The notes below the pieces were generated by a model. It was not told where the DNA came from, did not search any database, and was given only the letters and a program-made list of their open reading frames with translations. Shown piece after piece: positions 1 to 64,000 of a stretch of 64,000 bases of DNA. Location: the NCBI RefSeq assembly GCF_000017565.1, contig NC_009719.1, forward strand, positions 2,339,001 to 2,403,000, in the 5' to 3' direction. A program made the position numbers and the translations under genes. The first letter of the stretch is position 1. Every line of letters begins with the position of its first letter. Source of the stretch: Parvibaculum lavamentivorans DS-1. GTDB taxonomy: Bacteria; Pseudomonadota; Alphaproteobacteria; Parvibaculales; Parvibaculaceae.

Positions 1-970
1 AGATGAAGACCACCGCCGCGTTCAGCGTATGCCGCCGGCCGAGCACCGACGGCGTCACGAATTGCGACTCGATGAGGTTGCAGAGGAAATAGGCGGCGGG
101 CGCGAGCAGGGCATGGCCGACGCTGTCGAAGGTCATGAAGGCGACGAAGCCCGTCAGCGCCATGCCGGCCAGCGCGCCCGCATAGGGAATGAAGTTCAAG
201 AGCGCGGCGGCGAAGCCCCAGAGCAGCGCGTTGGGCAGCCCGATTGCCCACATGGAAAGGCCGATGGCGACGCCGAGCCCCGCATTGATGAGGCTGATCG
301 AGAACAGATAGGTCGAGATTTCGCGCTCGATGCTTCTGAGGATGCGCCGCGCGCGCTCCTTGTCGGTCAGCCGCTTGGCCGAGCGGATGATGCGGTCGCG
401 CAGGAGTTCGCCGGTCGCCAGCAGGAAATAGAGCAGCACGATGAAGATGAGGATCGAGGCGCCCTTCTGCCCGGCCACTTCCATCGCCTGCGCGACAAGC
501 CCTTCGTCCCGCACCACGACCTCGCGCGGTGCATCGTCCGCCCGCGTCATTTCCTCGACCTGCTTCGAGGCGCGCCGCATCGCCGCCATCGGCTCGGAGA
601 GCTCGCGCGACTTCTCCTCGAACTCCTCGATTGCGGCGGGAATACGCGCCGTCCATTCGGCCGCCGGTTCCGCCAGAAGATAGACCGATCCCGCCAGCGC
701 GCCGATCAGTGTCGCCACGATGATCGAGGCGGAAAGCGCGTCGGGCAGGAAGCGCAAGGGCGCCGCCCGCATCAGCGGCATGAAGATGAAACTGCCGACC
801 ACCGCCGCCGTAATCGGCGCGACGAGGTTCTGCGCGAGATAGGCCGTATAGAGGATGGCGAGCACGGCGAGGATCGCCAGCGCCGTTTCCGCCCGCATGA
901 TGCGCGCGCGGCGTCCCGGCGTGAATCCGCCCGCCGCTTCCGTGCCGCGTTCGGCGTCAGTCTCCGGCAC
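1..970 (-). CDS. AI-2E family transporter (PerM-like permease), C-terminus cut by window edge
   Basis: Reading the minus strand from a GTG at 970 gives 323 residues before the window ends. An N-terminal hydrophobic pair (residues about 27-75) is followed by a polar, helical stretch and then by several membrane segments typical of the AI-2E/PerM exporter family. The segments NFIPYAGALAG and NLIESQFVTPSVLGRR match the conserved family core. The GTG is chosen because a GGGGGAG ribosome site lies about 7 nt upstream and no better in-frame ATG precedes the first membrane segment. It is transcribed in the same direction as rpoH, 84 bp away. Family membership is clear. The substrate is not known; members export AI-2, ions or organic anions. 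Confidence 0.88.
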   Translation of the reverse strand, partial: MPETDAERGTEAAGGFTPGRRARIMRAETALAILAVLAILYTAYLAQNLVAPITAAVVGSFIFMPLMRAAPLRFLPDALSASIIVATLIGALAGSVYLLAEPAAEWTARIPAAIEEFEEKSRELSEPMAAMRRASKQVEEMTRADDAPREVVVRDEGLVAQAMEVAGQKGASILIFIVLLYFLLATGELLRDRIIRSAKRLTDKERARRILRSIEREISTYLFSISLINAGLGVAIGLSMWAIGLPNALLWGFAAALLNFIPYAGALAGMALTGFVAFMTFDSVGHALLAPAAYFLCNLIESQFVTPSVLGRRHTLNAAVVFI

Positions 971-1054
971 TCTGGCTCCCCCGCATTGAAAGGCGGCCAT
1001 GAAAAAGGCCGCACCATAATAACGGGCGGCCTCTTCCTTGGTTCCTTCGCTGGC

Positions 1055-2041
1055 TCACACGCCGGCCAGCGCGTCCCGCCTTGCGTCCGCATCGGCGCGC
1101 ATGGCGTTTTTCATGGCTTTCTGCAGCTTCTCGAAGGCGCGCACCTCGATCTGGCGCACGCGCTCTCGGCTGATGCCATATTCCTGGCTGAGGTCTTCCA
1201 GCGTCGCCGGCTCGTCCTTCAGCCTGCGCTCCGTCAGAATGTGCATCTCGCGCTCGTTCAGCGTCGCCATGGCGGCGGCCAGCATTTCGCGGCGCTGGTC
1301 CAGCTCCTCGGCCTCGCCCAGCGTCGCTTCCTGATCGGCGGTGTCGTCCACCAGCCAGTCCTGCCACTCGCCGCCTTCCGAGTCCTGCCGCAAGGGTGCG
1401 TTCAGCGAATTGTCGGGGCCGGAAAGCCGCCGGTTCATCGAGATCACCTCGTCCTCGGTCACGCCGAGCCGGTCGGAAATCACCTTCACCTGTTCGGGGT
1501 GGAGGTCGCCTTCCTCGATCGCCTGGATCTGGCCCTTCACCTTGCGGAGATTGAAGAAGAGCTTCTTCTGCGCCGCGGTCGTGCCCATTTTCACGAGCGA
1601 CCATGACCGCAGGATATATTCCTGGATCGAGGCGCGGATCCACCACATGGCATAGGTCGCAAGCCGGAAGCCGCGCTCCGGCTCGAAGCGCTTCACCGCC
1701 TGCATCAGGCCCACATTGCCTTCCGAGATCACCTCGCCGATCGGCAGCCCATAGCCGCGATAGCCCATGGCGATCTTCGCCACGAGGCGGAGATGCGACG
1801 TCACAAGCTGGTGCGCCGCCTCGGTGTCCTCATGCTCCCGCCAGCGTTTGGCGAGCATGTATTCCTCCTGCGGCTCCAGCATCGGAAACTTGCGGATTTC
1901 CTGCAGGTAGCGCGACAGCGAGCCCTCCGGGTTAGGCGCGGGCGCGAGCCGCGTCCCCGGCGCCTTCACCAGCGCCCTCGGCGCCTTGGGCGCCTTTTCG
2001 GCGGCCTTGCCTGCTGTTTTCTCTGTCTTGGCCTCGGCCAT
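1055..2041 (-). CDS. rpoH: RNA polymerase sigma-32 factor RpoH
   Basis: This 328-residue protein is the heat-shock sigma factor. Region 2 lies at about residues 77-150 (GEVISEGNVGLMQAVKRFEP and the ATYAMWWIRASIQEYILR core). The RpoH-specific box QKKLFFNLRKVKG follows at about 158-170. A region 4 helix-turn-helix near the end reads YGISRERVRQIEVRA. The ATG at 2041 is preferred because AGGGG lies about 7 nt upstream; a longer frame to 2182 lacks such a site. The first 40 residues are an Ala/Lys/Pro-rich extension longer than in most RpoH proteins. It sits alone between the AI-2E permease and hipA. Alphaproteobacteria often have several rpoH copies, so whether this is RpoH1 or RpoH2 is open. Confidence 0.95.
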   Translation of the reverse strand: MAEAKTEKTAGKAAEKAPKAPRALVKAPGTRLAPAPNPEGSLSRYLQEIRKFPMLEPQEEYMLAKRWREHEDTEAAHQLVTSHLRLVAKIAMGYRGYGLPIGEVISEGNVGLMQAVKRFEPERGFRLATYAMWWIRASIQEYILRSWSLVKMGTTAAQKKLFFNLRKVKGQIQAIEEGDLHPEQVKVISDRLGVTEDEVISMNRRLSGPDNSLNAPLRQDSEGGEWQDWLVDDTADQEATLGEAEELDQRREMLAAAMATLNEREMHILTERRLKDEPATLEDLSQEYGISRERVRQIEVRAFEKLQKAMKNAMRADADARRDALAGV

Positions 2042-2246
2042 GGCAAACCCCTGATCCGGCCCGGTCCCCGGGCCCATCGGTCCAATACCCGACATAATAC
2101 GTCGGATTATCAAACGCGTGAATGCGGCAAAAAGCTTGAACGTCCCCGCCGCGAACGATGTTCCGAACCTGACAGCCCCCAAGGCAAAAAAGGTCCGGCC
2201 GAGAGCGTATATGGGGAGGAATGGGGCGGGGAAAAGGGGGGCGGGC

Positions 2247-3596
2247 TCAGCTCAATTGTCCCCAGCCGCCGCCCTTTTCCGTGAAATAGTCCCGCTCCCT
2301 GGTCGCCAGCTTGAGCCCAAGCAGGTCCGCAAGCTGCGAGATTTCGCGGCCGATCAGATCGTCGAAATCCTTCAATCCATGCGAAGGCAGCACAGCCGTC
2401 TGCCTGTCCAGCTCCGCCAGCATCGGCCCGACTTCACCCTCGATGAAGCGCCGCTGCGCCGTCGCCGTGCCCGGCCCGAAAGCCGCCATGAAAGCGGCGA
2501 TGTCGCCCGCCGTCACCGTGTCGAAGCGGTCGGCGGCGCCGATCCTGAAGGCCAGCTCGTCGGTATAGCGCCCGGTCAGCCGCACGGGTTGCAGGTCGTA
2601 AAGCGGCGCAAGGCGCGGTATAGGCCCCGTGTCGTAAAGCAGCGCATGGTTCTTCGCGTGATTGTCGTTATTGCCGATCGCGAGATTGAAAAACGCCGAC
2701 ACCATGAAGCTGCGCTTGTCTCTTGCCGGCGCGGCGGTGCGGCCGAGCAGGTCTGAAACGGCGGTGGCCGCGAAGCGCAATTCTGCCGTTCCGTTGCGCT
2801 CATATTTGAGGCGAGCAGGCAGGCCCAATGCCTGACAGAAATCTTCCTGGTGGATGCGCGTCACGCTATTGACGTCGATGCGGCGGTCGAAGCGCAAGCT
2901 CAACAAGCCGGCTTCGTCGTCGAGTTTGAATTCCGCCGGTATGGCGACCTCGAGCCCCACGGCATGCGCCAGTCGCGTGGCAACGGCTTCCAGCAACACT
3001 TCGCGTGCCAGTCGGCGCTCCGGCACCTTCAATATATGCGTCGTCGGCACGCGCAGGCCGGGCTTCGGCAGGCCGAAACGGCCCTTCGCGATTTCTGTCA
3101 GCGCGATCTTGCGCTGCACGCCTGCAACCGGCGACGGGTCTTTTATGGCGTCCGGTAAGGGCAACTTGTCTGCGAGGCGGCGCATGATATCGATGAGTTC
3201 CTCGCGCGGCAGTTCGTCGTAATCCGTGGCGAGGTTACCCGGAACCTTGACCGGGCCGCTTCCCGGCGGCAGGCAACTGATCGCGCCCGCGCAGTCGCCG
3301 CCGACAAAACTCAGCAGGCCGACAATGTCGTCGCGGGCGATACGTTCGCGGTCCATCGTCTGCTGAAGCTGATCGTTTTCCTGTAGCAGGTTGTCGAAAA
3401 AGGCGCGTGACTCGACATCGCCGTAAGGTTCCTCGCGCAGCGGCAGGGACAACGAGAGCGGCATGGCGTCGGTGCGCGCGAGATAGTCTGGCGTATAAGC
3501 GAAGCGGCAGCCGCCATCCTTGCGCGCCAGATGCCCGAGTGGAATGTCGGCGGCTTCCAAGCGCACGTCCAGAATGTCGGGCTGTGCGGCACTCAT
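2247..3596 (-). CDS. hipA: Type II toxin-antitoxin system HipA family serine/threonine kinase toxin
   Basis: A 449-residue HipA-family kinase. In E. coli HipA phosphorylates glutamyl-tRNA synthetase and causes dormancy. An N-terminal HipA_1 domain covers residues about 8-110. The kinase core follows, with a DPSPVAGVQRK glycine-rich phosphate loop near 153-163, an ATP-lysine candidate K190, the catalytic loop GNNDNHAKN with D311, and the metal-binding LYDLQ with D334. All key residues appear intact. The ATG at 3596 overlaps the hipB stop in an ATGA, so the two genes are translationally coupled. A longer open frame to 3992 runs through hipB in another frame and is not the gene. The target of this HipA cannot be read from sequence. 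Confidence 0.93.
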   Translation of the reverse strand: MSAAQPDILDVRLEAADIPLGHLARKDGGCRFAYTPDYLARTDAMPLSLSLPLREEPYGDVESRAFFDNLLQENDQLQQTMDRERIARDDIVGLLSFVGGDCAGAISCLPPGSGPVKVPGNLATDYDELPREELIDIMRRLADKLPLPDAIKDPSPVAGVQRKIALTEIAKGRFGLPKPGLRVPTTHILKVPERRLAREVLLEAVATRLAHAVGLEVAIPAEFKLDDEAGLLSLRFDRRIDVNSVTRIHQEDFCQALGLPARLKYERNGTAELRFAATAVSDLLGRTAAPARDKRSFMVSAFFNLAIGNNDNHAKNHALLYDTGPIPRLAPLYDLQPVRLTGRYTDELAFRIGAADRFDTVTAGDIAAFMAAFGPGTATAQRRFIEGEVGPMLAELDRQTAVLPSHGLKDFDDLIGREISQLADLLGLKLATRERDYFTEKGGGWGQLS

Positions 3597-3940
3597 CGCT
3601 TGCGCGCCACAAGGTCGACGCCGAGCGCCTGACACACCTTCAGTACACGTCCTATTTCGAGCGTCGCCTTGCCGTTTTCCAGTTCCGACACGAAACGCCG
3701 GCCCACACCCGCCATGTCGGCCAGTTCTTGCTGGGAGAGGTCTTTGGTGATGCGGGCGGTTCTGACGAGATCGCCAAGATTCCTGAACGACTGGATTGGG
3801 GTTTCGGGCTTCGGGCTTGTGGACGTTGCCAGCGGGGCCAGGAGTTCGGCCAAGGGGGCGGGGGAGGCGGTCGCCACGCTTGTAACGGCGAGGTCGTCCA
3901 GCAATCCTGCTCTCCCGGTCTTCCTGCCGCGGCTTGTCAT
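3593..3940 (-). CDS. hipB: HipB family antitoxin / XRE transcriptional repressor
   Basis: A 115-residue protein with an N-terminal variable tail and a C-terminal XRE helix-turn-helix (about residues 55-110), including LSQQELADMAGVGRRFVSELENGK. It neutralises HipA and represses the operon. The ATG at 3940 is preferred to one at 3973, because the longer form would place the first operator palindrome (3948-3963) inside the coding region. With the 3940 start, that operator overlaps the GGGAG ribosome site, so a bound repressor would cover promoter-proximal sequence. It overlaps hipA by 4 nt. The N-terminal extension ahead of the DNA-binding domain is longer than in E. coli HipB (88 aa). Confidence 0.92.
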   Translation of the reverse strand: MTSRGRKTGRAGLLDDLAVTSVATASPAPLAELLAPLATSTSPKPETPIQSFRNLGDLVRTARITKDLSQQELADMAGVGRRFVSELENGKATLEIGRVLKVCQALGVDLVARKR

Positions 3941-3947
3941 GAGGTGT

Positions 3948-4063
3948 GCTCCCGTTCGGGAGCATACTGGCATTCTGAGGCCTCAATGTCAATTAATGAT
4001 CCCGAACGGGATCAAGTTGGCAAAGGACGGCGCCGACCGGTCGATCTGCTCCCGTTCGGGATC
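3948..4063. promoter_or_regulatory. Three evenly spaced hipBA operator palindromes
   Basis: Three copies of a 16-bp palindrome with core TCCCG(TT/AA)CGGGA lie at 3948-3963, 3998-4013 and 4048-4063, exactly 50 bp apart start to start. The first overlaps the hipB ribosome site. The third ends 4 bp from the stop of the upstream regulator gene. Such repeats upstream of a hipB-like repressor are known operators in E. coli (TATCC-N8-GGATA). The repeats and their spacing are seen directly; HipB binding is inferred. Confidence 0.85.
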
Positions 4064-4066
4064 AGA

Positions 4067-4390
4067 TTATGTCGCCTTCTTCTTCGCTCGTGCCTCCACA
4101 TCGACCTTCAGGTGTCCCGTCATCGCCTCGAAGATTGCGGCGAGATTGTCCATGCTTGGGTTGCCCCGGCTCGACAACATGCGGTGAAGGCTTTTCGGCG
4201 GTATGCCGGTAAGTGCGGAAAGCTCCTCGAAGCCGAGCGTGCCGTTCACGATATCCCGCAGCATCAGACGCGCGACTTCCGGTTCGCCGCCGAGAAAGAC
4301 AGTCGCCGCTTCCGTCAGCGCCCCGCGCGCGAAAGCGGGGTCGCGGCGGATGCGCTCGACAATGGTTTGGCTTGCGTCACGGGTCAGCAT
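4067..4390 (-). CDS. Orphan antidote-like helix-turn-helix regulator
   Basis: A 107-residue protein of the HI1420-like 'probable addiction module antidote' type. The central segment FEELSALTGIPPKSLHRMLSSRGNPSMDNLAAIFEAM is a helix-turn-helix with the typical SLHRMLS recognition helix. The N-terminal half (residues 1-45) is helical and resembles the dimerisation part of this group. Such genes usually follow a RelE/HigB-type toxin; none is found next to it. Upstream lies only repeat-rich non-coding DNA to 4867. It reads in the same direction as hipBA and its stop is 4 bp from the third hipBA operator, so read-through into hipBA is possible. The orphan state could mean toxin loss or a host regulatory role. 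Confidence 0.75.
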   Translation of the reverse strand: MLTRDASQTIVERIRRDPAFARGALTEAATVFLGGEPEVARLMLRDIVNGTLGFEELSALTGIPPKSLHRMLSSRGNPSMDNLAAIFEAMTGHLKVDVEARAKKKAT

Positions 4391-4470
4391 GGCAGGTCTC
4401 GTCGGGTCGAGGTTCGCCCAACTCTATCCTGTCCAAGATCGTTCGACTACGGAGTAATGCCACCCTCAAA

Positions 4471-4657
4471 CCGTCATGGCCCGCCTTATGCGGGCCATCC
4501 ACGTCTTTAGGATTAGTTCGCACTTCCAGGTACGTCATTGCGAGGAGCATAGCGACGAAGCAATCCAGTCTTTACGATGTGGTTTCTGGATTGCTTCGCT
4601 TCGCTCGCAATGACGAGAGGAAAACGTGGATGGCCCGCATAAAGCGGGCCATGACGG
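4471..4657. repeat. Nested inverted repeat (MITE/REP-like element)
   Basis: The outer arms, 4471-4507 and 4621-4657, are about 37-bp inverted repeats differing at about two positions; each holds its own palindrome (GGCCCGC...GCGGGCC). The inner arms, 4533-4568 and 4586-4615, form a second imperfect inverted repeat beginning CGTCATTGCGAG and ending CAATCCAG. The inner sequence resembles a CATTGCGAG repeat seen in many proteobacterial and rickettsial genomes. No coding potential is seen. The element fills most of the gap between the orphan regulator and rluD. Confidence 0.75.
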
Positions 4658-4763
4658 CGGGCGGGGGCGTAACCCCAAGCGAAGCTCTGCGTCTCTGCGC
4701 CTCTGCGTGCAAACCCTTGCGGACTCGCATCCGCATCACGTTGCGGCAGCCCCTCACCCTTCC

Positions 4764-4808
4764 GCCGTCTGGCGACGGCTCCCTCCCTCTCCCCGACGGG
4801 GCGAGGGG
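4764..4808. repeat. GC-rich short palindromes in intergenic region
   Basis: A small hairpin (GCCGTC-4 nt-GACGGC, 4764-4779) is followed by a C-run/G-run imperfect palindrome around CTCCCCGACGGGGCGAG. These lie between the nested repeat and the rluD terminator. They look like REP-type intergenic units. No gene is supported between 4391 and 4867. Confidence 0.45.
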
Positions 4809-4846
4809 CTGTTGCCCTTCGCTTGCGCTTCGGGCGTTCGGGACTT

Positions 4847-4869
4847 GAAAAGGTCCACCGGACCTTTTC
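4847..4869 (-). terminator. Hairpin overlapping the rluD stop codon
   Basis: Perfect 10-bp arms GAAAAGGTCC/GGACCTTTTC enclose a 3-nt loop. On the minus strand the hairpin includes the last bases of the rluD stop. No long T-run follows, so factor-independent termination is plausible but not certain. Confidence 0.5.
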
Positions 4870-5968
4870 ATTTGCTGCGCAAACCGTCCCTCACCCCCTC
4901 CAACGCCCTCACCAGCTCCTGCATATCCTCCGGCAACGGAGCATCAAAGCTCATCTTCTCTCCTGCCACCGGATGCTCAAAGCCCAGATGATGCGCGTGC
5001 AGCGCCTGGCGGTTCAGCCGTTCCAGCGCGGCTTGCGCTTCCGGCGAGAGTTTCGATTTGCGGCTTTTCATCCCCGTGCCATAGGTCGCGTCGCCGAGCA
5101 GCGGGTGGCCGAGTGCCGTCATGTGAACGCGGATCTGGTGGGTGCGGCCGGTTTCGAGGCGGCATTCGACTTCGGCCACCAGCCCGTCGGCATAATCCGT
5201 CTTCACCGTATAATGCGTGATGGCGATGCGGCCGCCGGTTTCCTCGCCCCGGTCGCGCACCGTCGCCATCTTCGAGCGGTTATGGCTTGAGCGCGCGATG
5301 TTCGCGTCGACTGTTCCCTTGCGCGTCTGCGGCACGCCCCATGTGAGCGCCGTATAGGCGCGCGTCAGTTTGCCGTCGCGGCCATGCGCGGCGAATTGCG
5401 CGGAGAGGCCCTGATGCGCGCGGTCCGTCTTCGCGACGACCATCAGCCCGCTCGTCTCCTTGTCGAGCCGGTGGACGATGCCCGGCCGCTTCTCGCCGCC
5501 GATGCCCGAAAGCGTCTCGCCGCAATGCGCGACCAGCGCGTTCACCAGCGTCATGTCCGGGTTGCCGGGCGCGGGATGGACGACGAGCCCCGCCGGCTTC
5601 ATCACCACGATGAGGTCGGCATCCTCGTAAACGATTTCGAGCGGGATCGCCTGTCCCGCGGGCTTTGCGGGCGTCGGCGGCGGCACCGAGACGGAGAGGC
5701 GCTCGCCCGCCTTCACGCGGTAGGAGGGATCGGTGAGGAGCTTCGGCGCGCCCGCCTTCTCCTCGCGCGAGACCTGCCCCTGTTCGATCAGCTGGCGCAT
5801 CCGCGCGCGAGAGAGCGTTGCGGGCGCGTCGCCTTCGCCCTTGTCCCCCAGCGCCTCCGTGAGATACTTGTCGAGCCGCGCGCCCGCATCCTCCGCCGTT
5901 ACAGTCACGGCGCGCGTCTCCGCTTCGGCGCGGGGGCTTTCATTCAGCGTTTCAGGAGCGATCGACAT
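4868..5968 (-). CDS. rluD: 23S rRNA pseudouridine synthase RluD
   Basis: A 366-residue RluA/RluD-family enzyme that would convert uridines in helix 69 of 23S rRNA (positions 1911/1915/1917 in E. coli). An S4-like RNA-binding domain covers about residues 28-95. The catalytic domain carries GIVHRLDKETSGLMVVAKT with the catalytic aspartate at about 169, then LETGRTHQIRVHM and GHPLLGDATYG. Length fits the RluD group, with a slightly longer C-terminus. ATGs at 5971 and 5968 are both possible; the CAT trinucleotides overlap the start codon of the divergent gene on the other strand. A longer open frame to 6331 runs through the opposite gene and is not supported. Its stop lies inside a hairpin. Confidence 0.93.
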   Translation of the reverse strand: MSIAPETLNESPRAEAETRAVTVTAEDAGARLDKYLTEALGDKGEGDAPATLSRARMRQLIEQGQVSREEKAGAPKLLTDPSYRVKAGERLSVSVPPPTPAKPAGQAIPLEIVYEDADLIVVMKPAGLVVHPAPGNPDMTLVNALVAHCGETLSGIGGEKRPGIVHRLDKETSGLMVVAKTDRAHQGLSAQFAAHGRDGKLTRAYTALTWGVPQTRKGTVDANIARSSHNRSKMATVRDRGEETGGRIAITHYTVKTDYADGLVAEVECRLETGRTHQIRVHMTALGHPLLGDATYGTGMKSRKSKLSPEAQAALERLNRQALHAHHLGFEHPVAGEKMSFDAPLPEDMQELVRALEGVRDGLRSK

Positions 5969-5969
5969 C

Positions 5970-6356
5970 ATGGCCGAGGATACAACATCGCAGCGCGAAG
6001 CGCCGCAATCCGTCGCAGCCGGCGGGCCGGACCTTCGCAAGCTGAAGCGCGCCATGGCCATCATGTCGGCTGTGCTGGTGCTGAGCTTCATGGTCGTCAT
6101 CGCCGCCTTTGTCTGGCGGCTCAGCGGTTCGGGCAGCCGCGAGGCGGCGCTGCCCTCGGGCGACCAATTCGGCGTCTCGCGCATCGCCGTCGCGCCGGGC
6201 GAGACCGTCCGCTCCGTCACGCTCGATGAAGAGCGCATCGCCGTCCATGTCGGCAGCGACGGCGCCGAGGCCATCATCATCATCAATGTGAAGACCGGCG
6301 AAGAGCTCGGCCGCATCCTCCTCACCCCCATGTCCGGCTTCGCCGCGCGGGAGTAG
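5970..6356 (+). CDS. DUF6476-type single-span membrane protein
   Basis: A 128-residue protein with one predicted membrane helix at about residues 33-52 (MSAVLVLSFMVVIAAFVW). A soluble domain follows with alternating short strands (VSRIAVAPGETVRSVTLDEERIAVHV), ending in GEELGRILL. It matches the small alphaproteobacterial DUF6476 family by length and layout. Its function is unknown. The ATG at 5970 overlaps the rluD start codon on the opposite strand, so its promoter must lie within rluD sequence. This divergent overlap supports co-conservation but not a shared function. Confidence 0.75.
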   Translation: MAEDTTSQREAPQSVAAGGPDLRKLKRAMAIMSAVLVLSFMVVIAAFVWRLSGSGSREAALPSGDQFGVSRIAVAPGETVRSVTLDEERIAVHVGSDGAEAIIIINVKTGEELGRILLTPMSGFAARE

Positions 6357-6411
6357 GGCAGGGGATAGAAAATCGCGGCGGGGATAAGAAACGGCGGGGG
6401 AGGATAACTTC

Positions 6412-6475
6412 CTTCCCACCCCCCCTAGGGGGAGGGTCGATAAAATTCCCGTCCGGGAATTTTTCGGGGCGGGGG
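6412..6475. repeat. Interspersed palindromic repeat, copy 1
   Basis: The unit begins CTTCCCACC, has a C-run/CTAG/G-run palindrome, then a perfect inverted repeat AAAATTCCCG-TC-CGGGAATTTT (6442-6463), and ends GGGGCGGGG. A second copy with the same order of blocks lies in the opposite orientation at 52826-52892. This looks like a REP-like repeat family. Confidence 0.65.
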
Positions 6476-7099
6476 CACCGCCCTCACCCCACTCACCGCC
6501 CGCGAACCGAGCCCATCCAGAAACCGGGGATTACTTGTTTCACTCAGTTCCTCAACCCCCTCGAAAAAGCGGGCGGGGACAAGTGCGCGCAAAGCGGCGC
6601 GGGAGACGCTTCGGCATGGCCGAAAGCGGTTCATGACGGTCTCGTGACAGTTCGATGACAGTTAAACCGGGGACAAGCCGCTGGCGGCCGTGTCTGTCAG
6701 CAATATCAATGATTTGGGAGGGGGAGGGTGCCGCCGGCGCCGGGGGAGGAGGGAGGATGGCACCGGCGGCATTCTGAAAGTCAGGTCGGGGAGGAGGATC
6801 GACCGACGTTTCGTGAGGTGAATATCGCCTCGGAATGACAGTTTGTCAATTGCCATTCTATTGCATTGCAAAAACTTCACGTAGTTTGGGATGCGAACGA
6901 AAATCATCGTAAGTCATTGATATTACTTGTATAAAATTGGATAATGCGGAGCGCCAGCCCGCGAAAATACGTTGGGTGCGGTCGAATGACGCAGCGCAGA
7001 AATTCATTTTTAGGGGCTGTGCCCTAGGAAAAAACGGGGCTTTGAGGATTGCTCTTGCGCGGATTCCGCAACCGTCCTAAAAGACGGCCGATCCGGCTT
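6476..7099. other. Non-coding stretch between DUF6476 gene and tRNA-Glu
   Basis: No convincing gene is seen. A stretch around 6820-6960 is distinctly AT-rich compared with its surroundings. It contains TGACA-GTT-TGTCA (around 6837-6849) and TTGCA-T-TGCAA (around 6863-6873) mini-palindromes. These might be protein-binding sites or part of a promoter, but nothing links them to a known regulator. An open frame at 6662-6907 on the minus strand lacks family features and crosses the AT-rich part. Confidence 0.5.
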
Positions 7100-7174
7100 G
7101 TCCCCTTCGTCTAGCGGTTAGGACATCGCCCTCTCACGGCGAAAACAGGGGTTCGATTCCCCTAGGGGATACCA
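7100..7174 (+). tRNA. tRNA-Glu (anticodon CTC)
   Basis: A full cloverleaf can be drawn. The acceptor stem GTCCCCT pairs with AGGGGAT (with one G-T pair). The anticodon stem-loop is TCGCC-CTCTCAC-GGCGA with anticodon CTC. The T arm is CAGGG-GTTCGAT-CCCCT-like. A 3' CCA is encoded (7172-7174). It is close to the E. coli tRNA-Glu sequence. Confidence 0.95.
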
Positions 7175-7198
7175 GATTCTTCCAGCAAAATCAGTTGG

Positions 7199-7927
7199 TT
7201 ACAGGTTGCTGAAAAAGCGGTCCATGCCGCTTTCGCCTTCGGCCCGGTAGCCCATTCCGGCCAGCAGGGCCGCCAGGGGCGCATACTGAGACGGTCCTGA
7301 CTCGATTTGCAGGCTGGCCTTGTTGCGCGTCAGGAAATTCCGCATGCCTTCAAGCGCCCGCTGCTCGTGGCCCTCGACATCCATCTTGATAAAAACTCTT
7401 CTGTTTTCAATGGGATAGTGGTCGTCGAAGCGGATCACGGGGACCGTAATCTGGCGGTCGAACTTTCTCTTGTCGCTCCTTATCCCGGTGCCGAGCTGTG
7501 AATGGATGGTGCTGTCCGCATAAACGGTCATCGTCGCTTCGCCATTCTCGTCGCTCAGCGCGGCTTGGCGGGCGGTCACTATGTCGCTGAATTCATTGAG
7601 GAAAATGTTGCCGCAAAGCTGGTTATGGCTCTCCGGCTGCGGCTCGAAGGCGATGGTCTCGATCGGGCCGGCGCGGCGGTTGAGGTCGATAGCGTAAAGG
7701 CCGAGATTGGCGCCTACGTCTATGAAAAGATTGAGCTTTTTGTCCCGGATTTCGGCTGCCGCCCGCTCCCGCAGGGCGCGTTCCCAGTTCAGGCCGCCCA
7801 TCATCTTCTGGTCCAGCCGGTTCCTTTTCGAGAGCAGGAACCGGCAGCCCTCATGGCTGACAATCGACATCTCTCCATGCCGGACAGCGTTGAGCCGCTT
7901 CAGAAAACTTGCTTTTATATCAGTCAC
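7199..7927 (-). CDS. FkbM family SAM-dependent methyltransferase
   Basis: A 242-residue protein with the FkbM-type class I methyltransferase fold. The SAM-binding motif I is FIDVGANLGLYAI at about residues 67-80, followed by the acidic end of strand 2 in AFEPQPE. The family hallmark VFIKMDVEGHEQRALEG lies at about 177-193. FkbM enzymes O-methylate sugars or polyketides, and many relatives act on surface glycans. No glycan genes flank it, so the substrate is unknown. It is convergent with the tRNA-Glu gene 24 bp away and lies 19 bp downstream of the MAPEG gene in the same direction, so the two may be cotranscribed. Confidence 0.88.
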   Translation of the reverse strand: MTDIKASFLKRLNAVRHGEMSIVSHEGCRFLLSKRNRLDQKMMGGLNWERALRERAAAEIRDKKLNLFIDVGANLGLYAIDLNRRAGPIETIAFEPQPESHNQLCGNIFLNEFSDIVTARQAALSDENGEATMTVYADSTIHSQLGTGIRSDKRKFDRQITVPVIRFDDHYPIENRRVFIKMDVEGHEQRALEGMRNFLTRNKASLQIESGPSQYAPLAALLAGMGYRAEGESGMDRFFSNL

Positions 7928-7946
7928 TTATGTCGTCCCGGGGGGC

Positions 7947-8357
7947 TCAGATATAGGCGGTAACAACCTGAATGGCGAGGGCGGCCAGCGCGCCGAGCCA
8001 CAGCACCGCCGTCGACAGCAGGCCGATGGTGAAGCCGGTCGAGCGCTTCAGCGCCTCGGCATAATAGCCGCGGGCGTAAACCACTCTGCCGATTGGATAA
8101 ATCACGCCGACCAGTGCCGCCCACATGTCGCCGAAGATCAGCGCGAAGAGCCAGAGCGCCGGCAGGAAGATCAGCAGCCCCTCGGTCGTGTTGCCATGCA
8201 CGCGCATGACGCGCAGAAAATCATCGGGGCCATCCGTGCGCGGGGCGGAAATATTGTGTGCTGCCCGTGCCTTACCGACTTTGTAGGCCATCCAGAAATA
8301 GACAGCCAGCGTGATCAGCATGACCAGGCCGGTCAGCGGATATGCGAAATTCATCAT
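7947..8357 (-). CDS. MAPEG family membrane protein
   Basis: A 136-residue protein with four predicted membrane helices. It contains the MAPEG signature FLRVMRVHGNTTEGLLIFLPALWL, in which the R-x-x-R-V-H-x-N-x-x-E pattern forms the glutathione and active-site region in this family. MAPEG proteins are membrane-associated enzymes of eicosanoid and glutathione metabolism. Bacterial members are mostly unassigned, with some glutathione transferase activity known. The ATG at 8357 is chosen because GGGGAG lies about 8 nt upstream; the longer frame to 8390 has no such site. It lies upstream of the FkbM gene on the same strand. Confidence 0.88.
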   Translation of the reverse strand: MMNFAYPLTGLVMLITLAVYFWMAYKVGKARAAHNISAPRTDGPDDFLRVMRVHGNTTEGLLIFLPALWLFALIFGDMWAALVGVIYPIGRVVYARGYYAEALKRSTGFTIGLLSTAVLWLGALAALAIQVVTAYI

Positions 8358-8437
8358 GGCGGTTCTCCCCAATCCAGTGCCCTGCATCAAGAAGATCAGC
8401 TTGTTCTGATTCCGGCAAATAAAAGAAGGGCTTGGCC

Positions 8438-9181
8438 CTATTGGGGGGCGACGCCGGCTTCCAGTGCGCGGATGCGCGCGGCGAGGGTGAGGTCGCCGAT
8501 TAGGGCGTCGCCATTGGTCTCGGGGCCGGCTTCGGCGCGGTTTTCCGCCATTTCCGGCTCGGCTGTGTTGTCCAGTTCCTCGAGCAGCGAGGCCTTCACC
8601 TCGGCCAGCGTGCGCGCATCCGCGTCGCGCTCATCGTCCGGGTAGGGCTCAAGTGCTTGTGCCGTAACGCTTTTCGGATTTTCCGGCGCGGCTGCGGGGC
8701 GCAGTTCCGCAGTCAGCCGGGCGGCCGTTGCGGACAGGTTCTGCAGGTGGGTGCGCGCTTCCTCGTGGCGGCGCGCTTCGTCTGCGATTGCCTGTTCGAG
8801 GGTGGCGAGTTCCGCTCCGATGGCGGCAGCCTGGGTGTCGCGGGTCGCTAACTCGGCCTTCAACTTGCTGATTTCATTCGTCAAAGAGCGCGCTTCCGCG
8901 ATCAGGCGGTTGTTGTCGCGGGCCAGTTCATTGTTGGCATCGGCGAGTTCGCGCCGTTCCGCGCGGAGGCTTTCGATTTCCGCATGAAGCGGGGCGGCGT
9001 CGCGTTCCTGCCGTTGCAGCATCGCATCCAGATCCGCGGATCTGGCGGAAATGCTGCCATTCTCATCCAGCCGCCGGGTCGTCACGGTCACCGCGCGGCG
9101 CCACACGAACTGCGCCGCGATGATCGCGAACAGCGTCGCGATGAAAAAGCCGAGCGCCATCAGCATCAGACTTTCGATCAT
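8438..9181 (-). CDS. Single-span membrane protein with long coiled coil
   Basis: A 247-residue protein not assigned to a named family. The N-terminus (residues about 5-28, LMLMALGFFIATLFAIIAAQFVW) is one membrane helix. Residues about 50-160 form a continuous heptad-rich coiled coil (LHAEIESLRAERRELADANNELARDN and onwards). The last 80 residues are acidic and probably disordered. The architecture suggests an inner-membrane-anchored scaffold facing the cytoplasm. Small anchored coiled-coil proteins of this type recur in Rhizobiales, but none is assigned here. It is 80 bp upstream of the MAPEG gene on the same strand. Confidence 0.7.
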   Translation of the reverse strand: MIESLMLMALGFFIATLFAIIAAQFVWRRAVTVTTRRLDENGSISARSADLDAMLQRQERDAAPLHAEIESLRAERRELADANNELARDNNRLIAEARSLTNEISKLKAELATRDTQAAAIGAELATLEQAIADEARRHEEARTHLQNLSATAARLTAELRPAAAPENPKSVTAQALEPYPDDERDADARTLAEVKASLLEELDNTAEPEMAENRAEAGPETNGDALIGDLTLAARIRALEAGVAPQ

Positions 9182-9307
9182 CGGATCCTCCGGGGCGCCC
9201 GCTTCAGCGGTCTGTCAGGTGGCGGAAAAACTGCGCAAGACTGCCAGAAAAGGTTTCAGGCTGCCACCTTGCAAGCGTTGTCCGGCGTGTTTCCCGCGCC
9301 TTCTGCG

Positions 9308-9964
9308 TCAGAAGGGCAACCACTCGCGGCTCTTCGTATATTTCAGGTAGCCGACCGAGGCGCCGAGGCGGAGGCCGACGCCCGATCGCATGGGGGCAAG
9401 CACTATGTCGTCGCGCTGCTGGTAGTTGATGCCGATGCCGCCCACCAGATAGGCGCTGCCCTCGACGCCGGGGAATCGCTGATAGATCGTTTCGCCGTTG
9501 GGCAGATTGTAGACGAGGGTGAAAACCTTGACCGCATTGCCGCCGAAATCCCAGCCCGCACTCGGTCCCTGCCAGTAAACCCGCTGCCGCGTACCGTTTT
9601 TCATCACGAGCTCGCCCTGGCCATAGCGCAGGCCGATAACGAAGGCACCGCTCGCTTCCTCGCCCTTGATATAGGCATTGGGCTCGCCATAGCGTTCAAA
9701 CACGGTGTTTACGGCATCGGCGAGACCCTTGGAGACGGCGCCGAAGAAGTCGCCCGCTTCCTTGACGATTTCCCCTTCCTTGTAGGTATCCGATTGCGGC
9801 TGCTGATTTGTCTGCGCCAAAGCAGGGACGGCGGCAAAGACGAGAGCGAAAAAAAGAAGCGCGCCAGCGGCCATATGCCAGATGCGAGGGTCGGCATGCG
9901 CTGTGGCAGCTTTCGCGTGGACGTCTGTCTCGTTGGAGCGTACCTGGCTTGGAGTGGTCTTCAT
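9308..9964 (-). CDS. eipA: EipA family (DUF1134) periplasmic envelope protein
   Basis: A 218-residue DUF1134 protein. A hydrophobic segment MAAGALLFFALVFAAVPALAQ at about residues 31-51 looks like a signal peptide ending in ALAQ. The conserved domain follows, with GDFFGAVSKGLADAVNTVFERYGEPNAYIKGEEA and YWQGPSAGWDFGGNAVKVFTLVYNL. The Brucella EipA protein is a periplasmic beta-barrel-like protein needed for envelope integrity. The ATG at 9964 has a GGAAG ribosome site, giving a 30-residue leader before the hydrophobic core; an internal ATG at residue 31 would give a normal-length signal peptide and is an alternative start. Confidence 0.85.
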   Translation of the reverse strand: MKTTPSQVRSNETDVHAKAATAHADPRIWHMAAGALLFFALVFAAVPALAQTNQQPQSDTYKEGEIVKEAGDFFGAVSKGLADAVNTVFERYGEPNAYIKGEEASGAFVIGLRYGQGELVMKNGTRQRVYWQGPSAGWDFGGNAVKVFTLVYNLPNGETIYQRFPGVEGSAYLVGGIGINYQQRDDIVLAPMRSGVGLRLGASVGYLKYTKSREWLPF

Positions 9965-10137
9965 CTATGCTTCCTTCAATTTCCTGTATCTGCCCGCCAT
10001 CGAATCGCCGCCAACTCGTGCGAAAGTTTATCGCATAATCCGTAGACGGCAGCCGGGACGATATTGGCGATGCAGGATGGCAAAACGGTGACCGGAAATA
10101 GGCAAGCGTACTTGCAGCAGGAAATGGACCCTGCCTC

Positions 10138-12240
10138 ATGCTGAAGTCCTGGCGGCGCCGGATCGCGTTCATTTTCCTCATGCTGCTTGCCCTGGCGGGT
10201 GCGGCCGCAGTCTATGTCTGGATTGAACGCGCTTCGCTCGCGGAAAAGGTTATCGGGCGCGTATTAGCGGCGCGTGGTATTGCCCCCGTTTCCTTCAGTG
10301 TCGGTTTCATCGGCTTCCGGAGCATTTCGCTTTACGACATCGTAGTGGGTGAGCCCGAGGATCCGGATGCCGAGGCTGACAGCATCACCATCGCCTATGC
10401 GCCAGGCGAGTTGCTTTCCGGCAGTGTCCGTTCAATTGAAGTCGGTGAATTGAAGCTCCGGGCCAAAGTGGCAGATGGGGAGCTTTCGCTCGGCGCGCTC
10501 GATCCGTTACTCGCAGGTGAGGGCGGAGGAGGGGCATTTGAGGTGCCGCCTGCTCAAATCGAAAACATCCTTGGCAGGCTTGAGACGAGCGCCGGCACAT
10601 TTCTCTTGAGCGGTGCTCTGGACATCCGGCCGGAAGGAGAGGGGCTTCTTGCATCCACGGATGCGCTTGAGATTGCGGAGACCGTGGGGCCGCCGCGCTT
10701 TGCACCGATCATCCTGTCGGGCGTCTTGAAGCTCGATAAGGGAATGATGTCATTCGACGCCGCCGCCGCGATCGCGCGGCCGGACGCCTCGCCCGTTCCG
10801 ATTCTTCAAGCCGAAGGCAGCTACGACACGGCGGACAAATCCGGCAGTGCAGTCGCCAAGGGAGCCGTATCATTCACGGAAGGTGGCGTTACGCCGGCAA
10901 CCTTGTCGCCGATGCTCGAGCGCTTCTATCTCGATATCGAAGGGAGGGTGTCCTATCGGGCGGATATTGAAGTTGTCTCGGGCAGAGCGGAGGTTGCCGC
11001 AGAAGCCGATCTCGACAGGTTGTCGCTCAGGCAGACGGCTGCGGGCTCGGCCGTTTTTTCGGGGCCAGTCCGGTTCTCTACGGTTCTTGGCGGGGCAGAT
11101 GGCAGCGAGGCCTCGCCGCTTCGCGTCGAACTCGATGCCGTTCGGGTCGAGGATCTTGCGAGGCCCAACCGCTTCGCACCGCTTACGATAGAGGGGCCTA
11201 TCGAATTTCTGCAGCCTGTCCTTAGCGCCCGTCTGATTGCGCGCAGCGCGTTACCTGCAATTCGCGGTGCGAGGCTGGGCGAGCTGACGGCGCAATACGA
11301 TATAGCGGCCGGGAAGGGGAATTTGCGCGCGAGCGGCAATCTGGAGTTCGCGCCCGGGCGGCTTGAGCTTCAGACCGTCCTGCCTTTGCTTCGAGGCAGT
11401 GTCACGCGCATGAGCGGCAAGATGAGTTACACGGCCGAGGCCACACTCTCTGATCGCGGCGTGACAAGTTCTGCGCGGGCAACGGTGTCCAATCTCGGTT
11501 TTGTCACAACCGCGGCCACCGCGGAAGGCGTCGAAGGGAATGTGCGTCTCGCAAGCCTCTTGCCGCTGCGGACCCAAGGCGTTCAAACGCTACGGATAAA
11601 ACGACTCCAGGCCGGGGTGCCCCTTTCCGACGGGGCGATCTCATTTGACTTCAACAGGGAAGGTTTGAGACTTGTCGACGCGACATGGCCGTTTGCCAAG
11701 GGGAAACTCATATTGGTTTCATCGGGGGGAGCGATCACGGCGTCCAATGCGGAGTTCATCCTGACTGTTCAGGATATCGACCTTGCAGCACTTATTGAAC
11801 TTGTCGAGGTGCCGGGGCTGAGGGCGACAGGCCACATCAGCGGAAAGGTTCCGGTAGCTATCCGGAACGGCGATCCAATTCTGCTCGATGGAAAAGTGGC
11901 GGCGCAGGATGATGGCATCATAACTTACAAGAGCGCCGCTACAGATGCCGCACCTACCGAGCAGACAAAACTTCTCACCGATGCCTTGCGCAACTTTCAT
12001 TACACGGAGCTATCTGGCGGCTTGTCCGGCAATGCGAACGGAGATCTTGTTCTGGCGCTTGCGTTGCGCGGTGCCAATCCGGACCTCTATGACGGATATC
12101 CGTTCGCCATCAATGTGAAGCTGGAAGGATCGCTTGCGGAAGTATTGCGACGTGGTACCGTTGGCTTCAGTCCCATTGAGCTTATCAAACAGGAGCCGGA
12201 GCCGGCGTTGACGCCTCCTGCCAAAAAGATGGAGCCATGA
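10138..12240 (+). CDS. ydbH: YdbH family intermembrane phospholipid transport protein
   Basis: A 700-residue AsmA-like protein with one N-terminal membrane anchor (residues about 10-30), then a long periplasmic region of beta-rich repeats. The C-terminal segment is the YdbH signature, including the FHYTELSGGLSGNANGDLVLALALRGANPDLYDGYPFAINVKLEGSL region. In E. coli YdbH, together with YhdP and TamB, forms a groove carrying phospholipids from inner to outer membrane. It overlaps ynbE by 4 nt (ATGA), and ydbL follows 8 bp later. The three-gene order matches E. coli ydbH-ynbE-ydbL. It is a little shorter than the E. coli protein (879 aa). Confidence 0.87.
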   Translation: MLKSWRRRIAFIFLMLLALAGAAAVYVWIERASLAEKVIGRVLAARGIAPVSFSVGFIGFRSISLYDIVVGEPEDPDAEADSITIAYAPGELLSGSVRSIEVGELKLRAKVADGELSLGALDPLLAGEGGGGAFEVPPAQIENILGRLETSAGTFLLSGALDIRPEGEGLLASTDALEIAETVGPPRFAPIILSGVLKLDKGMMSFDAAAAIARPDASPVPILQAEGSYDTADKSGSAVAKGAVSFTEGGVTPATLSPMLERFYLDIEGRVSYRADIEVVSGRAEVAAEADLDRLSLRQTAAGSAVFSGPVRFSTVLGGADGSEASPLRVELDAVRVEDLARPNRFAPLTIEGPIEFLQPVLSARLIARSALPAIRGARLGELTAQYDIAAGKGNLRASGNLEFAPGRLELQTVLPLLRGSVTRMSGKMSYTAEATLSDRGVTSSARATVSNLGFVTTAATAEGVEGNVRLASLLPLRTQGVQTLRIKRLQAGVPLSDGAISFDFNREGLRLVDATWPFAKGKLILVSSGGAITASNAEFILTVQDIDLAALIELVEVPGLRATGHISGKVPVAIRNGDPILLDGKVAAQDDGIITYKSAATDAAPTEQTKLLTDALRNFHYTELSGGLSGNANGDLVLALALRGANPDLYDGYPFAINVKLEGSLAEVLRRGTVGFSPIELIKQEPEPALTPPAKKMEP

Positions 12241-12464
12241 GCTTGCAAGAAACGAAAGCCATTGGAGTGGTTTCCTTCAGCCGAGGCGCTCTGCTTGCTG
12301 TGGCGGCATCAATGCTGCTCGCCGCTTGCAATCCGACGGTGAAGATCGAAGCGCCGGACAAGCCCATCGAGATCAATCTGAACGTCAAGATCGAGCAGGA
12401 AGTGCGGGTCAAGGTAGACCGCGATCTCGACGACCTGCTGGAATCAAATCCTGATCTGTTCTGA
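12237..12464 (+). CDS. ynbE: YnbE family outer-membrane lipoprotein
   Basis: A 75-residue lipoprotein. A signal segment ends in a lipobox LLAAC at about residues 26-30, so the cysteine at about 30 would be lipidated. The mature part, NPTVKIEAPDKPIEINLNVKIEQEVRVKV, contains the YnbE family core with alternating strand-forming residues, then RDLDDLLESNPDLF. In E. coli, YnbE stacks at the C-terminal end of YdbH by beta-strand augmentation and links it to the outer membrane. The start overlaps the ydbH stop, indicating coupled translation. Confidence 0.9.
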   Translation: MSLQETKAIGVVSFSRGALLAVAASMLLAACNPTVKIEAPDKPIEINLNVKIEQEVRVKVDRDLDDLLESNPDLF

Positions 12465-12472
12465 GGAAGAAC

Positions 12473-12823
12473 ATGCACCTTTTTCCGAAATCCATACTCG
12501 CGATGCTGATGCTGGCGGCTTCCGTCTTTGCCGCCGCACCTGCTTTGGCCATCGATCTCGATTCAGCCAAAGCCCAGGGGCTGGTCGGCGAGCAGCTGAC
12601 CGGTTACATCGGCATTGTCACAGCCAGCCCAACGCCCGAGGTCAGGACGATGGTGAATGAGATCAATCTGCGCCGGCGCGCCTCCTATCAGGAGATTGCC
12701 GCAAAGACTCCGGGGGCGACTTTGAACGCTGTTGAAAAGCTTGCCGCGGAGAAGCTCATCGCCAAAACTCCCTCCGGGCAATATGTCCAGAACGCGGCCG
12801 GCCAGTGGGTGAAGAAGCCCTGA
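12473..12823 (+). CDS. ydbL: YdbL family (DUF1318) periplasmic protein
   Basis: A 116-residue secreted protein. Residues 1-26 form a signal peptide ending APALA, followed by IDLDSAKAQGLVGEQLTGYIG. The DUF1318 core includes INLRRRASYQEIAAKTPG and ends GQYVQNAAGQWVKKP. In E. coli YdbL modulates the YdbH-YnbE bridge, probably by limiting YnbE multimers. It ends the three-gene operon; no clear terminator follows in the next 100 bp. Confidence 0.9.
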   Translation: MHLFPKSILAMLMLAASVFAAAPALAIDLDSAKAQGLVGEQLTGYIGIVTASPTPEVRTMVNEINLRRRASYQEIAAKTPGATLNAVEKLAAEKLIAKTPSGQYVQNAAGQWVKKP

Positions 12824-13088
12824 TCGCGTATCGTTCCGGTACGATGGCGCGCGCTGAAGGAACGCTTTTTCAGCATTCTGTCTCCCGGTGGGGCGATCAA
12901 CTGCCATTTCTGCCGGTTGTCCGGCTATCAGCCGCGGCATAACGCTTGCAATTCCAGTTCCGACCAGCTTTTCCGCCTGCATTTAATTTGCGTGGCGGGG
13001 TCGGCGCGGACCTCCGATGGTCGGGGGGCCAGTTCGCCGGTTTGCGCCGACCGGCTTGGTCGCCTCCGTTGGCCTCGACAGCACCAGA

Positions 13089-13115
13089 CTCCGGACCGGA
13101 ATTTCCGGTCCGGAG
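13089..13115. other. 27-bp near-perfect palindrome in the ydbL-cysQ gap
   Basis: The 323-bp gap 12824-13146 holds no supported gene. Near its end, arms CTCCGGACCGGAA/TTCCGGTCCGGAG surround a single T. It lies 32 bp beyond the cysQ stop. It could terminate transcription from either side, although no T-run follows, or it could be a protein-binding site. Open frames in the gap lack family features. Confidence 0.45.
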
Positions 13116-13146
13116 CTCAGGAGGCTCTCCGTAATTTCACATGAAG

Positions 13147-13956
13147 CTAAGCCGGTGCGCCCCGGGCCACGAAGAACGGGTTATCGAGCCCGCGCTCGGT
13201 TTTGCCATAGATGAGCGGCGTACCATCAAGCTGGGTCACGCTGCCGCCTGCGGAAAGCAGAACTGCGTGACCGGCGGCGGTGTCCCACTCCATCGTACGT
13301 CCGTGCCGCGGATAGAGGTCTGCCTCGCCGGCGGCAATCAGGCAAAATTTCAGCGATGAGCCCGCAGCGAGGAATTCTTTCACCTTGTAGAGATTGAGAT
13401 ATTCATCGGTCTTAGTGTCGCGATGCGTACGGCTTGCGATCACGACCAGCCCATCGGCGTCCGGCTTGCGGGCAGCGATCCGGCGCGGGGCTTCTCCGGC
13501 CGCAGCGCGGCTACCCGGGGCGATGATCTGTTCGAAGGCTTCGCCGGCGCCATATCCGAAAAACATGCGTTCCTTGGCCGGCGCGTAGACCACCCCGGCG
13601 ACCGGCAGTCTGTCCTCGATCAGTGCGATGTTGACCGTGAATTCGCCGTTCTTGTTGACGAACTCCTTGGTACCGTCGAGCGGATCCACGAGAAAGAAGC
13701 GGTTGCCGAATTCGGGAACATATCCTCCGGAGGCTGCTTCCTCCGAGACGACCGGGACTTCCGGCATTGTCTCTTTAAGGCCCGCAAGGATCAGCGCCTC
13801 AGCGTCGCGATCGGCGGCGGTAACGGGGCTGTTGTCGTCCTTCCGGATGACTTCAAAATCGGTCCGGTAGTGGTCCATAATCGCTTCGCCGGCGGCCAGC
13901 GCAATGCGGCGAAGTTCATCCGTAAGGGCGGCTCGGCTGGAAGTCAGTGTCGTCAC
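13147..13956 (-). CDS. cysQ: 3'(2'),5'-bisphosphate nucleotidase CysQ
   Basis: A 269-residue inositol-monophosphatase-fold enzyme that hydrolyses PAP/PAPS by-products of sulfate assimilation to AMP and phosphate. The Mg-binding motifs are present: VVSEEAASG (about residues 71-79), FFLVDPLDGTKEFVN (about 88-102) and EWDTAAGHAVL (about 224-234). The GTG at 13956 is the best start, with AAGGAT about 7 nt upstream. A longer frame to 14319 crosses the divergent chpT promoter and start. It is divergent from chpT; the 159 bp between the starts must hold both promoters. Confidence 0.93.
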   Translation of the reverse strand: MTTLTSSRAALTDELRRIALAAGEAIMDHYRTDFEVIRKDDNSPVTAADRDAEALILAGLKETMPEVPVVSEEAASGGYVPEFGNRFFLVDPLDGTKEFVNKNGEFTVNIALIEDRLPVAGVVYAPAKERMFFGYGAGEAFEQIIAPGSRAAAGEAPRRIAARKPDADGLVVIASRTHRDTKTDEYLNLYKVKEFLAAGSSLKFCLIAAGEADLYPRHGRTMEWDTAAGHAVLLSAGGSVTQLDGTPLIYGKTERGLDNPFFVARGAPA

Positions 13957-14115
13957 ATCGAAATCCTTGGCTGGTACGGGCGGAACGGAGGGAAAATCGG
14001 CGTGGGCGAAGGGGCAGGAAGGTAGAGAGGCCTCCCCCCCCTTTGGACACCGGGGCTGGCATTGAACGGCCTGCGATGCTATCAGGCTTTCTAGGGTTTT
14101 CGGGGTTCTAGGGCA

Positions 14116-14784
14116 ATGGATATGAGCGAAACGAACGATGTCTCCGCGCTGGAGCTCGCAGCGTTGATGTGCAGCCGTGTTTGTCACGACGTGATCAGTC
14201 CGGTCGGTGCTATTATCAACGGGCTTGAGGTGCTGGCGGATGACGACGATCCGGAGATGAAGGCTCACGCCATGGAGCTCATCACGAAGAGCGCGGCACA
14301 GGCCTCCGCCAAGCTGCAATTCGCAAGGCTGTGTTTCGGCGCGGCGGGTTCGGCGAGCGCCGAACTGGACCTGCAGGACGCAAAAGCCGTCGCCGAGGGG
14401 CTGATGATGGGCGAGCGCGCGGCGCTGACCTGGAATGCGCCCGCGGCGACGATAGGCAAGGACTATGTAAAGCTGTTGCTCAACATGATCCTTATCGGCA
14501 TGGCGGCTATTCCTCGGGGCGGCGAGGTTGCCGTATCGGTAGATGGCGAGCTGGCAAAGCCGACATTGCGTATTCGTTCGACCGGTCAGGCTGCTCGTAT
14601 CCCCGAAGAGACGGCAAAGTTTCTCGGTGGCAGATCGCCCGATCGCTTTCTCGATGCAAGGGCGGCCCAGCCCTATTTTACGGGGCTGGTCGCCCGCTCA
14701 CTCGGGCTTTCCATCGACGCCCGCATGGACGGCGAGGCATTTGTGATCGAAGCATCATTTGTCGATAGCGGCGCCGGCGTCTGA
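14116..14784 (+). CDS. chpT: Histidine phosphotransferase ChpT
   Basis: A 222-residue phosphotransfer protein of the CckA-ChpT-CtrA relay. The dimerisation helix carries RVCHDVISPVGAIINGLEVL with the phospho-accepting histidine at residue 24 and the ChpT-typical HDxxSPxGAIxNGLE pattern. The C-terminal half is a degenerate HATPase-like domain without ATP-binding boxes, ending around LSIDARMDGEAFVIEASF. In Caulobacter ChpT also feeds CpdR. It lies tail-to-tail with ctrA across a shared terminator, so donor and acceptor genes are neighbours here. Confidence 0.93.
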   Translation: MDMSETNDVSALELAALMCSRVCHDVISPVGAIINGLEVLADDDDPEMKAHAMELITKSAAQASAKLQFARLCFGAAGSASAELDLQDAKAVAEGLMMGERAALTWNAPAATIGKDYVKLLLNMILIGMAAIPRGGEVAVSVDGELAKPTLRIRSTGQAARIPEETAKFLGGRSPDRFLDARAAQPYFTGLVARSLGLSIDARMDGEAFVIEASFVDSGAGV

Positions 14785-14810
14785 CGCGGAGCGCCCAAAT
14801 TCCAGATAAA

Positions 14811-14840
14811 AAAAGGGACGTCCCCCCGGACGTCCCTTTT
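14811..14840. terminator. Bidirectional terminator between chpT and ctrA
   Basis: Arms AAAAGGGACGTCC/GGACGTCCCTTTT enclose a C4 loop. The stem is flanked by A-runs on the left and T-runs on the right, giving a T-tract after the hairpin in both directions. It serves the convergent chpT and ctrA genes. Confidence 0.93.
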
Positions 14841-14863
14841 TCATGCCGCAACGCGTTGCCGGA

Positions 14864-15571
14864 TCAGGCAGACGCCTTGGCAGGCATGTTCCCCTCGGCC
14901 GGGTCGCGCAGCACGTAGCCCCGTCCCCACACGGTTTCGATGTAGTGATCGCCGCCCGTCGAAGCTGCGAGCTTCTTACGGAGCTTGCAGATGAAGACGT
15001 CGATAATCTTGAGTTCCGGCTCGTCCATGCCGCCATAGAGATGGTTCAGGAACATCTCCTTGGTCAGCGTCGTGCCTTTGCGGAGCGAGAGCAGCTCCAG
15101 CATCTGATATTCCTTGCCGGTCAGATGAACCCGGTTGTTTTCCACTTCGACGGTCTTCGTGTCGAGGTTGACGGTCAACTTGCCGGTGTTGATGACCGAT
15201 TGCGAGTGGCCCTTGGAACGGCGGACAACGGCATGAATGCGCGCCACCAGTTCGTCTTTGTGAAAGGGCTTGGTCATGTAGTCATCGGCGCCGAAGCCCA
15301 GGCCGCGGACCTTGTTCTCGATCCCGGCGAGGCCGGAGAGAATGAGGATCGGGGTGGTGATCTTGCCAACCCGCAGCGACTTCAGAACCTCATATCCGCT
15401 CATATCGGGGAGATTCAGGTCGAGGAGGATGATGTCGTAATCGTAAAGCTTACCGAGATCGACCCCTTCTTCACCGAGGTCGGTGGTGTACACATTGAAA
15501 CCATCCGACTTGAGCATCAGCTCGATGCTCTGCGCTGTCGCGCTGTCGTCTTCGATGAGCAGAACTCTCAT
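14864..15571 (-). CDS. ctrA: Cell-cycle response regulator CtrA
   Basis: A 235-residue OmpR-type response regulator, nearly co-linear with Caulobacter CtrA. The receiver domain has EDD at residues 7-9, the phospho-acceptor D51 in [17 protein letters not shown], and K-P-F near 105. The winged-helix DNA-binding domain (about 125-230) contains [19 protein letters not shown], the [14 protein letters not shown] recognition region and [13 protein letters not shown]. CtrA activates or represses many flagellar and cell-division genes. The C-terminus ends KASA, so a Caulobacter-like AA degron is only partly kept. Upstream lie clustered GANTC sites and TTAA motifs consistent with CcrM and self-control. 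Confidence 0.97.
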
Positions 15572-15618
15572 TGGTCCCCCTCTCGGCGATCGGAAACTGC
15601 CAGTCGCCAGCGGTTTGG

Positions 15619-15745
15619 TTAATCCATGTTTTGGACCTTAAGGCGATTTGGTTAACAAAGGTTAATCGGAATGAAAAAAATTCAGAAAAATTTATGCATC
15701 GGATTCTAAGTGCTTGGTGTGATTCAATTTTCTGAATCCAGAATC
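15619..15745 (-). promoter_or_regulatory. ctrA upstream region: TTAA motifs and four GANTC sites
   Basis: TTAA half-sites occur at 15619, 15638, 15652 and 15662. The last two form TTAA-N6-TTAA, one base short of the CtrA consensus spacing. Further upstream, GANTC sites, the CcrM methylation target in this class, occur at 15702-15706, 15721-15725, 15734-15738 and 15741-15745. In Caulobacter the ctrA P1 promoter is controlled by methylation of a single GANTC. Sites are seen directly; their function is inferred. Confidence 0.65.
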
Positions 15746-15829
15746 GTGAAGATCGCCGCCCGGCGGGGAAAAAATGGCTTCGAGCGGGCAATGGCAGGTC
15801 CGTTTCGACAGCTAAACCGGCCGTCAGGG

Positions 15830-15844
15830 TTTACGCGGTCTTAA
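15830..15844 (+). promoter_or_regulatory. CtrA-box-like site upstream of fliI
   Basis: TTTA-N7-TTAA, one mismatch from the CtrA consensus TTAA-N7-TTAA, lies 86 bp before the fliI start. In Caulobacter fliI-fliJ is an early CtrA-dependent flagellar operon, so the site fits the context. Confidence 0.6.
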
Positions 15845-15929
15845 AGTCTTTCGGGACATTATCCCCATGGAACCGGCCCCGGCTGCTGTTCCACGTTAAT
15901 CCGGCGGCAATCGCCGCTCAGATGGGGAC

Positions 15930-17276
15930 TTGAGTCCGGTGCAGGCACTACTGGCTGAAATAGGCGCGCTCGCGGACGTGAAACATTACGGCCGTGTCGT
16001 CAGCATTCAGGGGCTGATGGTCGAGGTGGCCGGGCCGCTCCATGCCATGGGTGTGGGGAGCAGGCTCAACGTTTCCAACCGTGCCGGCGAGGAAGTGATC
16101 TGCGAGGTTGTCGGATTTCGCGACAACAAGGCGCTTTGTCTGCCATTTGGCGCGCTTGCGGGCATAGGCGTCGGGTGCAAGGCGGTACTTTCATCGGAAG
16201 AGCCGCACGTATATCCCTCCAGCGCCTGGCTGGGCCGCGTCGTCAACGCGATGGGCGAGCCGATGGACGGCAAGGGACCAATCGCACAAGGCGCACAACC
16301 TTATCTGTTGCGCAATATGCCGCCGCCCGCTCATACGCGCCAGCGAGTGCGTGGCAAGATCGATCTGGGCGTGCGCGCGCTGAATACCTTCACAACATGC
16401 TGCCGTGGGCAGCGTATGGGTATTTTCGCCGGGTCCGGCGTCGGCAAGTCTGTTCTGCTTTCGATGCTTGCCCGCAACACGGCTTGCGACGTTTCCGTGA
16501 TTGGCCTTATTGGCGAGCGCGGCCGTGAGGTTCAGGAATTTATTGAAGATGACCTCGGACCGGAGGGGCTGGCCCGTTCGGTCGTCGTCGTGGCGACATC
16601 GGATGAGCCCGCCTTGATGCGCCGACAGGCCGCTTATCTCACGCTTAGCCTGGCCGAATATTTTCGCGATCGCGACCAGAATGTCCTTTGCATGATGGAC
16701 AGCGTCACCCGCTTTGCCGTCGCTCAGCGCGAGATAGGGCTTTCCACCGGCGAACCGCCGACGAGCAAGGGCTATACGCCGACCGTTTTTGCCGAGTTGC
16801 CGAAACTTCTTGAGCGGGCAGGGCCGGGCACGGGGAGCGGCAACATAACCGGGCTCTTCACCGTCCTGGTCGATGGCGACGACCATAACGAGCCCGTCGC
16901 CGACGCCGTGCGCTCAATCCTCGACGGACATATCGTAATGGAGCGTTCGATTGCGGAACGCGGACGTTATCCGGCGATCAACGTGCTGAAATCCGTTTCG
17001 CGGACCATGCCGGACTGCAATGAAGCGGAAGAAAACGAGCTGATCCGGCGCGCCCGCGCGCTTATGGCCACTTATGACGACATGGAAGAACTGATCCGGC
17101 TGGGCGCTTATCGTCCAGGGTCAGATCCGCAGGTCGATGAGGCCATCTTCTATCAGCCGGCACTGGAAGCATTTCTGGCGCAGAACAAGCATGATGCGAG
17201 CAGTCTCGCCGAAGGCTACAGCGCGCTCGCCGCGGTTTTGGCAAACCGCCCCCGGATATCCGAGGAGACTGAGTGA
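15930..17276 (+). CDS. fliI: Flagellum-specific ATP synthase FliI
   Basis: A 448-residue ATPase of the flagellar type III export apparatus, homologous to the F1 beta subunit. An N-terminal beta-barrel domain (residues about 15-90) precedes the ATPase core with Walker A AGSGVGKS at about 167-174, the family [10 protein letters not shown] motif, and a Walker B-type hydrophobic stretch ending MMDSVTRFA. The C-terminal helical domain includes DPQVDEAI. The open frame starts with TTG at 15930, with GGGGA 3-4 nt upstream. A GTG at 15939 is an alternative. It is the first gene of a fliI-fliJ operon, opposite ctrA, and has a CtrA-like box upstream. Confidence 0.95.
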
Positions 17277-17686
17277 TGCGTAACCGCGAGTCTCTCATCC
17301 GGCTCCACAAATTTCAGGTTGATGAGAAGCGCCGGAAGGTCGCTGAACTCGAGCTCATGTTGTCAGAGTTTCGACAGCGTGAACGCGACCTCGAAGCACA
17401 AGTGGAGGCGGAGCAGCGGAAAGCCGGCATTTCGGATGTTGCGCATTTCGCCTACCCAATGTTCGCCAAATCCGTCATCCGCCGGCGGGAGAACATTCTG
17501 GAATCGATAGACGGGATCGAGCGGCAACTTGAAGCAGCGAAAGAGGAGCTCTCCGGCGCCTTTCGCGAACTCAAGAAGTACGAGTTGCTGGAAGGCAGCC
17601 GCAAGCGCAAGGTTCACAAGGAAGCAATGCGTGTGGAGCAGGCGGAACTCGACGAAGTATCGCTTTCGATCCACCGCCGTCATTAG
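17276..17686 (+). CDS. fliJ: Flagellar export chaperone FliJ
   Basis: A 136-residue, almost wholly alpha-helical coiled-coil protein with high Glu/Arg/Lys content, as in FliJ. FliJ inserts into the FliI hexamer ring and connects it to FlhA. Sequence identity in this family is low, so the assignment rests on length, coiled-coil character (LIRLHKFQVDEKRRKVAELE and onward) and the position directly after fliI. The ATG at 17276 overlaps the fliI stop by one base (TGATG); a GTG at 17273 is possible. Confidence 0.85.
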   Translation: MRNRESLIRLHKFQVDEKRRKVAELELMLSEFRQRERDLEAQVEAEQRKAGISDVAHFAYPMFAKSVIRRRENILESIDGIERQLEAAKEELSGAFRELKKYELLEGSRKRKVHKEAMRVEQAELDEVSLSIHRRH

Positions 17687-17771
17687 GCTCACCTAGCGGC
17701 GCGTCCCCCCTTTCTCTTCGTTGAATGCACGCTAGAATGACCGCTTGCACAACAGAAAGCGGTCAACGCCC

Positions 17772-18257
17772 ATGCCTTCGTTCGACATTGTCTCCAAAAC
17801 CGATTTTGCCGAGATCGATAACGCGCTTCAGAATGTGACGCGCGAAATCAGCCAGCGGTACGACTTCAAGGGCGCGCACTGCACGGTGGAGCGGAAGGAT
17901 CAGGAGCTGACGATTAATGCAGATGACGATCTGAAGCTAAAGCAGATGCATGAATTGCTGCAGGGGCATTTGGCCCGCCGAAACGTCGAGGCAGGGGTTC
18001 TGGATTACAAGGAACCGGAGAAGGCGGCCGGGCAAAGCGTGCGCCAAAAGGTGGCAATCCGCGATGGGCTCGACAAGGAGCTTGCGAAGCGGATTGTAAA
18101 GGACATCAAGGGATCCGGCCTGAAGGTTCAAGTCGCCATTCAGGGTGACGAGCTGAGAGTCTCGGGAAAGAAACGAGACGACCTCCAGGCCGTAATCCAG
18201 TTTGTGAAGGGGCTGAAGATCGAGCAGCCCCTGCAATATGAAAATTTCCGCGACTAG
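17772..18257 (+). CDS. yajQ: YajQ family nucleotide-binding protein
   Basis: A 161-residue YajQ/DUF520 protein. Typical segments are MPSFDIVSKTDFAEIDNALQN, REISQRYDFKG, KDIKGSGLKVQVAIQGDELRVSGKKRDDLQ and the C-terminal PLQYENFRD. It folds as two ferredoxin-like domains. Xanthomonas and Pseudomonas homologues bind cyclic di-GMP and affect virulence or phage gene control; the general role is uncertain. The ATG at 17772 starts the conserved domain; an upstream frame to 17745 adds nine non-conserved residues. Its stop overlaps the stop of the convergent membrane protein gene. Confidence 0.95.
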   Translation: MPSFDIVSKTDFAEIDNALQNVTREISQRYDFKGAHCTVERKDQELTINADDDLKLKQMHELLQGHLARRNVEAGVLDYKEPEKAAGQSVRQKVAIRDGLDKELAKRIVKDIKGSGLKVQVAIQGDELRVSGKKRDDLQAVIQFVKGLKIEQPLQYENFRD

Positions 18258-18577
18258 CCGCGGAAGAAGAGCCGCCGAACGAGATAGATCAGGCTGATGG
18301 CGATCAGATAACCGACGAAGCGGATAGCCACCAGTTTGAGAACCTCGAGATCAAGATAATCCGGCAGCGGGTTGGCAGCGCCCGCGTAGAAGTTGCGGCC
18401 GATGTTCACAAGTTCATGGACCACCGTGGCGCCAAGCGCGAACACAACGATCCTGTTATAGCGGTTCATGATGATGGCCGCGATCAGGGCGATAACCAGC
18501 CCCTGGATCGAATTGACCGTGTCGAATCCCATCCGCGCCCATGCGAGCGCCTGGTTCAGATACTCTGTTAGTTCCAT
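18254..18577 (-). CDS. Small integral membrane protein, function unknown
   Basis: A 107-residue protein with two clear and one weaker membrane segments (VNSIQGLVIALIAAIIMNRY; NRIVVFALGATVVHELV; LKLVAIRFVGYLIAISLIYLV), ending in a positive tail RRLFFRG. No family is recognised. The ATG at 18577 has GAGGGGG about 6 nt upstream; the longer frame to 18649 adds residues without homology. It converges on yajQ with a 4-nt overlap of stops. Confidence 0.7.
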   Translation of the reverse strand: MELTEYLNQALAWARMGFDTVNSIQGLVIALIAAIIMNRYNRIVVFALGATVVHELVNIGRNFYAGAANPLPDYLDLEVLKLVAIRFVGYLIAISLIYLVRRLFFRG

Positions 18578-18905
18578 CTTGTCCCCCTCAAGCATTATCA
18601 CCCGCGAGAGCCCCTCTCCCGGGTATGTCGTAGAAACCCTTGCCACCACGCAGGGCCGTCTACGAGATATCGGGTGAGGTTATCTCAAAATGAGACAAGG
18701 TCTAGCTATTTGGTTCACCGAACCGTCAGCATGCGTCGCAAGATTGTCATGAGGAAAGTCCGGGGGAATGGATTTCCTGCTTCGTTTTTGCTGAGAACGC
18801 AGCTTTTCCGCTGTTTGTCCTCCGCGCGATACGGCGGATGGCAAGGCAGCGAGACGTGGTTAACAAAGGTGCTGTTCGACAGAGTCCTCCTGGCCGTGCT
18901 CCCGA
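18578..18905. other. Intergenic gap between membrane protein gene and flhA
   Basis: The 328-bp stretch has no supported gene. It should hold the promoter of the minus-strand membrane protein and the 3' end of the fliF-flhA operon. A GTTAACAAAGG sequence near 18859 equals part of the ctrA upstream motif but lacks a second half-site. No obvious terminator is seen after flhA. Confidence 0.5.
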
Positions 18906-21041
18906 TTACACGCTGCCGACTGTGCGCAAGCGGACTCGCGGGTGGATTTCGTTCTGCGACATGACAAAGGTCTGCGGCCGGAAGCGCTCGATGATGGACC
19001 TTACATAGGGCCTCACGCCGGGGCTTGTCAGCAAGACGGGGACTTCGCCGGCGCGAGCTGCGTCTTCGAACCGATCGCGCACGTTTGCAATGAAGTCCTG
19101 AAGCACGGAGGGCTGCATCGCCAGCTGCTTTTCCTCGCCAGCCCCGACCAGAGATTCAGCGAAAGCCTGTTCCCAACGCGGTGACAAGGTAATGAGCGGC
19201 ACTGCGTTATCCGCATCCGAATGGGCGGCGCAAATCTGACGGGCAAGGCGAGCGCGGACGTGCTCGGTGATAAGAGTCAGACTCTGCGTGTGGCCGACCG
19301 CTTCGGCGATGCCTTCCATGATCGTCGCAAGATCGCGGATCGAGATACGTTCGTTGAGCAGTGTCTGAAGCACACGCTGAATACCGGTGACGGTGATTTG
19401 TGACGGCACAAGATCCTCGACGAGTTTCTTATGTTCCTTGCCGAGTTCATCGAGAAGCTTCTGCACTTCCGCGTAAGACAGAAGATCCGCCATGTTGTCT
19501 TTAATGATCTCCGTCAGATGCGTGGTGAGCACCGTCGGTGGATCGACGACGGTATATCCGCGGAACGATGCTTCCTCACGCAAGCCCTCGTCGATCCATG
19601 TTGCGGGGAGCCCGAAGGCAGGCTCTGTCGTGTGAAGGCCGGGAAGCTGAATCTGGCTGCCATGCGGGTCCATGACCAGCAGCTGGCCGACATAAACATC
19701 ACCCCGGCCGGATTCGACTTCTTTCACGCGGATCACGTAGCTGTTCGCGTCGATCTGAACATTGTCGAGAATGCGTACCGACGGCATCACGAAGCCCATG
19801 TCGCTTGCGATCTGGCGCCGCAGAGCCTTGATCTGTTCCGTGAGCTTCTGATGATCCTTCCCATTGATGAGGGGCAGGAGAGCGTAGCCGATTTCCAGGC
19901 GGAGTTCGTCCATCTTCAGCGCCGTGCCAATGGGCTCTTCGGCAACGGGCGCGGCGTCGGCTTCTTTTGCTTCGGCCACCGCTATCTCATCGGCACGTTC
20001 TCTTCGAGACTTTGTCAGATAGAACGCCAAGCCACCTGTAGCGCCAGCGAGGGCCAGGAAGGGGACCGCCGGCAGGCCCGGAAGCAGCGCCATGGTGCCC
20101 ATGACAAACGAAGACATCCCCAGCGCCTGAGGATATCCCGACAATTGCTCGAAAAGGGCCTCATCGGCTGCGCCTTCGACGCCGGCCTTCGACACGAGGA
20201 GGCCTGCGGCCGTCGACACGATGAGGGCCGGTATCTGGCTCACCAGGCCGTCGCCAACAGTCAGCAGCGTATAAGTGTGAGCAGCATCGCCAAATCCCAT
20301 GTCGTTTTGAGCGACGCCGACGATAATGCCACCAACAACATTGATGAAGGTGATGAGCAGTCCGGCGATCGCATCGCCACGTACGAACTTCGATGCACCA
20401 TCCATGGCGCCGAAGAATGAGCTTTCATTCTCGAGGTCGGAGCGGCGCGTACGGGCTTCCTTCTCGTCAATCAATCCGGCGGACAAATCGGCATCGATTG
20501 CCATTTGCTTGCCTGGCATGGCATCCAACGTGAAGCGCGCCGCGACTTCCGCGATACGGCCCGAGCCCTTTGTGATGACTACAAAGTTCACAATCACCAG
20601 GATCGCGAACACGATCACACCAATGACGAAATTGCCCTGCATGACGAAGTTGCCGAAGGCCTCGATGACCTTGCCGGCGCTTTCGGTTCCTTCGTGGCCG
20701 TGGCCAAGGATCAGGCGAGTAGAGGCGAGATTGAGCGCAAGGCGCAGCATCGTCGCGATAAGAAGGACAGTTGGAAACGCGCTGAACTCGAGAGGCTTTT
20801 GAATAAACAGAGCCGTCATCAGCACAAGCACAGAAAAGGTAATCGAGATCGCGAGCGAGAAATCCAGCAAGAAGGCCGGTAGCGGCAGGATCAGAACCAC
20901 AATGATGGCAATCACGCCGAAGGCGAGGGCGAGATCGCCGCGCTTGGCAATATCTGTCAGCAGGCTGCCGGGGGTCATGCCGGCAAGCCCGAGACCGCCA
21001 AGCAGCCCCTTTTTTCCTGCTGCGCTACTCGCGTCGCTCAT
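18906..21041 (-). CDS. flhA: Flagellar biosynthesis protein FlhA
   Basis: A 711-residue core membrane component of the flagellar type III export gate. The N-terminal half has eight predicted membrane helices from about residue 38, with the FHIPEP-family segments PFPTVLL-like EFSAFPTVLLIATMLRLALN and GQMAIDADLSAGLI-like KQMAIDADLSAGLIDEKEAR. The cytoplasmic C-terminal domain (about 360-711) is the docking ring for chaperone-substrate complexes. It is the last gene of the minus-strand fliF-fliG-fliH-fliN-flbD-flhA operon, 29 bp after flbD. No missing parts are seen. Confidence 0.97.
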   Translation of the reverse strand: MSDASSAAGKKGLLGGLGLAGMTPGSLLTDIAKRGDLALAFGVIAIIVVLILPLPAFLLDFSLAISITFSVLVLMTALFIQKPLEFSAFPTVLLIATMLRLALNLASTRLILGHGHEGTESAGKVIEAFGNFVMQGNFVIGVIVFAILVIVNFVVITKGSGRIAEVAARFTLDAMPGKQMAIDADLSAGLIDEKEARTRRSDLENESSFFGAMDGASKFVRGDAIAGLLITFINVVGGIIVGVAQNDMGFGDAAHTYTLLTVGDGLVSQIPALIVSTAAGLLVSKAGVEGAADEALFEQLSGYPQALGMSSFVMGTMALLPGLPAVPFLALAGATGGLAFYLTKSRRERADEIAVAEAKEADAAPVAEEPIGTALKMDELRLEIGYALLPLINGKDHQKLTEQIKALRRQIASDMGFVMPSVRILDNVQIDANSYVIRVKEVESGRGDVYVGQLLVMDPHGSQIQLPGLHTTEPAFGLPATWIDEGLREEASFRGYTVVDPPTVLTTHLTEIIKDNMADLLSYAEVQKLLDELGKEHKKLVEDLVPSQITVTGIQRVLQTLLNERISIRDLATIMEGIAEAVGHTQSLTLITEHVRARLARQICAAHSDADNAVPLITLSPRWEQAFAESLVGAGEEKQLAMQPSVLQDFIANVRDRFEDAARAGEVPVLLTSPGVRPYVRSIIERFRPQTFVMSQNEIHPRVRLRTVGSV

Positions 21042-21070
21042 TCAGTGCATTCCCCGGATTTGCAGCAGTT

Positions 21071-22438
21071 TCAACCGAAATAGGCGCGGACTTCGCCCGG
21101 TGTAGGCACGGGAACGCCTTGTTCGCCGTATTCCTTGAGCTTGTTCCGCAGCGTCCGGATAGAGATGCCAAGAATGTTGGCTGCATGAGTGCGATTGCCG
21201 AGACAGTGATCGAGGGTCTGCAGGATAAGATCCTGCTCCACTTCGGCTACCGTTTTGCCGACAAAGGCGCGCGAAGCCGCCTCGGCCGCGCTGGCAGCTT
21301 TGTATGCAACACCATCAAGAGCCGCATCCTCGAGCCTTGTTCCGTCCGGAAGGCGGATTGCTTCCACATCGATCTCGCTCCCTGTTGTGAGGAGAACGGC
21401 GCGATGCATCGTATTCTCGAGTTCACGCACGTTGCCGGCCCATTGATGCCGGGTCAGAAAGCGACGGGCCTCCACGGAGATCGGCTTAGGAGAAAGGCCG
21501 TTGGTCTTTGCGTAGCGGACGGCGAAGTGATCCGCGAGAGCCAGGACGTCGGCAGAGCGCTCGCGCAGGGGCGGCAGCTGCAGGTTCACAACGTTGAGTC
21601 GGTAAAACAGATCCTCGCGGAAGCGCCCAGCCCGAGCCTCCGCCTGCAGGTTCCTGTTGGAGGTCGCGATAATGCGGATGTTTACCTTCACCGGTGTCTT
21701 TCCGCCGACACGGTCAATCTCGCGCTCCTGGATTGCGCGCAGAAGCTTGGCCTGCAGACGGATGTCCATTTCGCTGATTTCGTCGAGAAGAAGAGTGCCG
21801 CCGTCTGCCTCTTCAAACTTGCCGATGCGGCGTGCCACGGCCCCGGTAAAGGCGCCCTTTTCATGCCCGAAAAGCTCGGACTCCAGAAGGTTTTCCGGAA
21901 TTGCGGCGCAGTTGACCGAAATGAATGGCTTGTCGCGGCGAAGTGAATGGCTATGGACATAACGAGCCATAACTTCCTTGCCGGTGCCGGACTCTCCGGT
22001 GATCAGGATAGAAGCTTCGGAGGTTGCCACCTGGTCGGCGAGCTTGACGACGCTCGCCATTTTTGGGTCCTGAAAGATCAGCGCGTGGCTTTCGTCCGCC
22101 ACGGCAGCCAGGACGGCGGCAATGAGCTCTGCATCGGGCGGCAGCGGTATGTATTCCTTCGCGCCGGCGCGGATAGCGTTGACGGCCGCGCGCGCGTCGG
22201 TTTCGACGCCGCAGGCAACCACGGGAATGCAAATATGCTCGACCTGAAGGCGGGCGATGAGGTCCGCGATGTCGGCCGCAACGTCCACCATCATAAGGTC
22301 CGCGCCGCGACCCGCGCGCAGCGCATCGATCGCCTGATTGACGGTTTCCGTGTGGGTGACCTTGGCGCCCTTCGACATCGCCATTTTCGTGGCGGTTGAG
22401 AGCTGTCCGTTGAGTGTTCCGACGATCAGAAGGCGCAT
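21071..22438 (-). CDS. flbD: Sigma-54-dependent flagellar regulator FlbD
   Basis: A 455-residue enhancer-binding protein. The N-terminal domain is receiver-like but lacks the acidic pair near residue 8 (it reads LIVGTLNG), as in Caulobacter FlbD. The AAA+ domain has Walker A GESGTGKE at about 148-155 and the sigma-54 contact loop GAFTGA at 195-200. The C-terminal Fis-type helix-turn-helix is NRTHAANILGISIRTLRNKLKEYG. FlbD activates late flagellar sigma-54 promoters and represses fliF through ftr sites. It lies between fliN and flhA in the operon. An upstream activator such as FliX is not in this window. Confidence 0.93.
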   Translation of the reverse strand: MRLLIVGTLNGQLSTATKMAMSKGAKVTHTETVNQAIDALRAGRGADLMMVDVAADIADLIARLQVEHICIPVVACGVETDARAAVNAIRAGAKEYIPLPPDAELIAAVLAAVADESHALIFQDPKMASVVKLADQVATSEASILITGESGTGKEVMARYVHSHSLRRDKPFISVNCAAIPENLLESELFGHEKGAFTGAVARRIGKFEEADGGTLLLDEISEMDIRLQAKLLRAIQEREIDRVGGKTPVKVNIRIIATSNRNLQAEARAGRFREDLFYRLNVVNLQLPPLRERSADVLALADHFAVRYAKTNGLSPKPISVEARRFLTRHQWAGNVRELENTMHRAVLLTTGSEIDVEAIRLPDGTRLEDAALDGVAYKAASAAEAASRAFVGKTVAEVEQDLILQTLDHCLGNRTHAANILGISIRTLRNKLKEYGEQGVPVPTPGEVRAYFG

Positions 22439-22497
22439 TTGCGGCTCCTCTACTTTCTATTCTGGCTTTTTACCGGGCGGTCATTGATCTGAGGCGA

Positions 22498-22851
22498 TCA
22501 GCTCACGCCGCCTTTGACGATTTCGGTCATCGTGACGCCGAGGCGATCATCCACGACCACAACTTCGCCGCGTGCGACCAATCGGTCATTGACGTAGATA
22601 TCGATGGCTTCTCCGACCTTGCGATCAAGTTCCACGATGGCGCCCCGACCGAGCTTGAGCAGATTTGACACCTCGATGTGAGTCTTGCCGAGCACGGCAG
22701 AGACGTTAACCGGCACATCGAATACAGCTTCGAGATCCTGGGCGGTGCGAACCTGTTCTTCTTCATGCTCGCTCGGGCCGGCCTCGGCCGGAGGCAAGCT
22801 GTCGATGTTGGCGAGATCCGGAAGGGCGACTTCTTCGTCCTGGTCGGCCAT
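22498..22851 (-). CDS. fliN: Flagellar motor switch protein FliN
   Basis: A 117-residue C-ring protein. The acidic, proline-rich N-terminal 35 residues are variable. Residues about 40-115 form the SpoA domain, with VFDVPVNVSAVLGKTHIEVSNLLKLGRGAIVELDRKVGEAIDIYVNDRLVARGEVVVVDDRLGVTMTEI showing the typical order of strands. FliN joins FliM and FliG in the switch complex and binds FliH. It lies between fliH and flbD in the operon; fliM is not in this window. Confidence 0.95.
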   Translation of the reverse strand: MADQDEEVALPDLANIDSLPPAEAGPSEHEEEQVRTAQDLEAVFDVPVNVSAVLGKTHIEVSNLLKLGRGAIVELDRKVGEAIDIYVNDRLVARGEVVVVDDRLGVTMTEIVKGGVS

Positions 22852-22874
22852 GCTATGGACTCCTTCAGTGTTCG

Positions 22875-23564
22875 TTATTGAGGTCGATCCCGTCCGGCAA
22901 CGCGGCTTTCGGGCATGGCAAGGGTTTCGGTATTTTTGTCAGGCGCGGAAATCGTTTCGATATAACGGCTGACGATCTCGCAAACTTCTTTCTCGATTTC
23001 CGCAAGATCGCGGACAACGCCGCCATCTGCCCATTCCACCACGCAATCGCCTTCTTTCATGGAGGGCTCGCCGAGAAGTATTATGCGGCCGGAGAGGCCG
23101 CGCTCCATCGCCATGCGATCAACGATTTCCTTCAGCCGTTCGACGAGCGTCGACGATACGCGAAGGAGAATGTGCGGTTCACGATTCAGGTGCGTGAGGC
23201 AATCGCGGAGTACCGCTTCAATTTCAGCAGTGGGGCATGTGGCTATGAGCGCCGGAGCGAACTTGCGTGCGGCTTCCAATGCGAGTGCTGCGGCTTCCTT
23301 CTTAGTGCTGGCGGTGTGCGCGCTCAGTGCAGTGAGAAGGCTGGCGGCGTTCTCCGCAAGCTGGCTCATCGCATGCGTGACTTCTCTGTCGGAGCGCGCG
23401 ATTGCATCAGTTTCACCCGCCGCGTAGCCGGAGGCATAAGCTTCGTTGCGAATCTTCTCGATGTCCGCTTCAGCCAGGCCCTGAGGCGCATTGTCCCGCG
23501 AGGCCGGCCGAGCCGATGCTTCGCCGAAATGCGTATCAAAGGTGAATTTCACTGCCTGTTTCAT
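22875..23564 (-). CDS. fliH: Flagellar assembly protein FliH (FlbE-type)
   Basis: A protein of 229 residues, positioned between fliG and fliN as Caulobacter FlbE/FliH is. The N-terminus MKQAVKFTFDTHF matches the start style of alphaproteobacterial FliH. The middle (residues about 35-115) is coiled coil rich in Ala, Glu and Lys, with a GYAAG glycine repeat. The C-terminal domain contains the FliI-binding EVLRDCL and EGDCVVEWADGGVVRDL segments. FliH inhibits and anchors FliI ATPase. An in-frame ATG at 23594 would add ten residues; the ATG at 23564 is preferred because it starts the conserved motif. Sequence identity in this family is low. Confidence 0.88.
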   Translation of the reverse strand: MKQAVKFTFDTHFGEASARPASRDNAPQGLAEADIEKIRNEAYASGYAAGETDAIARSDREVTHAMSQLAENAASLLTALSAHTASTKKEAAALALEAARKFAPALIATCPTAEIEAVLRDCLTHLNREPHILLRVSSTLVERLKEIVDRMAMERGLSGRIILLGEPSMKEGDCVVEWADGGVVRDLAEIEKEVCEIVSRYIETISAPDKNTETLAMPESRVAGRDRPQ

Positions 23565-23600
23565 ATCGACTGCTCGGTTACCTGACGACCACATCAGCGC

Positions 23601-24629
23601 TTAGTAGATAAGTTCGTTATCGGCGCCTTCGGCGGCGATCATGATTTCGCCCTTGTTGGCGAGATCCTTGGCGACGTTGACCATGTTCATTTGGGCCTCG
23701 TCGACGTCCTTCAATCGGACAGGGCCCATCATTTCCATATCTTCCCGCAGAATTTTCGCGGCGCGTTCCGACATGTTCGCAAAGAAGAGGTCGCGCAATG
23801 CATCCGATGCGCCCTTCAATGCGATGCCGAGCTTGTTCTTGTCCACGGCGCGAAGAAGCGTCTGAACGGAGCCGGGATCGAGCCTGCCGAGGTCCTCGAA
23901 GGTGAACATCAGAGCCTTGATACGATCCGCGGATTCGCGTGCACGCTCTTCAAGGGCCGCAAGGAAGCGGCCCTCCGTCTGCCGGTCGAAATTGTTGAAA
24001 ATCTCGGCCATCAGCTCGTGGCTGTCACGGCGATTGGTGCGAGAGAGGTTCGACATGAATTCGGAACGAAGCGTTTGTTCCACCTTGTCGAGGATTTCCT
24101 TTTGTACCGACTCCATGCGCAGCATGCGCGTCACGACCTCAAGGGCGAAGTCCTCCGGCAGACAGCCCAGGACGCGTGCGGCGTGTTCGGGCCGAATCTT
24201 GGTCAGGACGACAGCGACGGTCTGCGGATACTCATTCTTGAGATAGCTGGCCAACACGGCTTCGTTCACGTTGCCGAGCTTTTCCCACATGGTCCGGCCT
24301 GCGGGGCCTCGAATCTCGTCCATAACGGAATTCACCCGGTCTTCCGGCAGGAAGCGAAGGAGCAATCGTTCCGTCGACTCATAAGAGCCAACAAGTGCAC
24401 CTGTGCCGGACACTTTGGACGCGAACTCGACGAGGAGTTTTTCAATGATGCCAGCCTGAACAGTACCCAGCGAAGACATGATCTGCGACATTTCGCGAAT
24501 CTCGTCTTCGTCGAACATTTCCCAAAGCGGGGCTGCATCGTCCGCGCCGAGCGCGAGCATGAAGATCGCCGCCTTTTGCGGTCCGGTGAGGGCGGACTTT
24601 TCGTCCTTGAGTTTGGGTGCCGTGGCCAA
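23601..24629 (-). CDS. fliG: Flagellar motor switch protein FliG
   Basis: A 342-residue rotor protein of the C ring. The N-terminal domain contacts FliF. The middle domain has the EHPQT-like region [26 protein letters not shown] (about 130-155). The C-terminal domain carries the torque helix near [31 protein letters not shown]. The charged residues that pair with MotA are present. It is the second gene of the operon, 11 bp after fliF. Confidence 0.97.
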
Positions 24630-24640
24630 TTTTCAGGTCC

Positions 24641-26299
24641 TCAAGCGGTTTCGTGCAGCCAGCTGCGCAGGATCGAGATGGATTCGTCGGGGTGGCTGGT
24701 TACAAGCTCGCCAATTTTGCGAACGGAAGATTGCTTCACCTTGCCGGCGACCTGCGCGATGTCGATCATCATGTCTTCGCTCAGCTGGTCGGGTGCCGGA
24801 AGTGCTCCAGCGGGCACATCCAATCCGTCCGGAGATTCAAGGACTGCCTGTGCGCTGTTGTTTGTGTAGGCGATCTGGCCAGTCGTCGTGGAGCCGGAGA
24901 AAGCGCGGGACAGCATTGGGCGCAAAACAAAAAGCATGGCGACCAGAGCGAGGATAGTGAGCACAGCCATTTCGGCCATGCGCATAACTTCCGCCCGGGT
25001 GAAATCCATGAAGCCTTTGGCTTCCTCTTCTTCAGACAAGCCCACGTCCAGGTCGGGTGCTGCGGCAAACTGCAGGTTTACAATTTCCACCTGATCTCCG
25101 CGCGAGGTATCGAAACCGATAGCGGACTTGACCAACGCTTCGATTTTCCCAAGTTCTTGCTCTGTGCGGGGCGTATAAACGGTGTTTCCTTCGGCATCGG
25201 CCGCATAGGAACCGTCCACGAGCACGGCCACCGAAAGACGCTTCACGCGTCCAGGTTCCAGCACCTCGGTCTTGGTGGTGCGAGAAATTTCGTAGTTAAC
25301 CGTTTCTTCCGTACGATTGCTTGCCTGCCGGGAACCGGTCTCGGCCTCTGCGCCCCCGAGATTTGCATTCGGAAGATTGTTTCCGACCGTGACACCGTCG
25401 TTCTGCGCACCGTCCGCGCTGGTCGAGTTGTCGTCAACCGTCTGCGTCGAGCGGACGACCTGTCCGTTCGGATCGAACGTGTCGGATGTCTGGGTAATGC
25501 GGTTGTAGTCCATCTGAGCCGTTACTTCGACACGTGCCTTGTCTGCACCGACCACGCGCTGAAGAATATTCTCAAGATGTGTACGAAGGCGGTTTTCGTA
25601 GCCGGTGCGCCGCTCGTCTACAGAAGTAACCAGGAGCGACTGAGTGTCCTCACCAACACCGCTCGCAAGGAGAGCGCCTCTTTCATCGACTATCGAGACA
25701 CGACCGGGGGAAAGTCCGTCTACAGCGGACGCCACCAGGTATTGAATCGCTTTTACCTGTTGTGTTGTCAGAGAGTTGCGCGAGACCTTGAGAACTATTG
25801 AAGCAGTTGGTTCGCGACGATCGCGCGAAAAGAGCTCGCGCTCCGGCAATACGAGGTGAACACGGGCACCCCCGATGCCTTCTATGGCCCGGATCGTGCG
25901 GGCCAGCTCGCCTTCAAGGGCGCGCAAATGGTTGATGTTCTGGAGGAAGCTCGTGGTGCCGAGCGCGTCAGCATTATCGAAGATTTCGTAGCCAACGGTT
26001 CCGCCGGCAGGCAGCCCCTTTCCAGCGAGCATCATACGAAGGCGCAGAACGTCCGCCTGCGGGACATATATCATGCCACCATTGCCGCGCAGCTCGTAGC
26101 TGACCTTGGCCGCATCAAGTTCGGCGATCATTTTGGCGGCGTCTTCGACGCCTACATCGGAAAAGAGAAGAGCTTTGGGCTCATTGCCCATGCGCAAGGC
26201 GATGAAGGCAAAAAAGCTGAATAGTGCAATTGCTACCAGGCCAAGCGCGGCCAGGCGCATTGTACCTAGTGACTGCAAAAGATTTGAGACGTTGCTCAC
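24641..26299 (-). CDS. fliF: Flagellar MS-ring protein FliF
   Basis: A protein of 552 residues that forms the MS ring. It has an N-terminal membrane helix (about residues 15-38), a periplasmic YscJ/FliF domain (LRMMLAGKGLPAGGTVGYEIFDNADALGTTSFLQNINHLRALEGELARTI core), a flexible region, and a second membrane helix near 435-455. The FliG-binding tail ends ISILRSWLHETA. The GTG at 26299 is chosen because AGGTGGG lies just upstream; the longer frame to 26326 runs into the leader. It opens the fliF-flhA operon and is preceded by a CtrA-like box and an ftr-like palindrome. Confidence 0.95.
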   Translation of the reverse strand: MSNVSNLLQSLGTMRLAALGLVAIALFSFFAFIALRMGNEPKALLFSDVGVEDAAKMIAELDAAKVSYELRGNGGMIYVPQADVLRLRMMLAGKGLPAGGTVGYEIFDNADALGTTSFLQNINHLRALEGELARTIRAIEGIGGARVHLVLPERELFSRDRREPTASIVLKVSRNSLTTQQVKAIQYLVASAVDGLSPGRVSIVDERGALLASGVGEDTQSLLVTSVDERRTGYENRLRTHLENILQRVVGADKARVEVTAQMDYNRITQTSDTFDPNGQVVRSTQTVDDNSTSADGAQNDGVTVGNNLPNANLGGAEAETGSRQASNRTEETVNYEISRTTKTEVLEPGRVKRLSVAVLVDGSYAADAEGNTVYTPRTEQELGKIEALVKSAIGFDTSRGDQVEIVNLQFAAAPDLDVGLSEEEEAKGFMDFTRAEVMRMAEMAVLTILALVAMLFVLRPMLSRAFSGSTTTGQIAYTNNSAQAVLESPDGLDVPAGALPAPDQLSEDMMIDIAQVAGKVKQSSVRKIGELVTSHPDESISILRSWLHETA

Positions 26300-26437
26300 T
26301 AACCCACCTCTTGTGCCAAAGCGCACAACACGAGTCCGGTTCTGGACCAGCGCAGCCGCCAGACATCAGGTGAGTCGCAAATCCTTTGCCCCTCAGAACG
26401 TCGGGCTATTGCCCAACCCGCCGTTCCCCGTGCCGCT

Positions 26438-26499
26438 GGGCAAAAATTACCGCCCGCGGACTAAACAGATACTTAACGCGCCCGGCAATTTTTGCCGGG
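26438..26499 (-). promoter_or_regulatory. fliF promoter region: CtrA-like box beside ftr-like palindrome
   Basis: On the minus strand TTAA-N7-TTTA (26462-26476) is one mismatch from the CtrA box. Five bases away is a perfect 19-bp palindrome, CCCGGCAA-TTT-TTGCCGGG (26481-26499), very like the Caulobacter ftr element bound by FlbD. A partial ftr-like core GGGCAAAAATTACCG sits at 26438-26452. In Caulobacter, CtrA activates and FlbD represses fliF. The roles here are inferred by analogy. Confidence 0.65.
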
Positions 26500-26528
26500 T
26501 CAGGTAGAAAAAGGGCTCAAAAATGAAA

Positions 26529-26559
26529 GACGCCGGCGGAGGGAGGGTCCGCCGGCGTC
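26529..26559 (-). terminator. Terminator downstream of sciP
   Basis: Arms GACGCCGGCGGA/TCCGCCGGCGTC enclose a 7-nt loop. On the minus strand the hairpin is followed by TTTCATTTTTG. It separates sciP from the fliF promoter. Confidence 0.88.
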
Positions 26560-26593
26560 CGAAGACAGCAAGTACGCAGATACAATTCCTATC

Positions 26594-26869
26594 TCACTGC
26601 CTGTACTGTTGAACCCGCGTCGCGCGCAGGCCGGCCAAACCATGCCGCTCGATGGAGCGTTGCCAGCTGAGGAATTCTTCCACCGTCAATGTGTACCGGC
26701 GGCAAGCGTCATCGAGGCTTATCAGGCCGCCGCGAACGGCCGCCACGACTTCAGCCTTGCGACGGATTACCCATCGCTTTGTGTCTGGCGGCGGCAGGTC
26801 GGCCACCGTGAGCGGGCTCCCATCGGGCCCGATCACGTAATTGACCTTCGATATCTGGTGCTCACTCAT
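26594..26869 (-). CDS. sciP: CtrA inhibitor SciP (DUF1153)
   Basis: A 91-residue protein of the DUF1153/SciP family. Sequence MSEHQISKVNYVIGPDGSPL begins the conserved region; LPPPDTKRWVIRRKAEVVAAVRGGLI and CRRYTLTVEEFLSWQRSIERHG form a helix-turn-helix core almost as in Caulobacter SciP (93 aa). SciP binds CtrA at promoters and blocks RNA polymerase recruitment in early swarmer cells. The ATG at 26869 fits the family length; an upstream frame to 26908 is longer than expected. It sits between flgD and fliF on the same strand, with its own terminator and a CtrA-like box upstream, a layout fitting negative feedback. Confidence 0.95.
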   Translation of the reverse strand: MSEHQISKVNYVIGPDGSPLTVADLPPPDTKRWVIRRKAEVVAAVRGGLISLDDACRRYTLTVEEFLSWQRSIERHGLAGLRATRVQQYRQ

Positions 26870-26921
26870 CAAACTTTGGTCTCCGTGCTCTTCGCTGAGG
26901 GAGAGCATAGGGTCAGGCGCT

Positions 26922-26936
26922 TTAAAAAACGGCTAA
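26922..26936 (-). promoter_or_regulatory. CtrA-box-like site upstream of sciP
   Basis: TTAA-N7-CTAA on the plus strand (TTAG-N7-TTAA on the minus strand), one mismatch from the CtrA box. It ends 53 bp before the sciP start. Caulobacter sciP is CtrA-activated, which supports the reading. Confidence 0.5.
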
Positions 26937-27001
26937 GTCCGTTGGTAAAATTTGCTCAAAATCAAAGGCTTAGCTGTTTCATAGCGGGACGTGTGGATGG
27001 A

Positions 27002-27682
27002 TCAGATGGCCGGGACGGGCTCTTTGACGGAAGTGATCTGCGAATAGCGGATCTGGGCGCCATTAACGGTCAGCAATGGATCTGTTGTGCTGAGATCGAT
27101 CCCTGTAACGATGCCGGTCGTCCGGGTGTCGACAGCGACAGGCTGGCCTGATGCGTTGTTTGCAGTCACGCGAAGGAAGTAAGTCCCGTCAGGGAGATCG
27201 CTCCCTTTGCTGTCCTTGCCATCCCAGGTGAACTGGTGGGTTCCGGCGGTTGCGTCCATTTTTTCGGTGTAGACGGTCGCTCCGTCGGCGTTGATAACCT
27301 GCAACGTCGTATCCGACGCATCGCTGGCCACAGCAAAGCTCCATTTCGCACTGCCGTCCGCAAGGAGGGTGCCGGTCCCGGAGCCGGTTACCTCCTTGCC
27401 GAGCAGGGAGACAGACTGGCTGGCGTTTTGGATGGCATTGGCTGTAATCAGCGTCTCGAGATAGCGATTTGTCTGAATTGACTGCTCCACACCGGACATC
27501 TGAACAAGCTGCTGGGTGAACTGGTCCGAGCTCATCGGGTTGGTCGGATCCTGATGCTGAAGTTGTGTTGTCAGCAATTTCAGAAACGTATCAAAGTTGC
27601 CGGCAAGCGCAGCGGATGCGGTCGAAGATTTGGCGCCCGAGGTTGCGGCCTGAACTGCAGCGGAAGCGGATGCAATGTCCAT
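27002..27682 (-). CDS. flgD: Flagellar hook capping protein FlgD
   Basis: A 226-residue hook scaffolding protein. The conserved N-terminal motif FDTFLKLLTTQLQHQDPTNPMSSDQFTQQLVQMSGVEQSI lies at about residues 29-68. The Ig-like/tudor part follows (SAKWSFAVASDASDTTLQV), then the FlgD_ig core HQFTWDGKDSKGSDLPDGTYFLRVTANNASGQPV. It is encoded 18 bp after fliK and would be made with it. The hook protein flgE, often next, is not in this window: sciP follows after 132 bp. Confidence 0.95.
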   Translation of the reverse strand: MDIASASAAVQAATSGAKSSTASAALAGNFDTFLKLLTTQLQHQDPTNPMSSDQFTQQLVQMSGVEQSIQTNRYLETLITANAIQNASQSVSLLGKEVTGSGTGTLLADGSAKWSFAVASDASDTTLQVINADGATVYTEKMDATAGTHQFTWDGKDSKGSDLPDGTYFLRVTANNASGQPVAVDTRTTGIVTGIDLSTTDPLLTVNGAQIRYSQITSVKEPVPAI

Positions 27683-27700
27683 TGTCTGTGGTCTTTCTGA

Positions 27701-29188
27701 TCAGACGCGAATGTCAATGCCGCCATTGGCGGAAATATTGATGTTGTAAGCGGGAGCAGGAACAGTCTCCTCGGACAACGCATCGTCGGGCGCGTGATTG
27801 TCGCTACCTGCAAAATCCTGTCTGCCGCCATCGTTGTTTTGATCGCGCAAAGTAAAGTTCAGGCTGTCGCTGTCTGCTTGCAGACCTGCGTTGTTGAGCG
27901 CCTGTTGCAGCGCCCTGGCGTCGCGCTGCAACAGGTCCAGTGTCTCGGGTCTGTCGACGGTCATGTGAGCGACGACCTGACCGTCTTTGCGAACCTCCAT
28001 TCGCACATCGATGCGGCCCATTTCAGGTGGATCGAGACGTATGTCGAAACGACTGACGCCTTTCTGAAGATTGCGTGCTATCAGGAGCGCAATCGTATTT
28101 GCCGGAAGCTGGGTTGGTTGGGACTGACCAGGCAAAGTGCCGATACGAACGGTACCGGCATTGGCCGCCCCACCGGATGCCGGGCTGGTGCTCGTTGCAG
28201 ACAGCTCACCGACACGAGGTGTTCCGGACATTTCAGCCGATCCGCTCGCCAGAGGCGCGAGCTGGTTTGGACCCGTTGAAGCGCCCTGAGCCTGGGAGGG
28301 CGTGACTGCTTGAGGTGCCACCGCAGCTTGAGCCGAGGCCTGCTTTGCCTCTGCTTTTTTGTCCGCGAGCTGATCCGCAGCGTTGTGACCCAAGCCTTTT
28401 GAAGGTTTCGCGACCACCGCACTTTCGAGCTCCGCCGTGACGGTTACCGGGTCGATATCAGCGGTGGCTTCAGGCCGGATTTGCTGGCCAGCGGGCGGCG
28501 TTGTGTTTTTTGCAGTTGGAAGTGTCGCGTTCGGAACGGCACCTTCCTCCACGGACGGAGTATTCTGAGAAGGCTCAGCAGTAGCCTGCATCGACCTGTC
28601 CGCCTTCAGAAGACCGGCCGGGAGGGCTTCACCTGCGTTATCCGGATTTGCCGCCGCCGCTGGCTTCTCGCCGGTGGTGGCAACAGGTAAAGCCGTCGTT
28701 GCTTCAGGCTCAGCTTTGGCTGGTGTATTGATCTGCGGAGCTGCCGTCGCAAGGGTCCCGTCGTTTGTCTGTTGTTCGCTCTCGCCATGCACGGCGGGAG
28801 GAATGTCAGCCTCTTCGGGAGCATCTTCTATTGTCGCAACGGTTTCCTCCGTGGGTGTTTCCTCCAGAGGGATATCGCCCGTTGCGGTGTCGACCTGAAC
28901 GGCAATCGCCGGTTCCTGGACATCATCCGTTTCAGATGGGGTCTGCTCGCGCCTGGCACTGTGGCTCTCGGTTTGTTCGCGATGAGCGGGGCCTCGGGTT
29001 TCGTTCCGCTCTCGCCGCTCCGCTGGACGGTCGTCGCGGCGGCGTGCGGTGTCGGCCGTGCTATCGGCGAGGTGCCGGGCGAACTCGTTTGCGGCACTGG
29101 CGACTGCGGCGCGCACGGTGGTGGGCTGGACGACAAGCGTGTCCGAAGAAGTATTGCTGCGCTGGGTGGCCGAAGAAGACATATCCAT
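27701..29188 (-). CDS. fliK: Flagellar hook-length control protein FliK
   Basis: A protein of 495 residues. The first 350 residues are of low complexity, rich in Ala, Thr, Glu and Pro, as in the ruler part of FliK. The conserved C-terminal domain carries VSRFDIRLDPPEMGRIDVRMEVRKDGQVVAHMTVDRPETLDLLQRDARALQQALNNAGLQ. FliK switches export from hook to filament substrates. The ATG at 29188 has AGGTGATTG upstream; an ATG at 29182 is possible. Upstream sits a sigma-54-type promoter and an ftr-like site. It lies ahead of flgD in a two-gene operon. Confidence 0.9.
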   Translation of the reverse strand: MDMSSSATQRSNTSSDTLVVQPTTVRAAVASAANEFARHLADSTADTARRRDDRPAERRERNETRGPAHREQTESHSARREQTPSETDDVQEPAIAVQVDTATGDIPLEETPTEETVATIEDAPEEADIPPAVHGESEQQTNDGTLATAAPQINTPAKAEPEATTALPVATTGEKPAAAANPDNAGEALPAGLLKADRSMQATAEPSQNTPSVEEGAVPNATLPTAKNTTPPAGQQIRPEATADIDPVTVTAELESAVVAKPSKGLGHNAADQLADKKAEAKQASAQAAVAPQAVTPSQAQGASTGPNQLAPLASGSAEMSGTPRVGELSATSTSPASGGAANAGTVRIGTLPGQSQPTQLPANTIALLIARNLQKGVSRFDIRLDPPEMGRIDVRMEVRKDGQVVAHMTVDRPETLDLLQRDARALQQALNNAGLQADSDSLNFTLRDQNNDGGRQDFAGSDNHAPDDALSEETVPAPAYNINISANGGIDIRV

Positions 29189-29250
29189 ATCGTCAATCAC
29201 CTGGTCGTGAGGGCGCGCCTTGAGCGGAAAGGAAGGCAGCACAAGAGGAA

Positions 29251-29265
29251 GCAAGCGGTGGGCCA
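29251..29265 (-). promoter_or_regulatory. Sigma-54-type promoter of fliK-flgD
   Basis: On the minus strand TGGC-N7-TTGC (TGGCCCACCGCTTGC) matches the -24/-12 pattern with exact spacing. It lies 62 bp upstream of the fliK start codon, which gives room for a leader of about 50 nt. FlbD is the likely activator. Confidence 0.7.
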
Positions 29266-29348
29266 CTCTCTCTTTTCCAAAAATCTCAAATTAATCAAAG
29301 GGTTGGTGTTGACGTTATGGCGTTATCACCCGATATTCACTGCCGGTT

Positions 29349-29365
29349 CGGCAGTTTTTGCCGGG
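29349..29365 (-). promoter_or_regulatory. ftr-like FlbD site upstream of fliK
   Basis: On the minus strand CCCGGCAAAAACTGCCG, near-palindromic, equals the core of the fliF palindrome and of Caulobacter ftr sites. It lies about 85-115 bp upstream of the sigma-54 -24/-12 element, a usual enhancer distance. Confidence 0.65.
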
Positions 29366-29466
29366 TAAAGGCGGCTGCGCCTTACACTTGCGGTCGGCGG
29401 CAAGCTCCATATGATGCGCGGCTTCGACGACCTCTCTCTTCGCCGCCAATACAGATGGAACGCCGG

Positions 29467-30705
29467 ATGATCCGGGCAGCTGCAATGCGTAATGCTTTCG
29501 ACGAAATGACTGGCCTCAATAGCCTCGATCTTCCGGGACGTCCGGAGGATACGCGTGTGGTTGTCGCGATGTCGGGTGGGGTGGATAGCTCTGTGACGGC
29601 GGCGCTTCTGAAGGAGCAGGGCTACGATGTGGTCGGTATCACTTTGCAGCTCTACGATCATGGGGCTGCGGTGTCGCGCAAGGGCGCTTGTTGTGCGGGA
29701 CAGGACATTCAGGATGCACGCCGCGTGGCGGACCAGATAGGCATCCCGCATTATGTGCTCGATTATGAAGACCGGTTTCGCCGGGCCGTCATGGATGACT
29801 TTGCCGACTCTTATGCCGCGGGCGAAACTCCCATTCCCTGCGTCCGATGTAACGAGCGTGTGAAATTTCGCGATCTTCTCGATACGGCGCGAGACCTAGG
29901 CGCGGCCGCGCTTGCTACCGGACACTATATTGCGAGCAGGCGGGGCGCTGCCGGCCGGGAGCTTCACCGTCCGCGCGACGAGGAGAGAGACCAGAGCTAT
30001 TTCCTGTTCGCGACTACGCAGGAGCAACTTGAGTTTTTGCGGTTTCCCCTTGGAGAATTGACCAAACCGGAAGCGCGAGCATTGGCCGACCGAATGGGGT
30101 TGGAAGTTGCAGGCAAGCCGGACAGCCAGGATATTTGTTTCGTGCCTACGGGCCGCTACACCACCATCGTCGAGAAGCTGAGGCCTGGAGCGTCCGCGCC
30201 GGGAGAGGTTGTTCATCTCGATGGGCGCGTGCTTGGCCGTCATAGCGGCATTGTCAATTTCACGATCGGCCAGCGTCGCGGCCTCGGTATCGGTGCAAGC
30301 GAGCCGGTAAGCGAGCCCCTCTTTGTCGTGAAGCTCGATCCCCTAAAGCGGCAGGTCATCGTGGGCCCCAGGGAGGCGCTGGAGACGCAAAAGCTCACGC
30401 TTCGCGACATCAACTGGCTGGGTGATGGGCCTTTTGCGGAACTCCCCGGAGAGGGACTCAAAATAGTTGCCAAGGTCCGGTCGACCCGACCTCCGGTTCC
30501 CGCGCGTCTCTTCCGCACCGGGGAAGGCGCGGTCGTTGAACTCCTTGAAAGTGAGGGGGGTGTCGCTCCGGGCCAGGCGTGCGTTTTCTATGACGGCGGT
30601 GGCGGCCAGCGGGTACTTGGGGGTGGCTGGATCGTCCGGACGGAAAGTTGCTGGCAGGTACCTGAGGCTGGCACCTCGAGGGTTGCGGCGCCGACGGCAG
30701 ACTGA
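29467..30705 (+). CDS. mnmA: tRNA-specific 2-thiouridylase MnmA
   Basis: A 412-residue enzyme that thiolates U34 of tRNA-Lys, Glu and Gln. The PP-loop [18 protein letters not shown] is at about residues 27-44. The catalytic cysteines are in [12 protein letters not shown] and in [12 protein letters not shown]. The C-terminal domains follow, with GQRRGLGIG and FDTPQ-type LREFxx-like segments. The start is uncertain: ATGs at 29455, 29467, 29485 and 29506 are in frame; 29467 is chosen for GGA seven bases upstream, but the PP-loop fits any. It is divergent from fliK and close to its ftr-like site. Confidence 0.92.
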
Positions 30706-30801
30706 AACGCAATTTTGCCCTATTCGGGCCGGATATAATGTTGCCGTGTGACGGCGAAAGCCGCACATTGGCTGAGTGTAAATCGCGCGGGGTAAGCGAC
30801 T

Positions 30802-31491
30802 TTGAACGGGATAGCCCGGATAGACGAACAGTCAGTCATTAAGGCGTATGCGCGCTGGGCTCCTGTTTACGACCTTTCTTTCGGTCCCGTGGCGGATGCG
30901 GGCCGCAAGCGCGCTATCGACATTATAAATCAGCGCAAAGGCACGTTGCTTGAAGTCGGGGTGGGAACCGGTGTTGCCCTACCACGTTATGCTTCCCACC
31001 TGACGGTGACCGGTATCGACCTTTCACCGGACATGTTGCGTATCGCGCGGCAACGCGTTCGGGAGCGCAAGCTGACGAATATTGCCGGCATCTACGAGAT
31101 GGATGCTTCCGAACTTCGGTTCGAAGACGCGTCCTTCGATACCGTGGTCGCCATGTATGTCATGACAGTCGTGCCGGATCCCGTCCAGGTTCTGAAGGAA
31201 CTCGAGCGTGTTTGTGCTCCAGGCGGCGAGGTGGTCATCGTCAATCATTTTGCTCAGGACCATGGCGTTCGCGGGTGGGTCGAAAGCTTTATGGCTCCCG
31301 CCGCACGAGCCCTCGGCTGGCATCCCGATTTCCGGGCCGAAACCATTACCGACATCACAACGCTCGACCTCGTCGAAACCGTAAAGTTGAAGCCGTTCGG
31401 CCTCTTTACAATGCTGCGGTTCAAGAAGGCGGATGATGCCGCTGAGGGGGCCTCGAGCGGTGCCGTGGACGAGAGTCCGACCGCTATCTGA
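30802..31491 (+). CDS. pmtA: PmtA-like phosphatidylethanolamine N-methyltransferase
   Basis: A 229-residue class I methyltransferase. Motif I is LLEVGVGTGVALP at about residues 49-61, and motif II continues with VTGIDLSPDMLRIARQRV. It ends with FGLFTMLRFKK. The N-terminus IKAYARWAPVYDLSFGPV and the segment GGEVVIVNHF resemble the Rhodobacter-type PmtA that makes phosphatidylcholine by three methylations. The frame opens with TTG at 30802 with GGGGTAAG upstream. It is followed by a perfect 17-bp palindrome and then the tRNA-Met promoter. Other lipid or ubiquinone-type methyltransferases are possible, but the PmtA match is the best reading. Confidence 0.78.
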   Translation: MNGIARIDEQSVIKAYARWAPVYDLSFGPVADAGRKRAIDIINQRKGTLLEVGVGTGVALPRYASHLTVTGIDLSPDMLRIARQRVRERKLTNIAGIYEMDASELRFEDASFDTVVAMYVMTVVPDPVQVLKELERVCAPGGEVVIVNHFAQDHGVRGWVESFMAPAARALGWHPDFRAETITDITTLDLVETVKLKPFGLFTMLRFKKADDAAEGASSGAVDESPTAI

Positions 31492-31527
31492 GGCAGATTT
31501 CCGGTTGTTTTTCAGAGATTGGAAGGG

Positions 31528-31544
31528 CATGCGCATTGCGCATG
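31528..31544. terminator. Palindrome downstream of pmtA-like gene
   Basis: A perfect 17-bp palindrome CATGCGCA-T-TGCGCATG lies 36 bp after the stop and is followed by TCCTCTT. It may be a terminator, though the T-run is poor. Confidence 0.45.
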
Positions 31545-31553
31545 TCCTCTTGC

Positions 31554-31582
31554 TTGACAGGACTTCCCGCCCGCCCTTATAT
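31554..31582 (+). promoter_or_regulatory. Sigma-70-type promoter for tRNA-Met
   Basis: TTGACA (31554-31559), 17-bp spacer and TTATAT (31577-31582) lie 63 bp before the tRNA. This is a near-consensus housekeeping promoter. Confidence 0.75.
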
Positions 31583-31645
31583 CCGGGTTCTTCAGGGGCC
31601 GGGGCCGAATAGAGCGTCTTATCCAGCCTTGAAGGCCCTCTTCGG

Positions 31646-31722
31646 GGCGGAGTAGCTCAGTTGGTTAGAGCAGCGGAATCATAATCCGCGTGTCGGCGGT
31701 TCGAATCCGTCCTCCGCTACCA
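31646..31722 (+). tRNA. tRNA-Met (anticodon CAT, elongator type)
   Basis: The acceptor stem GGCGGAG/CTCCGCT, D loop GCTCAGTTGGTTAGAGC, anticodon stem-loop GCGGA-ATCATAA-TCCGC with CAT, and T arm GGCGG-TTCGAAT-CCGTC form a cloverleaf; CCA is encoded. The first pair is G-T, not the C-A mismatch of the initiator. Identity as elongator Met rather than Ile2 is by resemblance to alphaproteobacterial genes. Confidence 0.9.
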
Positions 31723-31837
31723 CTTTCCCATTCAAAGAATTGCAAGGCTCGTGGCACTCGGCGTCCCTTGGCGCGTTTCATCCGCTACTGAAGCTCCGGC
31801 ACTCGGGCCGGAGCATAGGAAAGCGCAGGGAACGGCT

Positions 31838-32455
31838 ATGGCAAAAGCAGCGAATAGCGAACAGCTACACGAGCTTCTGTATCAAGCTCTCGAAACGGAA
31901 GCCGGCGGCATCAAGGTCTACGAAACCGCAATTACTTGTGCGGTAAACGACGAATTAAAAGAAGAGTGGGAGGAGTATCTCGGCGAGACCAAGACCCACC
32001 ACAGCACTCTCCTGGGCGTCTTTGAAAAGCTGAACCTGGACCCTGAAGCGAAGACGCCTGGGCGGGAAGTTGTCGCCCATATCGGTCAGTCGCTGGTCAA
32101 GGCGATGATGATGGCGAAAAGTTCTGCTGGCGCCGACGCGGCTCAACTCGTTGCGGCGGAATGCGTCGTCCATGCAGAAACAAAAGATCACATGAACTGG
32201 GAACTTCTCGGGCATGTCGCGGAAAAGACCGGAGGCCCTGCGGGCAAGGTCCTTATGGAGGCCTACGAAGCGGTTGAAAAGGATGAAGACCATCACCTTT
32301 ATCATACGAAGGGATGGCTGCGCGAATTGTGGATCGACTCGCTTGGCTTGCCGGCTGTGATCCCGCCGCCGGAGGAGGTCAAAAATGTAGAAACCGCAAT
32401 AGGTGCCTCCCGGGCGGAGCAGGCGCGCGACGGGCTTCTCGCCGGGAAACGCTGA
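31838..32455 (+). CDS. Ferritin-like domain protein
   Basis: A 205-residue helical protein. Carboxylate and histidine residues are arranged as in diiron ferritin-like domains: TEAGGIKVYE in helix 1, EEWEEYLGETKTHH in helix 2, AECVVHAETKDHMNWELL in helix 3 and EKDEDHHLYHTKGW in helix 4. The function could be metal or peroxide handling; no substrate can be read. The ATG at 31838 has an AGGGA ribosome site. It begins 115 bp after the tRNA-Met and could be partly cotranscribed with it. No partner genes point to a pathway. Confidence 0.72.
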   Translation: MAKAANSEQLHELLYQALETEAGGIKVYETAITCAVNDELKEEWEEYLGETKTHHSTLLGVFEKLNLDPEAKTPGREVVAHIGQSLVKAMMMAKSSAGADAAQLVAAECVVHAETKDHMNWELLGHVAEKTGGPAGKVLMEAYEAVEKDEDHHLYHTKGWLRELWIDSLGLPAVIPPPEEVKNVETAIGASRAEQARDGLLAGKR

Positions 32456-32575
32456 CCCTGTGCTGCCTGCGAGGTTGCGATATGCGTCTCGCAGGCGGCA
32501 CAAATCCTGCTCTTAAAAGACGGAGTAACTTGGAATCAGGGAATTCCGCCCCGAAAAGGGCTGGTTTGTAATGGA

Positions 32576-32830
32576 ATGAAACAACTGCAACTTTTTCTTC
32601 TGCGCCGCCGGCTTTGGCTGGCCGGTGGAAGTGCCTTCATAGCAGTGTCGCTTGTTTATGCTCTCGCTACGGCGACGCCGGCCTATGCCTGCAACACAGG
32701 TGGCGGCGGCAACTATAACTTCAATGAGAACTGGAATTTCAATTCCAACGAAAACTTCAATTACAACTACAATTCCAACAGCAATTCGAATTCGACTTCC
32801 ACGACCATCCGGACAAGCGTTTCGGGCTAG
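32576..32830 (+). CDS. Small secreted Asn/aromatic-repeat protein
   Basis: An 84-residue protein. Residues about 1-38 form a signal peptide (LRRRLWLAGGSAFIAVSLVYAL, then ATPAYA). The mature part starts with a cysteine at 39, then a GGGG stretch, then about 25 residues in which Asn alternates with Phe, Tyr, Trp or Ser (NYNFNENWNFNSN, NFNYNYNSNSNSN). It ends in TSTTIRTSVSG. No family is recognised. The alternating pattern suggests a beta-strand or adhesive surface peptide. The single cysteine is not in a canonical lipobox. Its stop overlaps the stop of the convergent RluA-like gene by 4 nt. Confidence 0.65.
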   Translation: MKQLQLFLLRRRLWLAGGSAFIAVSLVYALATATPAYACNTGGGGNYNFNENWNFNSNENFNYNYNSNSNSNSTSTTIRTSVSG

Positions 32831-33507
32831 AACGGGCAGGGGACAGCGAAGCGGCAAATGCGACCGTCCGCCGGATGGTGGAAGGTCAGTGTTTCCGCAT
32901 GCAGTTGCAGGCGGTCCGCAGCGGCAAAAGCTTCTCCCGTCGCATAGAAGCTGTCCCCAAGGATTGGATGGCCGAGGCTCAGCATGTGAACGCGCAACTG
33001 ATGCGACCGGCCGGTAAGCGGCGAGAGTCGCACCCGCGTCGCATTCTTTTCGCGCTCCACAACTTCCCAGTCGGTCTGCGCCGGTCGTCCGGCGTCCACA
33101 TCCACCATCTGCTTGGGCCGGTTCGGCCAGTGGCACGCAAGGGGCAGGTCCACCCGGCCGTATTCCTGCGCAAGCTGGCCCCACACGCGGGCCAGATAGG
33201 TTTTACGAATTTTCCGTCGTTCGAACTGCAATCCCAGATGCCGATGTGCTGCCGGGGTCATTGCCATGATGATGACACCCGAAGTATCCCGGTCCAACCG
33301 ATGGACGATGCGCGCGTTGGGAAATGTCGCGCGTGCGCGGCTCTCGAGACAGTCACTGTGCTCGACCGGCCTTCCAGCGACGCAGAGCAAGCCACTCTGC
33401 TTTGCCAACACAAGAATCTCGTCATCCTTGTGAAGAACCACGAGGTAGGGCTCCAAGGGAGGGGTGTAGGAGTAAGGGGCATCGCCCGGCATGGAAAAGG
33501 TGCTCAT
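32827..33507 (-). CDS. rluA: RluA family pseudouridine synthase
   Basis: A 226-residue single-domain pseudouridine synthase without an S4 domain. The catalytic motif is RIVHRLDRDTSGVIIMAMTPAAHRHL with the aspartate at about residue 72, then LTGRSHQLRVHMLSLGHPILGD. Length and HRLDRDTSG fit the RluA group, which modifies 23S rRNA position 746 and tRNA position 32 in E. coli. It is the second family member in this window after RluD. The slyX and GIY-YIG genes lie upstream on the same strand, 6 bp away. Confidence 0.87.
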   Translation of the reverse strand: MSTFSMPGDAPYSYTPPLEPYLVVLHKDDEILVLAKQSGLLCVAGRPVEHSDCLESRARATFPNARIVHRLDRDTSGVIIMAMTPAAHRHLGLQFERRKIRKTYLARVWGQLAQEYGRVDLPLACHWPNRPKQMVDVDAGRPAQTDWEVVEREKNATRVRLSPLTGRSHQLRVHMLSLGHPILGDSFYATGEAFAAADRLQLHAETLTFHHPADGRICRFAVPCPF

Positions 33508-33513
33508 GACGCG

Positions 33514-33735
33514 TCAGTAATGCGGCGGGGGCGGCTCATCGGTGGTTGAAGCATGGGCGCCTTCTTCCATCGCCTGCATGCGTCCAACCATGGCTTCAAG
33601 CCTGCGTTTGAGTTCGTCGATGGCATGCCATTGCCGCGTGATGACGTCGTTCAGATCTTCTATTGCCTTGTCCTGATGGATGAGCCGAACCTCCAACTCG
33701 TCAATCCTTGCGGCATGTGCGTCTTGAGCGGTCAT
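33514..33735 (-). CDS. slyX: SlyX family protein
   Basis: A 73-residue coiled-coil protein. The heptad-rich part DELEVRLIHQDKAIEDLNDVITRQWHAIDELKRRLE and the proline-rich end EPPPPHY are hallmarks of SlyX. The function is unknown. It overlaps the GIY-YIG gene by 4 nt and is followed closely by the RluA-like gene, so the three may form one operon. Confidence 0.9.
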   Translation of the reverse strand: MTAQDAHAARIDELEVRLIHQDKAIEDLNDVITRQWHAIDELKRRLEAMVGRMQAMEEGAHASTTDEPPPPHY

Positions 33736-34022
33736 GGATTCTGGTCTTCGTTCCTGGAAAGCGTCCGTCGAATGAGAATTCGTTTCGCGGCAGGAGACAA
33801 CTGCTTGATGGCGTATTCTGCTTTTGCCGCGGCAGCGCGATCAACGAAAGCTTGTTGGAAGACAAGCCGTTCAGGCCGATAGCTCCGCGTGAACTTCGCA
33901 CCCTTGCCGGACGCGTGAGCCTTATACCGCATCGGTACGTCGACTGTAATGCCTGTATAGAGCCGTCCACCGGTGCACTCGAGGATGTAAACGTACCATG
34001 GCTTCGGGGCGGCGGGTGGCAT
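33732..34022 (-). CDS. GIY-YIG nuclease family protein (UPF0213-like)
   Basis: A 96-residue protein containing a GIY-YIG fold: YVYILECTGGRLYTGITVDVPMRYKAH at residues about 9-36, with the Arg in RYKAH, followed by FTRSYRPERLVF and the Glu-bearing KAEYAIKQL. Small stand-alone members resemble UPF0213/YhbQ, which cut DNA or act in repair. It begins the putative three-gene operon with slyX and the RluA-like gene. Confidence 0.88.
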   Translation of the reverse strand: MPPAAPKPWYVYILECTGGRLYTGITVDVPMRYKAHASGKGAKFTRSYRPERLVFQQAFVDRAAAAKAEYAIKQLSPAAKRILIRRTLSRNEDQNP

Positions 34023-34297
34023 CTGTCTTTCCCGGAAATGACTGCTTGCCCGCCCAATGTGTTCCAGGTTTTGGGAACGGACCGGGGATGGCGCTAAGAA
34101 TCTACGCGCTGTTTGGAGGCCTTGTCATCTTCGGCTTAGGCAAGGTCCTCGACCGTTTATGCCGGTTTGCTATCAGGCGCTCGCATCATGGGCCAGGTGC
34201 CCCGTAACAGGAGGCAAGCCCAGCGGCGGCTGTCTCAATGTCACGGTGACGGGCGCCGCCAAAAGGTGTTAGATGCCCGCCAGTTGGCAGTATTGGC

Positions 34298-34906
34298 ATG
34301 ACAATGAAGAAAAGACGGAGCGGCGCGCTCAGGGGCCTTGCCCAGGTGGGTACGCGCAAAAAACCCGACGGAAGTTCATTCGGCGACGTTCTGGAGTCGC
34401 TGGGCGACCGCAGTTTCGGTTGGGGCTTTATGCTGGTCGGTTTCATGAACATGCTGCCGCTGCCGCCGGGCACCAACATGGTGTTAGGACTGCCGATCCT
34501 GTTCTTTGCGGTGCAGATGATCTTCGGAATGAAGGCCCTCTGGCTGCCGGGATTCATTACGAACCGGGTCATCGCGCGCAAGCGTTGGCGGGCCGGCGCT
34601 CTGACGGCGTTGCCCCTCGCGCGGCCCCTGTCCCGTCTCACGAGGGTGCGTCTCCTCAGTGTTTTTCAGGGCAAGGCGGAACGGCCGCTGGGATTGCTGC
34701 TGCTCGTTACAGGCATAGTGCTCTGCCTTCCCATTCCTCTTACCGGTTGGCTGCCCGCAATTTCACTCTTCGTTACCGGAGTTGGCCTTGTCGAGCACGA
34801 TGGCGCGATTGTCGGCCTGGGTATCGTCATCGCAATCGCCGCGATCGCTGTGGCCGTTGCGATGGTCTTTGCCATCTATTTCGGTATCAGCTACGCGGCG
34901 CAGTAG
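34298..34906 (+). CDS. exoD: ExoD family membrane protein
   Basis: A 202-residue inner-membrane protein. The N-terminal domain (GDVLESLGDRSFGWGFMLVGFMNMLPLPPGTNMVLGLPILFFAVQMIFG) is the ExoD signature. Four to five hydrophobic segments follow, the last two near 150-200. Rhizobial ExoD affects exopolysaccharide production and alkali tolerance; its mechanism is unknown. The ATG at 34298 is used; 34304 is two codons inside. No exopolysaccharide genes flank it. The 275-bp stretch before it holds no recognisable gene. Confidence 0.87.
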   Translation: MTMKKRRSGALRGLAQVGTRKKPDGSSFGDVLESLGDRSFGWGFMLVGFMNMLPLPPGTNMVLGLPILFFAVQMIFGMKALWLPGFITNRVIARKRWRAGALTALPLARPLSRLTRVRLLSVFQGKAERPLGLLLLVTGIVLCLPIPLTGWLPAISLFVTGVGLVEHDGAIVGLGIVIAIAAIAVAVAMVFAIYFGISYAAQ

Positions 34907-34911
34907 TAGCG

Positions 34912-35538
34912 TTATTTGCCGAGATCGTACTGGCCGCCGCGCTCTACGCCGCGCTTATAGGCGGGGCGCTCATGAATGTTTGCAAGGTAGCGGGTGAGAT
35001 TGGAAAAGTTCGCCAACAGCCCCAGCGATTTGGCGGCTTCAAGCGGGAAGCTCATCTGAATATCCGCTCCCGTCAGATTGTTCCCGACAAAAAATTCCTT
35101 GTTTCCGAGTGCTTCGTTCACATAACCAAAGTGGTTTTTGGTTTCGCTTTCGATACGAGGATGTAGCGGCGCCCCTGCTTCCCCCAGCCGCATCACGTAG
35201 AGCGAAAGCATGACCGGCAGCATGGCCGAGCCTTCCGCGTAGTGCATCCAGTGAAGATAGGGGGCAAAGTCCTGTGATTCTTCGGCAGGCATAAGCTTGT
35301 CGCGGCTATACTTTCGGATCAGGTACTCGACGATGGCGCCGGATTCGGCAACCGTATGTTTCCCATCCGTGACGACCGGTGATTTCCCCAGCGGGTGAAC
35401 CTTTTTCAGGCTCTCAGGGGCGAGGTTTGTGGTCGCGTCGCGCTGATAACTGGCAATGTCATAATCCAGGCCCAGTTCTTCCAGAAGCCAGAGGATGCGC
35501 TGCGAACGCGAGTTGTTCAGATGGTGCACGGTGATCAT
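34912..35538 (-). CDS. Glutathione S-transferase family protein
   Basis: A 208-residue GST with a thioredoxin-like N-terminal domain (ITVHHLNNSRSQRILWLLEELGLDYDI, with a Ser-rich active-site region at about 9-12) and a helical C-terminal domain after residue 90. The ESGAIVEYL motif binding the glutathione gamma-Glu is present. It resembles the beta/theta-like bacterial GSTs. The substrate is unknown. It lies tail to tail with exoD, 5 bp apart. Confidence 0.88.
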   Translation of the reverse strand: MITVHHLNNSRSQRILWLLEELGLDYDIASYQRDATTNLAPESLKKVHPLGKSPVVTDGKHTVAESGAIVEYLIRKYSRDKLMPAEESQDFAPYLHWMHYAEGSAMLPVMLSLYVMRLGEAGAPLHPRIESETKNHFGYVNEALGNKEFFVGNNLTGADIQMSFPLEAAKSLGLLANFSNLTRYLANIHERPAYKRGVERGGQYDLGK

Positions 35539-35674
35539 CGCGGGCCCTTGGTCGGAGGTTTAACGGAAAAATTCCGAGATTTGTTTTTGGTCGAGGCGTA
35601 TGATTAAGGCCATCACGCGCATCGATACCGGCGTCGGCAGTTCGCACCGGATCCGCGCTTTCGGGAGACCGATT

Positions 35675-35815
35675 GTGGCTAAAGGTCAGCAGAAGAGCAA
35701 CCGCGAGACGAAGAAACCAAAAGCGGACAAGAACAAGAAAAAATCCGGTGTGGCACCAGCTTCGCCTTTCGCGGATACCGCAAAGTCCGGCGCGTCGGGC
35801 AAGGGCAAGAAATAG
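35675..35815 (+). CDS. Small Lys-rich conserved protein
   Basis: A 46-residue basic protein, beginning with GTG at 35675 (GGGAG is about 9 nt upstream): AKGQQKSNRETKKPKADKNK, then a short hydrophobic-poor C-terminus rich in Ser, Gly and Lys. Very short proteins with the AKGQQ-SNRE-KKPK pattern recur in proteobacteria; none has a known role. A longer open frame to 35600 adds residues without that pattern. Confidence 0.68.
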   Translation: MAKGQQKSNRETKKPKADKNKKKSGVAPASPFADTAKSGASGKGKK

Positions 35816-35852
35816 TCTTTGGCCTTTTCAAAAGCGTACACGCCACACAGGC

Positions 35853-36833
35853 TTACAGAGCCCGTAATGCGTGTACGCTGAAAAGCTGCTTTTCGTCCAT
35901 CCAGACTTCAATTGGTTCGTAGCCAGCTTCGGCGGCGAGGGCGCGGAAGCTCGCAAGCCGGTATTTGTGCGAGCTTTCAGTGTGTATTGTTTCGCCTGCG
36001 GCGAAGCTGAAACGCTGCCCTCCCACTGTCACTTCCTGTCTCCGCTGGCTGACGAGATGCATTTCGATGCGTTCCAGATCGGCGTTCCACCTGGCTTCAT
36101 GACGGAACTGCGCCAGCTCGAACGATCCTCCGAGCTCCCTGTTTATACGTCTCAGCAGGTTCAGGTTGAATGAAGCGGTTACGCCGGCGGCATCGTCATA
36201 GGCGTCGCGCAGAACGTCTATGTTCTTTACGAGGTCTGCACCGACGATCATTACTGAACCGCTGCCGAGCAGGCCTCGCGCACCGGCCAGAAAGCTCACG
36301 GCCTCTTCGCGGGTGAAATTTCCGATTGTGGACCCGGGAAAGAAGCCTGCCGTTGCCTTGTATGAAATTCCCGGAAGGTCGGGCAGGGAGAAGGGGGCTG
36401 TATAGTCCGCACAGACGGGGGCAATGCACAAATCGGGAAAGGTTTGCGCCAAATCCGCATTGGCGGCGATCAAATGCTCTCGCGAAATATCGACGGGAAG
36501 ATAGGCGGACGGCTTTTCGAGAGCTTGCAGCAGGAGACGAATCTTCATGCCCGCTCCGGAACCGAACTCGACGAGCCTTAGCTCCGGACCGATGAGGGCG
36601 GCGATGTCCCGCGCGTGCTGCTCCAGGATCTGGCGCTCGGTCCGCGTTGGATAATATTCCGGCAAGTCGCAAATATCGTCGAAGATTTGCGATCCTCTGC
36701 GGTCATAGAGAAATTTGCAGGGCAGCGTCTTTCGAGACGCCGACAGCCCCTCGATCACGCTGGCGCGGAACTCCTCCAACGACGGCTCAAGGTCCTGAAG
36801 TTCCTCCAGCTTCGTTTCGCTGCTCTTGCTCAT
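35853..36833 (-). CDS. egtD: L-histidine N-alpha-methyltransferase EgtD
   Basis: A 326-residue SAM-dependent enzyme that adds three methyls to histidine to form hercynine. The N-terminal part contains [34 protein letters not shown], a hallmark of EgtD, and the SAM region [16 protein letters not shown]. The histidine-binding end includes [10 protein letters not shown] and [10 protein letters not shown]. Start ATG at 36833 overlaps the egtB stop (ATGA). Its partner EgtB is in front. Together they make ergothioneine via a two-gene route; no EgtC or EgtE is near, as in many proteobacterial clusters. Confidence 0.93.
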
Positions 36834-38122
36834 ATGTCCTCCGCCAGCCGGAACCCGCTGAATTGCCATCGCGCGGCGGGTCCGAAAAAATTCCTGTAGG
36901 TGAGACGCTCGTGGCCGGGCGGTGTTGCACAGGAGCGTCCGCGCAGCACCATCTGGTTGACCATGAACTTGCCGTTGTATTCACCAACCGCACCTTTGGC
37001 TGGACGAAACGCGGGGTAGGGCAGGTAGGCGCTTCCGGTCCATTCCCACACGTCCTGAGAAAAACCGGAGGCCAATGGGCGGGGGTGCGGGTTCAGGGCC
37101 GGCGTCTGGCCGTTGGAAGAGAAGTGCATTCTTGCGGCGACCTCCCATTCGGCTTCCGTCGGCAGGCGTTTGCCAGCCCATGAAGCGTAGGCGGCAGCCT
37201 CATAAAAGCTGACGTGAGCAACAGGCTCGTCTTCCCTTACGGGGCGGCGTCCGTGCAGGGTGTAAGTCATCCACACGGCGCCTTCCTTCTCCCAATAGGC
37301 GGGGCTGTCCCAGCCGTTCGCCTTGACCGCCTCCCAACCATCCGAAAGCCAGAGCTCCGACCGGCTGTAGCCGCCATCGGCAATGAAATCGAGATATTCA
37401 CCTACGCTGACAGGACGGCTTGCTATCCGCGCATCGTGAAGGAAGACGCTATGTGCGGGGCCCTCATTGTCGAAGGCAAACGAGCCGCCGGCATGGCCGA
37501 TCGAATGGACGCCGGCGGGGATTTCATATTCCTGTTGCCTGGGCGCAGCATCGTTCGCGGCGGGCGCACGTTCGGATGGCAGATAGACGGGCCAAGTCCG
37601 GTTGCGCGAAAATGCATGCTTGATGTCCGTCAGCAGCAATTCCTGATGCTGTTGTTCGTGGTTGAGGCCAAGCTCGATGAGACCGCAGACTTCCTCCGGA
37701 TGGCTGTCGATAAATTGCAACATGGCTTCGTCGACATGAGCGCGATAGCGGCCGATTTCGTTCGTATCCGGTCTTGTGAGCATTCCCCGCTCGGCACGCG
37801 GATGCCGTTCGCCGACCGCCTCGTAATAGGAATTGAAAAGATAATTATAGTCGTCGTTGAAGACGACGTAGCCAGCGGCGTGAGGCTGCAGAAGAAAGGT
37901 CTCAAAGAACCAGGTCGTATGCGCGCGATGCCATTTTGTGGGGCTGGCTTCGACCATCGACTGTATGGTCTGGTCTTCGGCGCTCAGCGGTTCGGCCAAT
38001 GCTTCTGTCGTATTGCGGACGGAGAGGTATCGTTCCTTCAGCTCCGTGAATTTCTCCGCTCCGGCGAAAGATGGCGTTCGTTTGCCTGGATTTCCGCTCG
38101 GACGGCCAATGGAATTCTCCAT
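36830..38122 (-). CDS. egtB: Ergothioneine biosynthesis sulfoxide synthase EgtB
   Basis: A 430-residue nonheme iron enzyme that joins hercynine with a thiol and oxygen. The N-terminal DinB domain carries iron ligands: H68 in [11 protein letters not shown] and HEQQHQE at about 155-161, with both histidines and the following Glu intact. The C-terminal formylglycine-synthase fold runs from about 200, with [15 protein letters not shown] and [10 protein letters not shown]. The absence of a C-terminal methyltransferase domain and the separate egtD fit standard EgtB. It leads the egtB-egtD operon. Confidence 0.94.
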
Positions 38123-38261
38123 GCGGGAGCCTCTTTATCTTCGTGTAACAAATCGTAACTCACGCCACCATGTAAGGTTCCCTGCCATAATCTTGAAGGG
38201 CCAAAGAACGAACCAAGCCAAGTGCCATCGTTCACGCCGATGAGCTATCGCTCAAAAGAAA

Positions 38262-38285
38262 ATGGCCGGGTCGAGGCCCGGCCAT
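38262..38285 (-). terminator. Terminator of cspA
   Basis: Arms ATGGCCGGG/CCCGGCCAT form a hairpin with a 6-nt loop. On the minus strand it is followed by TTTTCTTTT. It lies 24 bp after the cspA stop. Confidence 0.85.
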
Positions 38286-38309
38286 CCCAATTTCGCGGGT
38301 AGGTAAAAT

Positions 38310-38513
38310 TCAGGCGACTGTGAGATTTGCCGCCGAGGTCTTGCCCTTTTCGGTCACAAGCTCGTAGTTGATTTTCTGGCCTTCGTTCAGCGTGCTCATT
38401 CCCGCGCGCTCAACGGCGCTGATATGCACGAACACATCGCGACCGCCATCGGAGGGCTGGATAAAGCCGTAGCCCTTCTGCGTGTTGAACCACTTAACAA
38501 CACCTGTAGCCAT
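38310..38513 (-). CDS. cspA: Cold-shock protein
   Basis: A 67-residue single cold-shock domain with RNP1 KGYGFIQP and RNP2 VFVHIS motifs, nucleic-acid-binding aromatic residues and the usual length. CspA-type proteins act as RNA chaperones. The ATG at 38513 is chosen because the family starts with MATGVVKWFN; a longer frame is not conserved. The 237-bp region before it may include a long leader of the kind seen in cold-shock genes, but no structure was verified. Confidence 0.95.
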   Translation of the reverse strand: MATGVVKWFNTQKGYGFIQPSDGGRDVFVHISAVERAGMSTLNEGQKINYELVTEKGKTSAANLTVA

Positions 38514-38750
38514 TTCTAAGTCTCCTGACGCACTTACATGCGTGATTGACCGCGCGCCCATCGCGCGGCGTTGCACAACCTCGTTTTGGAGTCTTGAAAG
38601 GCCCTGAGGGCGAAGCAGCCAAGGCAGGCCAAAATATAGATTGCACAGAAAGACAACAGGATAAAAAACCGCAAGTCAATCCATTTGTCCGACGTTCTGT
38701 TCAGGGACAATATCGTGATGAGCTGGCATTTTTTGGCGAATTCTGCCCGC

Positions 38751-39200
38751 TCAACTGCGGCCGCGCAGCTTTTCATGCACGGCGTCGAGAGCGCGATCGA
38801 TTGCTTCCTTGGCGCTTGCGGTAAGGCCGCCGCGTTCGTACTGGCGCTTCACCAGTTCTTCGAGCCGGTACACAAGGCCGTCGACGCTCTCGCCCTCCCG
38901 CTTGATGGCGAAATCGGGCGGAGGAACGCGATCTGCGTCTCCGTATTTATTGATCCAGTCTTCGACGCGTCTTGCGGCATGGAGAGTGTCGTAAAACTGC
39001 CGTCCTGTTTCGCCCTCCCGATTGAAAAGCGAAATGACGGCAGCGCCGAGAGAGACGGGGCTAAGCAGAATATCCTTCACACTGTCGAGTACGAGCTTGC
39101 CCTGAAAAACAGCGACGTCGCGCAGCAACACCCATCGCGTCACGGATGGTTCATTGGTCCGATGGTTGTCTTGATGCAATCCGTCGCGGTGCGCTGTCAT
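38751..39200 (-). CDS. Uncharacterised soluble protein
   Basis: A 149-residue protein with no family recognised. It begins with a basic and polar N-terminus, followed by LLRDVAVFQGKLVLDSVKDILLSPVSLGAAVISLF, an amphipathic helix-rich stretch, and ends with ETIDRAL-like KEAIDRALDAVHEKLRGRS. Segments such as ETGRQFYDTLHAARRVEDWINKYG suggest a helical bundle. Coding support comes from codon choice and lack of conflicting genes. A second unknown gene lies 24 bp upstream on the same strand. Confidence 0.65.
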   Translation of the reverse strand: MTAHRDGLHQDNHRTNEPSVTRWVLLRDVAVFQGKLVLDSVKDILLSPVSLGAAVISLFNREGETGRQFYDTLHAARRVEDWINKYGDADRVPPPDFAIKREGESVDGLVYRLEELVKRQYERGGLTASAKEAIDRALDAVHEKLRGRS

Positions 39201-39224
39201 GGTTTCGCTCCCGCTGGAGCTGCC

Positions 39225-39464
39225 CTATTTTTCGATGTTCTTCCGAACGAACGTCACGGCATAGAAAAGTTCGCCTTCGAAGAGGTCCTTCGGCGCGCCC
39301 ATGCCTTCGATCATCTGGAACTTGCGCTGAACGATCTGGCCTTCCATACGATAGCCCTTCTCGCTCATGTTCCGCCGGTGGAATTCCATTGCGGCAGGTG
39401 TGAAGTCGCGCGCGAGTACGGTAATGCGCTCGGGCAGGTCGCTCGTGCTGGTCTCGTCGGCCAT
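39225..39464 (-). CDS. Uncharacterised small protein
   Basis: A protein of 79 residues. No family is recognised with certainty. Sequence segments AAMEFHRRNMSEKGYRMEGQIVQRKFQMIEG and ELFYAVTFVRKN give a short strand-helix-strand pattern similar to DUF4177-like domains. An ATG at 39485 adds seven residues; the ATG at 39464 is preceded by AGAGAGA. It lies 24 bp before the preceding unknown gene and could be cotranscribed with it. Confidence 0.6.
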   Translation of the reverse strand: MADETSTSDLPERITVLARDFTPAAMEFHRRNMSEKGYRMEGQIVQRKFQMIEGMGAPKDLFEGELFYAVTFVRKNIEK

Positions 39465-39566
39465 CGGTCTCTCTAGCTCGTTCATTCGACTGGAAGCCGG
39501 AATCTCCGGCGGGTGGGCGCAGTATGGGGCGGAGGCCGGAGCTTGTCGATAGGCGCTCTCGTTTGC

Positions 39567-40568
39567 CTATAGCAGGGGTTGTGGGGGCTGCGTAAAGGAG
39601 GCGACAAGCAGCATCATCCCGAACAGCAATATTACCGAGCCTCCTGCTATTTTGAGGCCCCGCTCGACACGCCGGGCCCAGGGACTATCCACTCCACCGG
39701 CGAAACGAAGCGCCAGCCGTTTGGAAAATACGGTCATGAGCGCCAAGGCGGAAACGGTAATGGCAGTGCCTACCGACATCACAATGGCGGACATAACACC
39801 TATGGAAAAAGCCCCCTGCGTTACCGCGAAAAGCAGCACGAGAATAGCGCCTGTGCACGGCCTCAGGCCGACTGAAAGGATCATGGCCGCCATGCCGCGA
39901 ACACCCTTTCGTTTTGCTGCCCGAATGTCGGCAGGTGTCGGGATATGCGCGTGATCATGCTCGTGAGTGTCATGGTCATGGTCATGATGGACATGGCCAT
40001 GCTCATGATGATTCTCGCCCCGAAAGGCACGCCAGAGCAGCCACGCACCGACGCCGGCTATGAGCGCAAAACTGGCACGCTCGATCAGCGGAACCATGTC
40101 GGTTGTCGCGCGGTGGCTGAAGCCGAGAATGACGGCGAGGATGCCGACCGCGAGGATCGCAGTGGCTGCTTGCGCGAGGGCGGAGAGAAAGGCGATCAGA
40201 ATGCCGCGCTTCACCTCGCGCTCATCGGCCAGGATGTATGAGGACACAATGACCTTTCCGTGACCGGGGCCGGCGGCATGAAAAATGCCATAGAGAAAGG
40301 AAATGGACACAAGGCCCCAAACGGCGGTGAAGGACTGCTGCAGGTTGACCGCGCGCAAGGCGGCCGCCATCGCGCGATAATATTCCTGCTGCATGGTCAT
40401 GATATAATGCGCGGCACCGCTGAAAATGCCGGTGCCAGGCGAAGCTGCCGCTTGCTCCCCCGGGAGGGTGAGGGGATTCTGGGCAACGGAAATTTCCGGG
40501 ATTGCCGTGAATGCCAAGGTGAGCAACAGCAGGGTCATGGCAGATGACCACCGTGGAACGCTTTTCAT
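39567..40568 (-). CDS. NicO/RcnA-like nickel/cobalt transporter
   Basis: A 333-residue membrane protein with about six membrane segments. The hallmark FHAAGPGHGKVIVSSYIL lies near residues 98-115. A His/Asp-rich cytoplasmic loop (HHEHGHVHHDHDHDTHEHDHAH) is inserted in the middle. The C-terminal half has SVGLRPCTGAILVLLFAVTQG. RcnA/NicO proteins export or import Ni/Co. The ATG at 40568 overlaps the stop of the DUF1007 gene (ATGA). NicO and DUF1007 genes are often paired, suggesting a metal complex. Confidence 0.88.
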   Translation of the reverse strand: MKSVPRWSSAMTLLLLTLAFTAIPEISVAQNPLTLPGEQAAASPGTGIFSGAAHYIMTMQQEYYRAMAAALRAVNLQQSFTAVWGLVSISFLYGIFHAAGPGHGKVIVSSYILADEREVKRGILIAFLSALAQAATAILAVGILAVILGFSHRATTDMVPLIERASFALIAGVGAWLLWRAFRGENHHEHGHVHHDHDHDTHEHDHAHIPTPADIRAAKRKGVRGMAAMILSVGLRPCTGAILVLLFAVTQGAFSIGVMSAIVMSVGTAITVSALALMTVFSKRLALRFAGGVDSPWARRVERGLKIAGGSVILLFGMMLLVASFTQPPQPLL

Positions 40569-41239
40569 GTCTTTGCGGTGCATGTCACAGCGGCAGTGGT
40601 GGCGAAGTAGGCGCCCAGTTGAGACGAGGGATTCACGAAGGCGCTTTCCGGTAACGTCGTCCAGACGTTTTCCTGATCCGGAACCTCCGTCGTCAGGGTG
40701 CATCCGTCGTGAGGTCCGCTCATTCTTATCGGATCTTCCTTCACATAGTCGATCGAGATGTAATAGGAAGGATCGTAGACGCGGAATTTTACCGGAGAGG
40801 CTGCAGTCGCGACGCGCGGCTTCTCGAGCGGTACGATGAACGCGAGCGTCAGGCGTCCGCTCTCATTGTCCCATGTGGATTTTCCATCGCGGGCGGTGCC
40901 GGTTTTCACCGCCGCGCCATCCGCCGTTATTTCCACGAAGTAGTTGTACTCCGCCAAGTTCTCGAGATTCACTTTTGTCAGCCCGGCCAGTAAGCTTTCC
41001 TCATAAGTGCCATTCTTTTTTTCCGCCCCTTCAACGGCGAAGGCCGAGTAGAACTCGTCGAATGTCCACCTGACTTCGATCGCGGCGATGCGGCCTTCTT
41101 CGTCGAACTGGAGGGCAGTCACCATGTCGATCCAGACATGAGGATGGGCCGAAGCAGGCGGAATCGGCGCAAGACACGCCGCCAATACGAAAAGCATTGT
41201 GCGAAGTGTCGAGATGCCGGTACGCCTGTTTCGCTTCAT
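40565..41239 (-). CDS. DUF1007 family periplasmic protein
   Basis: A 224-residue secreted protein. The signal peptide (residues about 1-31) ends PPASAHPHVWIDM, and the HPHVW motif after the cleavage site is typical of DUF1007. The core has RWTFDEFYSAF and YYISIDYVKEDPI. DUF1007 proteins accompany NicO/RcnA-like transporters and may bind the metal in the periplasm. It overlaps the NicO gene by 4 nt in one operon. Confidence 0.86.
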   Translation of the reverse strand: MKRNRRTGISTLRTMLFVLAACLAPIPPASAHPHVWIDMVTALQFDEEGRIAAIEVRWTFDEFYSAFAVEGAEKKNGTYEESLLAGLTKVNLENLAEYNYFVEITADGAAVKTGTARDGKSTWDNESGRLTLAFIVPLEKPRVATAASPVKFRVYDPSYYISIDYVKEDPIRMSGPHDGCTLTTEVPDQENVWTTLPESAFVNPSSQLGAYFATTAAVTCTAKT

Positions 41240-41254
41240 TTTGCCGCTTTCGGG

Positions 41255-42394
41255 TCAGTAGCCTTCAAGACTTGCATAACGATCACGATGGAAATTTCCG
41301 TCGCCGAAACTGGCGGCCGCGACGCGGGCACGCTTCATGAAGAGACCGACGTCAAACTGATCGGTCATGCCCATGCCGCCATGCATCTGTAGGCCTTCAT
41401 TTGTCATTAGCGTCGCAATGTCCGAGAGACGAGATTTCGCGAGGCTCGCAATCTGCGGTACGTCGTTACGACGCTCCTCGATTGCGGAGAGGGCGTCCAG
41501 CACAACGGAGCGGCAGAGTTCGATTTCCGCGAAGAGTGTCGCCATCCGGTGCTGCAGCGCCTGAAAGGAGCCAATAACCTTGCCGAATTGCTTGCGCTCC
41601 TTCAGATAAGCCAGTGTGGTGTCGAAAACCTCTTGCGTGAGCCCGAGCATTTCAGCGGAAAGGCCGATGCGCGCGATGTCGAGCACCTGTCCCAGGACGT
41701 CGGTGGCGCCATCCACCGATCCCAATACGGCCGCATCCGGCACCGCAACATTGTTGAATTCGATATTGGCGGCGTTCCGGCTGTCGACCATCAGCGTACG
41801 CGTGATCTTCACGCCTTCGGCTTTCGGATCGACAAGGAAAAGGGTGATGCCGGAGCGGTCGTTATTGTCGCCGCTCGTGCGCGCCACCACGATCAGCTGA
41901 TCCGCAACATGGCCATCCAGCACAAAGGTCTTTGAACCGCTGATGCGGTAGGATGAGCCTTCCGCAACTGCCTTCGTGGCGATGCGCGTGGGGTTATGGT
42001 GCGGCCCCTCTTCAAGCGCCAGCGCCATCACGCGATCGCCCGCCGCAATAGCTGAGAGAATATCCTGCCGCTGCGTTGCGTTGCCCGCCAGCTGCACGGC
42101 AGAGCCGCAAAGCAGGACCGTGGAGACGAGGGGCGTCGCCGCAAGCGTGCGGCCCGCCTGTTCGAGCACGAGTCCGAGACCGACCGGTCCGAAATCGGTG
42201 CCGCCGTATTTTTCAGAGATCATGATGCCGGCAAAGCCGAGATCGGACATCTCTTTCCATGCGTCGCGGTCGAATCCCGTCCGGTCCTTCGTATCGCGCA
42301 AGCTGCGCAGATTGGCGATCGGAAGTCTTTCCTGAAAAAACTGTGTCGCCGTGTCGCGGAGAAGCTGCTGCTCCTCAGTAAGTACAAGTGCCAT
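41255..42394 (-). CDS. Acyl-CoA dehydrogenase family protein (first of pair)
   Basis: A 379-residue flavoenzyme. The N-terminal helical domain starts with LTEEQQLLRDTATQFF. The middle beta domain has SKTFVLDGHVADQLIVVARTSG. The C-terminal domain contains the LKERKQFGKVIGSFQALQHRMA motif and ends with LQMHGGMGMTDQFDVGLFMKRARV; the catalytic glutamate is not obvious in its usual spot, as in many FadE-like paralogues of heterodimeric type. It is next to another acyl-CoA dehydrogenase on the same strand, as are heterodimeric steroid or bile-acid enzymes. The ATG at 42394 precedes the conserved region. The substrate is unknown. Confidence 0.85.
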   Translation of the reverse strand: MALVLTEEQQLLRDTATQFFQERLPIANLRSLRDTKDRTGFDRDAWKEMSDLGFAGIMISEKYGGTDFGPVGLGLVLEQAGRTLAATPLVSTVLLCGSAVQLAGNATQRQDILSAIAAGDRVMALALEEGPHHNPTRIATKAVAEGSSYRISGSKTFVLDGHVADQLIVVARTSGDNNDRSGITLFLVDPKAEGVKITRTLMVDSRNAANIEFNNVAVPDAAVLGSVDGATDVLGQVLDIARIGLSAEMLGLTQEVFDTTLAYLKERKQFGKVIGSFQALQHRMATLFAEIELCRSVVLDALSAIEERRNDVPQIASLAKSRLSDIATLMTNEGLQMHGGMGMTDQFDVGLFMKRARVAAASFGDGNFHRDRYASLEGY

Positions 42395-42478
42395 CTCGAC
42401 CCGAATGTTTATTGTTTCTGTTTGAAGAGCGGAGGTGCGCCGCTTTTCAGGCGCCCCCAAGTCCATATTTGGATGGGA

Positions 42479-43672
42479 TCAGTCGGGAAGGCCCAGCACC
42501 CGCTTAGATACCACGTTGAGCTGCACCTCGCTTGTGCCGCCCTCGATCGAATTTCCTTTCGAACGAAGCCACGAACGGGTGACACCGATTTCATTTTCGT
42601 CAAAACCTTCGCCTTCCCATCCCAGTGCCTTGGTGCCCATCACCTCAAGCAGGAGTTCGAAGCGGCGCTTGTTCAACTCGGTCCCGTAATATTTGAAAAT
42701 CGAAGTTGCCGCGCCGGGGCCTTGTCCAGCCTTCGCCTCTTCCGCAGAGCGCTGCAGGGTCAACGCGAATGCCTTGCCGTCCATCTTCTGGCGCGTGATG
42801 TGGTCGCGAAGCGACGGGCTGGCGATGCGTCCGTCCGCTTCGCCGTAATATTCCTTCGCAACCTGTTCGAGCCCGCCAAGGCCTGCGCCAGAGCCCGCGC
42901 CGCCTAGCCCCATGCCGGAGATCATCTCGCGTTCATGCTGCAGAAGCCGTTTGGCAATGGTCCAGCCCTTGTTCAACTGACCCACGAGATTTTCCTTGGG
43001 CACTTTCACGTCGGTGAAGAAGGTCTCGCAGAAAGGCGAGGCTCCCGAGATCATGCTGATGGGGCGGGCTTCGACACCGGGCGACATCATGTCGAACAAA
43101 AGAAAGCTGATGCCGTCATGCTTGGTTGTCGGGTCGGTACGAACGAGACAGAAAATCCAGTCGGCCTTGTCGGCATAGGAAGTCCAGATTTTCTGACCGT
43201 TGACGAGGTAGTGGTCGCCCTTGTCCTCGCATTTCGTCTGCAGGCCGGCGAGATCCGAGCCGGCGCCCGGCTCGGAATACCCTTGGCACCAGCGGATTTC
43301 ACCACGCACGATTTTCGGCAGGTGCTCTTTCTTCTGTTCTTCACTGGCGAATTCCAGCAGCGCAGGCCCAAGCATCCAGATACCGAAGCTCGAGAGCGGC
43401 GCGCGCGCCTTGAGGCGCCGCATTTCCTGCTGGAGAACCAGGTTCTCTTCCTTGCTCAGACCGCCGCCGCCATATTCCTTCGGCCATGTGGGGGCGGTCC
43501 AGCCGCGCGAAGCCATGCGGTCAAGCCAGACCTTTGAATCCGGGTTCGGCCATTTCGCATTCCGCCCACCCCAAGGCGTCTCTTCCTCGGGCATTGGTGT
43601 TCTCATGGAGGCAGGGCAATTTTCCTCGAGCCAGGCCCTTGTTTCTTTCCGGAATTTTTCCAGCGCTTCCAT
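42479..43672 (-). CDS. Acyl-CoA dehydrogenase family protein (second of pair)
   Basis: A 397-residue acyl-CoA dehydrogenase. The N-terminal part has WTAPTWPKEYGGGGLSKEENLVLQQEM. The flavin region has CQGYSEPGAGSDLAGLQTKCEDKGDHYLVNGQKIWTSYA, and FAD contacts continue in the TDPTTKHDGISFLLFDM segment. The C-terminal part ends with EIGVTRSWLRSKGNSIEGGTSEVQLNVVSKRVLGLP, the family dimerisation and active-site end. It sits 84 bp upstream of the other dehydrogenase on the same strand and probably forms a unit with it and with the acyl-CoA synthetase upstream. Medium- to long-chain acyl-CoA or steroid side chains are possible substrates. Confidence 0.88.
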   Translation of the reverse strand: MEALEKFRKETRAWLEENCPASMRTPMPEEETPWGGRNAKWPNPDSKVWLDRMASRGWTAPTWPKEYGGGGLSKEENLVLQQEMRRLKARAPLSSFGIWMLGPALLEFASEEQKKEHLPKIVRGEIRWCQGYSEPGAGSDLAGLQTKCEDKGDHYLVNGQKIWTSYADKADWIFCLVRTDPTTKHDGISFLLFDMMSPGVEARPISMISGASPFCETFFTDVKVPKENLVGQLNKGWTIAKRLLQHEREMISGMGLGGAGSGAGLGGLEQVAKEYYGEADGRIASPSLRDHITRQKMDGKAFALTLQRSAEEAKAGQGPGAATSIFKYYGTELNKRRFELLLEVMGTKALGWEGEGFDENEIGVTRSWLRSKGNSIEGGTSEVQLNVVSKRVLGLPD

Positions 43673-43829
43673 GTTTCTCTTTCCCGAAGTCAGTTGCTTA
43701 TGGCTGACACAATATCAACAGCCTCCGGCCAGGCAACCGGCATCGGAGGGTGGGGCGCGACGATCTTTCGGGTAAGGGCTTCAGCAAGCACTTTTCCGTC
43801 CCGTTTCGGGCAACCGGCGGCCGGGCGGC

Positions 43830-43858
43830 AACGAGACCGGTCACGGACCGGCCTCGTT
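43830..43858 (-). terminator. Hairpin downstream of the acyl-CoA synthetase
   Basis: Arms AACGAGACCGGTC/GACCGGCCTCGTT, with one mismatch, enclose a 3-nt loop 22 bp after the acyl-CoA synthetase stop. There is no T-run, so it may be a weak or factor-aided terminator. Confidence 0.5.
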
Positions 43859-43879
43859 TAACCCTTCTTTGCAGAAGCG

Positions 43880-45490
43880 TCAGGCAGCGCCCAGTTCACG
43901 CTTTGCAAATTCAGTGACCGTTTTGTAATCGGCCTTGCCGTTCGGAGCGCGGAAGGGGACCGTGCCGATCAGGATGCGTTTTGGCGTCTTGTAACCGGCA
44001 AGCGCCGCACGCACATGAGCGCGCAAGGCATCCTCGTCGAAAGATGCGCCATTGTTGAGCTTGACGACGCCGGTAACGGCCTGTCCCCATTTCTCGTCGG
44101 GAAGGCCGACAACGAGCGCGTCCTCTATCGAGGGGTGTCGCTTCAGCACTTCCTCGACTTCTTCCGGATAGACCTTTTCGCCCGCCGTGTTGATGCAGGC
44201 CGAACCGCGGCCGAGCAGCGTCAGCGTGCCGTCGGTTTCGACGGTGCACCAGTCGCCGGGGATCGCATAGCGCTCGCCGCGCACAGTCTTGAAGGTGCGG
44301 GCGCTTTTTTCCGGGTCCTTGTAGTAGCCGACCGGGATCGGCGCCCCGAGCGCGATGAAGCCCGGCGTGCCGGAGCCCGGCTCGACGGGTTGGTCGTTCT
44401 CGTCGAAGACCTTGCAGCGTTCGCCGATCTGAAATTTCGCGGTGGCGATTTCGCCGTCCTTCGTCATCAGCGACGAGCCGAGGCCGACGGCTTCCGACGC
44501 GCCGAAGCTGTCGGTCATGATCGCGTTCGGCATGTATTTCAGCAGGCCGCGCTTCACCTCGGTCGACCACATGACGCCGGACGAGATGATGGTGACGATG
44601 CTGGAGAGGTCGTATTTACCCGGTGCTTCCTCGAGCGCGCGAAGCATGGGCTTGGCGAAGGCGTCGCCGACGATAGCGACCTGCTGGACCTTGTTGCGGT
44701 CGACCGCCGCCCAAAGCTCATGCGGGTCCAGCGATTGATTGTCTAGGGTGACGACGCAGCCGCCCGAGAGCATGTTGCCGTTTGCGGTGAGAAGGCCGGT
44801 GCCGTGCATGAGGGGGCAGGCGGGGATCATGGGACCGGCGGGGCCGACTTCCTTGATGGAGGCGACGAGCGCATCCAGCGATTCCGGTACGGGGCCGAGA
44901 CGGCGCAATGCCGAGAGCTGCACCTCGCGCAGATCGTCGTGACGCCACATGACACCTTTCGGCATGCCGGTGGTGCCGCCTGTATAGATGAAGAGGAGGT
45001 CGTCGGGCGAGCGTTTGATGTCGAGTTGTTCGCCGCTGCCCGATGTCGCCAGCGTTTCGTAGCGTTCGGCAAAAGGCGCGATGTCGCCGCCGTCGTTCAC
45101 TTCGACGAAGGTCTGCACCTTTGTCAGGCGCGGGCGGATTTCCTCGATGATGTCGCGGAACTCGGAGCCGTAGACGACGGTCTGCGCGTCCGAATTGTCG
45201 AAGATGTAGAAGACTTCGTCGGGCTTGTAGCGGTAATTGACGTTCACATGCGTGAGGCGCGCTTTATAGGCGGTGGCGAGCAGCTCCGTATATTCGGGCC
45301 GGTTGCGCATGTAGAAGGCAAGCTTGTCGCCCGGCTTCGCGCCGCGTTCGATAAGTGCGCGGGCAAGATTATTGCTGCGCTTCGTCGTTTCGCCCCAGGT
45401 GATGCGACGGTCGCCGTGAACGAAGGCGGGTGCGTCCTGTGGCAAGACAGGTGAAATGGCGTCGAGGATGTCCCCGAAATTCCAAGGCAT
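43880..45490 (-). CDS. Acyl-CoA synthetase (AMP-forming)
   Basis: A 536-residue ANL-family enzyme. The phosphate-binding signature is DDLLFIYTGGTTGMPKGVMW, near residues 164-183. Later motifs are TDSFGASEAVG and YPEEVEEVLKRHPSIEDALVVG, with the C-terminal lysine in RAPNGKADYKTV. It is a typical fatty-acid or carboxylate CoA ligase. The neighbouring acyl-CoA dehydrogenases point to beta-oxidation of an unknown acid, and the substrate cannot be read. A short gap (45491-45622) with no gene lies before it. Confidence 0.93.
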   Translation of the reverse strand: MPWNFGDILDAISPVLPQDAPAFVHGDRRITWGETTKRSNNLARALIERGAKPGDKLAFYMRNRPEYTELLATAYKARLTHVNVNYRYKPDEVFYIFDNSDAQTVVYGSEFRDIIEEIRPRLTKVQTFVEVNDGGDIAPFAERYETLATSGSGEQLDIKRSPDDLLFIYTGGTTGMPKGVMWRHDDLREVQLSALRRLGPVPESLDALVASIKEVGPAGPMIPACPLMHGTGLLTANGNMLSGGCVVTLDNQSLDPHELWAAVDRNKVQQVAIVGDAFAKPMLRALEEAPGKYDLSSIVTIISSGVMWSTEVKRGLLKYMPNAIMTDSFGASEAVGLGSSLMTKDGEIATAKFQIGERCKVFDENDQPVEPGSGTPGFIALGAPIPVGYYKDPEKSARTFKTVRGERYAIPGDWCTVETDGTLTLLGRGSACINTAGEKVYPEEVEEVLKRHPSIEDALVVGLPDEKWGQAVTGVVKLNNGASFDEDALRAHVRAALAGYKTPKRILIGTVPFRAPNGKADYKTVTEFAKRELGAA

Positions 45491-45622
45491 TTCTTTCCTC
45501 CCAGAAAGCAGGATTTATTTTCCCCTCCGCTTCTCCGGCGGCTGGGGTCATTCTTTTGGCGACAATATACAGGGAATCTCAGGCCGGTCACCCGCAACCG
45601 GGCGGGCGCCGCTTTCCCTGCG

Positions 45623-46507
45623 TCAGCAGGGAAGGGCGGGGGTTTCGTCCGCACTTGCGACGAGGCATTTGACGGTGCCGGGCGCGCCGGCGCGCAACAG
45701 GTTTTCGACCGTTGCCAGAAACCGCCCGTCCAGGCGGACGGCCGTGTTGGGGTTCATGCGGCCATTGTAGGGGCGGCCGGCGATATGCGTGATGGCGTTC
45801 ACCTCGGTCGAGTTCACCGCCACGAGGTAGCTCGCGCCGCCGTCCCGGAGGATGAGCGGACCGCCCGACCAGCCGGGCATCATGTCGCAATCGTGATTGA
45901 AGACGCGGGGATCGAAGCGGTTGAGATGCGATCCGAGTTTCGGCACGGGGCCGCAATTTTCGGATACCTGCAGCGGCCCGCGTTCGCCGTTGTGGCCGGC
46001 GAGCAGGAAGCGGGCCCTGCCGTTCCTCATTTTTTGCGCGCCTGCCTCGTCGAGCACGCGCGGGATGAGGCGCGAATAGGTTTCCGGCAAGCGGCGATCA
46101 AGCACGGCGACCGCCCAGTCGTTGTGCCAATTGCCGTAGGGGGAGAGGGTTCCGGTTTCGAGAAAGACAATTTCCGCCGCAAGCGCAGGGTCTGCTTGCG
46201 GCCAGAATGCACAGCGCTGGAGAAGCTGTCCGTTCGAGCCCACAAAGGCGTGGGCGACTGTGGCAATGACATCGTAGTAGGGAGAGGGCGCGATGGCGGG
46301 CAGGGCGACCAGAGACGCGGTCGGGCGGCGGGTCGTGCCTTCGCAGACGATGGTGCCGACGCCGCTCAGATCGTCCGCGGCGACGATGTCCCTGCGGTCG
46401 TCATCGCCAAAGATGTTGGCGGTAGCAGCATCGGTGAGCATCGACGCGAGCAGAGCGACGCCTGCCGCGAGCGTTCCATAGCCGAGTTTGCCGACCGCGC
46501 CTTGCAT
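45623..46507 (-). CDS. Secreted trypsin-like serine protease
   Basis: A 294-residue protein with an N-terminal signal segment (MQGAVGKLGYGTLAAGVALLASMLTDAATA, split here as residues 1-20 and 21-30). The chymotrypsin triad is recognisable: H86 in ATVAHAFVG, D130 in WHNDWAVAVLD and S214 in PGWSGGPLIL. Cysteines are spaced as for disulfides. The ATG at 46507 is chosen; the frame can extend to a TTG at 46528. The target is unknown. The gene is single, flanked by the acyl-CoA synthetase and the MsrQ-like gene. Confidence 0.78.
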   Translation of the reverse strand: MQGAVGKLGYGTLAAGVALLASMLTDAATANIFGDDDRRDIVAADDLSGVGTIVCEGTTRRPTASLVALPAIAPSPYYDVIATVAHAFVGSNGQLLQRCAFWPQADPALAAEIVFLETGTLSPYGNWHNDWAVAVLDRRLPETYSRLIPRVLDEAGAQKMRNGRARFLLAGHNGERGPLQVSENCGPVPKLGSHLNRFDPRVFNHDCDMMPGWSGGPLILRDGGASYLVAVNSTEVNAITHIAGRPYNGRMNPNTAVRLDGRFLATVENLLRAGAPGTVKCLVASADETPALPC

Positions 46508-46591
46508 TCCGGGATACCTCGGAAGCAATCATATTCGATGACCGAAGGTAGCATGGCGGCGGGTGGACGGCGAACAACAGCTCGTGATCGC

Positions 46592-47200
46592 TCACGCTGC
46601 GAGAGGCGCGGATTTGCGCCGTTTCAGCCATGCGGCGATGCGTAATCCAAGCGCGATAAAGCCGAGTGCCGCGGTTACAGCAAATATCCATCTGGGTTCA
46701 GGCGGCGTGTCGCTCATGAGGCGGCCGATGTAGGAATTCATGAAAATCAGCCAGACATAGGAGATGCCTGTCAGGTGCAGGCGGCGCCAGAGTTTCGGGC
46801 CGAGTTTCCTTACCGACCAGTTGTTGGATGTGGCGGCGAGGAGGGCGATGAAGACATAGGCGCCGCCGCCGCCGATGAGCGTGACGAGGCCTGGAACTTC
46901 GCCGATGGCGCGGTGGTAGGAGATGATGGCGGCGAGGTGGAGGAAGTGGGCGAGAGCGAAGGAAAGGCCCAAATAGCGCCGGTTTTTCTTCATCCAGAGG
47001 GTGGCGGGGGATGGAAAAAGCTGTGCCAGGGCGCCGGCGCTGAAGACGATGATGAAGATCAGGAATGCGAAACGCGCCGTGTAGCGGGTGATATGGAGGA
47101 GGCCTTCGGGGCCGGATCCATAGGCGGAAAGGCTGCCGGCCGCGATGGCCGCGACGACGAAAAGGACCGCAAAAAAGGGCCAGCGGGGTGCGACTGTCAT
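46592..47200 (-). CDS. Ferric-reductase-like transmembrane protein (MsrQ-like)
   Basis: A 202-residue membrane protein with five to six hydrophobic segments and several histidines placed as heme ligands (LHITRYTARFAF, ALAHFLHLAAIISYHR, LWRRLHLTGISYVW). It fits the ferric reductase-like/MsrQ domain. MsrQ supplies electrons to periplasmic methionine sulfoxide reductase MsrP, but no msrP is next to it, so this may be another b-type cytochrome. It lies 84 bp upstream of the serine protease on the same strand and divergent from the TetR gene. Confidence 0.75.
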   Translation of the reverse strand: MTVAPRWPFFAVLFVVAAIAAGSLSAYGSGPEGLLHITRYTARFAFLIFIIVFSAGALAQLFPSPATLWMKKNRRYLGLSFALAHFLHLAAIISYHRAIGEVPGLVTLIGGGGAYVFIALLAATSNNWSVRKLGPKLWRRLHLTGISYVWLIFMNSYIGRLMSDTPPEPRWIFAVTAALGFIALGLRIAAWLKRRKSAPLAA

Positions 47201-47282
47201 TGAACTGTCACCGAACCGTCATAAGCCGGATTTTGCATCTTCAGTCCCCCTCCGATCCGCTTTCGGTTGCGTGCCCGAAATT

Positions 47283-47340
47283 TTCATACAGGATGTATGA
47301 ATCTATAGCCCAAGCTCTGAAATCATACAAGCAGTATGAA
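47283..47340. promoter_or_regulatory. Two inverted-repeat operators upstream of tetR-type gene
   Basis: TTCATAC-N5-GTATGAA at 47283-47301 and ATCATAC-N5-GTATGAA at 47322-47340 are 39 bp apart centre to centre. A further GTATGAA half-site lies at 47346-47352 over the start. They are probably autoregulatory sites of the TetR regulator. Confidence 0.78.
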
Positions 47341-47348
47341 AACCCCGT

Positions 47349-47966
47349 ATGAACATGCCGGTCAGCCGTTCAGCCCCTGCCAAGAAGCCCTCCAAGAATC
47401 GGGAGCAGTTGCTCGCCGCCGCCCGGCGCCTTTTCGGCCTGCGCGGCTATGGGGAGGTGGGCACCGAGGAGATCGTCCGGGAGGCGGGGGTGACGCGCGG
47501 CGCGCTTTATTATCAGTTCGCGGACAAACAGGACCTCTTCAGGGCGCTGTTCATTTCGATGCTGCATGAGATCGGCCATGAGGTCTTCGAGGAGACGATG
47601 GCGCGGGTGACGCATGACACCGAAGACCTGATGGTCGGAACGCAAATGCTGCTCGACGTCTATTCGCGGGCGGAGGTGAAGCAGATCGTACTGATCGACG
47701 GACCGGCGGTGCTTGGCTGGAACGAATGGCGAGACCTGCAGGAGCCGCTTCACCAGGCGATGCTGACCCATGCGCTGCAGCATCTGGTGGATGAGGGCTG
47801 GCTCGCGCCGCAACCGCTGGAGCCGGTCGCGTCGCTGATCGCGGGTGCGCTGATGCAGGCGGGGCTTGCGATTGCGAATGCGGACGATCCGGCCGAGGCG
47901 CGGAAGATATATGGGCGCGGCCTCGAGACGCTGGTCGAAGGCTTCACGCGCCGCCGCAACGACTAA
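47349..47966 (+). CDS. TetR/AcrR family transcriptional regulator
   Basis: A 205-residue TetR-type protein. The N-terminal helix-turn-helix includes REQLLAAARRLFGLRGYGEVGTEEIVREAGVTRGALYYQFADKQDLF. The C-terminal helical domain, which would bind an inducer, has IVLIDGPAVLGWNEWRDLQEPL. Starts at 47349 and 47355 are both possible. Two inverted-repeat operators overlap its promoter. It is convergent with the diiron protein gene, so it may control that gene or the MsrQ-like gene. Confidence 0.92.
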   Translation: MNMPVSRSAPAKKPSKNREQLLAAARRLFGLRGYGEVGTEEIVREAGVTRGALYYQFADKQDLFRALFISMLHEIGHEVFEETMARVTHDTEDLMVGTQMLLDVYSRAEVKQIVLIDGPAVLGWNEWRDLQEPLHQAMLTHALQHLVDEGWLAPQPLEPVASLIAGALMQAGLAIANADDPAEARKIYGRGLETLVEGFTRRRND

Positions 47967-47971
47967 AGAAA

Positions 47972-47997
47972 AAGGCGGCAACCGGAGCTGCCGCCTT
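47972..47997. terminator. Bidirectional terminator between TetR and diiron protein
   Basis: Arms AAGGCGGCA/TGCCGCCTT enclose an 8-nt loop. The A-run before and the TTGTT after suit termination from both convergent genes, though the T-tract on the plus strand is short. Confidence 0.8.
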
Positions 47998-48019
47998 GTT
48001 CGTTTCCGGCCGGCTGCCG

Positions 48020-49153
48020 TTATTCGGCGGCGGACATCTTGTCCAGCGAATAGGCGCGGTTGCCCTGGCCGTTGAGCTGGAGGAGGTATTTGATGCCTTC
48101 TTCCGCGATGTCGTCGCCGATCATGCGGTCGCTCTCGCCATAAAGCTCCTTCATGTCGATGAAGGCGGCGTAGTTCGGCGCCGTGCGGCTCGTGATGATA
48201 CCGGCCTTGAGAAGCGTCTTGATCAGCACGCGGAAGATGTTGGAGGATTCCTGCATGCTTTCGCGGATATGGACGTCCGTCAGGGCTTCCATGAACGCGC
48301 CCTGCACCCATTCCCAGTCGAGGCCGACCGCGGCGTAGATGTGCTTCTTCTGTTCAGGCGAGCCGAGGTTGAAGAGCAGGATCTGGAAGACTTCCCAGGC
48401 CCAGTCCTCGATCGCGTCGCGTTCTTCCGCCTTCAGGTTCGGAATGGTGCGGTCCGCCCAGATCTTTCCGAATTTGTGATGGAAGGCTTCGTCCGTCATG
48501 GTGAGCTGCATCAGCTTCACCATCAGCGGGTCGCGGCCCCATTTGTAGAAGGAAGCGAAGGCGCCCATGGCGAGACCTTCGACAAGCATCTGCATGCCGA
48601 CGAGCTTCTTCCAGACGAGCGGCGTGTTGACGAGTTCGGTCAGCACATTGCCGAGCGCCGGGCCGACGGGCACGGGCTTGCCCCAGCGGGCCTTGATGTA
48701 GTTGGAGAAGCCGGCCACGTGACGGGCTTCCTCGCGCGTCTGGTTGGCGGCGTATTCCTGCGCGCCCGGATCCTTCAGGATGTGGCAGAGGCTCGCGGAC
48801 AAGGCCAGCGCGCCTGCTTCGCCGTGAAGGATGGAGGAGAGACCCCATTGCACGTCGAGATTGACGAGCTTGATCTTCTGCTTCTCGTCGAGCTTGTCCT
48901 TGACGGCGGTCTTCAGGTCGGTGTTCTGCTCGGGGTCGATCAGGTACTCGTTTTCCATGTCGAAGGGGACGGAGAAGTCGATGTACTTCTTGTCCATCGG
49001 GTCCCAGAAATGATCGTGGGTCGCCGAGATGATCTTGTCGAAGGCGGTGGAACGGTTGCCGTAGCGGTCAACTTCCATCATCGCCGGAAAATCGTCGGGA
49101 GCGACGGCCTCGTAAGCCGAGTCCACCGTGATATTGGTCGTGATCTTGGTCAT
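48020..49153 (-). CDS. Diiron ferritin-like oxidase/oxygenase-like protein
   Basis: A 377-residue helical protein with four ferritin-like metal motifs: E112 in HGEAGALALSA, E142-x2-H145 in TREEARHVAGF, E192 in LVEGLAMGAF and E222-x2-H225 in TDEAFHHKF. The order E, ExxH, E, ExxH is that of carboxylate-bridged diiron proteins such as ribonucleotide reductase R2 or AurF. It is longer than plain ferritins. The substrate is not known. It may be a hydroxylase for lipids or aromatics, suggested only by nearby fatty-acid genes. Convergent with a TetR regulator. Confidence 0.78.
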   Translation of the reverse strand: MTKITTNITVDSAYEAVAPDDFPAMMEVDRYGNRSTAFDKIISATHDHFWDPMDKKYIDFSVPFDMENEYLIDPEQNTDLKTAVKDKLDEKQKIKLVNLDVQWGLSSILHGEAGALALSASLCHILKDPGAQEYAANQTREEARHVAGFSNYIKARWGKPVPVGPALGNVLTELVNTPLVWKKLVGMQMLVEGLAMGAFASFYKWGRDPLMVKLMQLTMTDEAFHHKFGKIWADRTIPNLKAEERDAIEDWAWEVFQILLFNLGSPEQKKHIYAAVGLDWEWVQGAFMEALTDVHIRESMQESSNIFRVLIKTLLKAGIITSRTAPNYAAFIDMKELYGESDRMIGDDIAEEGIKYLLQLNGQGNRAYSLDKMSAAE

Positions 49154-49330
49154 TATTCCTCCTACCCTTGCCCGGCTGCACGAAACCTGCCTCTTGTTTC
49201 GCCACCCTTAAATCCTCGAATATCAATATAGGGTCAGGGGTTAATAGATGCAAAAAATAATGACGCCTCTGTCATTTTTGGCGGGTAAGGGGCGGGAAAA
49301 GCCGCAGATTTGCGGGATTTTGGGGGCGAG

Positions 49331-50143
49331 ATGAAGACCGGCACTGTCGAAACGGCGCATGGCACGCTGAGCTATACGGAAAGCGGCGGGAAGGGCCCCG
49401 TGGTCCTCTTCATCCACGGCAATTCCTCCTGCAAGGAGATATTCGCAAAGCAGCTCGAGAGCGGCATCGGCGCCGACTATCGCTGCATCGCCTTCGACCT
49501 GCCGGGCCATGGCAAGAGCACGAATGCGCCGGAGCCGGAAAAGACCTATTCGATTCACGGTTTTGCCGATGCGTCGATGGCGCTGCTCGATGCGCTCGGG
49601 ATCGGCAAGGCGGTGGCCGTGGGCTGGTCGCTTGGCGGCCATGCGGCGCTTGAAATGATGGCGCGCTGGCCGGGCACGGTGGCTGCGTGGATCACCGGCA
49701 CGCCGCCCGCGGGCGGCGCCGATATGGGCGAGGCGTTTCTTCCCGGCGAACACATGGCGCTCACCTTCAAGGATGCGTTCACGCAGGAGGAAGCGGCGCT
49801 CTATGCGGCCGAGACAATCGGCGGCGATGCGGCGCCCGAACCGTGGATGATTGATGGTTGTTCGCGCGCGGATGGCCGCTTCCGGCCGCTGATGCTGCAA
49901 TCGGTTGCCGCCGGGCTCGATCTCGACGGACGCGAGATTGCGGAAACCTCGCCGCTGCCGCTTGCGGTGGTTTCAGGCGAGCATGAGCCCTTCGTCAACA
50001 ACGCGTTTCTCGGAAGCATCAACTACCGCAACCTGTGGGACGGCAAGGTTCATATTCTGAAGGGGCAGGGCCACATGCCATTCTGGCAGGCGCCGGAGGA
50101 GACAAACGCGCTGCTGAAACGCTTTCTCGCCGATGTGACCTGA
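49331..50143 (+). CDS. Alpha/beta hydrolase
   Basis: A 270-residue alpha/beta-fold hydrolase. The oxyanion HGNSS turn is at LFIHGNSSCKE. The nucleophile elbow GWSLGGH contains Ser near residue 97. The last catalytic residues are Glu/Asp in SGEHEPFV and His in GQGHMPFW. It resembles esterases and meta-cleavage product hydrolases. The ATG at 49331 has GGGGGCGAG just upstream. It stands between the divergent diiron gene and the response-regulator module; no obvious operon partner. Confidence 0.87.
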   Translation: MKTGTVETAHGTLSYTESGGKGPVVLFIHGNSSCKEIFAKQLESGIGADYRCIAFDLPGHGKSTNAPEPEKTYSIHGFADASMALLDALGIGKAVAVGWSLGGHAALEMMARWPGTVAAWITGTPPAGGADMGEAFLPGEHMALTFKDAFTQEEAALYAAETIGGDAAPEPWMIDGCSRADGRFRPLMLQSVAAGLDLDGREIAETSPLPLAVVSGEHEPFVNNAFLGSINYRNLWDGKVHILKGQGHMPFWQAPEETNALLKRFLADVT

Positions 50144-50145
50144 AT

Positions 50146-50658
50146 TCAGGAGTGCGGGTCGCTACCCGGCTGGCGCGCTTCGAGGCGGCGTGTCGGCGAG
50201 GGGCCGCGATAACCGGGCTTTTCGACGAAGTGGATGGGCCGCGACGCCGCCGCGACGATGGCTTCGTAGAGCACAGGCGCCGAAAGCGGCTTCGGCAGAT
50301 AGTCGGTGACGCCCTGGTCGCGCGCATGGACGACATTCTCGCGGCCGATATGGCCGGAAATCATCAGGATCGGCACATCGGGGTTGGCACCTTCGCCGCT
50401 CGCCGAGGCCCTTATCCGGCGCGTCATTTCATAGCCGTCCATCGGCACCATCGATCCGTCGGTGATGATGATGTCGGGACGATGAGCGGCGAAGGCTTCA
50501 AGTCCCTTCGCGCCGTCGCGGGCCTCGACGATCTCGCCGACTTCCATGGATTCGAGCAACGCGATCAGCAGACGCCGCATCTCGATGCTGTCATCGACGA
50601 TCAGCACCCTGAGCTTGCGAAAGAAGCCGGCATCCGCGCTGGTCGGTACTTCGGTCAT
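50146..50658 (-). CDS. Single-domain response regulator (module gene 3)
   Basis: A 170-residue CheY-type receiver. Acidic residues D22-D23 occur in LIVDDS, the phospho-acceptor is about D67 in IIITDGSMVPMDG, and K is in LPKPLSAPVL. A C-terminal tail FVEKPGYRGPSPTRRLEA resembles the tail of the other receiver in this module. It has no output domain. It overlaps the Hpt gene by 4 nt (ATGA) and ends near the hydrolase gene. Likely an acceptor in a phosphorelay. Confidence 0.88.
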   Translation of the reverse strand: MTEVPTSADAGFFRKLRVLIVDDSIEMRRLLIALLESMEVGEIVEARDGAKGLEAFAAHRPDIIITDGSMVPMDGYEMTRRIRASASGEGANPDVPILMISGHIGRENVVHARDQGVTDYLPKPLSAPVLYEAIVAAASRPIHFVEKPGYRGPSPTRRLEARQPGSDPHS

Positions 50659-51200
50659 CCGACGCTTCTCGCTTCCCGCGCGGCGGTCTCGACAAGGCGC
50701 TCAAGCGCATGGAGCGTTTCCAGCGCGATGGCGGGGTCGGTGCCGGGATTTTCCAGGGCGTCGCGAATGGCGTCGATATGGAAGCGGATGACGGTTCCTT
50801 CCTTCCAGTCGACCAACTCGCTTTTTTCCAGATAGCCGCAGAGCGAATCCGCGAAGCGGCCCACCATGGAATGGCCGAACGTGCCGGCGAGGCCACGCAT
50901 GTCGTGGACGATGGAATAGAGGCGGCCGCGCGCGCCGCCATCATTCCTGCAGCCCGCTTCGACGAGAACCTGGAGCATGGCGGCTTCCGCCTTCAGCGAT
51001 TCCGCATAGCGCGTGCCGAGGCCCTTGATCGTTTCCTGCATCTGTTCGAGGACGCGCGGGTCGAGGCGCATGGGGGCCACGTAGTCGGAGCCCAGCTTGC
51101 GTTCGGCAATCGACGGCACACGGACGAATTTTACCGCAGGCGGCGTGTCTTCCAGGCCTTCGGAACCAGCGAGTTTGGATGGCGTTCTACGTTCGATCAT
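50655..51200 (-). CDS. Histidine phosphotransfer (Hpt) protein
   Basis: A 181-residue protein. Its helical centre SIVHDMRGLAGTFGHSMVGRFADSLCGYL contains the phospho-accepting His at about residue 99 and fits an Hpt domain. The first 45 residues are a disordered extension. It is flanked on both sides by single-domain response regulators, so it probably shuttles phosphate between them. No histidine kinase gene is close, so the donor is not in the window. Confidence 0.8.
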   Translation of the reverse strand: MIERRTPSKLAGSEGLEDTPPAVKFVRVPSIAERKLGSDYVAPMRLDPRVLEQMQETIKGLGTRYAESLKAEAAMLQVLVEAGCRNDGGARGRLYSIVHDMRGLAGTFGHSMVGRFADSLCGYLEKSELVDWKEGTVIRFHIDAIRDALENPGTDPAIALETLHALERLVETAAREARSVG

Positions 51201-51212
51201 GTCCCCCGACTC

Positions 51213-51710
51213 CTAGAGCAATTCAACCGATCCGCGACGATCCACGCCTTCAAACGGGCGCTCGCGCCGACGGCGATCGGGCCCGCGATAGGTGGGCGTC
51301 TCGACGAAGGGACGCGGCTTGTCGACGACCTGTATCAGGCGTTCGTACAGGCTTCGCGCGGATATGGGCTTTGAAAGAAATTCGGTGATGCCGATGTCGC
51401 GGGCGCGCTCGACGGAGGCGAGATCGGTATGGCCGGAGACCATGATGATCGGCACCATGCCCAGCGCGCGGCCATTGAGGCTGCGCAATTTTTTTGCGAG
51501 GTCGAAACCGTCGACCGGCAGCATGGCGGCATCGGTGATAACGAGATCGGGTTCGTAGCGCCGGAAGGCTTCCCACGCCTCGTCGCCATTTACCGCGAGA
51601 TAGACTTCGGGAACGCCGAGCGCCTGAAGGAGCGTCATCAACAGATGACGCATATAGGCGCTGTCATCGACGACGAGAATTTTCAGTTTCCCGAAAACGG
51701 AATCCGTCAT
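51213..51710 (-). CDS. Single-domain response regulator (module gene 1)
   Basis: A 165-residue receiver with D15-D16 in ILVVDDS, phospho-acceptor about D60 in DLVITDAAMLPVDG, and Lys in FLSKPISARSLY. The tail PFVETPTYRGPDRRRRERPF matches the tail of the other receiver. It lies 12 bp before the Hpt gene and so starts a three-gene module. Its own 148-bp upstream region holds no identified site. Confidence 0.88.
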   Translation of the reverse strand: MTDSVFGKLKILVVDDSAYMRHLLMTLLQALGVPEVYLAVNGDEAWEAFRRYEPDLVITDAAMLPVDGFDLAKKLRSLNGRALGMVPIIMVSGHTDLASVERARDIGITEFLSKPISARSLYERLIQVVDKPRPFVETPTYRGPDRRRRERPFEGVDRRGSVELL

Positions 51711-51858
51711 GCCTTATCCCCCAACTTCCGCCCACTCACGCGCGCTTTCGCGGCCGCACCCCTATGCGTGCGTCAACCTTAATGGGGAGGTCTTAAGAAA
51801 AAGGAACCGGGGCAGGCCGGGGACTTAAGGTTTCGTCAGGATTTCCGCCGGTTTCCGC

Positions 51859-52725
51859 TCATGCCCGGGCGGTGACGAGCCACACGGCGCCGCCCAGCCT
51901 GACCTTGCCATCCTTAACGTGACGGGCGAGGGCTTCGCGTACGGCATCGACGGCGCGGCGGCGCGGCGCTTCTTCCTGCTCCTTCAGGAGACGGGCAAGC
52001 GGGCCTATTTCAAGCGTCTGCCGCAGCGCCGTTTCCACCGGGTCGCCTTCTCCGCTCATCGAGAGGAGCGCGTCATGCGGTTCGATGGCGATGGAGCCGA
52101 AGCCTGCTTCCGTCAACACGCGGCGAAAACGCTCCGGATCGTCGAAGGCGAAGGGGCCGGGGGCGCCGGGCGTCGCGGGCTCAGGCGCCGGAAGATGAGG
52201 CAGGGCGGCGAAGAGCGGCACGGAGACCCACGCGTTCTCCTTCAGCGGCCGCCAGCAGACAAAGGCGATGCGGCCGCCGGGAGCGAGCGCCTGGCGCAGA
52301 TGCGCGAAGGCGGGGACGGGCTCGAGAAAGAACATGATGCCGAAACGCGAGGCGAGAATGTCGAAGGAGGCGGGCGCGAAGGGATGCGTCGCGGCATCGG
52401 CCAGCGCGAATTCCGCCGGGCTTTTCAGCGCCGCCGCCCGCTCCCGCGCGCGAGCGACCATGGGGGCGGAAATATCGACGCCGAGCGCGCTTCCCGCCTG
52501 CGCCGCCAGCTCGAATGTGGTGGCGCCGCAGCCGCAGCCGATGTCGAGAACGCGCTCGCCCGGCTTTGCCGATGCGAGCCGCAGGACCGCTTCGGAGAAG
52601 GGCTGCAGCATCGCGTCGAGACGGTCCCGATTCTGGGCCCATTTGTCGCCGGCATCGCCGTTCCAATAGTCGATCTGTTCGGCATTGGGGCCGGTGGCGG
52701 CAATCGTTTGCGGGGAAACGGACAT
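51859..52725 (-). CDS. Class I SAM-dependent methyltransferase
   Basis: A 288-residue methyltransferase. The SAM motif I VLDIGCGCGATTFELA is at about residues 60-75, with GVDISAPMVARARER next. The central motif FAPASFDILASRFGIMFF and LAPGGRIAFVCWRPL follow. It resembles UbiE/MenG-like or small-molecule methyltransferases; no substrate can be assigned. It is a single gene between the response-regulator module and the flagellin-like gene. Confidence 0.85.
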   Translation of the reverse strand: MSVSPQTIAATGPNAEQIDYWNGDAGDKWAQNRDRLDAMLQPFSEAVLRLASAKPGERVLDIGCGCGATTFELAAQAGSALGVDISAPMVARARERAAALKSPAEFALADAATHPFAPASFDILASRFGIMFFLEPVPAFAHLRQALAPGGRIAFVCWRPLKENAWVSVPLFAALPHLPAPEPATPGAPGPFAFDDPERFRRVLTEAGFGSIAIEPHDALLSMSGEGDPVETALRQTLEIGPLARLLKEQEEAPRRRAVDAVREALARHVKDGKVRLGGAVWLVTARA

Positions 52726-52825
52726 GGGGCCTCTCCTGCTGTGGGGCCCTTATGTAGCATGGCGCGGGGGTTGGGAAGAAATTCGGGAGTGCTTCCCGAG
52801 GGGGCGGTTGGAGCGAGCGCCGCGA

Positions 52826-52892
52826 CCCCGCCCCATAAAATTCCGCGCTTCGCTTGAATTTTCTGACCCTCCCCCAAGGGGAGGGTGGGAAG
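52826..52892. repeat. Interspersed palindromic repeat, copy 2
   Basis: In inverted orientation it has the same blocks as the copy at 6412-6475: CCCCGCCCC, AAAATTC-12 nt-GAATTTT, then GACCCTCCCCC and GGGGAGGGTGGGAAG. The inner loop differs between copies. Confidence 0.65.
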
Positions 52893-52915
52893 ACGTTTCT
52901 TTTCTTTTGGGGCGA

Positions 52916-53704
52916 TCAGTTTTCGTCGCCGTCCTTCTTCCGCCGGTCGGCGAGGGCGCGCAGCTTGTCCTCGACCAGCGCCATGTCGAGCTCATATTCG
53001 CCGGCCTGCGGCGGCTCGGCGCTGTCGGCGCCGGTGGGGAGGTGCGTTTCCATGGAGCGGGGGCCGGCGATGTCGCGCAGGCGGGAAAGGCGGTCGGAAA
53101 TCAGCGCGGCGTGATCCATGAAGCGGTCGCTGACGGCGGCGGCGCGGGCGCGGGCGGCTTCGATCTCGCTTGCGATGGTGTCGATTTCCGCGTCATCCGC
53201 GAAGGCCTCGCGCGGCGGCGAGAGGGCGAGCCCGGCTTCGCCGGTCGTCAGGTTCGCCACCTGGATGGCGATGCCCGAACGCTGGCTGTCATCGAGCGCG
53301 ATGTCGAAGGTCGTCAGTTTGCCGCCGATGCGGCGGCCGGAAATGAGATTGATCCGGTTATGCGAGGCGGAGCCGACGATGGCATCAATTTCCGAGCGGA
53401 GGTCGTCATAGCGGCCGGCGAGAAGGGCGCGGCGGCCGGTATCGTCGTTGCGGCGGGCATCCGCGACGAGTTCGGCGGCCTCGCGCAGCCGCTCCGTTAC
53501 GGCGTCGATGGCGAGCACCGAGGTTTCGATGGTGCTCAGCGCCGTGGCGATGCGCTGGCCAAGCTCGGCGGCGGTCAACGAGCCGGAGGCCTGCGCCGTT
53601 GCCCGCAGCGCGCGCTGAAGCGCGGCTTGCGTTACCGGCGGCGTTTCCTCCGCCGGTGGCGCTTCCAGTTTTCCCTTGCCTCCCAACCGCGAGAGAATGC
53701 CCAT
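52916..53704 (-). CDS. Flagellin-like shortened protein
   Basis: A 262-residue, mostly helical protein. Residues about 58-122 have the order of a flagellin N-terminal D1 segment: IETSVLAIDAVTERLREAAELVADARRN, then RALLAGRYDDLRSEIDAIVGSASHNRINLISG. A later part, EIDTIASEIEAARARAAAVSDRFMDHAALISDRLSRL, resembles the C-terminal D1 helix with its INxVRAxLGAxxNRL pattern. It lacks the usual N-terminal D0 start and C-terminal end. It could be a minor filament or hook-associated element, or a diverged regulator. It is well away from the flagellar block, divergent from a NUDIX gene. No sigma-54 match was found before it. Confidence 0.6.
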   Translation of the reverse strand: MGILSRLGGKGKLEAPPAEETPPVTQAALQRALRATAQASGSLTAAELGQRIATALSTIETSVLAIDAVTERLREAAELVADARRNDDTGRRALLAGRYDDLRSEIDAIVGSASHNRINLISGRRIGGKLTTFDIALDDSQRSGIAIQVANLTTGEAGLALSPPREAFADDAEIDTIASEIEAARARAAAVSDRFMDHAALISDRLSRLRDIAGPRSMETHLPTGADSAEPPQAGEYELDMALVEDKLRALADRRKKDGDEN

Positions 53705-53812
53705 TCCGATTGCCCAAACCCCTTCATTCGCCGGCCCGCCGGCGCCTTCATCCGCAAGACTAGAGGGGGAGAGTTGACGACATCTAAAGGCCGCCGCGCT
53801 AAGCTGCCGCCG

Positions 53813-54289
53813 ATGTCCCATCCGCGCGCCCTTCTCTGGAAAACCGGCCGGCCGCTGCTGCGCCTTTACTGGCGGCTCAGGCGGCCGCTGACGGCGGGCG
53901 TGCGCGGCATGGTTTTCGACGGGGAGGGGCGGGTTCTCCTGATACGGCACACCTATATTCCGGGCTGGTATCTGCCGGGCGGCGGGGTGGAGCGCGGCGA
54001 GACGATGCTGACCTCGCTCCGCCGGGAGCTTGACGAGGAGGCGGGCGTCATCGTGACAGGCGAGGCGCGGCTTGCGGGGCTATACGCCAATTTCCGCGAG
54101 TTCAAATCCGACCATGTGGCGCTTTATGTGGTGGCGCATGGGAGCTACGAAATGGTGCCGCGCCGCTCGCCGGAAATCGCGGAAAGCGGCTTCTTTTCGC
54201 CCGGATCGCTGCCGGAGGCGACATCCGCCTCGACGCGGGCGCGGATTGCCGAAGTGATGGAAGGCCGCGTGCCGGTGGAACTCTGGTAG
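53813..54289 (+). CDS. NUDIX hydrolase
   Basis: A 158-residue protein. The Nudix box is GGGVERGETMLTSLRRELDEEAGV at about residues 57-80, with all GX5EX7REUXEEXGU residues present. It is preceded by a conserved PGWYLPGGG. The N-terminal extension RPLLRLYWRLRRPLTAGVRG is basic and perhaps membrane-associated. The substrate is not known. It starts 108 bp from the divergent flagellin-like gene. Confidence 0.92.
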   Translation: MSHPRALLWKTGRPLLRLYWRLRRPLTAGVRGMVFDGEGRVLLIRHTYIPGWYLPGGGVERGETMLTSLRRELDEEAGVIVTGEARLAGLYANFREFKSDHVALYVVAHGSYEMVPRRSPEIAESGFFSPGSLPEATSASTRARIAEVMEGRVPVELW

Positions 54290-54367
54290 CGCAAGGGCGT
54301 TTACTTTTCTTCTGCCACATTTTCCCGTTTATGGCTCCGCGAGAGCCGATGTTTCAGCGAGGAAACC

Positions 54368-54733
54368 ATGAGGCATATTCTCTTCGGTGGTGTGCTGGCG
54401 GCGAGTGTCCTGTTCGGCGCAAGCGCCTGGGCGCAGGATGAGGTGAACTGGATGGCGCTGCCCGAAGACAGGGCGGCGCTGGCGGAGCTCGACAACGAAC
54501 AATCGCGCGCGGTGCGCGCGGCGGTTCGCTATTGCGAGGCCTTTCTGCGGTCGAGCCATCAGGGCAATCCTTGTGTCTTCACCGATGTTGACCGGGCGAT
54601 GAGGCGGACCGACAATGCGGCATTGCGTGCCTATCATTTCGCGCTGCCGCGCACCTTGCGATATCAGGAAATCCGCAACCAGGGGCTCGCCATCGACCGC
54701 GTGCTCCAGCAGCGCAATAAAAGGCTGCAATGA
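54368..54733 (+). CDS. Secreted protein, function unknown
   Basis: A 121-residue protein. Signal peptide MRHILFGGVLAASVLFGASAWA, cleaved near residue 22, precedes a mature domain with two cysteines (YCEAFL and NPCVFTDVD) that may form a disulfide. It has the helical ending LRYQEIRNQGLAIDRVLQQRNK. No family is recognised. It overlaps the reading frame of the next gene's upstream region and lies 36 bp before the PepSY gene, so both could be cotranscribed. Confidence 0.7.
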   Translation: MRHILFGGVLAASVLFGASAWAQDEVNWMALPEDRAALAELDNEQSRAVRAAVRYCEAFLRSSHQGNPCVFTDVDRAMRRTDNAALRAYHFALPRTLRYQEIRNQGLAIDRVLQQRNKRLQ

Positions 54734-54768
54734 TTTCCACCCCCCGGAGGAAAGCAAAGGAGACCCAC

Positions 54769-55041
54769 ATGAAATCGAAAATATTTGCCGCGGCGCTGCT
54801 GCTTGCCGTGCCGGCCACGAGCCTGCCGGCGCTGGCCACCGACGACCGCGCACCGACCGCCGAGGAGCGCGAGCGCATCGAGGAAGTGCTGCGCGGGGCG
54901 GGCTATGTGAGCTGGGAAGAGATCGAGTTCGACGACAATCGCTGGGAAGTGGACGATGCGCGCGACGAGAAGGGGCGCGAGTTCGACGTGAAGCTCGACC
55001 CGGAGAGCTACGAGATCGTTTCCACGCGCGAAGACGACTGA
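54769..55041 (+). CDS. Periplasmic PepSY-domain protein
   Basis: A 90-residue protein. Residues about 1-23 form a signal peptide (KIFAAALLLAVPATSLPALA), then an acidic PepSY domain: EERERIEEVLRGAGYVSWEEIEFDDNRWEVDDARDEKGREFDVKLDPESYEIV. PepSY domains of this size often inhibit proteases or act with two-component systems. The ATG at 54769 starts the signal peptide; the open frame extends to 54730 but includes part of the previous gene's end. It ends directly next to the convergent GST-like gene. Confidence 0.85.
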   Translation: MKSKIFAAALLLAVPATSLPALATDDRAPTAEERERIEEVLRGAGYVSWEEIEFDDNRWEVDDARDEKGREFDVKLDPESYEIVSTREDD

Positions 55042-56043
55042 CTAGACGGCGCCGAAGCGGCCGCGGTCATGCGGCGCGTCGAGATCGAGGATTGGCCCCG
55101 CCGGTATGATGCCGGTGGGGTTGATCGTTTTATGGCTGCCGTAATAGTGCAGCTTGATGTGGCGGAAGTTCACCGTCTCCGCGACGCCCGGCACCTGGTA
55201 GAGCTCGCGCAGGTAGTTCGAGAGGTTCTTGTAGTCGGCGATGCGGCGCAGGTTGCATTTGAAGTGGCCGTGATAGACGGCATCGAAGCGCACCAGCGTC
55301 GTGAAGAGCCGCCAGTCGGCCTCGGTGAGGCGCTCGCCCGCGAGATAGCGTTGCTCGGAGAGCAGGCTTTCCAGCCGGTCGAGCTGGTCGAAGAGCGCCA
55401 TCACCGCGTCCTCATAGACTTTCTGCTCCGTGGCGAAGCCGGCCTTGTAGACGCCGTTGTTCACCTTGTCGTAGACGGCGGCGTTGATGGCGTCGATCGT
55501 TTCAACGAGACCCGCCGGGCAGAAATCGAGCGCGGCGTTGACGCCCTCGATGCCGTCAAAGGCCGAGTTCAGCATACGGATGATGTCGGCGGATTCGTTC
55601 GAGACGATGGTGGCCTTGCTCTTGTCCCAGAGGACGGGAACGGTGACGCGGCCGGTATAGGCGGGGTCGGCGAGCTGGTAGACCTCGTAGAGGCGCGTCT
55701 TGTGGTTCACGAAGTCGGCGATGGTGGCGCCGTCTCCGCCCGCGTCGCGAAGCGTCCAGCCTTCCTCCAGCATCAAGGGATCGACGACGGAGAGGGAGAT
55801 CTTGTCCTCAAGGCCTTTCAGCTTGCGGAAGATCAAGGTGCGGTGCGCCCAGGGGCAGGCGAGGGAGACATAGAGATGGTAGCGCCCGGCTTCGGCCTTG
55901 AAGCCGCCTTCGCCGGAGGGGCCGGGCGCGCCGTCTTTCGTCACCCAGTTGCGGAAAGAGGACTCCTGGCGGACGAAGCGGCCTCCGGTCGACTTGGTGT
56001 CGTATCCTTTGTCGCTCCATTTTCCGTCTACCAGAAGTCCCAT
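55042..56043 (-). CDS. Glutathionyl-hydroquinone reductase-like GST
   Basis: A 333-residue protein of the Omega/YqjG group. The active-site motif is SLACPWAHRTLIFRKLKGLE at about residues 60-80, with the cysteine present. The conserved FQLADPAYTGRVTVPVLWDK and NESADIIRMLNSAF follow. The C-terminal helical domain ends RHIKLHYYGSHKTINPTGIIPAGP. Such enzymes reduce S-glutathionyl-hydroquinones. Neighbours pirin and WrbA also handle quinones or redox stress, so the block 55042-57512 may be a quinone-stress set. All read on the minus strand. Confidence 0.88.
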   Translation of the reverse strand: MGLLVDGKWSDKGYDTKSTGGRFVRQESSFRNWVTKDGAPGPSGEGGFKAEAGRYHLYVSLACPWAHRTLIFRKLKGLEDKISLSVVDPLMLEEGWTLRDAGGDGATIADFVNHKTRLYEVYQLADPAYTGRVTVPVLWDKSKATIVSNESADIIRMLNSAFDGIEGVNAALDFCPAGLVETIDAINAAVYDKVNNGVYKAGFATEQKVYEDAVMALFDQLDRLESLLSEQRYLAGERLTEADWRLFTTLVRFDAVYHGHFKCNLRRIADYKNLSNYLRELYQVPGVAETVNFRHIKLHYYGSHKTINPTGIIPAGPILDLDAPHDRGRFGAV

Positions 56044-56066
56044 TTTCTTTCCTTTCGTTACCGCGG

Positions 56067-56777
56067 TCAGTCTTCCGGCGGAAGATCGACCAGCAGGAAT
56101 TCCGCATCGTCGAGGGCGCGGATGGTCAGCGTTTCCACATCGCGGATCGCGGCGCCGGAACGCTCGGTCACTTCGATGCCGTTCACCTCGACGCGGCCTT
56201 TCGCGGGCACGAGATAGGCGAGGCGGTCCTTGCCAAGGAGATGGGTCACTTCGGCGCCCGCGTCCAGGGTTGCGCCGAGGATCTCGGCGTCCTGGGCGAT
56301 CCAGAGGGCTTCAGCCACCGCATCCGGCTTACCGCTGGCGAGGGGCACGAGACGGCCCTTGCGGTCTTCCTTCGGGAAGGAAGCCGTTTCCCAGCGGGGA
56401 CGGAGGCCCTGCTTCGCCGGTTCGATCCAGATCTGGAAGATGCGGGTGTCCTTGTCCTCGAGGTTCCATTCCTCATGCTGGATGCCGGTGCCCGCCGACA
56501 TGACCTGAACATCGCCCGCAACGGTGCGGCCTTCATTGTTCAGGTGGTCGCGATGCGTGATCGCGCCTTCGCGGACATAGGTGATGATTTCCATGTCGCG
56601 GTGGCCATGCGGCGGGAAGCCGGTGCCGGCGCGGATGAGGTCGTCGTTCCAGACGCGGAGCTTGCCCCAGCCAAACCTTTCCGGGTCGCGGTAGTTCGCG
56701 AAGGAGAAGTGATGCTTCGCCGTGAGCCAACCATGGTCGGCGCCGCCGAGGCTGTTGAAATCGCGAATGTCGATCAT
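56067..56777 (-). CDS. Pirin family protein (YhhW-like)
   Basis: A 236-residue bicupin. The N-terminal cupin has the metal-binding FPPHGHRDMEIITYV histidines and glutamate (about residues 52-70), then HEEWNLEDKDTRIFQIW. The last part is a second cupin. YhhW has quercetin 2,3-dioxygenase activity in vitro. It lies between the GST-like gene and wrbA on the same strand. Confidence 0.92.
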   Translation of the reverse strand: MIDIRDFNSLGGADHGWLTAKHHFSFANYRDPERFGWGKLRVWNDDLIRAGTGFPPHGHRDMEIITYVREGAITHRDHLNNEGRTVAGDVQVMSAGTGIQHEEWNLEDKDTRIFQIWIEPAKQGLRPRWETASFPKEDRKGRLVPLASGKPDAVAEALWIAQDAEILGATLDAGAEVTHLLGKDRLAYLVPAKGRVEVNGIEVTERSGAAIRDVETLTIRALDDAEFLLVDLPPED

Positions 56778-56900
56778 TTGGGTGCCTCCTTTCGAGGCTT
56801 CAATTGGGGGCCCGGCCGGCCTCGGGGAGGGGGAAGCCGGCCGGCCGGGTCCGGGGTCCGATACTCGCGGACCCCTTTGGTTGCGATTGGTTTGAGGCGA

Positions 56901-57512
56901 TCAGGCCTTCAGCTTCGCGGCGATGGAGGCCACATGGGCGCCCTGCTTGCGCGCGAGGCTCAGTTCCTTTTCGGTCGGCTGCCGCTTGCCGTCGCCGCCC
57001 GCCAGCGTCGATGCGCCGTAGGGCGAACCGCCGCGCACTTCCGAAATGTCGAAAAGTTCGGTGCCGACGGAATAAGGCAGGCCGACAACGACCATGCCGT
57101 GATGGAAGAGGTTGGTGTGGAACGAGGTGATGGTGGTCTCGTTGCCGCCGCCGGTGCCGGTGGAGGTGAAGACGCTGCCGACCTTGCCGACCAGCGCGCC
57201 CTTGGCCCAGAGCCCGCCCGTCTGGTCGAGGAAGGTGCGCATCTGGCCCGTCATGTTGCCGAAGCGGGTGGGCGTGCCGAAGATAACGGCGTCGTAATCG
57301 CCCAGTTCCTGCGGGGTGGCGACGGGAGCCTCCTGCTCGACCTTCATGCCGGCGTTTGCCATCGCGTCGGCGGGCATGGTTTCGGGGACGCGCTTCAGGA
57401 GGACTTCGGTGCCGGCCTGCGAGGCGGCGCCTTCGGCGACGGCCTTTGCGAGCGTTTCGATATGGCCGTAGGAGCTGTGATAGAGCACCAGGACTTTGGT
57501 CTTGCCGGTCAT
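56901..57512 (-). CDS. wrbA: NAD(P)H:quinone oxidoreductase WrbA
   Basis: A 203-residue flavodoxin-like enzyme. The FMN loop [23 protein letters not shown] is near the start, followed by [42 protein letters not shown], typical of WrbA. The ATG at 57512 has GGAGGG about 5 nt upstream, which favours it over 57524. It reduces quinones by two electrons. It is divergent from the LysR gene, which probably controls it and the pirin and GST genes. Confidence 0.95.
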
Positions 57513-57630
57513 TTTACCCTCCATGAACTGTCCGCTGGGGACGTGTTGGCTTCGATGTGATCTATCTAATTAGCTTTCTTCCTGATACAAATGGCCTATT
57601 CAGGAACAGATTGTTGCTAAAAGAGGAACG

Positions 57631-58563
57631 ATGGCAGTCGATCTCAATGGCTATGCGGTTTATGCCAAGGTCGTGGAGCTTGGCGGTTTCACCGCCGCCG
57701 CCGATGCGCTGGGCCTTTCCAAATCCATGGTCAGCCGCCATGTGGCGACGCTGGAAGATGAACTCGGCGTCCGCCTGCTGAACCGCACCACGCGGCGCAT
57801 CAGTGTGACCGAGGCGGGAGGGGTGGTGTTCGAGCGTGCCCAGCGGATCGTCGCGGAGGCGGCGGAGGCGGCAAACGAGGCCACCTGCGTCGAGGGCGCG
57901 GTGCGCGGCCTTCTCAGGGTCAACGCGCCGATGACCTTCGGTATCCGGCAGCTCGGGCCGGTCATGCCGGAATTTCTCGCCCGATATCCCGATCTCAATG
58001 TCGACCTTACGCTCAATGACAGACGTGTCGATCTCATAGAGGAAGGTTTCGACGTAAGCTTGCGCGTTTCGGCGCTTACGGATTCAAGCCTGATCGCCCG
58101 GCAGCTCGCGCCGGTGGAGCGGCATATCGTCGGCGCGCCCGGCTATTTCGAGAAGCATGGCGTGCCGAAAAGCCCCACCGATCTCGCGGGCCATGATTTC
58201 CTGCTCTACACGCTGCTTGCGCGGCCGACGCATCTGGAAATGACGCATGAGGACGGGCGGCGCGAACAAGTGGAAGTGAAGGGCCGCATGTTCTGCAACA
58301 ATGCAGACGCGATGCTGGAGACGATTGCCGCCGGGGCGGGCCTTGCGCTGCTGCCGGATTTCATCGGCTGCGACCATATGAAGAGCCGCGCGTTTGTCCG
58401 CGTGCTGGAAGACTGGTCGATGCCGCCGCTGACGCTGCATGTCCTCTATCCGCATTCCCGCCACCTGCCCGCGAAGGTGAGGGCTTTCGTGGATTTCGCG
58501 GTGGAGAAGTTCGGACCGGGGAAGGCGCCTTGGGGGGCGGAGTATGAGATGTTCACTTTTTAA
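57631..58563 (+). CDS. LysR family transcriptional regulator
   Basis: A 310-residue LysR-type regulator. The N-terminal helix-turn-helix FTAAADALGLSKSMVSRHVATLEDELGVRLLNRTTRR spans about residues 18-55. The C-terminal domain is an effector-binding periplasmic-protein fold (DLTLNDRRVDLIEEGFDVSLRV and on). It is divergent from wrbA across a 118-bp gap (57513-57630), the typical layout for control of the neighbour. The gap has a CCTGA/TCAGG half-palindrome pair as a candidate site. The inducer is unknown. Confidence 0.92.
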   Translation: MAVDLNGYAVYAKVVELGGFTAAADALGLSKSMVSRHVATLEDELGVRLLNRTTRRISVTEAGGVVFERAQRIVAEAAEAANEATCVEGAVRGLLRVNAPMTFGIRQLGPVMPEFLARYPDLNVDLTLNDRRVDLIEEGFDVSLRVSALTDSSLIARQLAPVERHIVGAPGYFEKHGVPKSPTDLAGHDFLLYTLLARPTHLEMTHEDGRREQVEVKGRMFCNNADAMLETIAAGAGLALLPDFIGCDHMKSRAFVRVLEDWSMPPLTLHVLYPHSRHLPAKVRAFVDFAVEKFGPGKAPWGAEYEMFTF

Positions 58564-58575
58564 AATGTCAAAGTC

Positions 58576-59880
58576 CTATTCTTTTCCTTCCCAAAAAGTT
58601 TTGAAGTCGGAATGGAAATATTTTTGTGTCATCTCATCAATGTCCACCAAGTCGTCGGAATTTGTATCCTTCCCCATGCCTGAATGAGCGCTTTCGACTA
58701 AGAACTTATAAGTGTTAGAGGCGGAAGCTAGGGAGACAAATTCATATCCGACGCGGGCAAACAAGATTCGAGAAATGCCCAAGAGCGTTTGGCTTTCTTT
58801 GTGGCTAAACTGAAAAATGGTAGGAGCTATGGCGTTAAAAGTAACGCGCCATCCGGGCATTTCTAGCATTTTTCCGAAATGGCCGACATCGACAGACACA
58901 ACCAAAATCAGGTTGCCGATAACGAAATCGAAAAGATGTTGGGCCTCACGAATTGTCAAAGTGAATGGCATGTAAGGCGCCCAATCGAAGTCGTTCTTCG
59001 CCTCATTGAGAATAAACACTATCGTTTTGTCGGCTTGTTCTAGCGACCAAATTTTAGAGAAGTCCGGCGTTCCTCCGTATACTGCAAGATATGTCAGTCC
59101 CGCCTCCGGTTGCGCTGCGCAATATCCGTTCCGTTTGGCCTCTCTTATGAAACTGTTGAGCTGATCTAGGTGCGTGACTTCGTCTGGAGGAGCGGCGCGT
59201 CTTGTTTTTCCTGGCTGGCCGCGAAAATTCAGAGCTTCGTCTGTCTCTAAGAAGAGATGAATCTGTGCAATTGCTTCAGATTGCCGCTTGGTTCGCTGAT
59301 TGTGAGCACGCCCCGACTTCACTTCCAGCAAGTAGGGATCGTTCGTTCCAAGTAAGCATATGTCACCATGTCTCAATGTATTAGTGATGTCGCACAAAAC
59401 AGCTGGCAAGCCGTGTTCAAAGGCGAGTTCCAGAATCTCGAGTTCTTTTTTCAGGCCAGCCTTGCCGTGGATCATTCCAGCTGTGAGTTTAGGTTCATAA
59501 TTTCTGGTATCAAAAAATGCGTGCTTCATTGAGAACTTGGAGATGTAGAGGTACGCAAGCCCATCGCCGAAGCTCTTCCAAATGAAAATACGATATCTGC
59601 AGGCTTCAATGCATTTATCAATTCTTTCAATTTTTTCTAGAAGCGACGCTGCGACACCTTTTGAATGTCGCCCCGTCTTTCGAGCCTTATTGGCTGCAAG
59701 ACGCATAGTTTTGAATCGCGTCTGGAGCTTTTCAGTTTTTACAATTTCCCCGAGAATGAAGTAATTCAGTTCTTTGACTACGCTAACCTCTAAAGGTTCA
59801 GCTTCAATCGTCCTGAGAAGCTTGACCGCTTTGAAGAATGAGGATGCATATTGGCCAACATTTGGCGTGTTGTGTGACAT
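58576..59880 (-). CDS. Orphan AT-rich gene with PD-(D/E)XK-like nuclease signature
   Basis: A 434-residue protein from the ATG at 59880. By eye its GC content is about 45% in sampled lines, clearly below its neighbours, and codon choice differs. No close family is recognised. A probable nuclease core lies at residues about 170-200: D173 in RHGDICLL, E186 and K188 in LLEVKSGR, and Q200 in RTKRQ, resembling D-x(n)-E-x-K of PD-(D/E)XK enzymes. Residues 100-170 (FGDGLAYLYISKFSMKHAFFD; HGKAGLKKELEILELAFEHG) may complete the fold. The C-terminal half is unassigned. It is alone, tail to tail with lysR by 12 bp. A horizontally gained defence or restriction-type gene is one possibility. Confidence 0.6.
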   Translation of the reverse strand: MSHNTPNVGQYASSFFKAVKLLRTIEAEPLEVSVVKELNYFILGEIVKTEKLQTRFKTMRLAANKARKTGRHSKGVAASLLEKIERIDKCIEACRYRIFIWKSFGDGLAYLYISKFSMKHAFFDTRNYEPKLTAGMIHGKAGLKKELEILELAFEHGLPAVLCDITNTLRHGDICLLGTNDPYLLEVKSGRAHNQRTKRQSEAIAQIHLFLETDEALNFRGQPGKTRRAAPPDEVTHLDQLNSFIREAKRNGYCAAQPEAGLTYLAVYGGTPDFSKIWSLEQADKTIVFILNEAKNDFDWAPYMPFTLTIREAQHLFDFVIGNLILVVSVDVGHFGKMLEMPGWRVTFNAIAPTIFQFSHKESQTLLGISRILFARVGYEFVSLASASNTYKFLVESAHSGMGKDTNSDDLVDIDEMTQKYFHSDFKTFWEGKE

Positions 59881-59945
59881 CTGCGAGGCCGTATGTGACT
59901 TGGCTGAGGCATTGGTGATGAAATGCGAAACTAACGGATCATCAC

Positions 59946-59976
59946 AAAAAAAGGCGGACCATGTAGTCCGCCTTTT
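59946..59976 (-). terminator. Terminator of the SDR gene
   Basis: Arms AAAAGGCGGAC/GTCCGCCTTTT enclose a 6-nt loop. On the minus strand the stem is followed by seven T. It ends SDR transcripts and marks the boundary with the AT-rich gene. Confidence 0.93.
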
Positions 59977-59998
59977 CGTTTTGGGTATCGCGCGAAGT

Positions 59999-60913
59999 TT
60001 ACACCGGTTCCCAGGTGAACACGGCGCCGGTTGCGCCGAGGTCGGTGTAGCCGCCTTCCATGGCGGGGAAGGCGTGGGAGAGGATGGTTTCCGGGGTCCA
60101 GCCGTCGATGCGGGCGACGGACTTGACGGGGCGGGGCTGCGAGAAGAGCACCAGCTCATTGCCGCGCACGGCGAAGATCTGGCCGTTGGCGGTGCAGCTC
60201 GGCGCGGCGAGGGCGACGGCGAAATTGCCGACCTGTTCGGCGCGCATCGCATTCTTCATGCGCTCGACGCGCTTTGCCGACGTTTCGTCCTTCACCGGAA
60301 TGGTGGCGATCATGCGCGTCCAGGCGAAGGGCGCGATGATGTTGGAGCGGACGTTCTTTGCCGCGCCTTCCATCGCGATGATGCGCGAGAGGCCGGCAAT
60401 GCCCATCTTCGCGGCGGCGTAGTTCGCCTGGCCGATATTGCCGATGAGGCCGGAGGTCGAGGTGAAGAGGACGAAATTGCCTTCTTCCTTTTCGCGGAAA
60501 TGATTGATCGCCGCGCGGGTGATGTTGTAGCTGCCCTTCAGATGGACTTCGAGAACGGCGTCCCAGTCCTCGTCCGGCATCTTGTGGAACATGCCGTCGC
60601 GGAGAATGCCGGCCGGGCTGATGATGGAGTGAAGGCCGCCGAAGGTGTCGAGCGCCTGGGCGATCATGTTTTCCGCGCCGGACTTCATCGAGACGCTGTC
60701 GGAATTGGCGACGGCTTCGCCGCCCGCCTTCTTGATTTCATCGACGGTCTTCTGCGCGGCGCTCGCATCGCCCGCATCGCCGCCCTTCACGCTGCCGCCG
60801 AGATCGTTCACGACGACTTTCGCGCCCTGCGCCGCCGCGATCAGCGCGCATTCCCTGCCGATGCCGCCGGCCGCGCCGGTGACGAGTACGACCTTGCCTT
60901 CCAGAAGTCCCAT
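59999..60913 (-). CDS. Short-chain dehydrogenase/reductase (MFE-2-like)
   Basis: A 304-residue SDR. The NAD-binding loop TGAAGGIGRECA lies at residues 12-23. The usual NNAG motif is replaced by SPAG in HSIISPAGILRDGM. The catalytic TSTSGL and YAAAK follow. VVVNDLGGSVKG and KGSYNITRA match the 3-hydroxyacyl-CoA dehydrogenase domain of multifunctional enzyme 2. The ATG at 60913 has GGGAGAA upstream. It may act on hydroxyacyl-CoA or steroids. A C-terminal stretch after about 255 has no known domain but includes GWTPETILSHAFPAMEGG. Confidence 0.85.
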   Translation of the reverse strand: MGLLEGKVVLVTGAAGGIGRECALIAAAQGAKVVVNDLGGSVKGGDAGDASAAQKTVDEIKKAGGEAVANSDSVSMKSGAENMIAQALDTFGGLHSIISPAGILRDGMFHKMPDEDWDAVLEVHLKGSYNITRAAINHFREKEEGNFVLFTSTSGLIGNIGQANYAAAKMGIAGLSRIIAMEGAAKNVRSNIIAPFAWTRMIATIPVKDETSAKRVERMKNAMRAEQVGNFAVALAAPSCTANGQIFAVRGNELVLFSQPRPVKSVARIDGWTPETILSHAFPAMEGGYTDLGATGAVFTWEPV

Positions 60914-61278
60914 GACGTTCTCCCTGTCTCTCGGGTTTTCCCTGTTGGCGGGGAAGCTAGCCGATGGATGGCCGCCCGTTCCAGCCTTTTTAGCCCCGCC
61001 CGCTGCCCGGTGGCCGCGCAAAGCCGCTTTACGCACGGATTTTCCCATGCTATCCGCCTTGTCCTTCGAGGGAGCGCGGGCCGCAGGGGCCTGCCGGGAA
61101 CCGGGATCGGCAAGATGGCGCGGTGCGTCTCGCAGCGACGACGACAGATGGACGAGGGCCTTGCGGCTCTCGGCTTTGCGCCTGCCCGCACGATCCGTCC
61201 CTTGTCCGCCTGAAACGCGGAAGCGGCGGCAGCGACGGGTGAGCATCCTCCCTATCGTCGCCGCCATTGAGAAATCCC
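60914..61278. other. Gap between divergent SDR and GNAT genes
   Basis: This 365-bp stretch has no supported gene; open frames in it lack start sites and family features. It should contain the promoters of the two divergent genes. Nothing else stands out. Confidence 0.5.
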
Positions 61279-61806
61279 ATGTTTGAGATTGAAGCCGAAC
61301 GGCCCGAACACGGACCGGCCATCGAAGCCCTGCTCGACCTTTCATTCGGCCCCGGCCGCTATGCCAAGGCGGCGCAGCGACTGCGCGAGGGCAATCATCC
61401 GGTGCCGGAGCTTTGCTATGTCGCCTTTTCGGAAGAGGATGGCGAGCGCCACATGGTGGGTGCGTTGAGTTTCTGGCCGGTCGTGATCGGCGGCGTGCCG
61501 GGGCTGATGCTCGGGCCGCTTGCCGTCGAGCCGAGGCTGCGCGGCAAGGGCTGCGGCATCAAGCTGATGGAGAAGGGGCTGGCCGATGCGAAGAAGCTCG
61601 GCTACCGGCTCGTCATCCTTGTCGGCGATGCGCCTTATTATGCACGGGTGGGCTTCGGCCCTGTGCCGCCCGGACGGCTCACCATGCCGGGGCCAGTCGA
61701 CCCGTCGCGGCTGCTTTACCGCGAGCTCGACATCGGCGCCTTCGGGCGGGCGAGGGGCGCGATTGTGAAGCCTCTTGATGCGGCTTCCCCCCACCCGGAA
61801 CGCTGA
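61279..61806 (+). CDS. GNAT family N-acetyltransferase
   Basis: A 175-residue acetyltransferase. Acetyl-CoA binding motif A reads LGPLAVEPRLRGKGCGIKLMEKGLADAKKLG, near residues 80-112, with the R-G-K-G-C-G loop. It continues VILVGDAPYYARVGFGPVPPG, the YARxGF motif. It resembles YhbS-type members. The substrate is unknown. The ATG at 61279 is chosen by length. It is convergent with znuA, and its last codons run into a paired palindrome. Confidence 0.9.
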   Translation: MFEIEAERPEHGPAIEALLDLSFGPGRYAKAAQRLREGNHPVPELCYVAFSEEDGERHMVGALSFWPVVIGGVPGLMLGPLAVEPRLRGKGCGIKLMEKGLADAKKLGYRLVILVGDAPYYARVGFGPVPPGRLTMPGPVDPSRLLYRELDIGAFGRARGAIVKPLDAASPHPER

Positions 61807-61836
61807 CGCGTTCCGACCTCCCCGCGAGGGGGAGGT
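61796..61836. repeat. Two palindromes between GNAT and znuA genes
   Basis: CGGAACGC-4 nt-GCGTTCCG at 61796-61815 starts inside the GNAT stop region, then a C-run/G-run palindrome ACCTCCCC...GGGGAGGT lies at 61816-61836. Such pairs are common in alphaproteobacterial intergenic regions and may act as a terminator for convergent genes. Confidence 0.5.
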
Positions 61837-61838
61837 GT

Positions 61839-62822
61839 TCAGTTCTTCTGCATCGTGCTGACGAGGACAGGCACGTTGTGGCGGAACATGGCGATGTAGG
61901 TGGCGGCGGGGCCGCCTTCGGGGGAGAGCGCGTCCGAATAGAGTTCGCCGCCCATTTCTGCGCCGGTTTCGCGGGCGATGGTTTCCATCATGCGCGGGTC
62001 CGACATGTTCTCGATGAAGAGCGCCTTGATGTTTTCGGCGCGGATCTGGTCGATCAGCCGCGCCAGCGCCTGCGCGCTCGGCTCCGCTTCATTGCCGACG
62101 CCGAGAGGCGCGAGAAATTCGACGCCATAGGCATCGCCGAAATAGCCGAAGGCGTCATGCGTGGCGATGACCTTGCGCTTTTCCGCCGGCACCTTGGCGA
62201 TTTCCGATTTCACCCAGCGGTCGAGTTCCTTCAGCTCGGCGATGTACCGCTCGGCATTCGCCTTGTAGAAGAGCGCGTTGTCGGGATCGGCTTCCGCGAA
62301 GCCATCCGCGATGTTCTGCGCGTAGATCATGCCGTTTGCGAGGTTCTGCCAGGCATGGGGATCGAAGTCGCGGGCCGTTTTCGGGTAGCCGTCTTCGTCG
62401 TGATTCTTTTTGTCATGGTCGTGGTCGTGGTCGTGGTCATGGTCATCATCATGGCCGTGACTATGCGCGTTTTCGCCGAGGCGGCGTGGGCCGACGCCGA
62501 AGCTTGCCGTGACATATTTCGCCTTGCTGCGCGCGGCGGCGGCGAGGCGGACCATCCAGGGCTCGAAGCCGAGGCCGTTCAGCACCAGCACATCGGCATC
62601 CGCCAGCGCGCTTGCATCGGCGGGGCCCGGCTCGAAGGAATGGGCATCGCCATCGGGGCCGACAAGCACCGCCACATCCGTCCGGTCGCCGCCGATCTCG
62701 CGCGCGATGTCGCCGAGAATGCTGAAGCTCGCCACCACTTTCAGCGGTTCGGCCGTGGCGGGCGCGGCGAAAAACAGGAGCGATGCGGCAAGGGCGGCGC
62801 AGATGGTTTTCAGGGACGTCAT
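61839..62822 (-). CDS. znuA: Zinc/manganese ABC transporter substrate-binding protein
   Basis: A 327-residue cluster A-I solute-binding protein. A signal peptide ends PATAEPLK at about residue 25. Metal ligands include His in GDAHSFEP and further His in the ATHDAFGYFG segment. A His/Asp-rich loop (HSHGHDDDHDHDHDHDHD) near residues 120-140 is typical of zinc-binding ZnuA. Its gene is followed in reading direction by none in the window; permease and ATPase genes lie upstream in the same operon. Confidence 0.9.
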   Translation of the reverse strand: MTSLKTICAALAASLLFFAAPATAEPLKVVASFSILGDIAREIGGDRTDVAVLVGPDGDAHSFEPGPADASALADADVLVLNGLGFEPWMVRLAAAARSKAKYVTASFGVGPRRLGENAHSHGHDDDHDHDHDHDHDKKNHDEDGYPKTARDFDPHAWQNLANGMIYAQNIADGFAEADPDNALFYKANAERYIAELKELDRWVKSEIAKVPAEKRKVIATHDAFGYFGDAYGVEFLAPLGVGNEAEPSAQALARLIDQIRAENIKALFIENMSDPRMMETIARETGAEMGGELYSDALSPEGGPAATYIAMFRHNVPVLVSTMQKN

Positions 62823-62834
62823 GGGGAAGCTCCC

Positions 62835-63704
62835 TCAGTCGTGGAAATGAGCCCTCGGGAAATAGCGGGTGCGCAGGCTGTCACGCGTACCAAGAACGAT
62901 CGAACCGACATAAAAGATGCCTGCCGTGAGAATAATCGAGGGGCCGGAGGGCAGGCTCAGATTGTAGGAGACGAGAAGGCCGATCAGGCCGGAGAGGAAG
63001 GCGAGCACAATGGAGAGGGCGCAGAGCGACCAGACGGCGCCCGCCCAGAAGCGCGCGGCGGCGGCAGGCAGCATCATGAGGCCGAGCGCCATCAAGGTGC
63101 CGAGCGCCTGAAAACCGGCGACGAGGTTCACCACCACCAGGATCAGGAAGATCAGGTGATAGAAAGTGCCGCCGCCCGTGGTGGCGCGGAGGAAGGCCGG
63201 ATCGAAACATTCGATCACCAGCGGGCGATAGATCAAGGCGAGCGTCACCAGCGTCAGGCTGGCGATGGAGGCGATCAGCAGCAGCGCATCGTCCGTGACC
63301 GAGAGGATGGTGCCGAAAAGCACATGCAGCAGGTCGACGCTGGAGCCGCGCATGGAGACGATGAGCACGCCGAGCGCGAGGCTGATGAGATAGAAGCCGG
63401 CGAGACTCGCATCCTCGCGCAGCGCCGTGGTGCGGCTGATGAGGCCCGCCAGCAGCACGACGGCGAGGCCGGCGACAAGGCCGCCCATGCTCATGGACCA
63501 GATGGAAAGGCCCGCCACGAGAAAGCCGATGGCGGCGCCGGGCAATATGGCGTGGCTCATGGCATCGCCCATCAGGCTCATGCGGCGCAGGACGAGGAAG
63601 GTGCCGATGGGGCCGCCGCCCAGCGCCAGCGCCAGGCAGGCGATCAGCGCGCGGCGCATGAAGCCATATTCGACGAAGGGCTCGATGAGCGTGGCGTAGA
63701 TCAT
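62835..63704 (-). CDS. znuB: Zinc/manganese ABC transporter permease
   Basis: A 289-residue ABC-3 family membrane protein with eight to nine membrane segments and the MSLMGDAMSHAILPGAAIGFLVAG coupling segment near residues 48-71. It forms the channel for ZnuA-delivered metal. It overlaps the ATPase gene by 4 nt and lies 12 bp before znuA. Confidence 0.92.
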   Translation of the reverse strand: MIYATLIEPFVEYGFMRRALIACLALALGGGPIGTFLVLRRMSLMGDAMSHAILPGAAIGFLVAGLSIWSMSMGGLVAGLAVVLLAGLISRTTALREDASLAGFYLISLALGVLIVSMRGSSVDLLHVLFGTILSVTDDALLLIASIASLTLVTLALIYRPLVIECFDPAFLRATTGGGTFYHLIFLILVVVNLVAGFQALGTLMALGLMMLPAAAARFWAGAVWSLCALSIVLAFLSGLIGLLVSYNLSLPSGPSIILTAGIFYVGSIVLGTRDSLRTRYFPRAHFHD

Positions 63705-64000
63705 GCCGCGTCGCTCCAGCCGTCGGAGATGTAACGGGCGCGGCGGAGATTTTCCGGCGTCAGCACGGTTTCCGTCGGCCCCCAGGCGATGGCCTCGCGG
63801 GCGAGCAGCAATGTCTCGGAGAAAGCGCCGCGCACACGTTCGAGGTCGTGCAGGACGGCGATCACGGTGCGGCCTTCGCCATGCCAGCGGGCGACGAGTT
63901 CCATCAGGTCGGCGCTGGTGCGTTCATCGACGGCGGCGAAGGGCTCGTCGAGCAGCACGATGCCGGCATCCTGCAGCATCAGCCGCGCGAAAAGGGCGCG
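63701..64000 (-). CDS. znuC: Zinc/manganese ABC transporter ATP-binding protein, N-terminus beyond window
   Basis: The minus-strand frame continues to the window edge, showing the last 99 residues of an ABC ATPase. Walker B and the following Glu are in AGIVLLDEPFAAVDERTSADL, and the switch His is in AVLHDLERV. The start, Walker A and signature are outside the window. It is upstream of znuB in the operon, overlapping it by 4 nt. The set znuC-znuB-znuA completes a metal importer. No Zur site can be checked, as the promoter is not present. Confidence 0.9.
   Translation of the reverse strand, partial: RALFARLMLQDAGIVLLDEPFAAVDERTSADLMELVARWHGEGRTVIAVLHDLERVRGAFSETLLLAREAIAWGPTETVLTPENLRRARYISDGWSDAA

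Follow-up and report, generated by a model that had tools for sequence, protein, structure and literature searches.

A predicted PD-(D/E)XK nuclease gene of the PHROG 14906 family has been gained by Parvibaculum lavamentivorans DS-1 as a small foreign cassette between a LysR gene and an SDR gene, and relatives of the gene are carried as cargo by P2-like prophages and P4-like satellites and in defence islands. The gene product is probably a single-protein PD-(D/E)XK nuclease carried by mobile elements and bacteria against competing phages or invading DNA. Judging from the invariant residues and the structural models, the nuclease fold is very likely; judging from the location of the relatives, an action of the predicted nuclease in defence against phages or rival elements is likely. 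The window is the whole stretch of DNA analysed here, 64,000 nucleotides in length, and positions are counted from its first letter. The features of the locus are as follows.

57631–58563, plus strand: LysR-type regulator gene, the left neighbour, with its final codons inside the cassette
58549–59946, no strand: gained cassette, ~1,398 bp, delimited by the end and restart of similarity to relatives
58576–59880, minus strand: predicted PD-(D/E)XK nuclease gene, PHROG 14906 family, 434 aa (ORF and profile match)
58669–59061, minus strand: predicted C-terminal alpha/beta part, residues 274–404 (AlphaFold2 model)
59203–59454, minus strand: predicted nuclease core, residues 143–226, with a helix, three strands, a helix, and strands (models and structural re-alignment)
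59281–59283, minus strand: Q200, invariant, second core helix (alignment and model)
59317–59325, minus strand: E186-V-K188, with E and K invariant (alignment)
59362–59364, minus strand: D173, invariant, within R-H-G-D (alignment)
59443–59445, minus strand: E146, invariant, first core helix (alignment and model)
59521–59859, minus strand: predicted N-terminal helical bundle, residues 8–120 (AlphaFold2 model)
59949–59976, no strand: terminator-like hairpin that belongs to the SDR gene and lies beyond the cassette, where the similarity to relatives starts

The nuclease gene starts with the ATG at 59880, and the resulting length is similar to that of the relatives in the alignment. The open reading frame and the numbering of D173, E186-V-K188, and Q200 given in the original prediction are correct. 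The gene is convergent with the LysR gene and has the same direction as the SDR-type gene, which ends at 59999 on the minus strand. The types of the two flanking genes are assigned from their sequence and agree with the original prediction. The nuclease gene stands behind the terminator-like hairpin of the SDR gene, which has 11 pairs and is the longer of two terminator-like sites in the scan, a number that is no excess over shuffled sequences (1.9). No clear ribosome-binding site is seen ahead of the nuclease ORF, and no promoter-like site is found in its 66-bp leader. The leader also contains an inverted repeat at the right edge of the cassette (59912–59948; 10-nt arms, 90% complementary, 17 nt between them), which is possibly an operator or a cassette end.

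The base composition of the gene differs from that of its surroundings, as predicted. In a comparison with the 49 other window ORFs of at least 150 aa, picked by a longest-first rule, its GC content of 0.457 is the lowest of the 50 (others: mean 0.613, sd 0.032, minimum 0.552), and its GC3 of 0.485 is also the lowest (others: mean 0.679, sd 0.068, minimum 0.507). The deviation in codon use is milder than claimed: synonymous-codon likelihood ranks the gene fourth most atypical of the 50. Among the family loci, the GC content of the gene is below that of the locus in 33 of 35 and equal to it at two decimals in two; the family gene of L094 (genome G635) likewise shows no deviation.

Comparison with relatives confirms the predicted horizontal gain. 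The nuclease gene is single-copy in its own genome, the only one of 98 near genomes that has it; it is absent from all 97 others, 26 of the same genus, and is not vertically conserved in close relatives. With the own genome included in both counts, the PHROG profile has a match in one of 385 genomes of the class, and the family alignment search has a match in two of 398 genomes of the phylum. Of the 27 genomes of the genus, counting its own, 26 have a match to the SDR end, which is nearly full length in 22, and 25 have a match to the LysR protein under the strict limit applied. We compare 18 junctions, from 21 relatives with a near-full SDR match. Both sides match the window in all 18, and none has room for the nuclease gene; the flanks are joined, with an unmatched stretch of 7–766 bp between them (7–11 bp in L073, L074, and L075). 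The window is similar to relatives up to 58548 on the left (L076 and L077) and again from 59947 onwards on the right (L074, L075, L078, L079, and L081). Therefore, ~1,398 bp came in. As to a target-site duplication, the cassette ends share only 6-bp repeats and none longer.

In three relatives (L078, genome G010; L080, G023; L081, G009), the slot between the LysR and SDR genes contains a RelE-type toxin gene with an HTH partner. The toxin matches PF06296 with E values of 1.4e-36 and 1.6e-34 in the two cases tested, and that of L081 is assigned by 92% DNA identity to L080. Because the toxin/HTH pair fills the slot in relatives, the junction takes small foreign cassettes, and the slot presents a lone, putatively defence-type gene moving without an adjoining integrase. 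The window locus is not a defence island, because its flanking genes are ordinary and PADLOC recognises no system there: the scan of the 60 other window ORFs matches four models, of mad2 and RtcR types, and no recognised multi-gene defence system. One of these ORFs matches the RtcR CARF-AAA-HTH models strongly (best E 2.5e-115) and may be an ordinary sigma-54 regulator.

The original prediction regarded the gene as an orphan. This description has to be dropped, as the protein belongs to a family. Residues 18–385 match positions 19–386 of the 429-position profile of PHROG 14906 (E 7.3e-57), a viral protein family annotated as of unknown function and the sole profile match of the window protein. 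Pfam, PADLOC, and NCBIfam give no match to the single protein up to E 10. When 34 members are used, Pfam returns 22 families at E ≤ 1, each matched by one or two members and mostly of coiled-coil types. The best of these matches (PF17082, Spc29; 3e-4, one member) and a match to the restriction enzyme family SmaI (PF17411; 0.1, one member) are treated as chance. Sequence searches of the PDB return unrelated molecules, with best E values of 1.3 for the protein, 0.27 for the family profile, and 0.69 for the core profile.

Scanning the genomes and viral contigs with the single protein finds no relative, whereas alignment-based searches find 25 loci in the genome collection and 12 in the viral contigs. 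In addition, tblastn finds three records in the plasmid collection, one of which is a chromosome-sized Klebsiella record, and blastn with the Klebsiella copy finds 27 of 5,426 complete E. coli genomes; all these counts are lower bounds, because the searches are limited by pattern or similarity. No match to the family is found among 50,697 phage records. Among the papers searched, none contains ‘phrog_14906’ or ‘WP_000742539’, and none of the matches listed describes the family. The hosts of the members belong to Pseudomonadota, Nitrospinota, and Verrucomicrobiota. The Pantoea and Achromobacter proteins are 83–88% identical; barring contamination of the Achromobacter assembly, this suggests that the gene has moved from one class to another. 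L029 and L030 are one stretch on two contigs of the same assembly, and contamination of that assembly is possible.

The family alignment has 34 rows, comprising 29 of the 35 search loci, the window protein, L004, L006, L009, and L011. L030 (the duplicate of L029), L039, L040, L044, L046, and L048 are left out; the split or shortened L002, L003, L012, and L013 stand outside it, and L028 (247 aa) is included. The aligned members are 23–39% identical to the window protein (n = 34). The tree, which leaves out L030, L040, and every locus from annotated records, puts the window protein on a long end branch, the placement of which it does not settle.

A foreign composition, a single copy, and no partner are what a decaying remnant or non-functional passenger would show, and some relatives are split (L002, L003, and L013) or cut short (L012 and L028). 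However, the window copy is full length and keeps every invariant residue, and the family is under purifying selection in most pairs of relatives: dN/dS is computable for 12 of 13 pairs; 11 of these have values of 0.06–0.25, and the remaining pair, which is near-identical, has 0.58, with several dS values close to saturation. A remnant is thus highly improbable.

The invariant residues, together with the structural re-alignment, the scores of which are weak, make the assignment of the protein to the PD-(D/E)XK group very likely. Sixteen positions are invariant in all 34 aligned members, including E146, D173, E186, K188, R196, and Q200, indicating that the PD-(D/E)XK-like motif of the original prediction is more than chance. 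L092, L093, and L094 have the same R-H/Y-G-D...E-x-K...Q string. Invariance and the model strongly support E146, D173, E186, K188, and Q200 as the predicted active site.

In the full-length AlphaFold2 model (31 sequences; pLDDT 87.1, pTM 0.87), long helices at residues 8–112 precede the core, which comprises a helix (143–155), strands (160–162, 174–176, and 183–185), a helix (195–213), and strands (215–219 and 222–226); further strands and helices extend to residue 405. The predicted core thus has the alpha-beta-beta-beta-alpha-beta order and carries the D...E-x-K motif. Strand pairing in the DSSP string suggests that D173 lies opposite E186 in a predicted hairpin, in line with the proximity that a PD-(D/E)XK site calls for. 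With the whole model, Foldseek finds no match at E ≤ 0.001 in the PDB or among viral models. The re-aligned list for the whole model is filled by the helical bundle; therefore, the core is folded and searched alone. The core-alone model (pLDDT 77.6, pTM 0.66) also has no Foldseek match at E ≤ 0.001. After re-alignment of 310 Foldseek core candidates, 13 of the 20 matches listed are Holliday-junction resolvases by title, and structural families outside these 20 are possible as well. The best re-aligned structure is the resolvase 1gef (Z 4.4, rmsd 3.1, 69 aligned), a weak score with Z under 5. The other entries among the 20 are Hna, TnsA, AF1548, and SPO1766, which we take to be PD-(D/E)XK proteins, and three with Z of 2.6 or less. 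PD-(D/E)XK proteins are the sole coherent re-aligned group, at low Z, and the models point to this fold rather than to a non-nuclease fold.

The relatives occupy recurrent places in mobile elements. Eight of the 27 E. coli matches were opened: three are in P4-like satellites, four in P2-like prophages, and one in a P2 remnant. The satellite copies (H4, H6, and H12; L006, L007, and L013) lie at tRNA-Sec, between the polarity suppression gene psu and the end with small genes and the integrase, and that of L013 is split into two ORFs. The prophage copies (H14, H15, H28, and H30; L008–L011) lie between the replication endonuclease gene (gpA) and the portal gene, and the shortened remnant copy (H29; L012) adjoins the portal gene. 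Across 41 loci, nine (L008, L009, L011, L039, L043, L044, L046, L047, and L048) have P2-type neighbour clusters with replication endonuclease, terminase, scaffold, and capsid genes. An integrase gene and tRNA-Sec are also close to the split copy in Klebsiella (L003) and to the Pluralibacter copy (L033).

Some neighbouring genes are observations in their own right. In L006, the family gene is separated from the P4-like integrase gene by one encoding a 457-aa protein with no Pfam, PHROG, or PADLOC match (L006:10407–11780). In the viral contigs L092 (6563–9263) and L093 (2576–4101), the family gene starts ~100–160 bp past a tRNA-Met gene, and in L092 a gene that looks by eye like an integrase lies across the tRNA-Met gene from it.

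Other relatives adjoin known defence genes. In L015, GajA (E 1.6e-51) and GajB (E 2.3e-25) genes found by PADLOC lie directly upstream of the family gene on the same strand. The order GajA, GajB, family gene (L015:4818–9284) is possibly a Gabija variant with an extra nuclease. In L017, the family gene directly follows a PtuA/PDC-M01A gene (E 1.4e-149 and 6.5e-174), and an HNH-looking gene is also present by eye. In L004, it adjoins MkoA (E 0), with MkoB (E 1.1e-106) and GajA (E 1.8e-238) beyond. This region of the Rhizobium leguminosarum plasmid pRlBT01d (L004:3258–15871) also contains a nucleotidyltransferase plus HEPN gene, which together with GajA, MkoB, MkoA, and the family gene makes up a plasmid defence island within 13 kb. 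MkoA/MkoB-type neighbours recur in L036. At 1e-8, PADLOC matches 229 models (the first 25 listed) among 150 neighbour ORFs versus 4 among the 60 window ORFs, a rough control because many alternative GajA models fall on the same few proteins. When 10 chosen neighbours are checked, five match defence models; neighbour genes are taken by simple ORF rules, so some are not real genes. The single-gene defence idea of the original prediction draws its support from these locations, as the comparison of neighbourhoods finds hotspots and defence genes there. The expectation of defence islands holds at the relatives, but no defence gene adjoins the copy in the window.

Alternatively, the protein might serve mobile elements in recombination or repair, as a nuclease that resolves Holliday junctions or processes ends and thereby helps its carrier to replicate or integrate. 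The nearest folds, at low Z, are Hjc resolvases, and many carriers are phages or satellites. However, the gene lies among the interchangeable cargo of the P2-like and P4-like elements rather than among their replication genes, and other copies, in islands and plasmids, have Gabija, Mokosh, or Septu-like genes as neighbours. In addition, its frequency in E. coli is too low for a housekeeping function of the element, and the resolvase model PF01870 is absent from the Pfam matches of the 34 members at E ≤ 1. We therefore consider this alternative unlikely.

According to Rousset et al. 2022 (PMC9122126), the P2 gpA-gpQ and P4 psu-int positions are hotspots of anti-phage systems, and non-defence cargo is named at both. 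Four systems at the same P2 position are reported by Vassallo et al. 2022 (PMC9519451). Suicide logic is common in the same hotspots (PMC9122126), which suits another alternative, a suicide effector for abortive infection: a nuclease that is inactive until triggered by a phage and then destroys the host cell by cleaving its DNA or RNA. The RelE-type toxin with its HTH partner in the same chromosomal slot of relatives also suits it, and a gene for a conserved protein of ~190 aa that immediately precedes the nuclease gene in three loci (L016:7302–7862, L020:7392–7991, and L041:1–558) could be a control partner. In L028 this gene is ~2 kb away (11069–11584), and its protein has no Pfam or PHROG match in the two loci tested (L016 and L020). 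The two genes are possibly a two-gene version. However, the ~190-aa gene is missing from most loci (tblastn matches in four only) and is rejected as a fixed partner, and no antitoxin-like gene adjoins the window copy. A suicide effector accordingly has only a small probability.

Neither a methyltransferase gene nor an antitoxin-like gene adjoins the window copy, the neighbours of which are the LysR and SDR genes. Type II restriction-modification is rejected for the window gene, beside which the companion methyltransferase is not present, a result that applies to the window copy. Type IV-like restriction enzymes have a PD-(D/E)XK core and extra domains, with no methyltransferase alongside. The window protein has the same look, with a predicted core, extra parts, and no methyltransferase, and might be a modification-dependent enzyme of this kind that cuts only modified foreign DNA. 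Nevertheless, Pfam recognises no reader domain in the 34 members, and we give this possibility little weight.

We favour defence by a single protein. As no methyltransferase or antitoxin gene stands next to the window copy, distinguishing self from non-self must fall to the protein alone; either its trigger or its substrate would have to be specific to phages for self-harm to be avoided. The most likely course is that a phage-specific state, for example modified DNA, a DNA end, branched DNA from replication, or a phage protein, would be recognised by the helical bundle together with the C-terminal part, which would then free the resolvase-like core or guide it to its cut in DNA. Since the core looks like a resolvase, the branched DNA that arises when phages replicate is one candidate substrate, although likeness of fold is no proof. 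The weak Z values, the lack of a significant Foldseek match, the lack of matches in phage records, the non-defence cargo in the P2 and P4 hotspots, the lack of a fixed sensor partner, the ordinary surroundings of the window copy, and the leader in which no promoter-like site is found count against this explanation. More tentatively, the protein may be a one-protein immune system of new architecture, in which a helical sensor bundle, a Holliday-resolvase-like nuclease, and a C-terminal reader would cut branched intermediates or ends of invading phage or plasmid DNA without a modification partner, and which would move as nothing more than a 1.4-kb cassette, entering a chromosomal slot that is open to toxin-antitoxin pairs as well. 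If the nuclease is active, tools built on the Pfam, NCBIfam, and PADLOC libraries miss it, and it would add a methylase-independent, resolvase-like nuclease to the known weapons against phages. Because it is a small system of one gene that E. coli prophages already carry, it is directly testable for activity in a laboratory strain.

Compared with known systems, the window protein is by sequence a true member of PHROG 14906; the window copy is chromosomal and has no visible adjoining phage genes. Its predicted core resembles the Hjc resolvases, the top group in the core re-alignment. The spacing of E...D...E-x-K is 27, 13, and 2 residues in the window protein, similar to the 24, 13, and 2 of Hjc. 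In contrast, the Hjc model PF01870 is a single domain of 93 positions, whereas the window protein has 434 aa with two extra parts. Single-gene PD-(D/E)XK defence proteins such as Shedu exist, and the window protein shares with Shedu-type defence the one gene, the predicted PD-(D/E)XK-type nuclease, and defence surroundings, the last seen at the relatives. PADLOC matches no family up to E 10, and no Shedu-type model is among the 22 Pfam families matched.

Both hotspots and single-gene PD-(D/E)XK defence as a kind are thus already known, and the family itself is unnamed and has no assigned function. The hotspot systems of PMC9122126 have the same two insertion places as the relatives, and no mention of the nuclease family is found in the passages searched. 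In the E. coli P2 loci, the family gene lies among three domain-less genes, which encode a 243-aa protein, the family protein, and a 61-aa protein. The 243-aa gene (251 aa as ORF) is rejected as a fixed partner, as the P2-like L043 and L047 lack a counterpart and its cluster comprises six loci. A three-gene system that protects against P1 is described in PMC9122126, and the three domain-less genes could be that system. In that case, the literature already covers part of the function for the E. coli P2 version.
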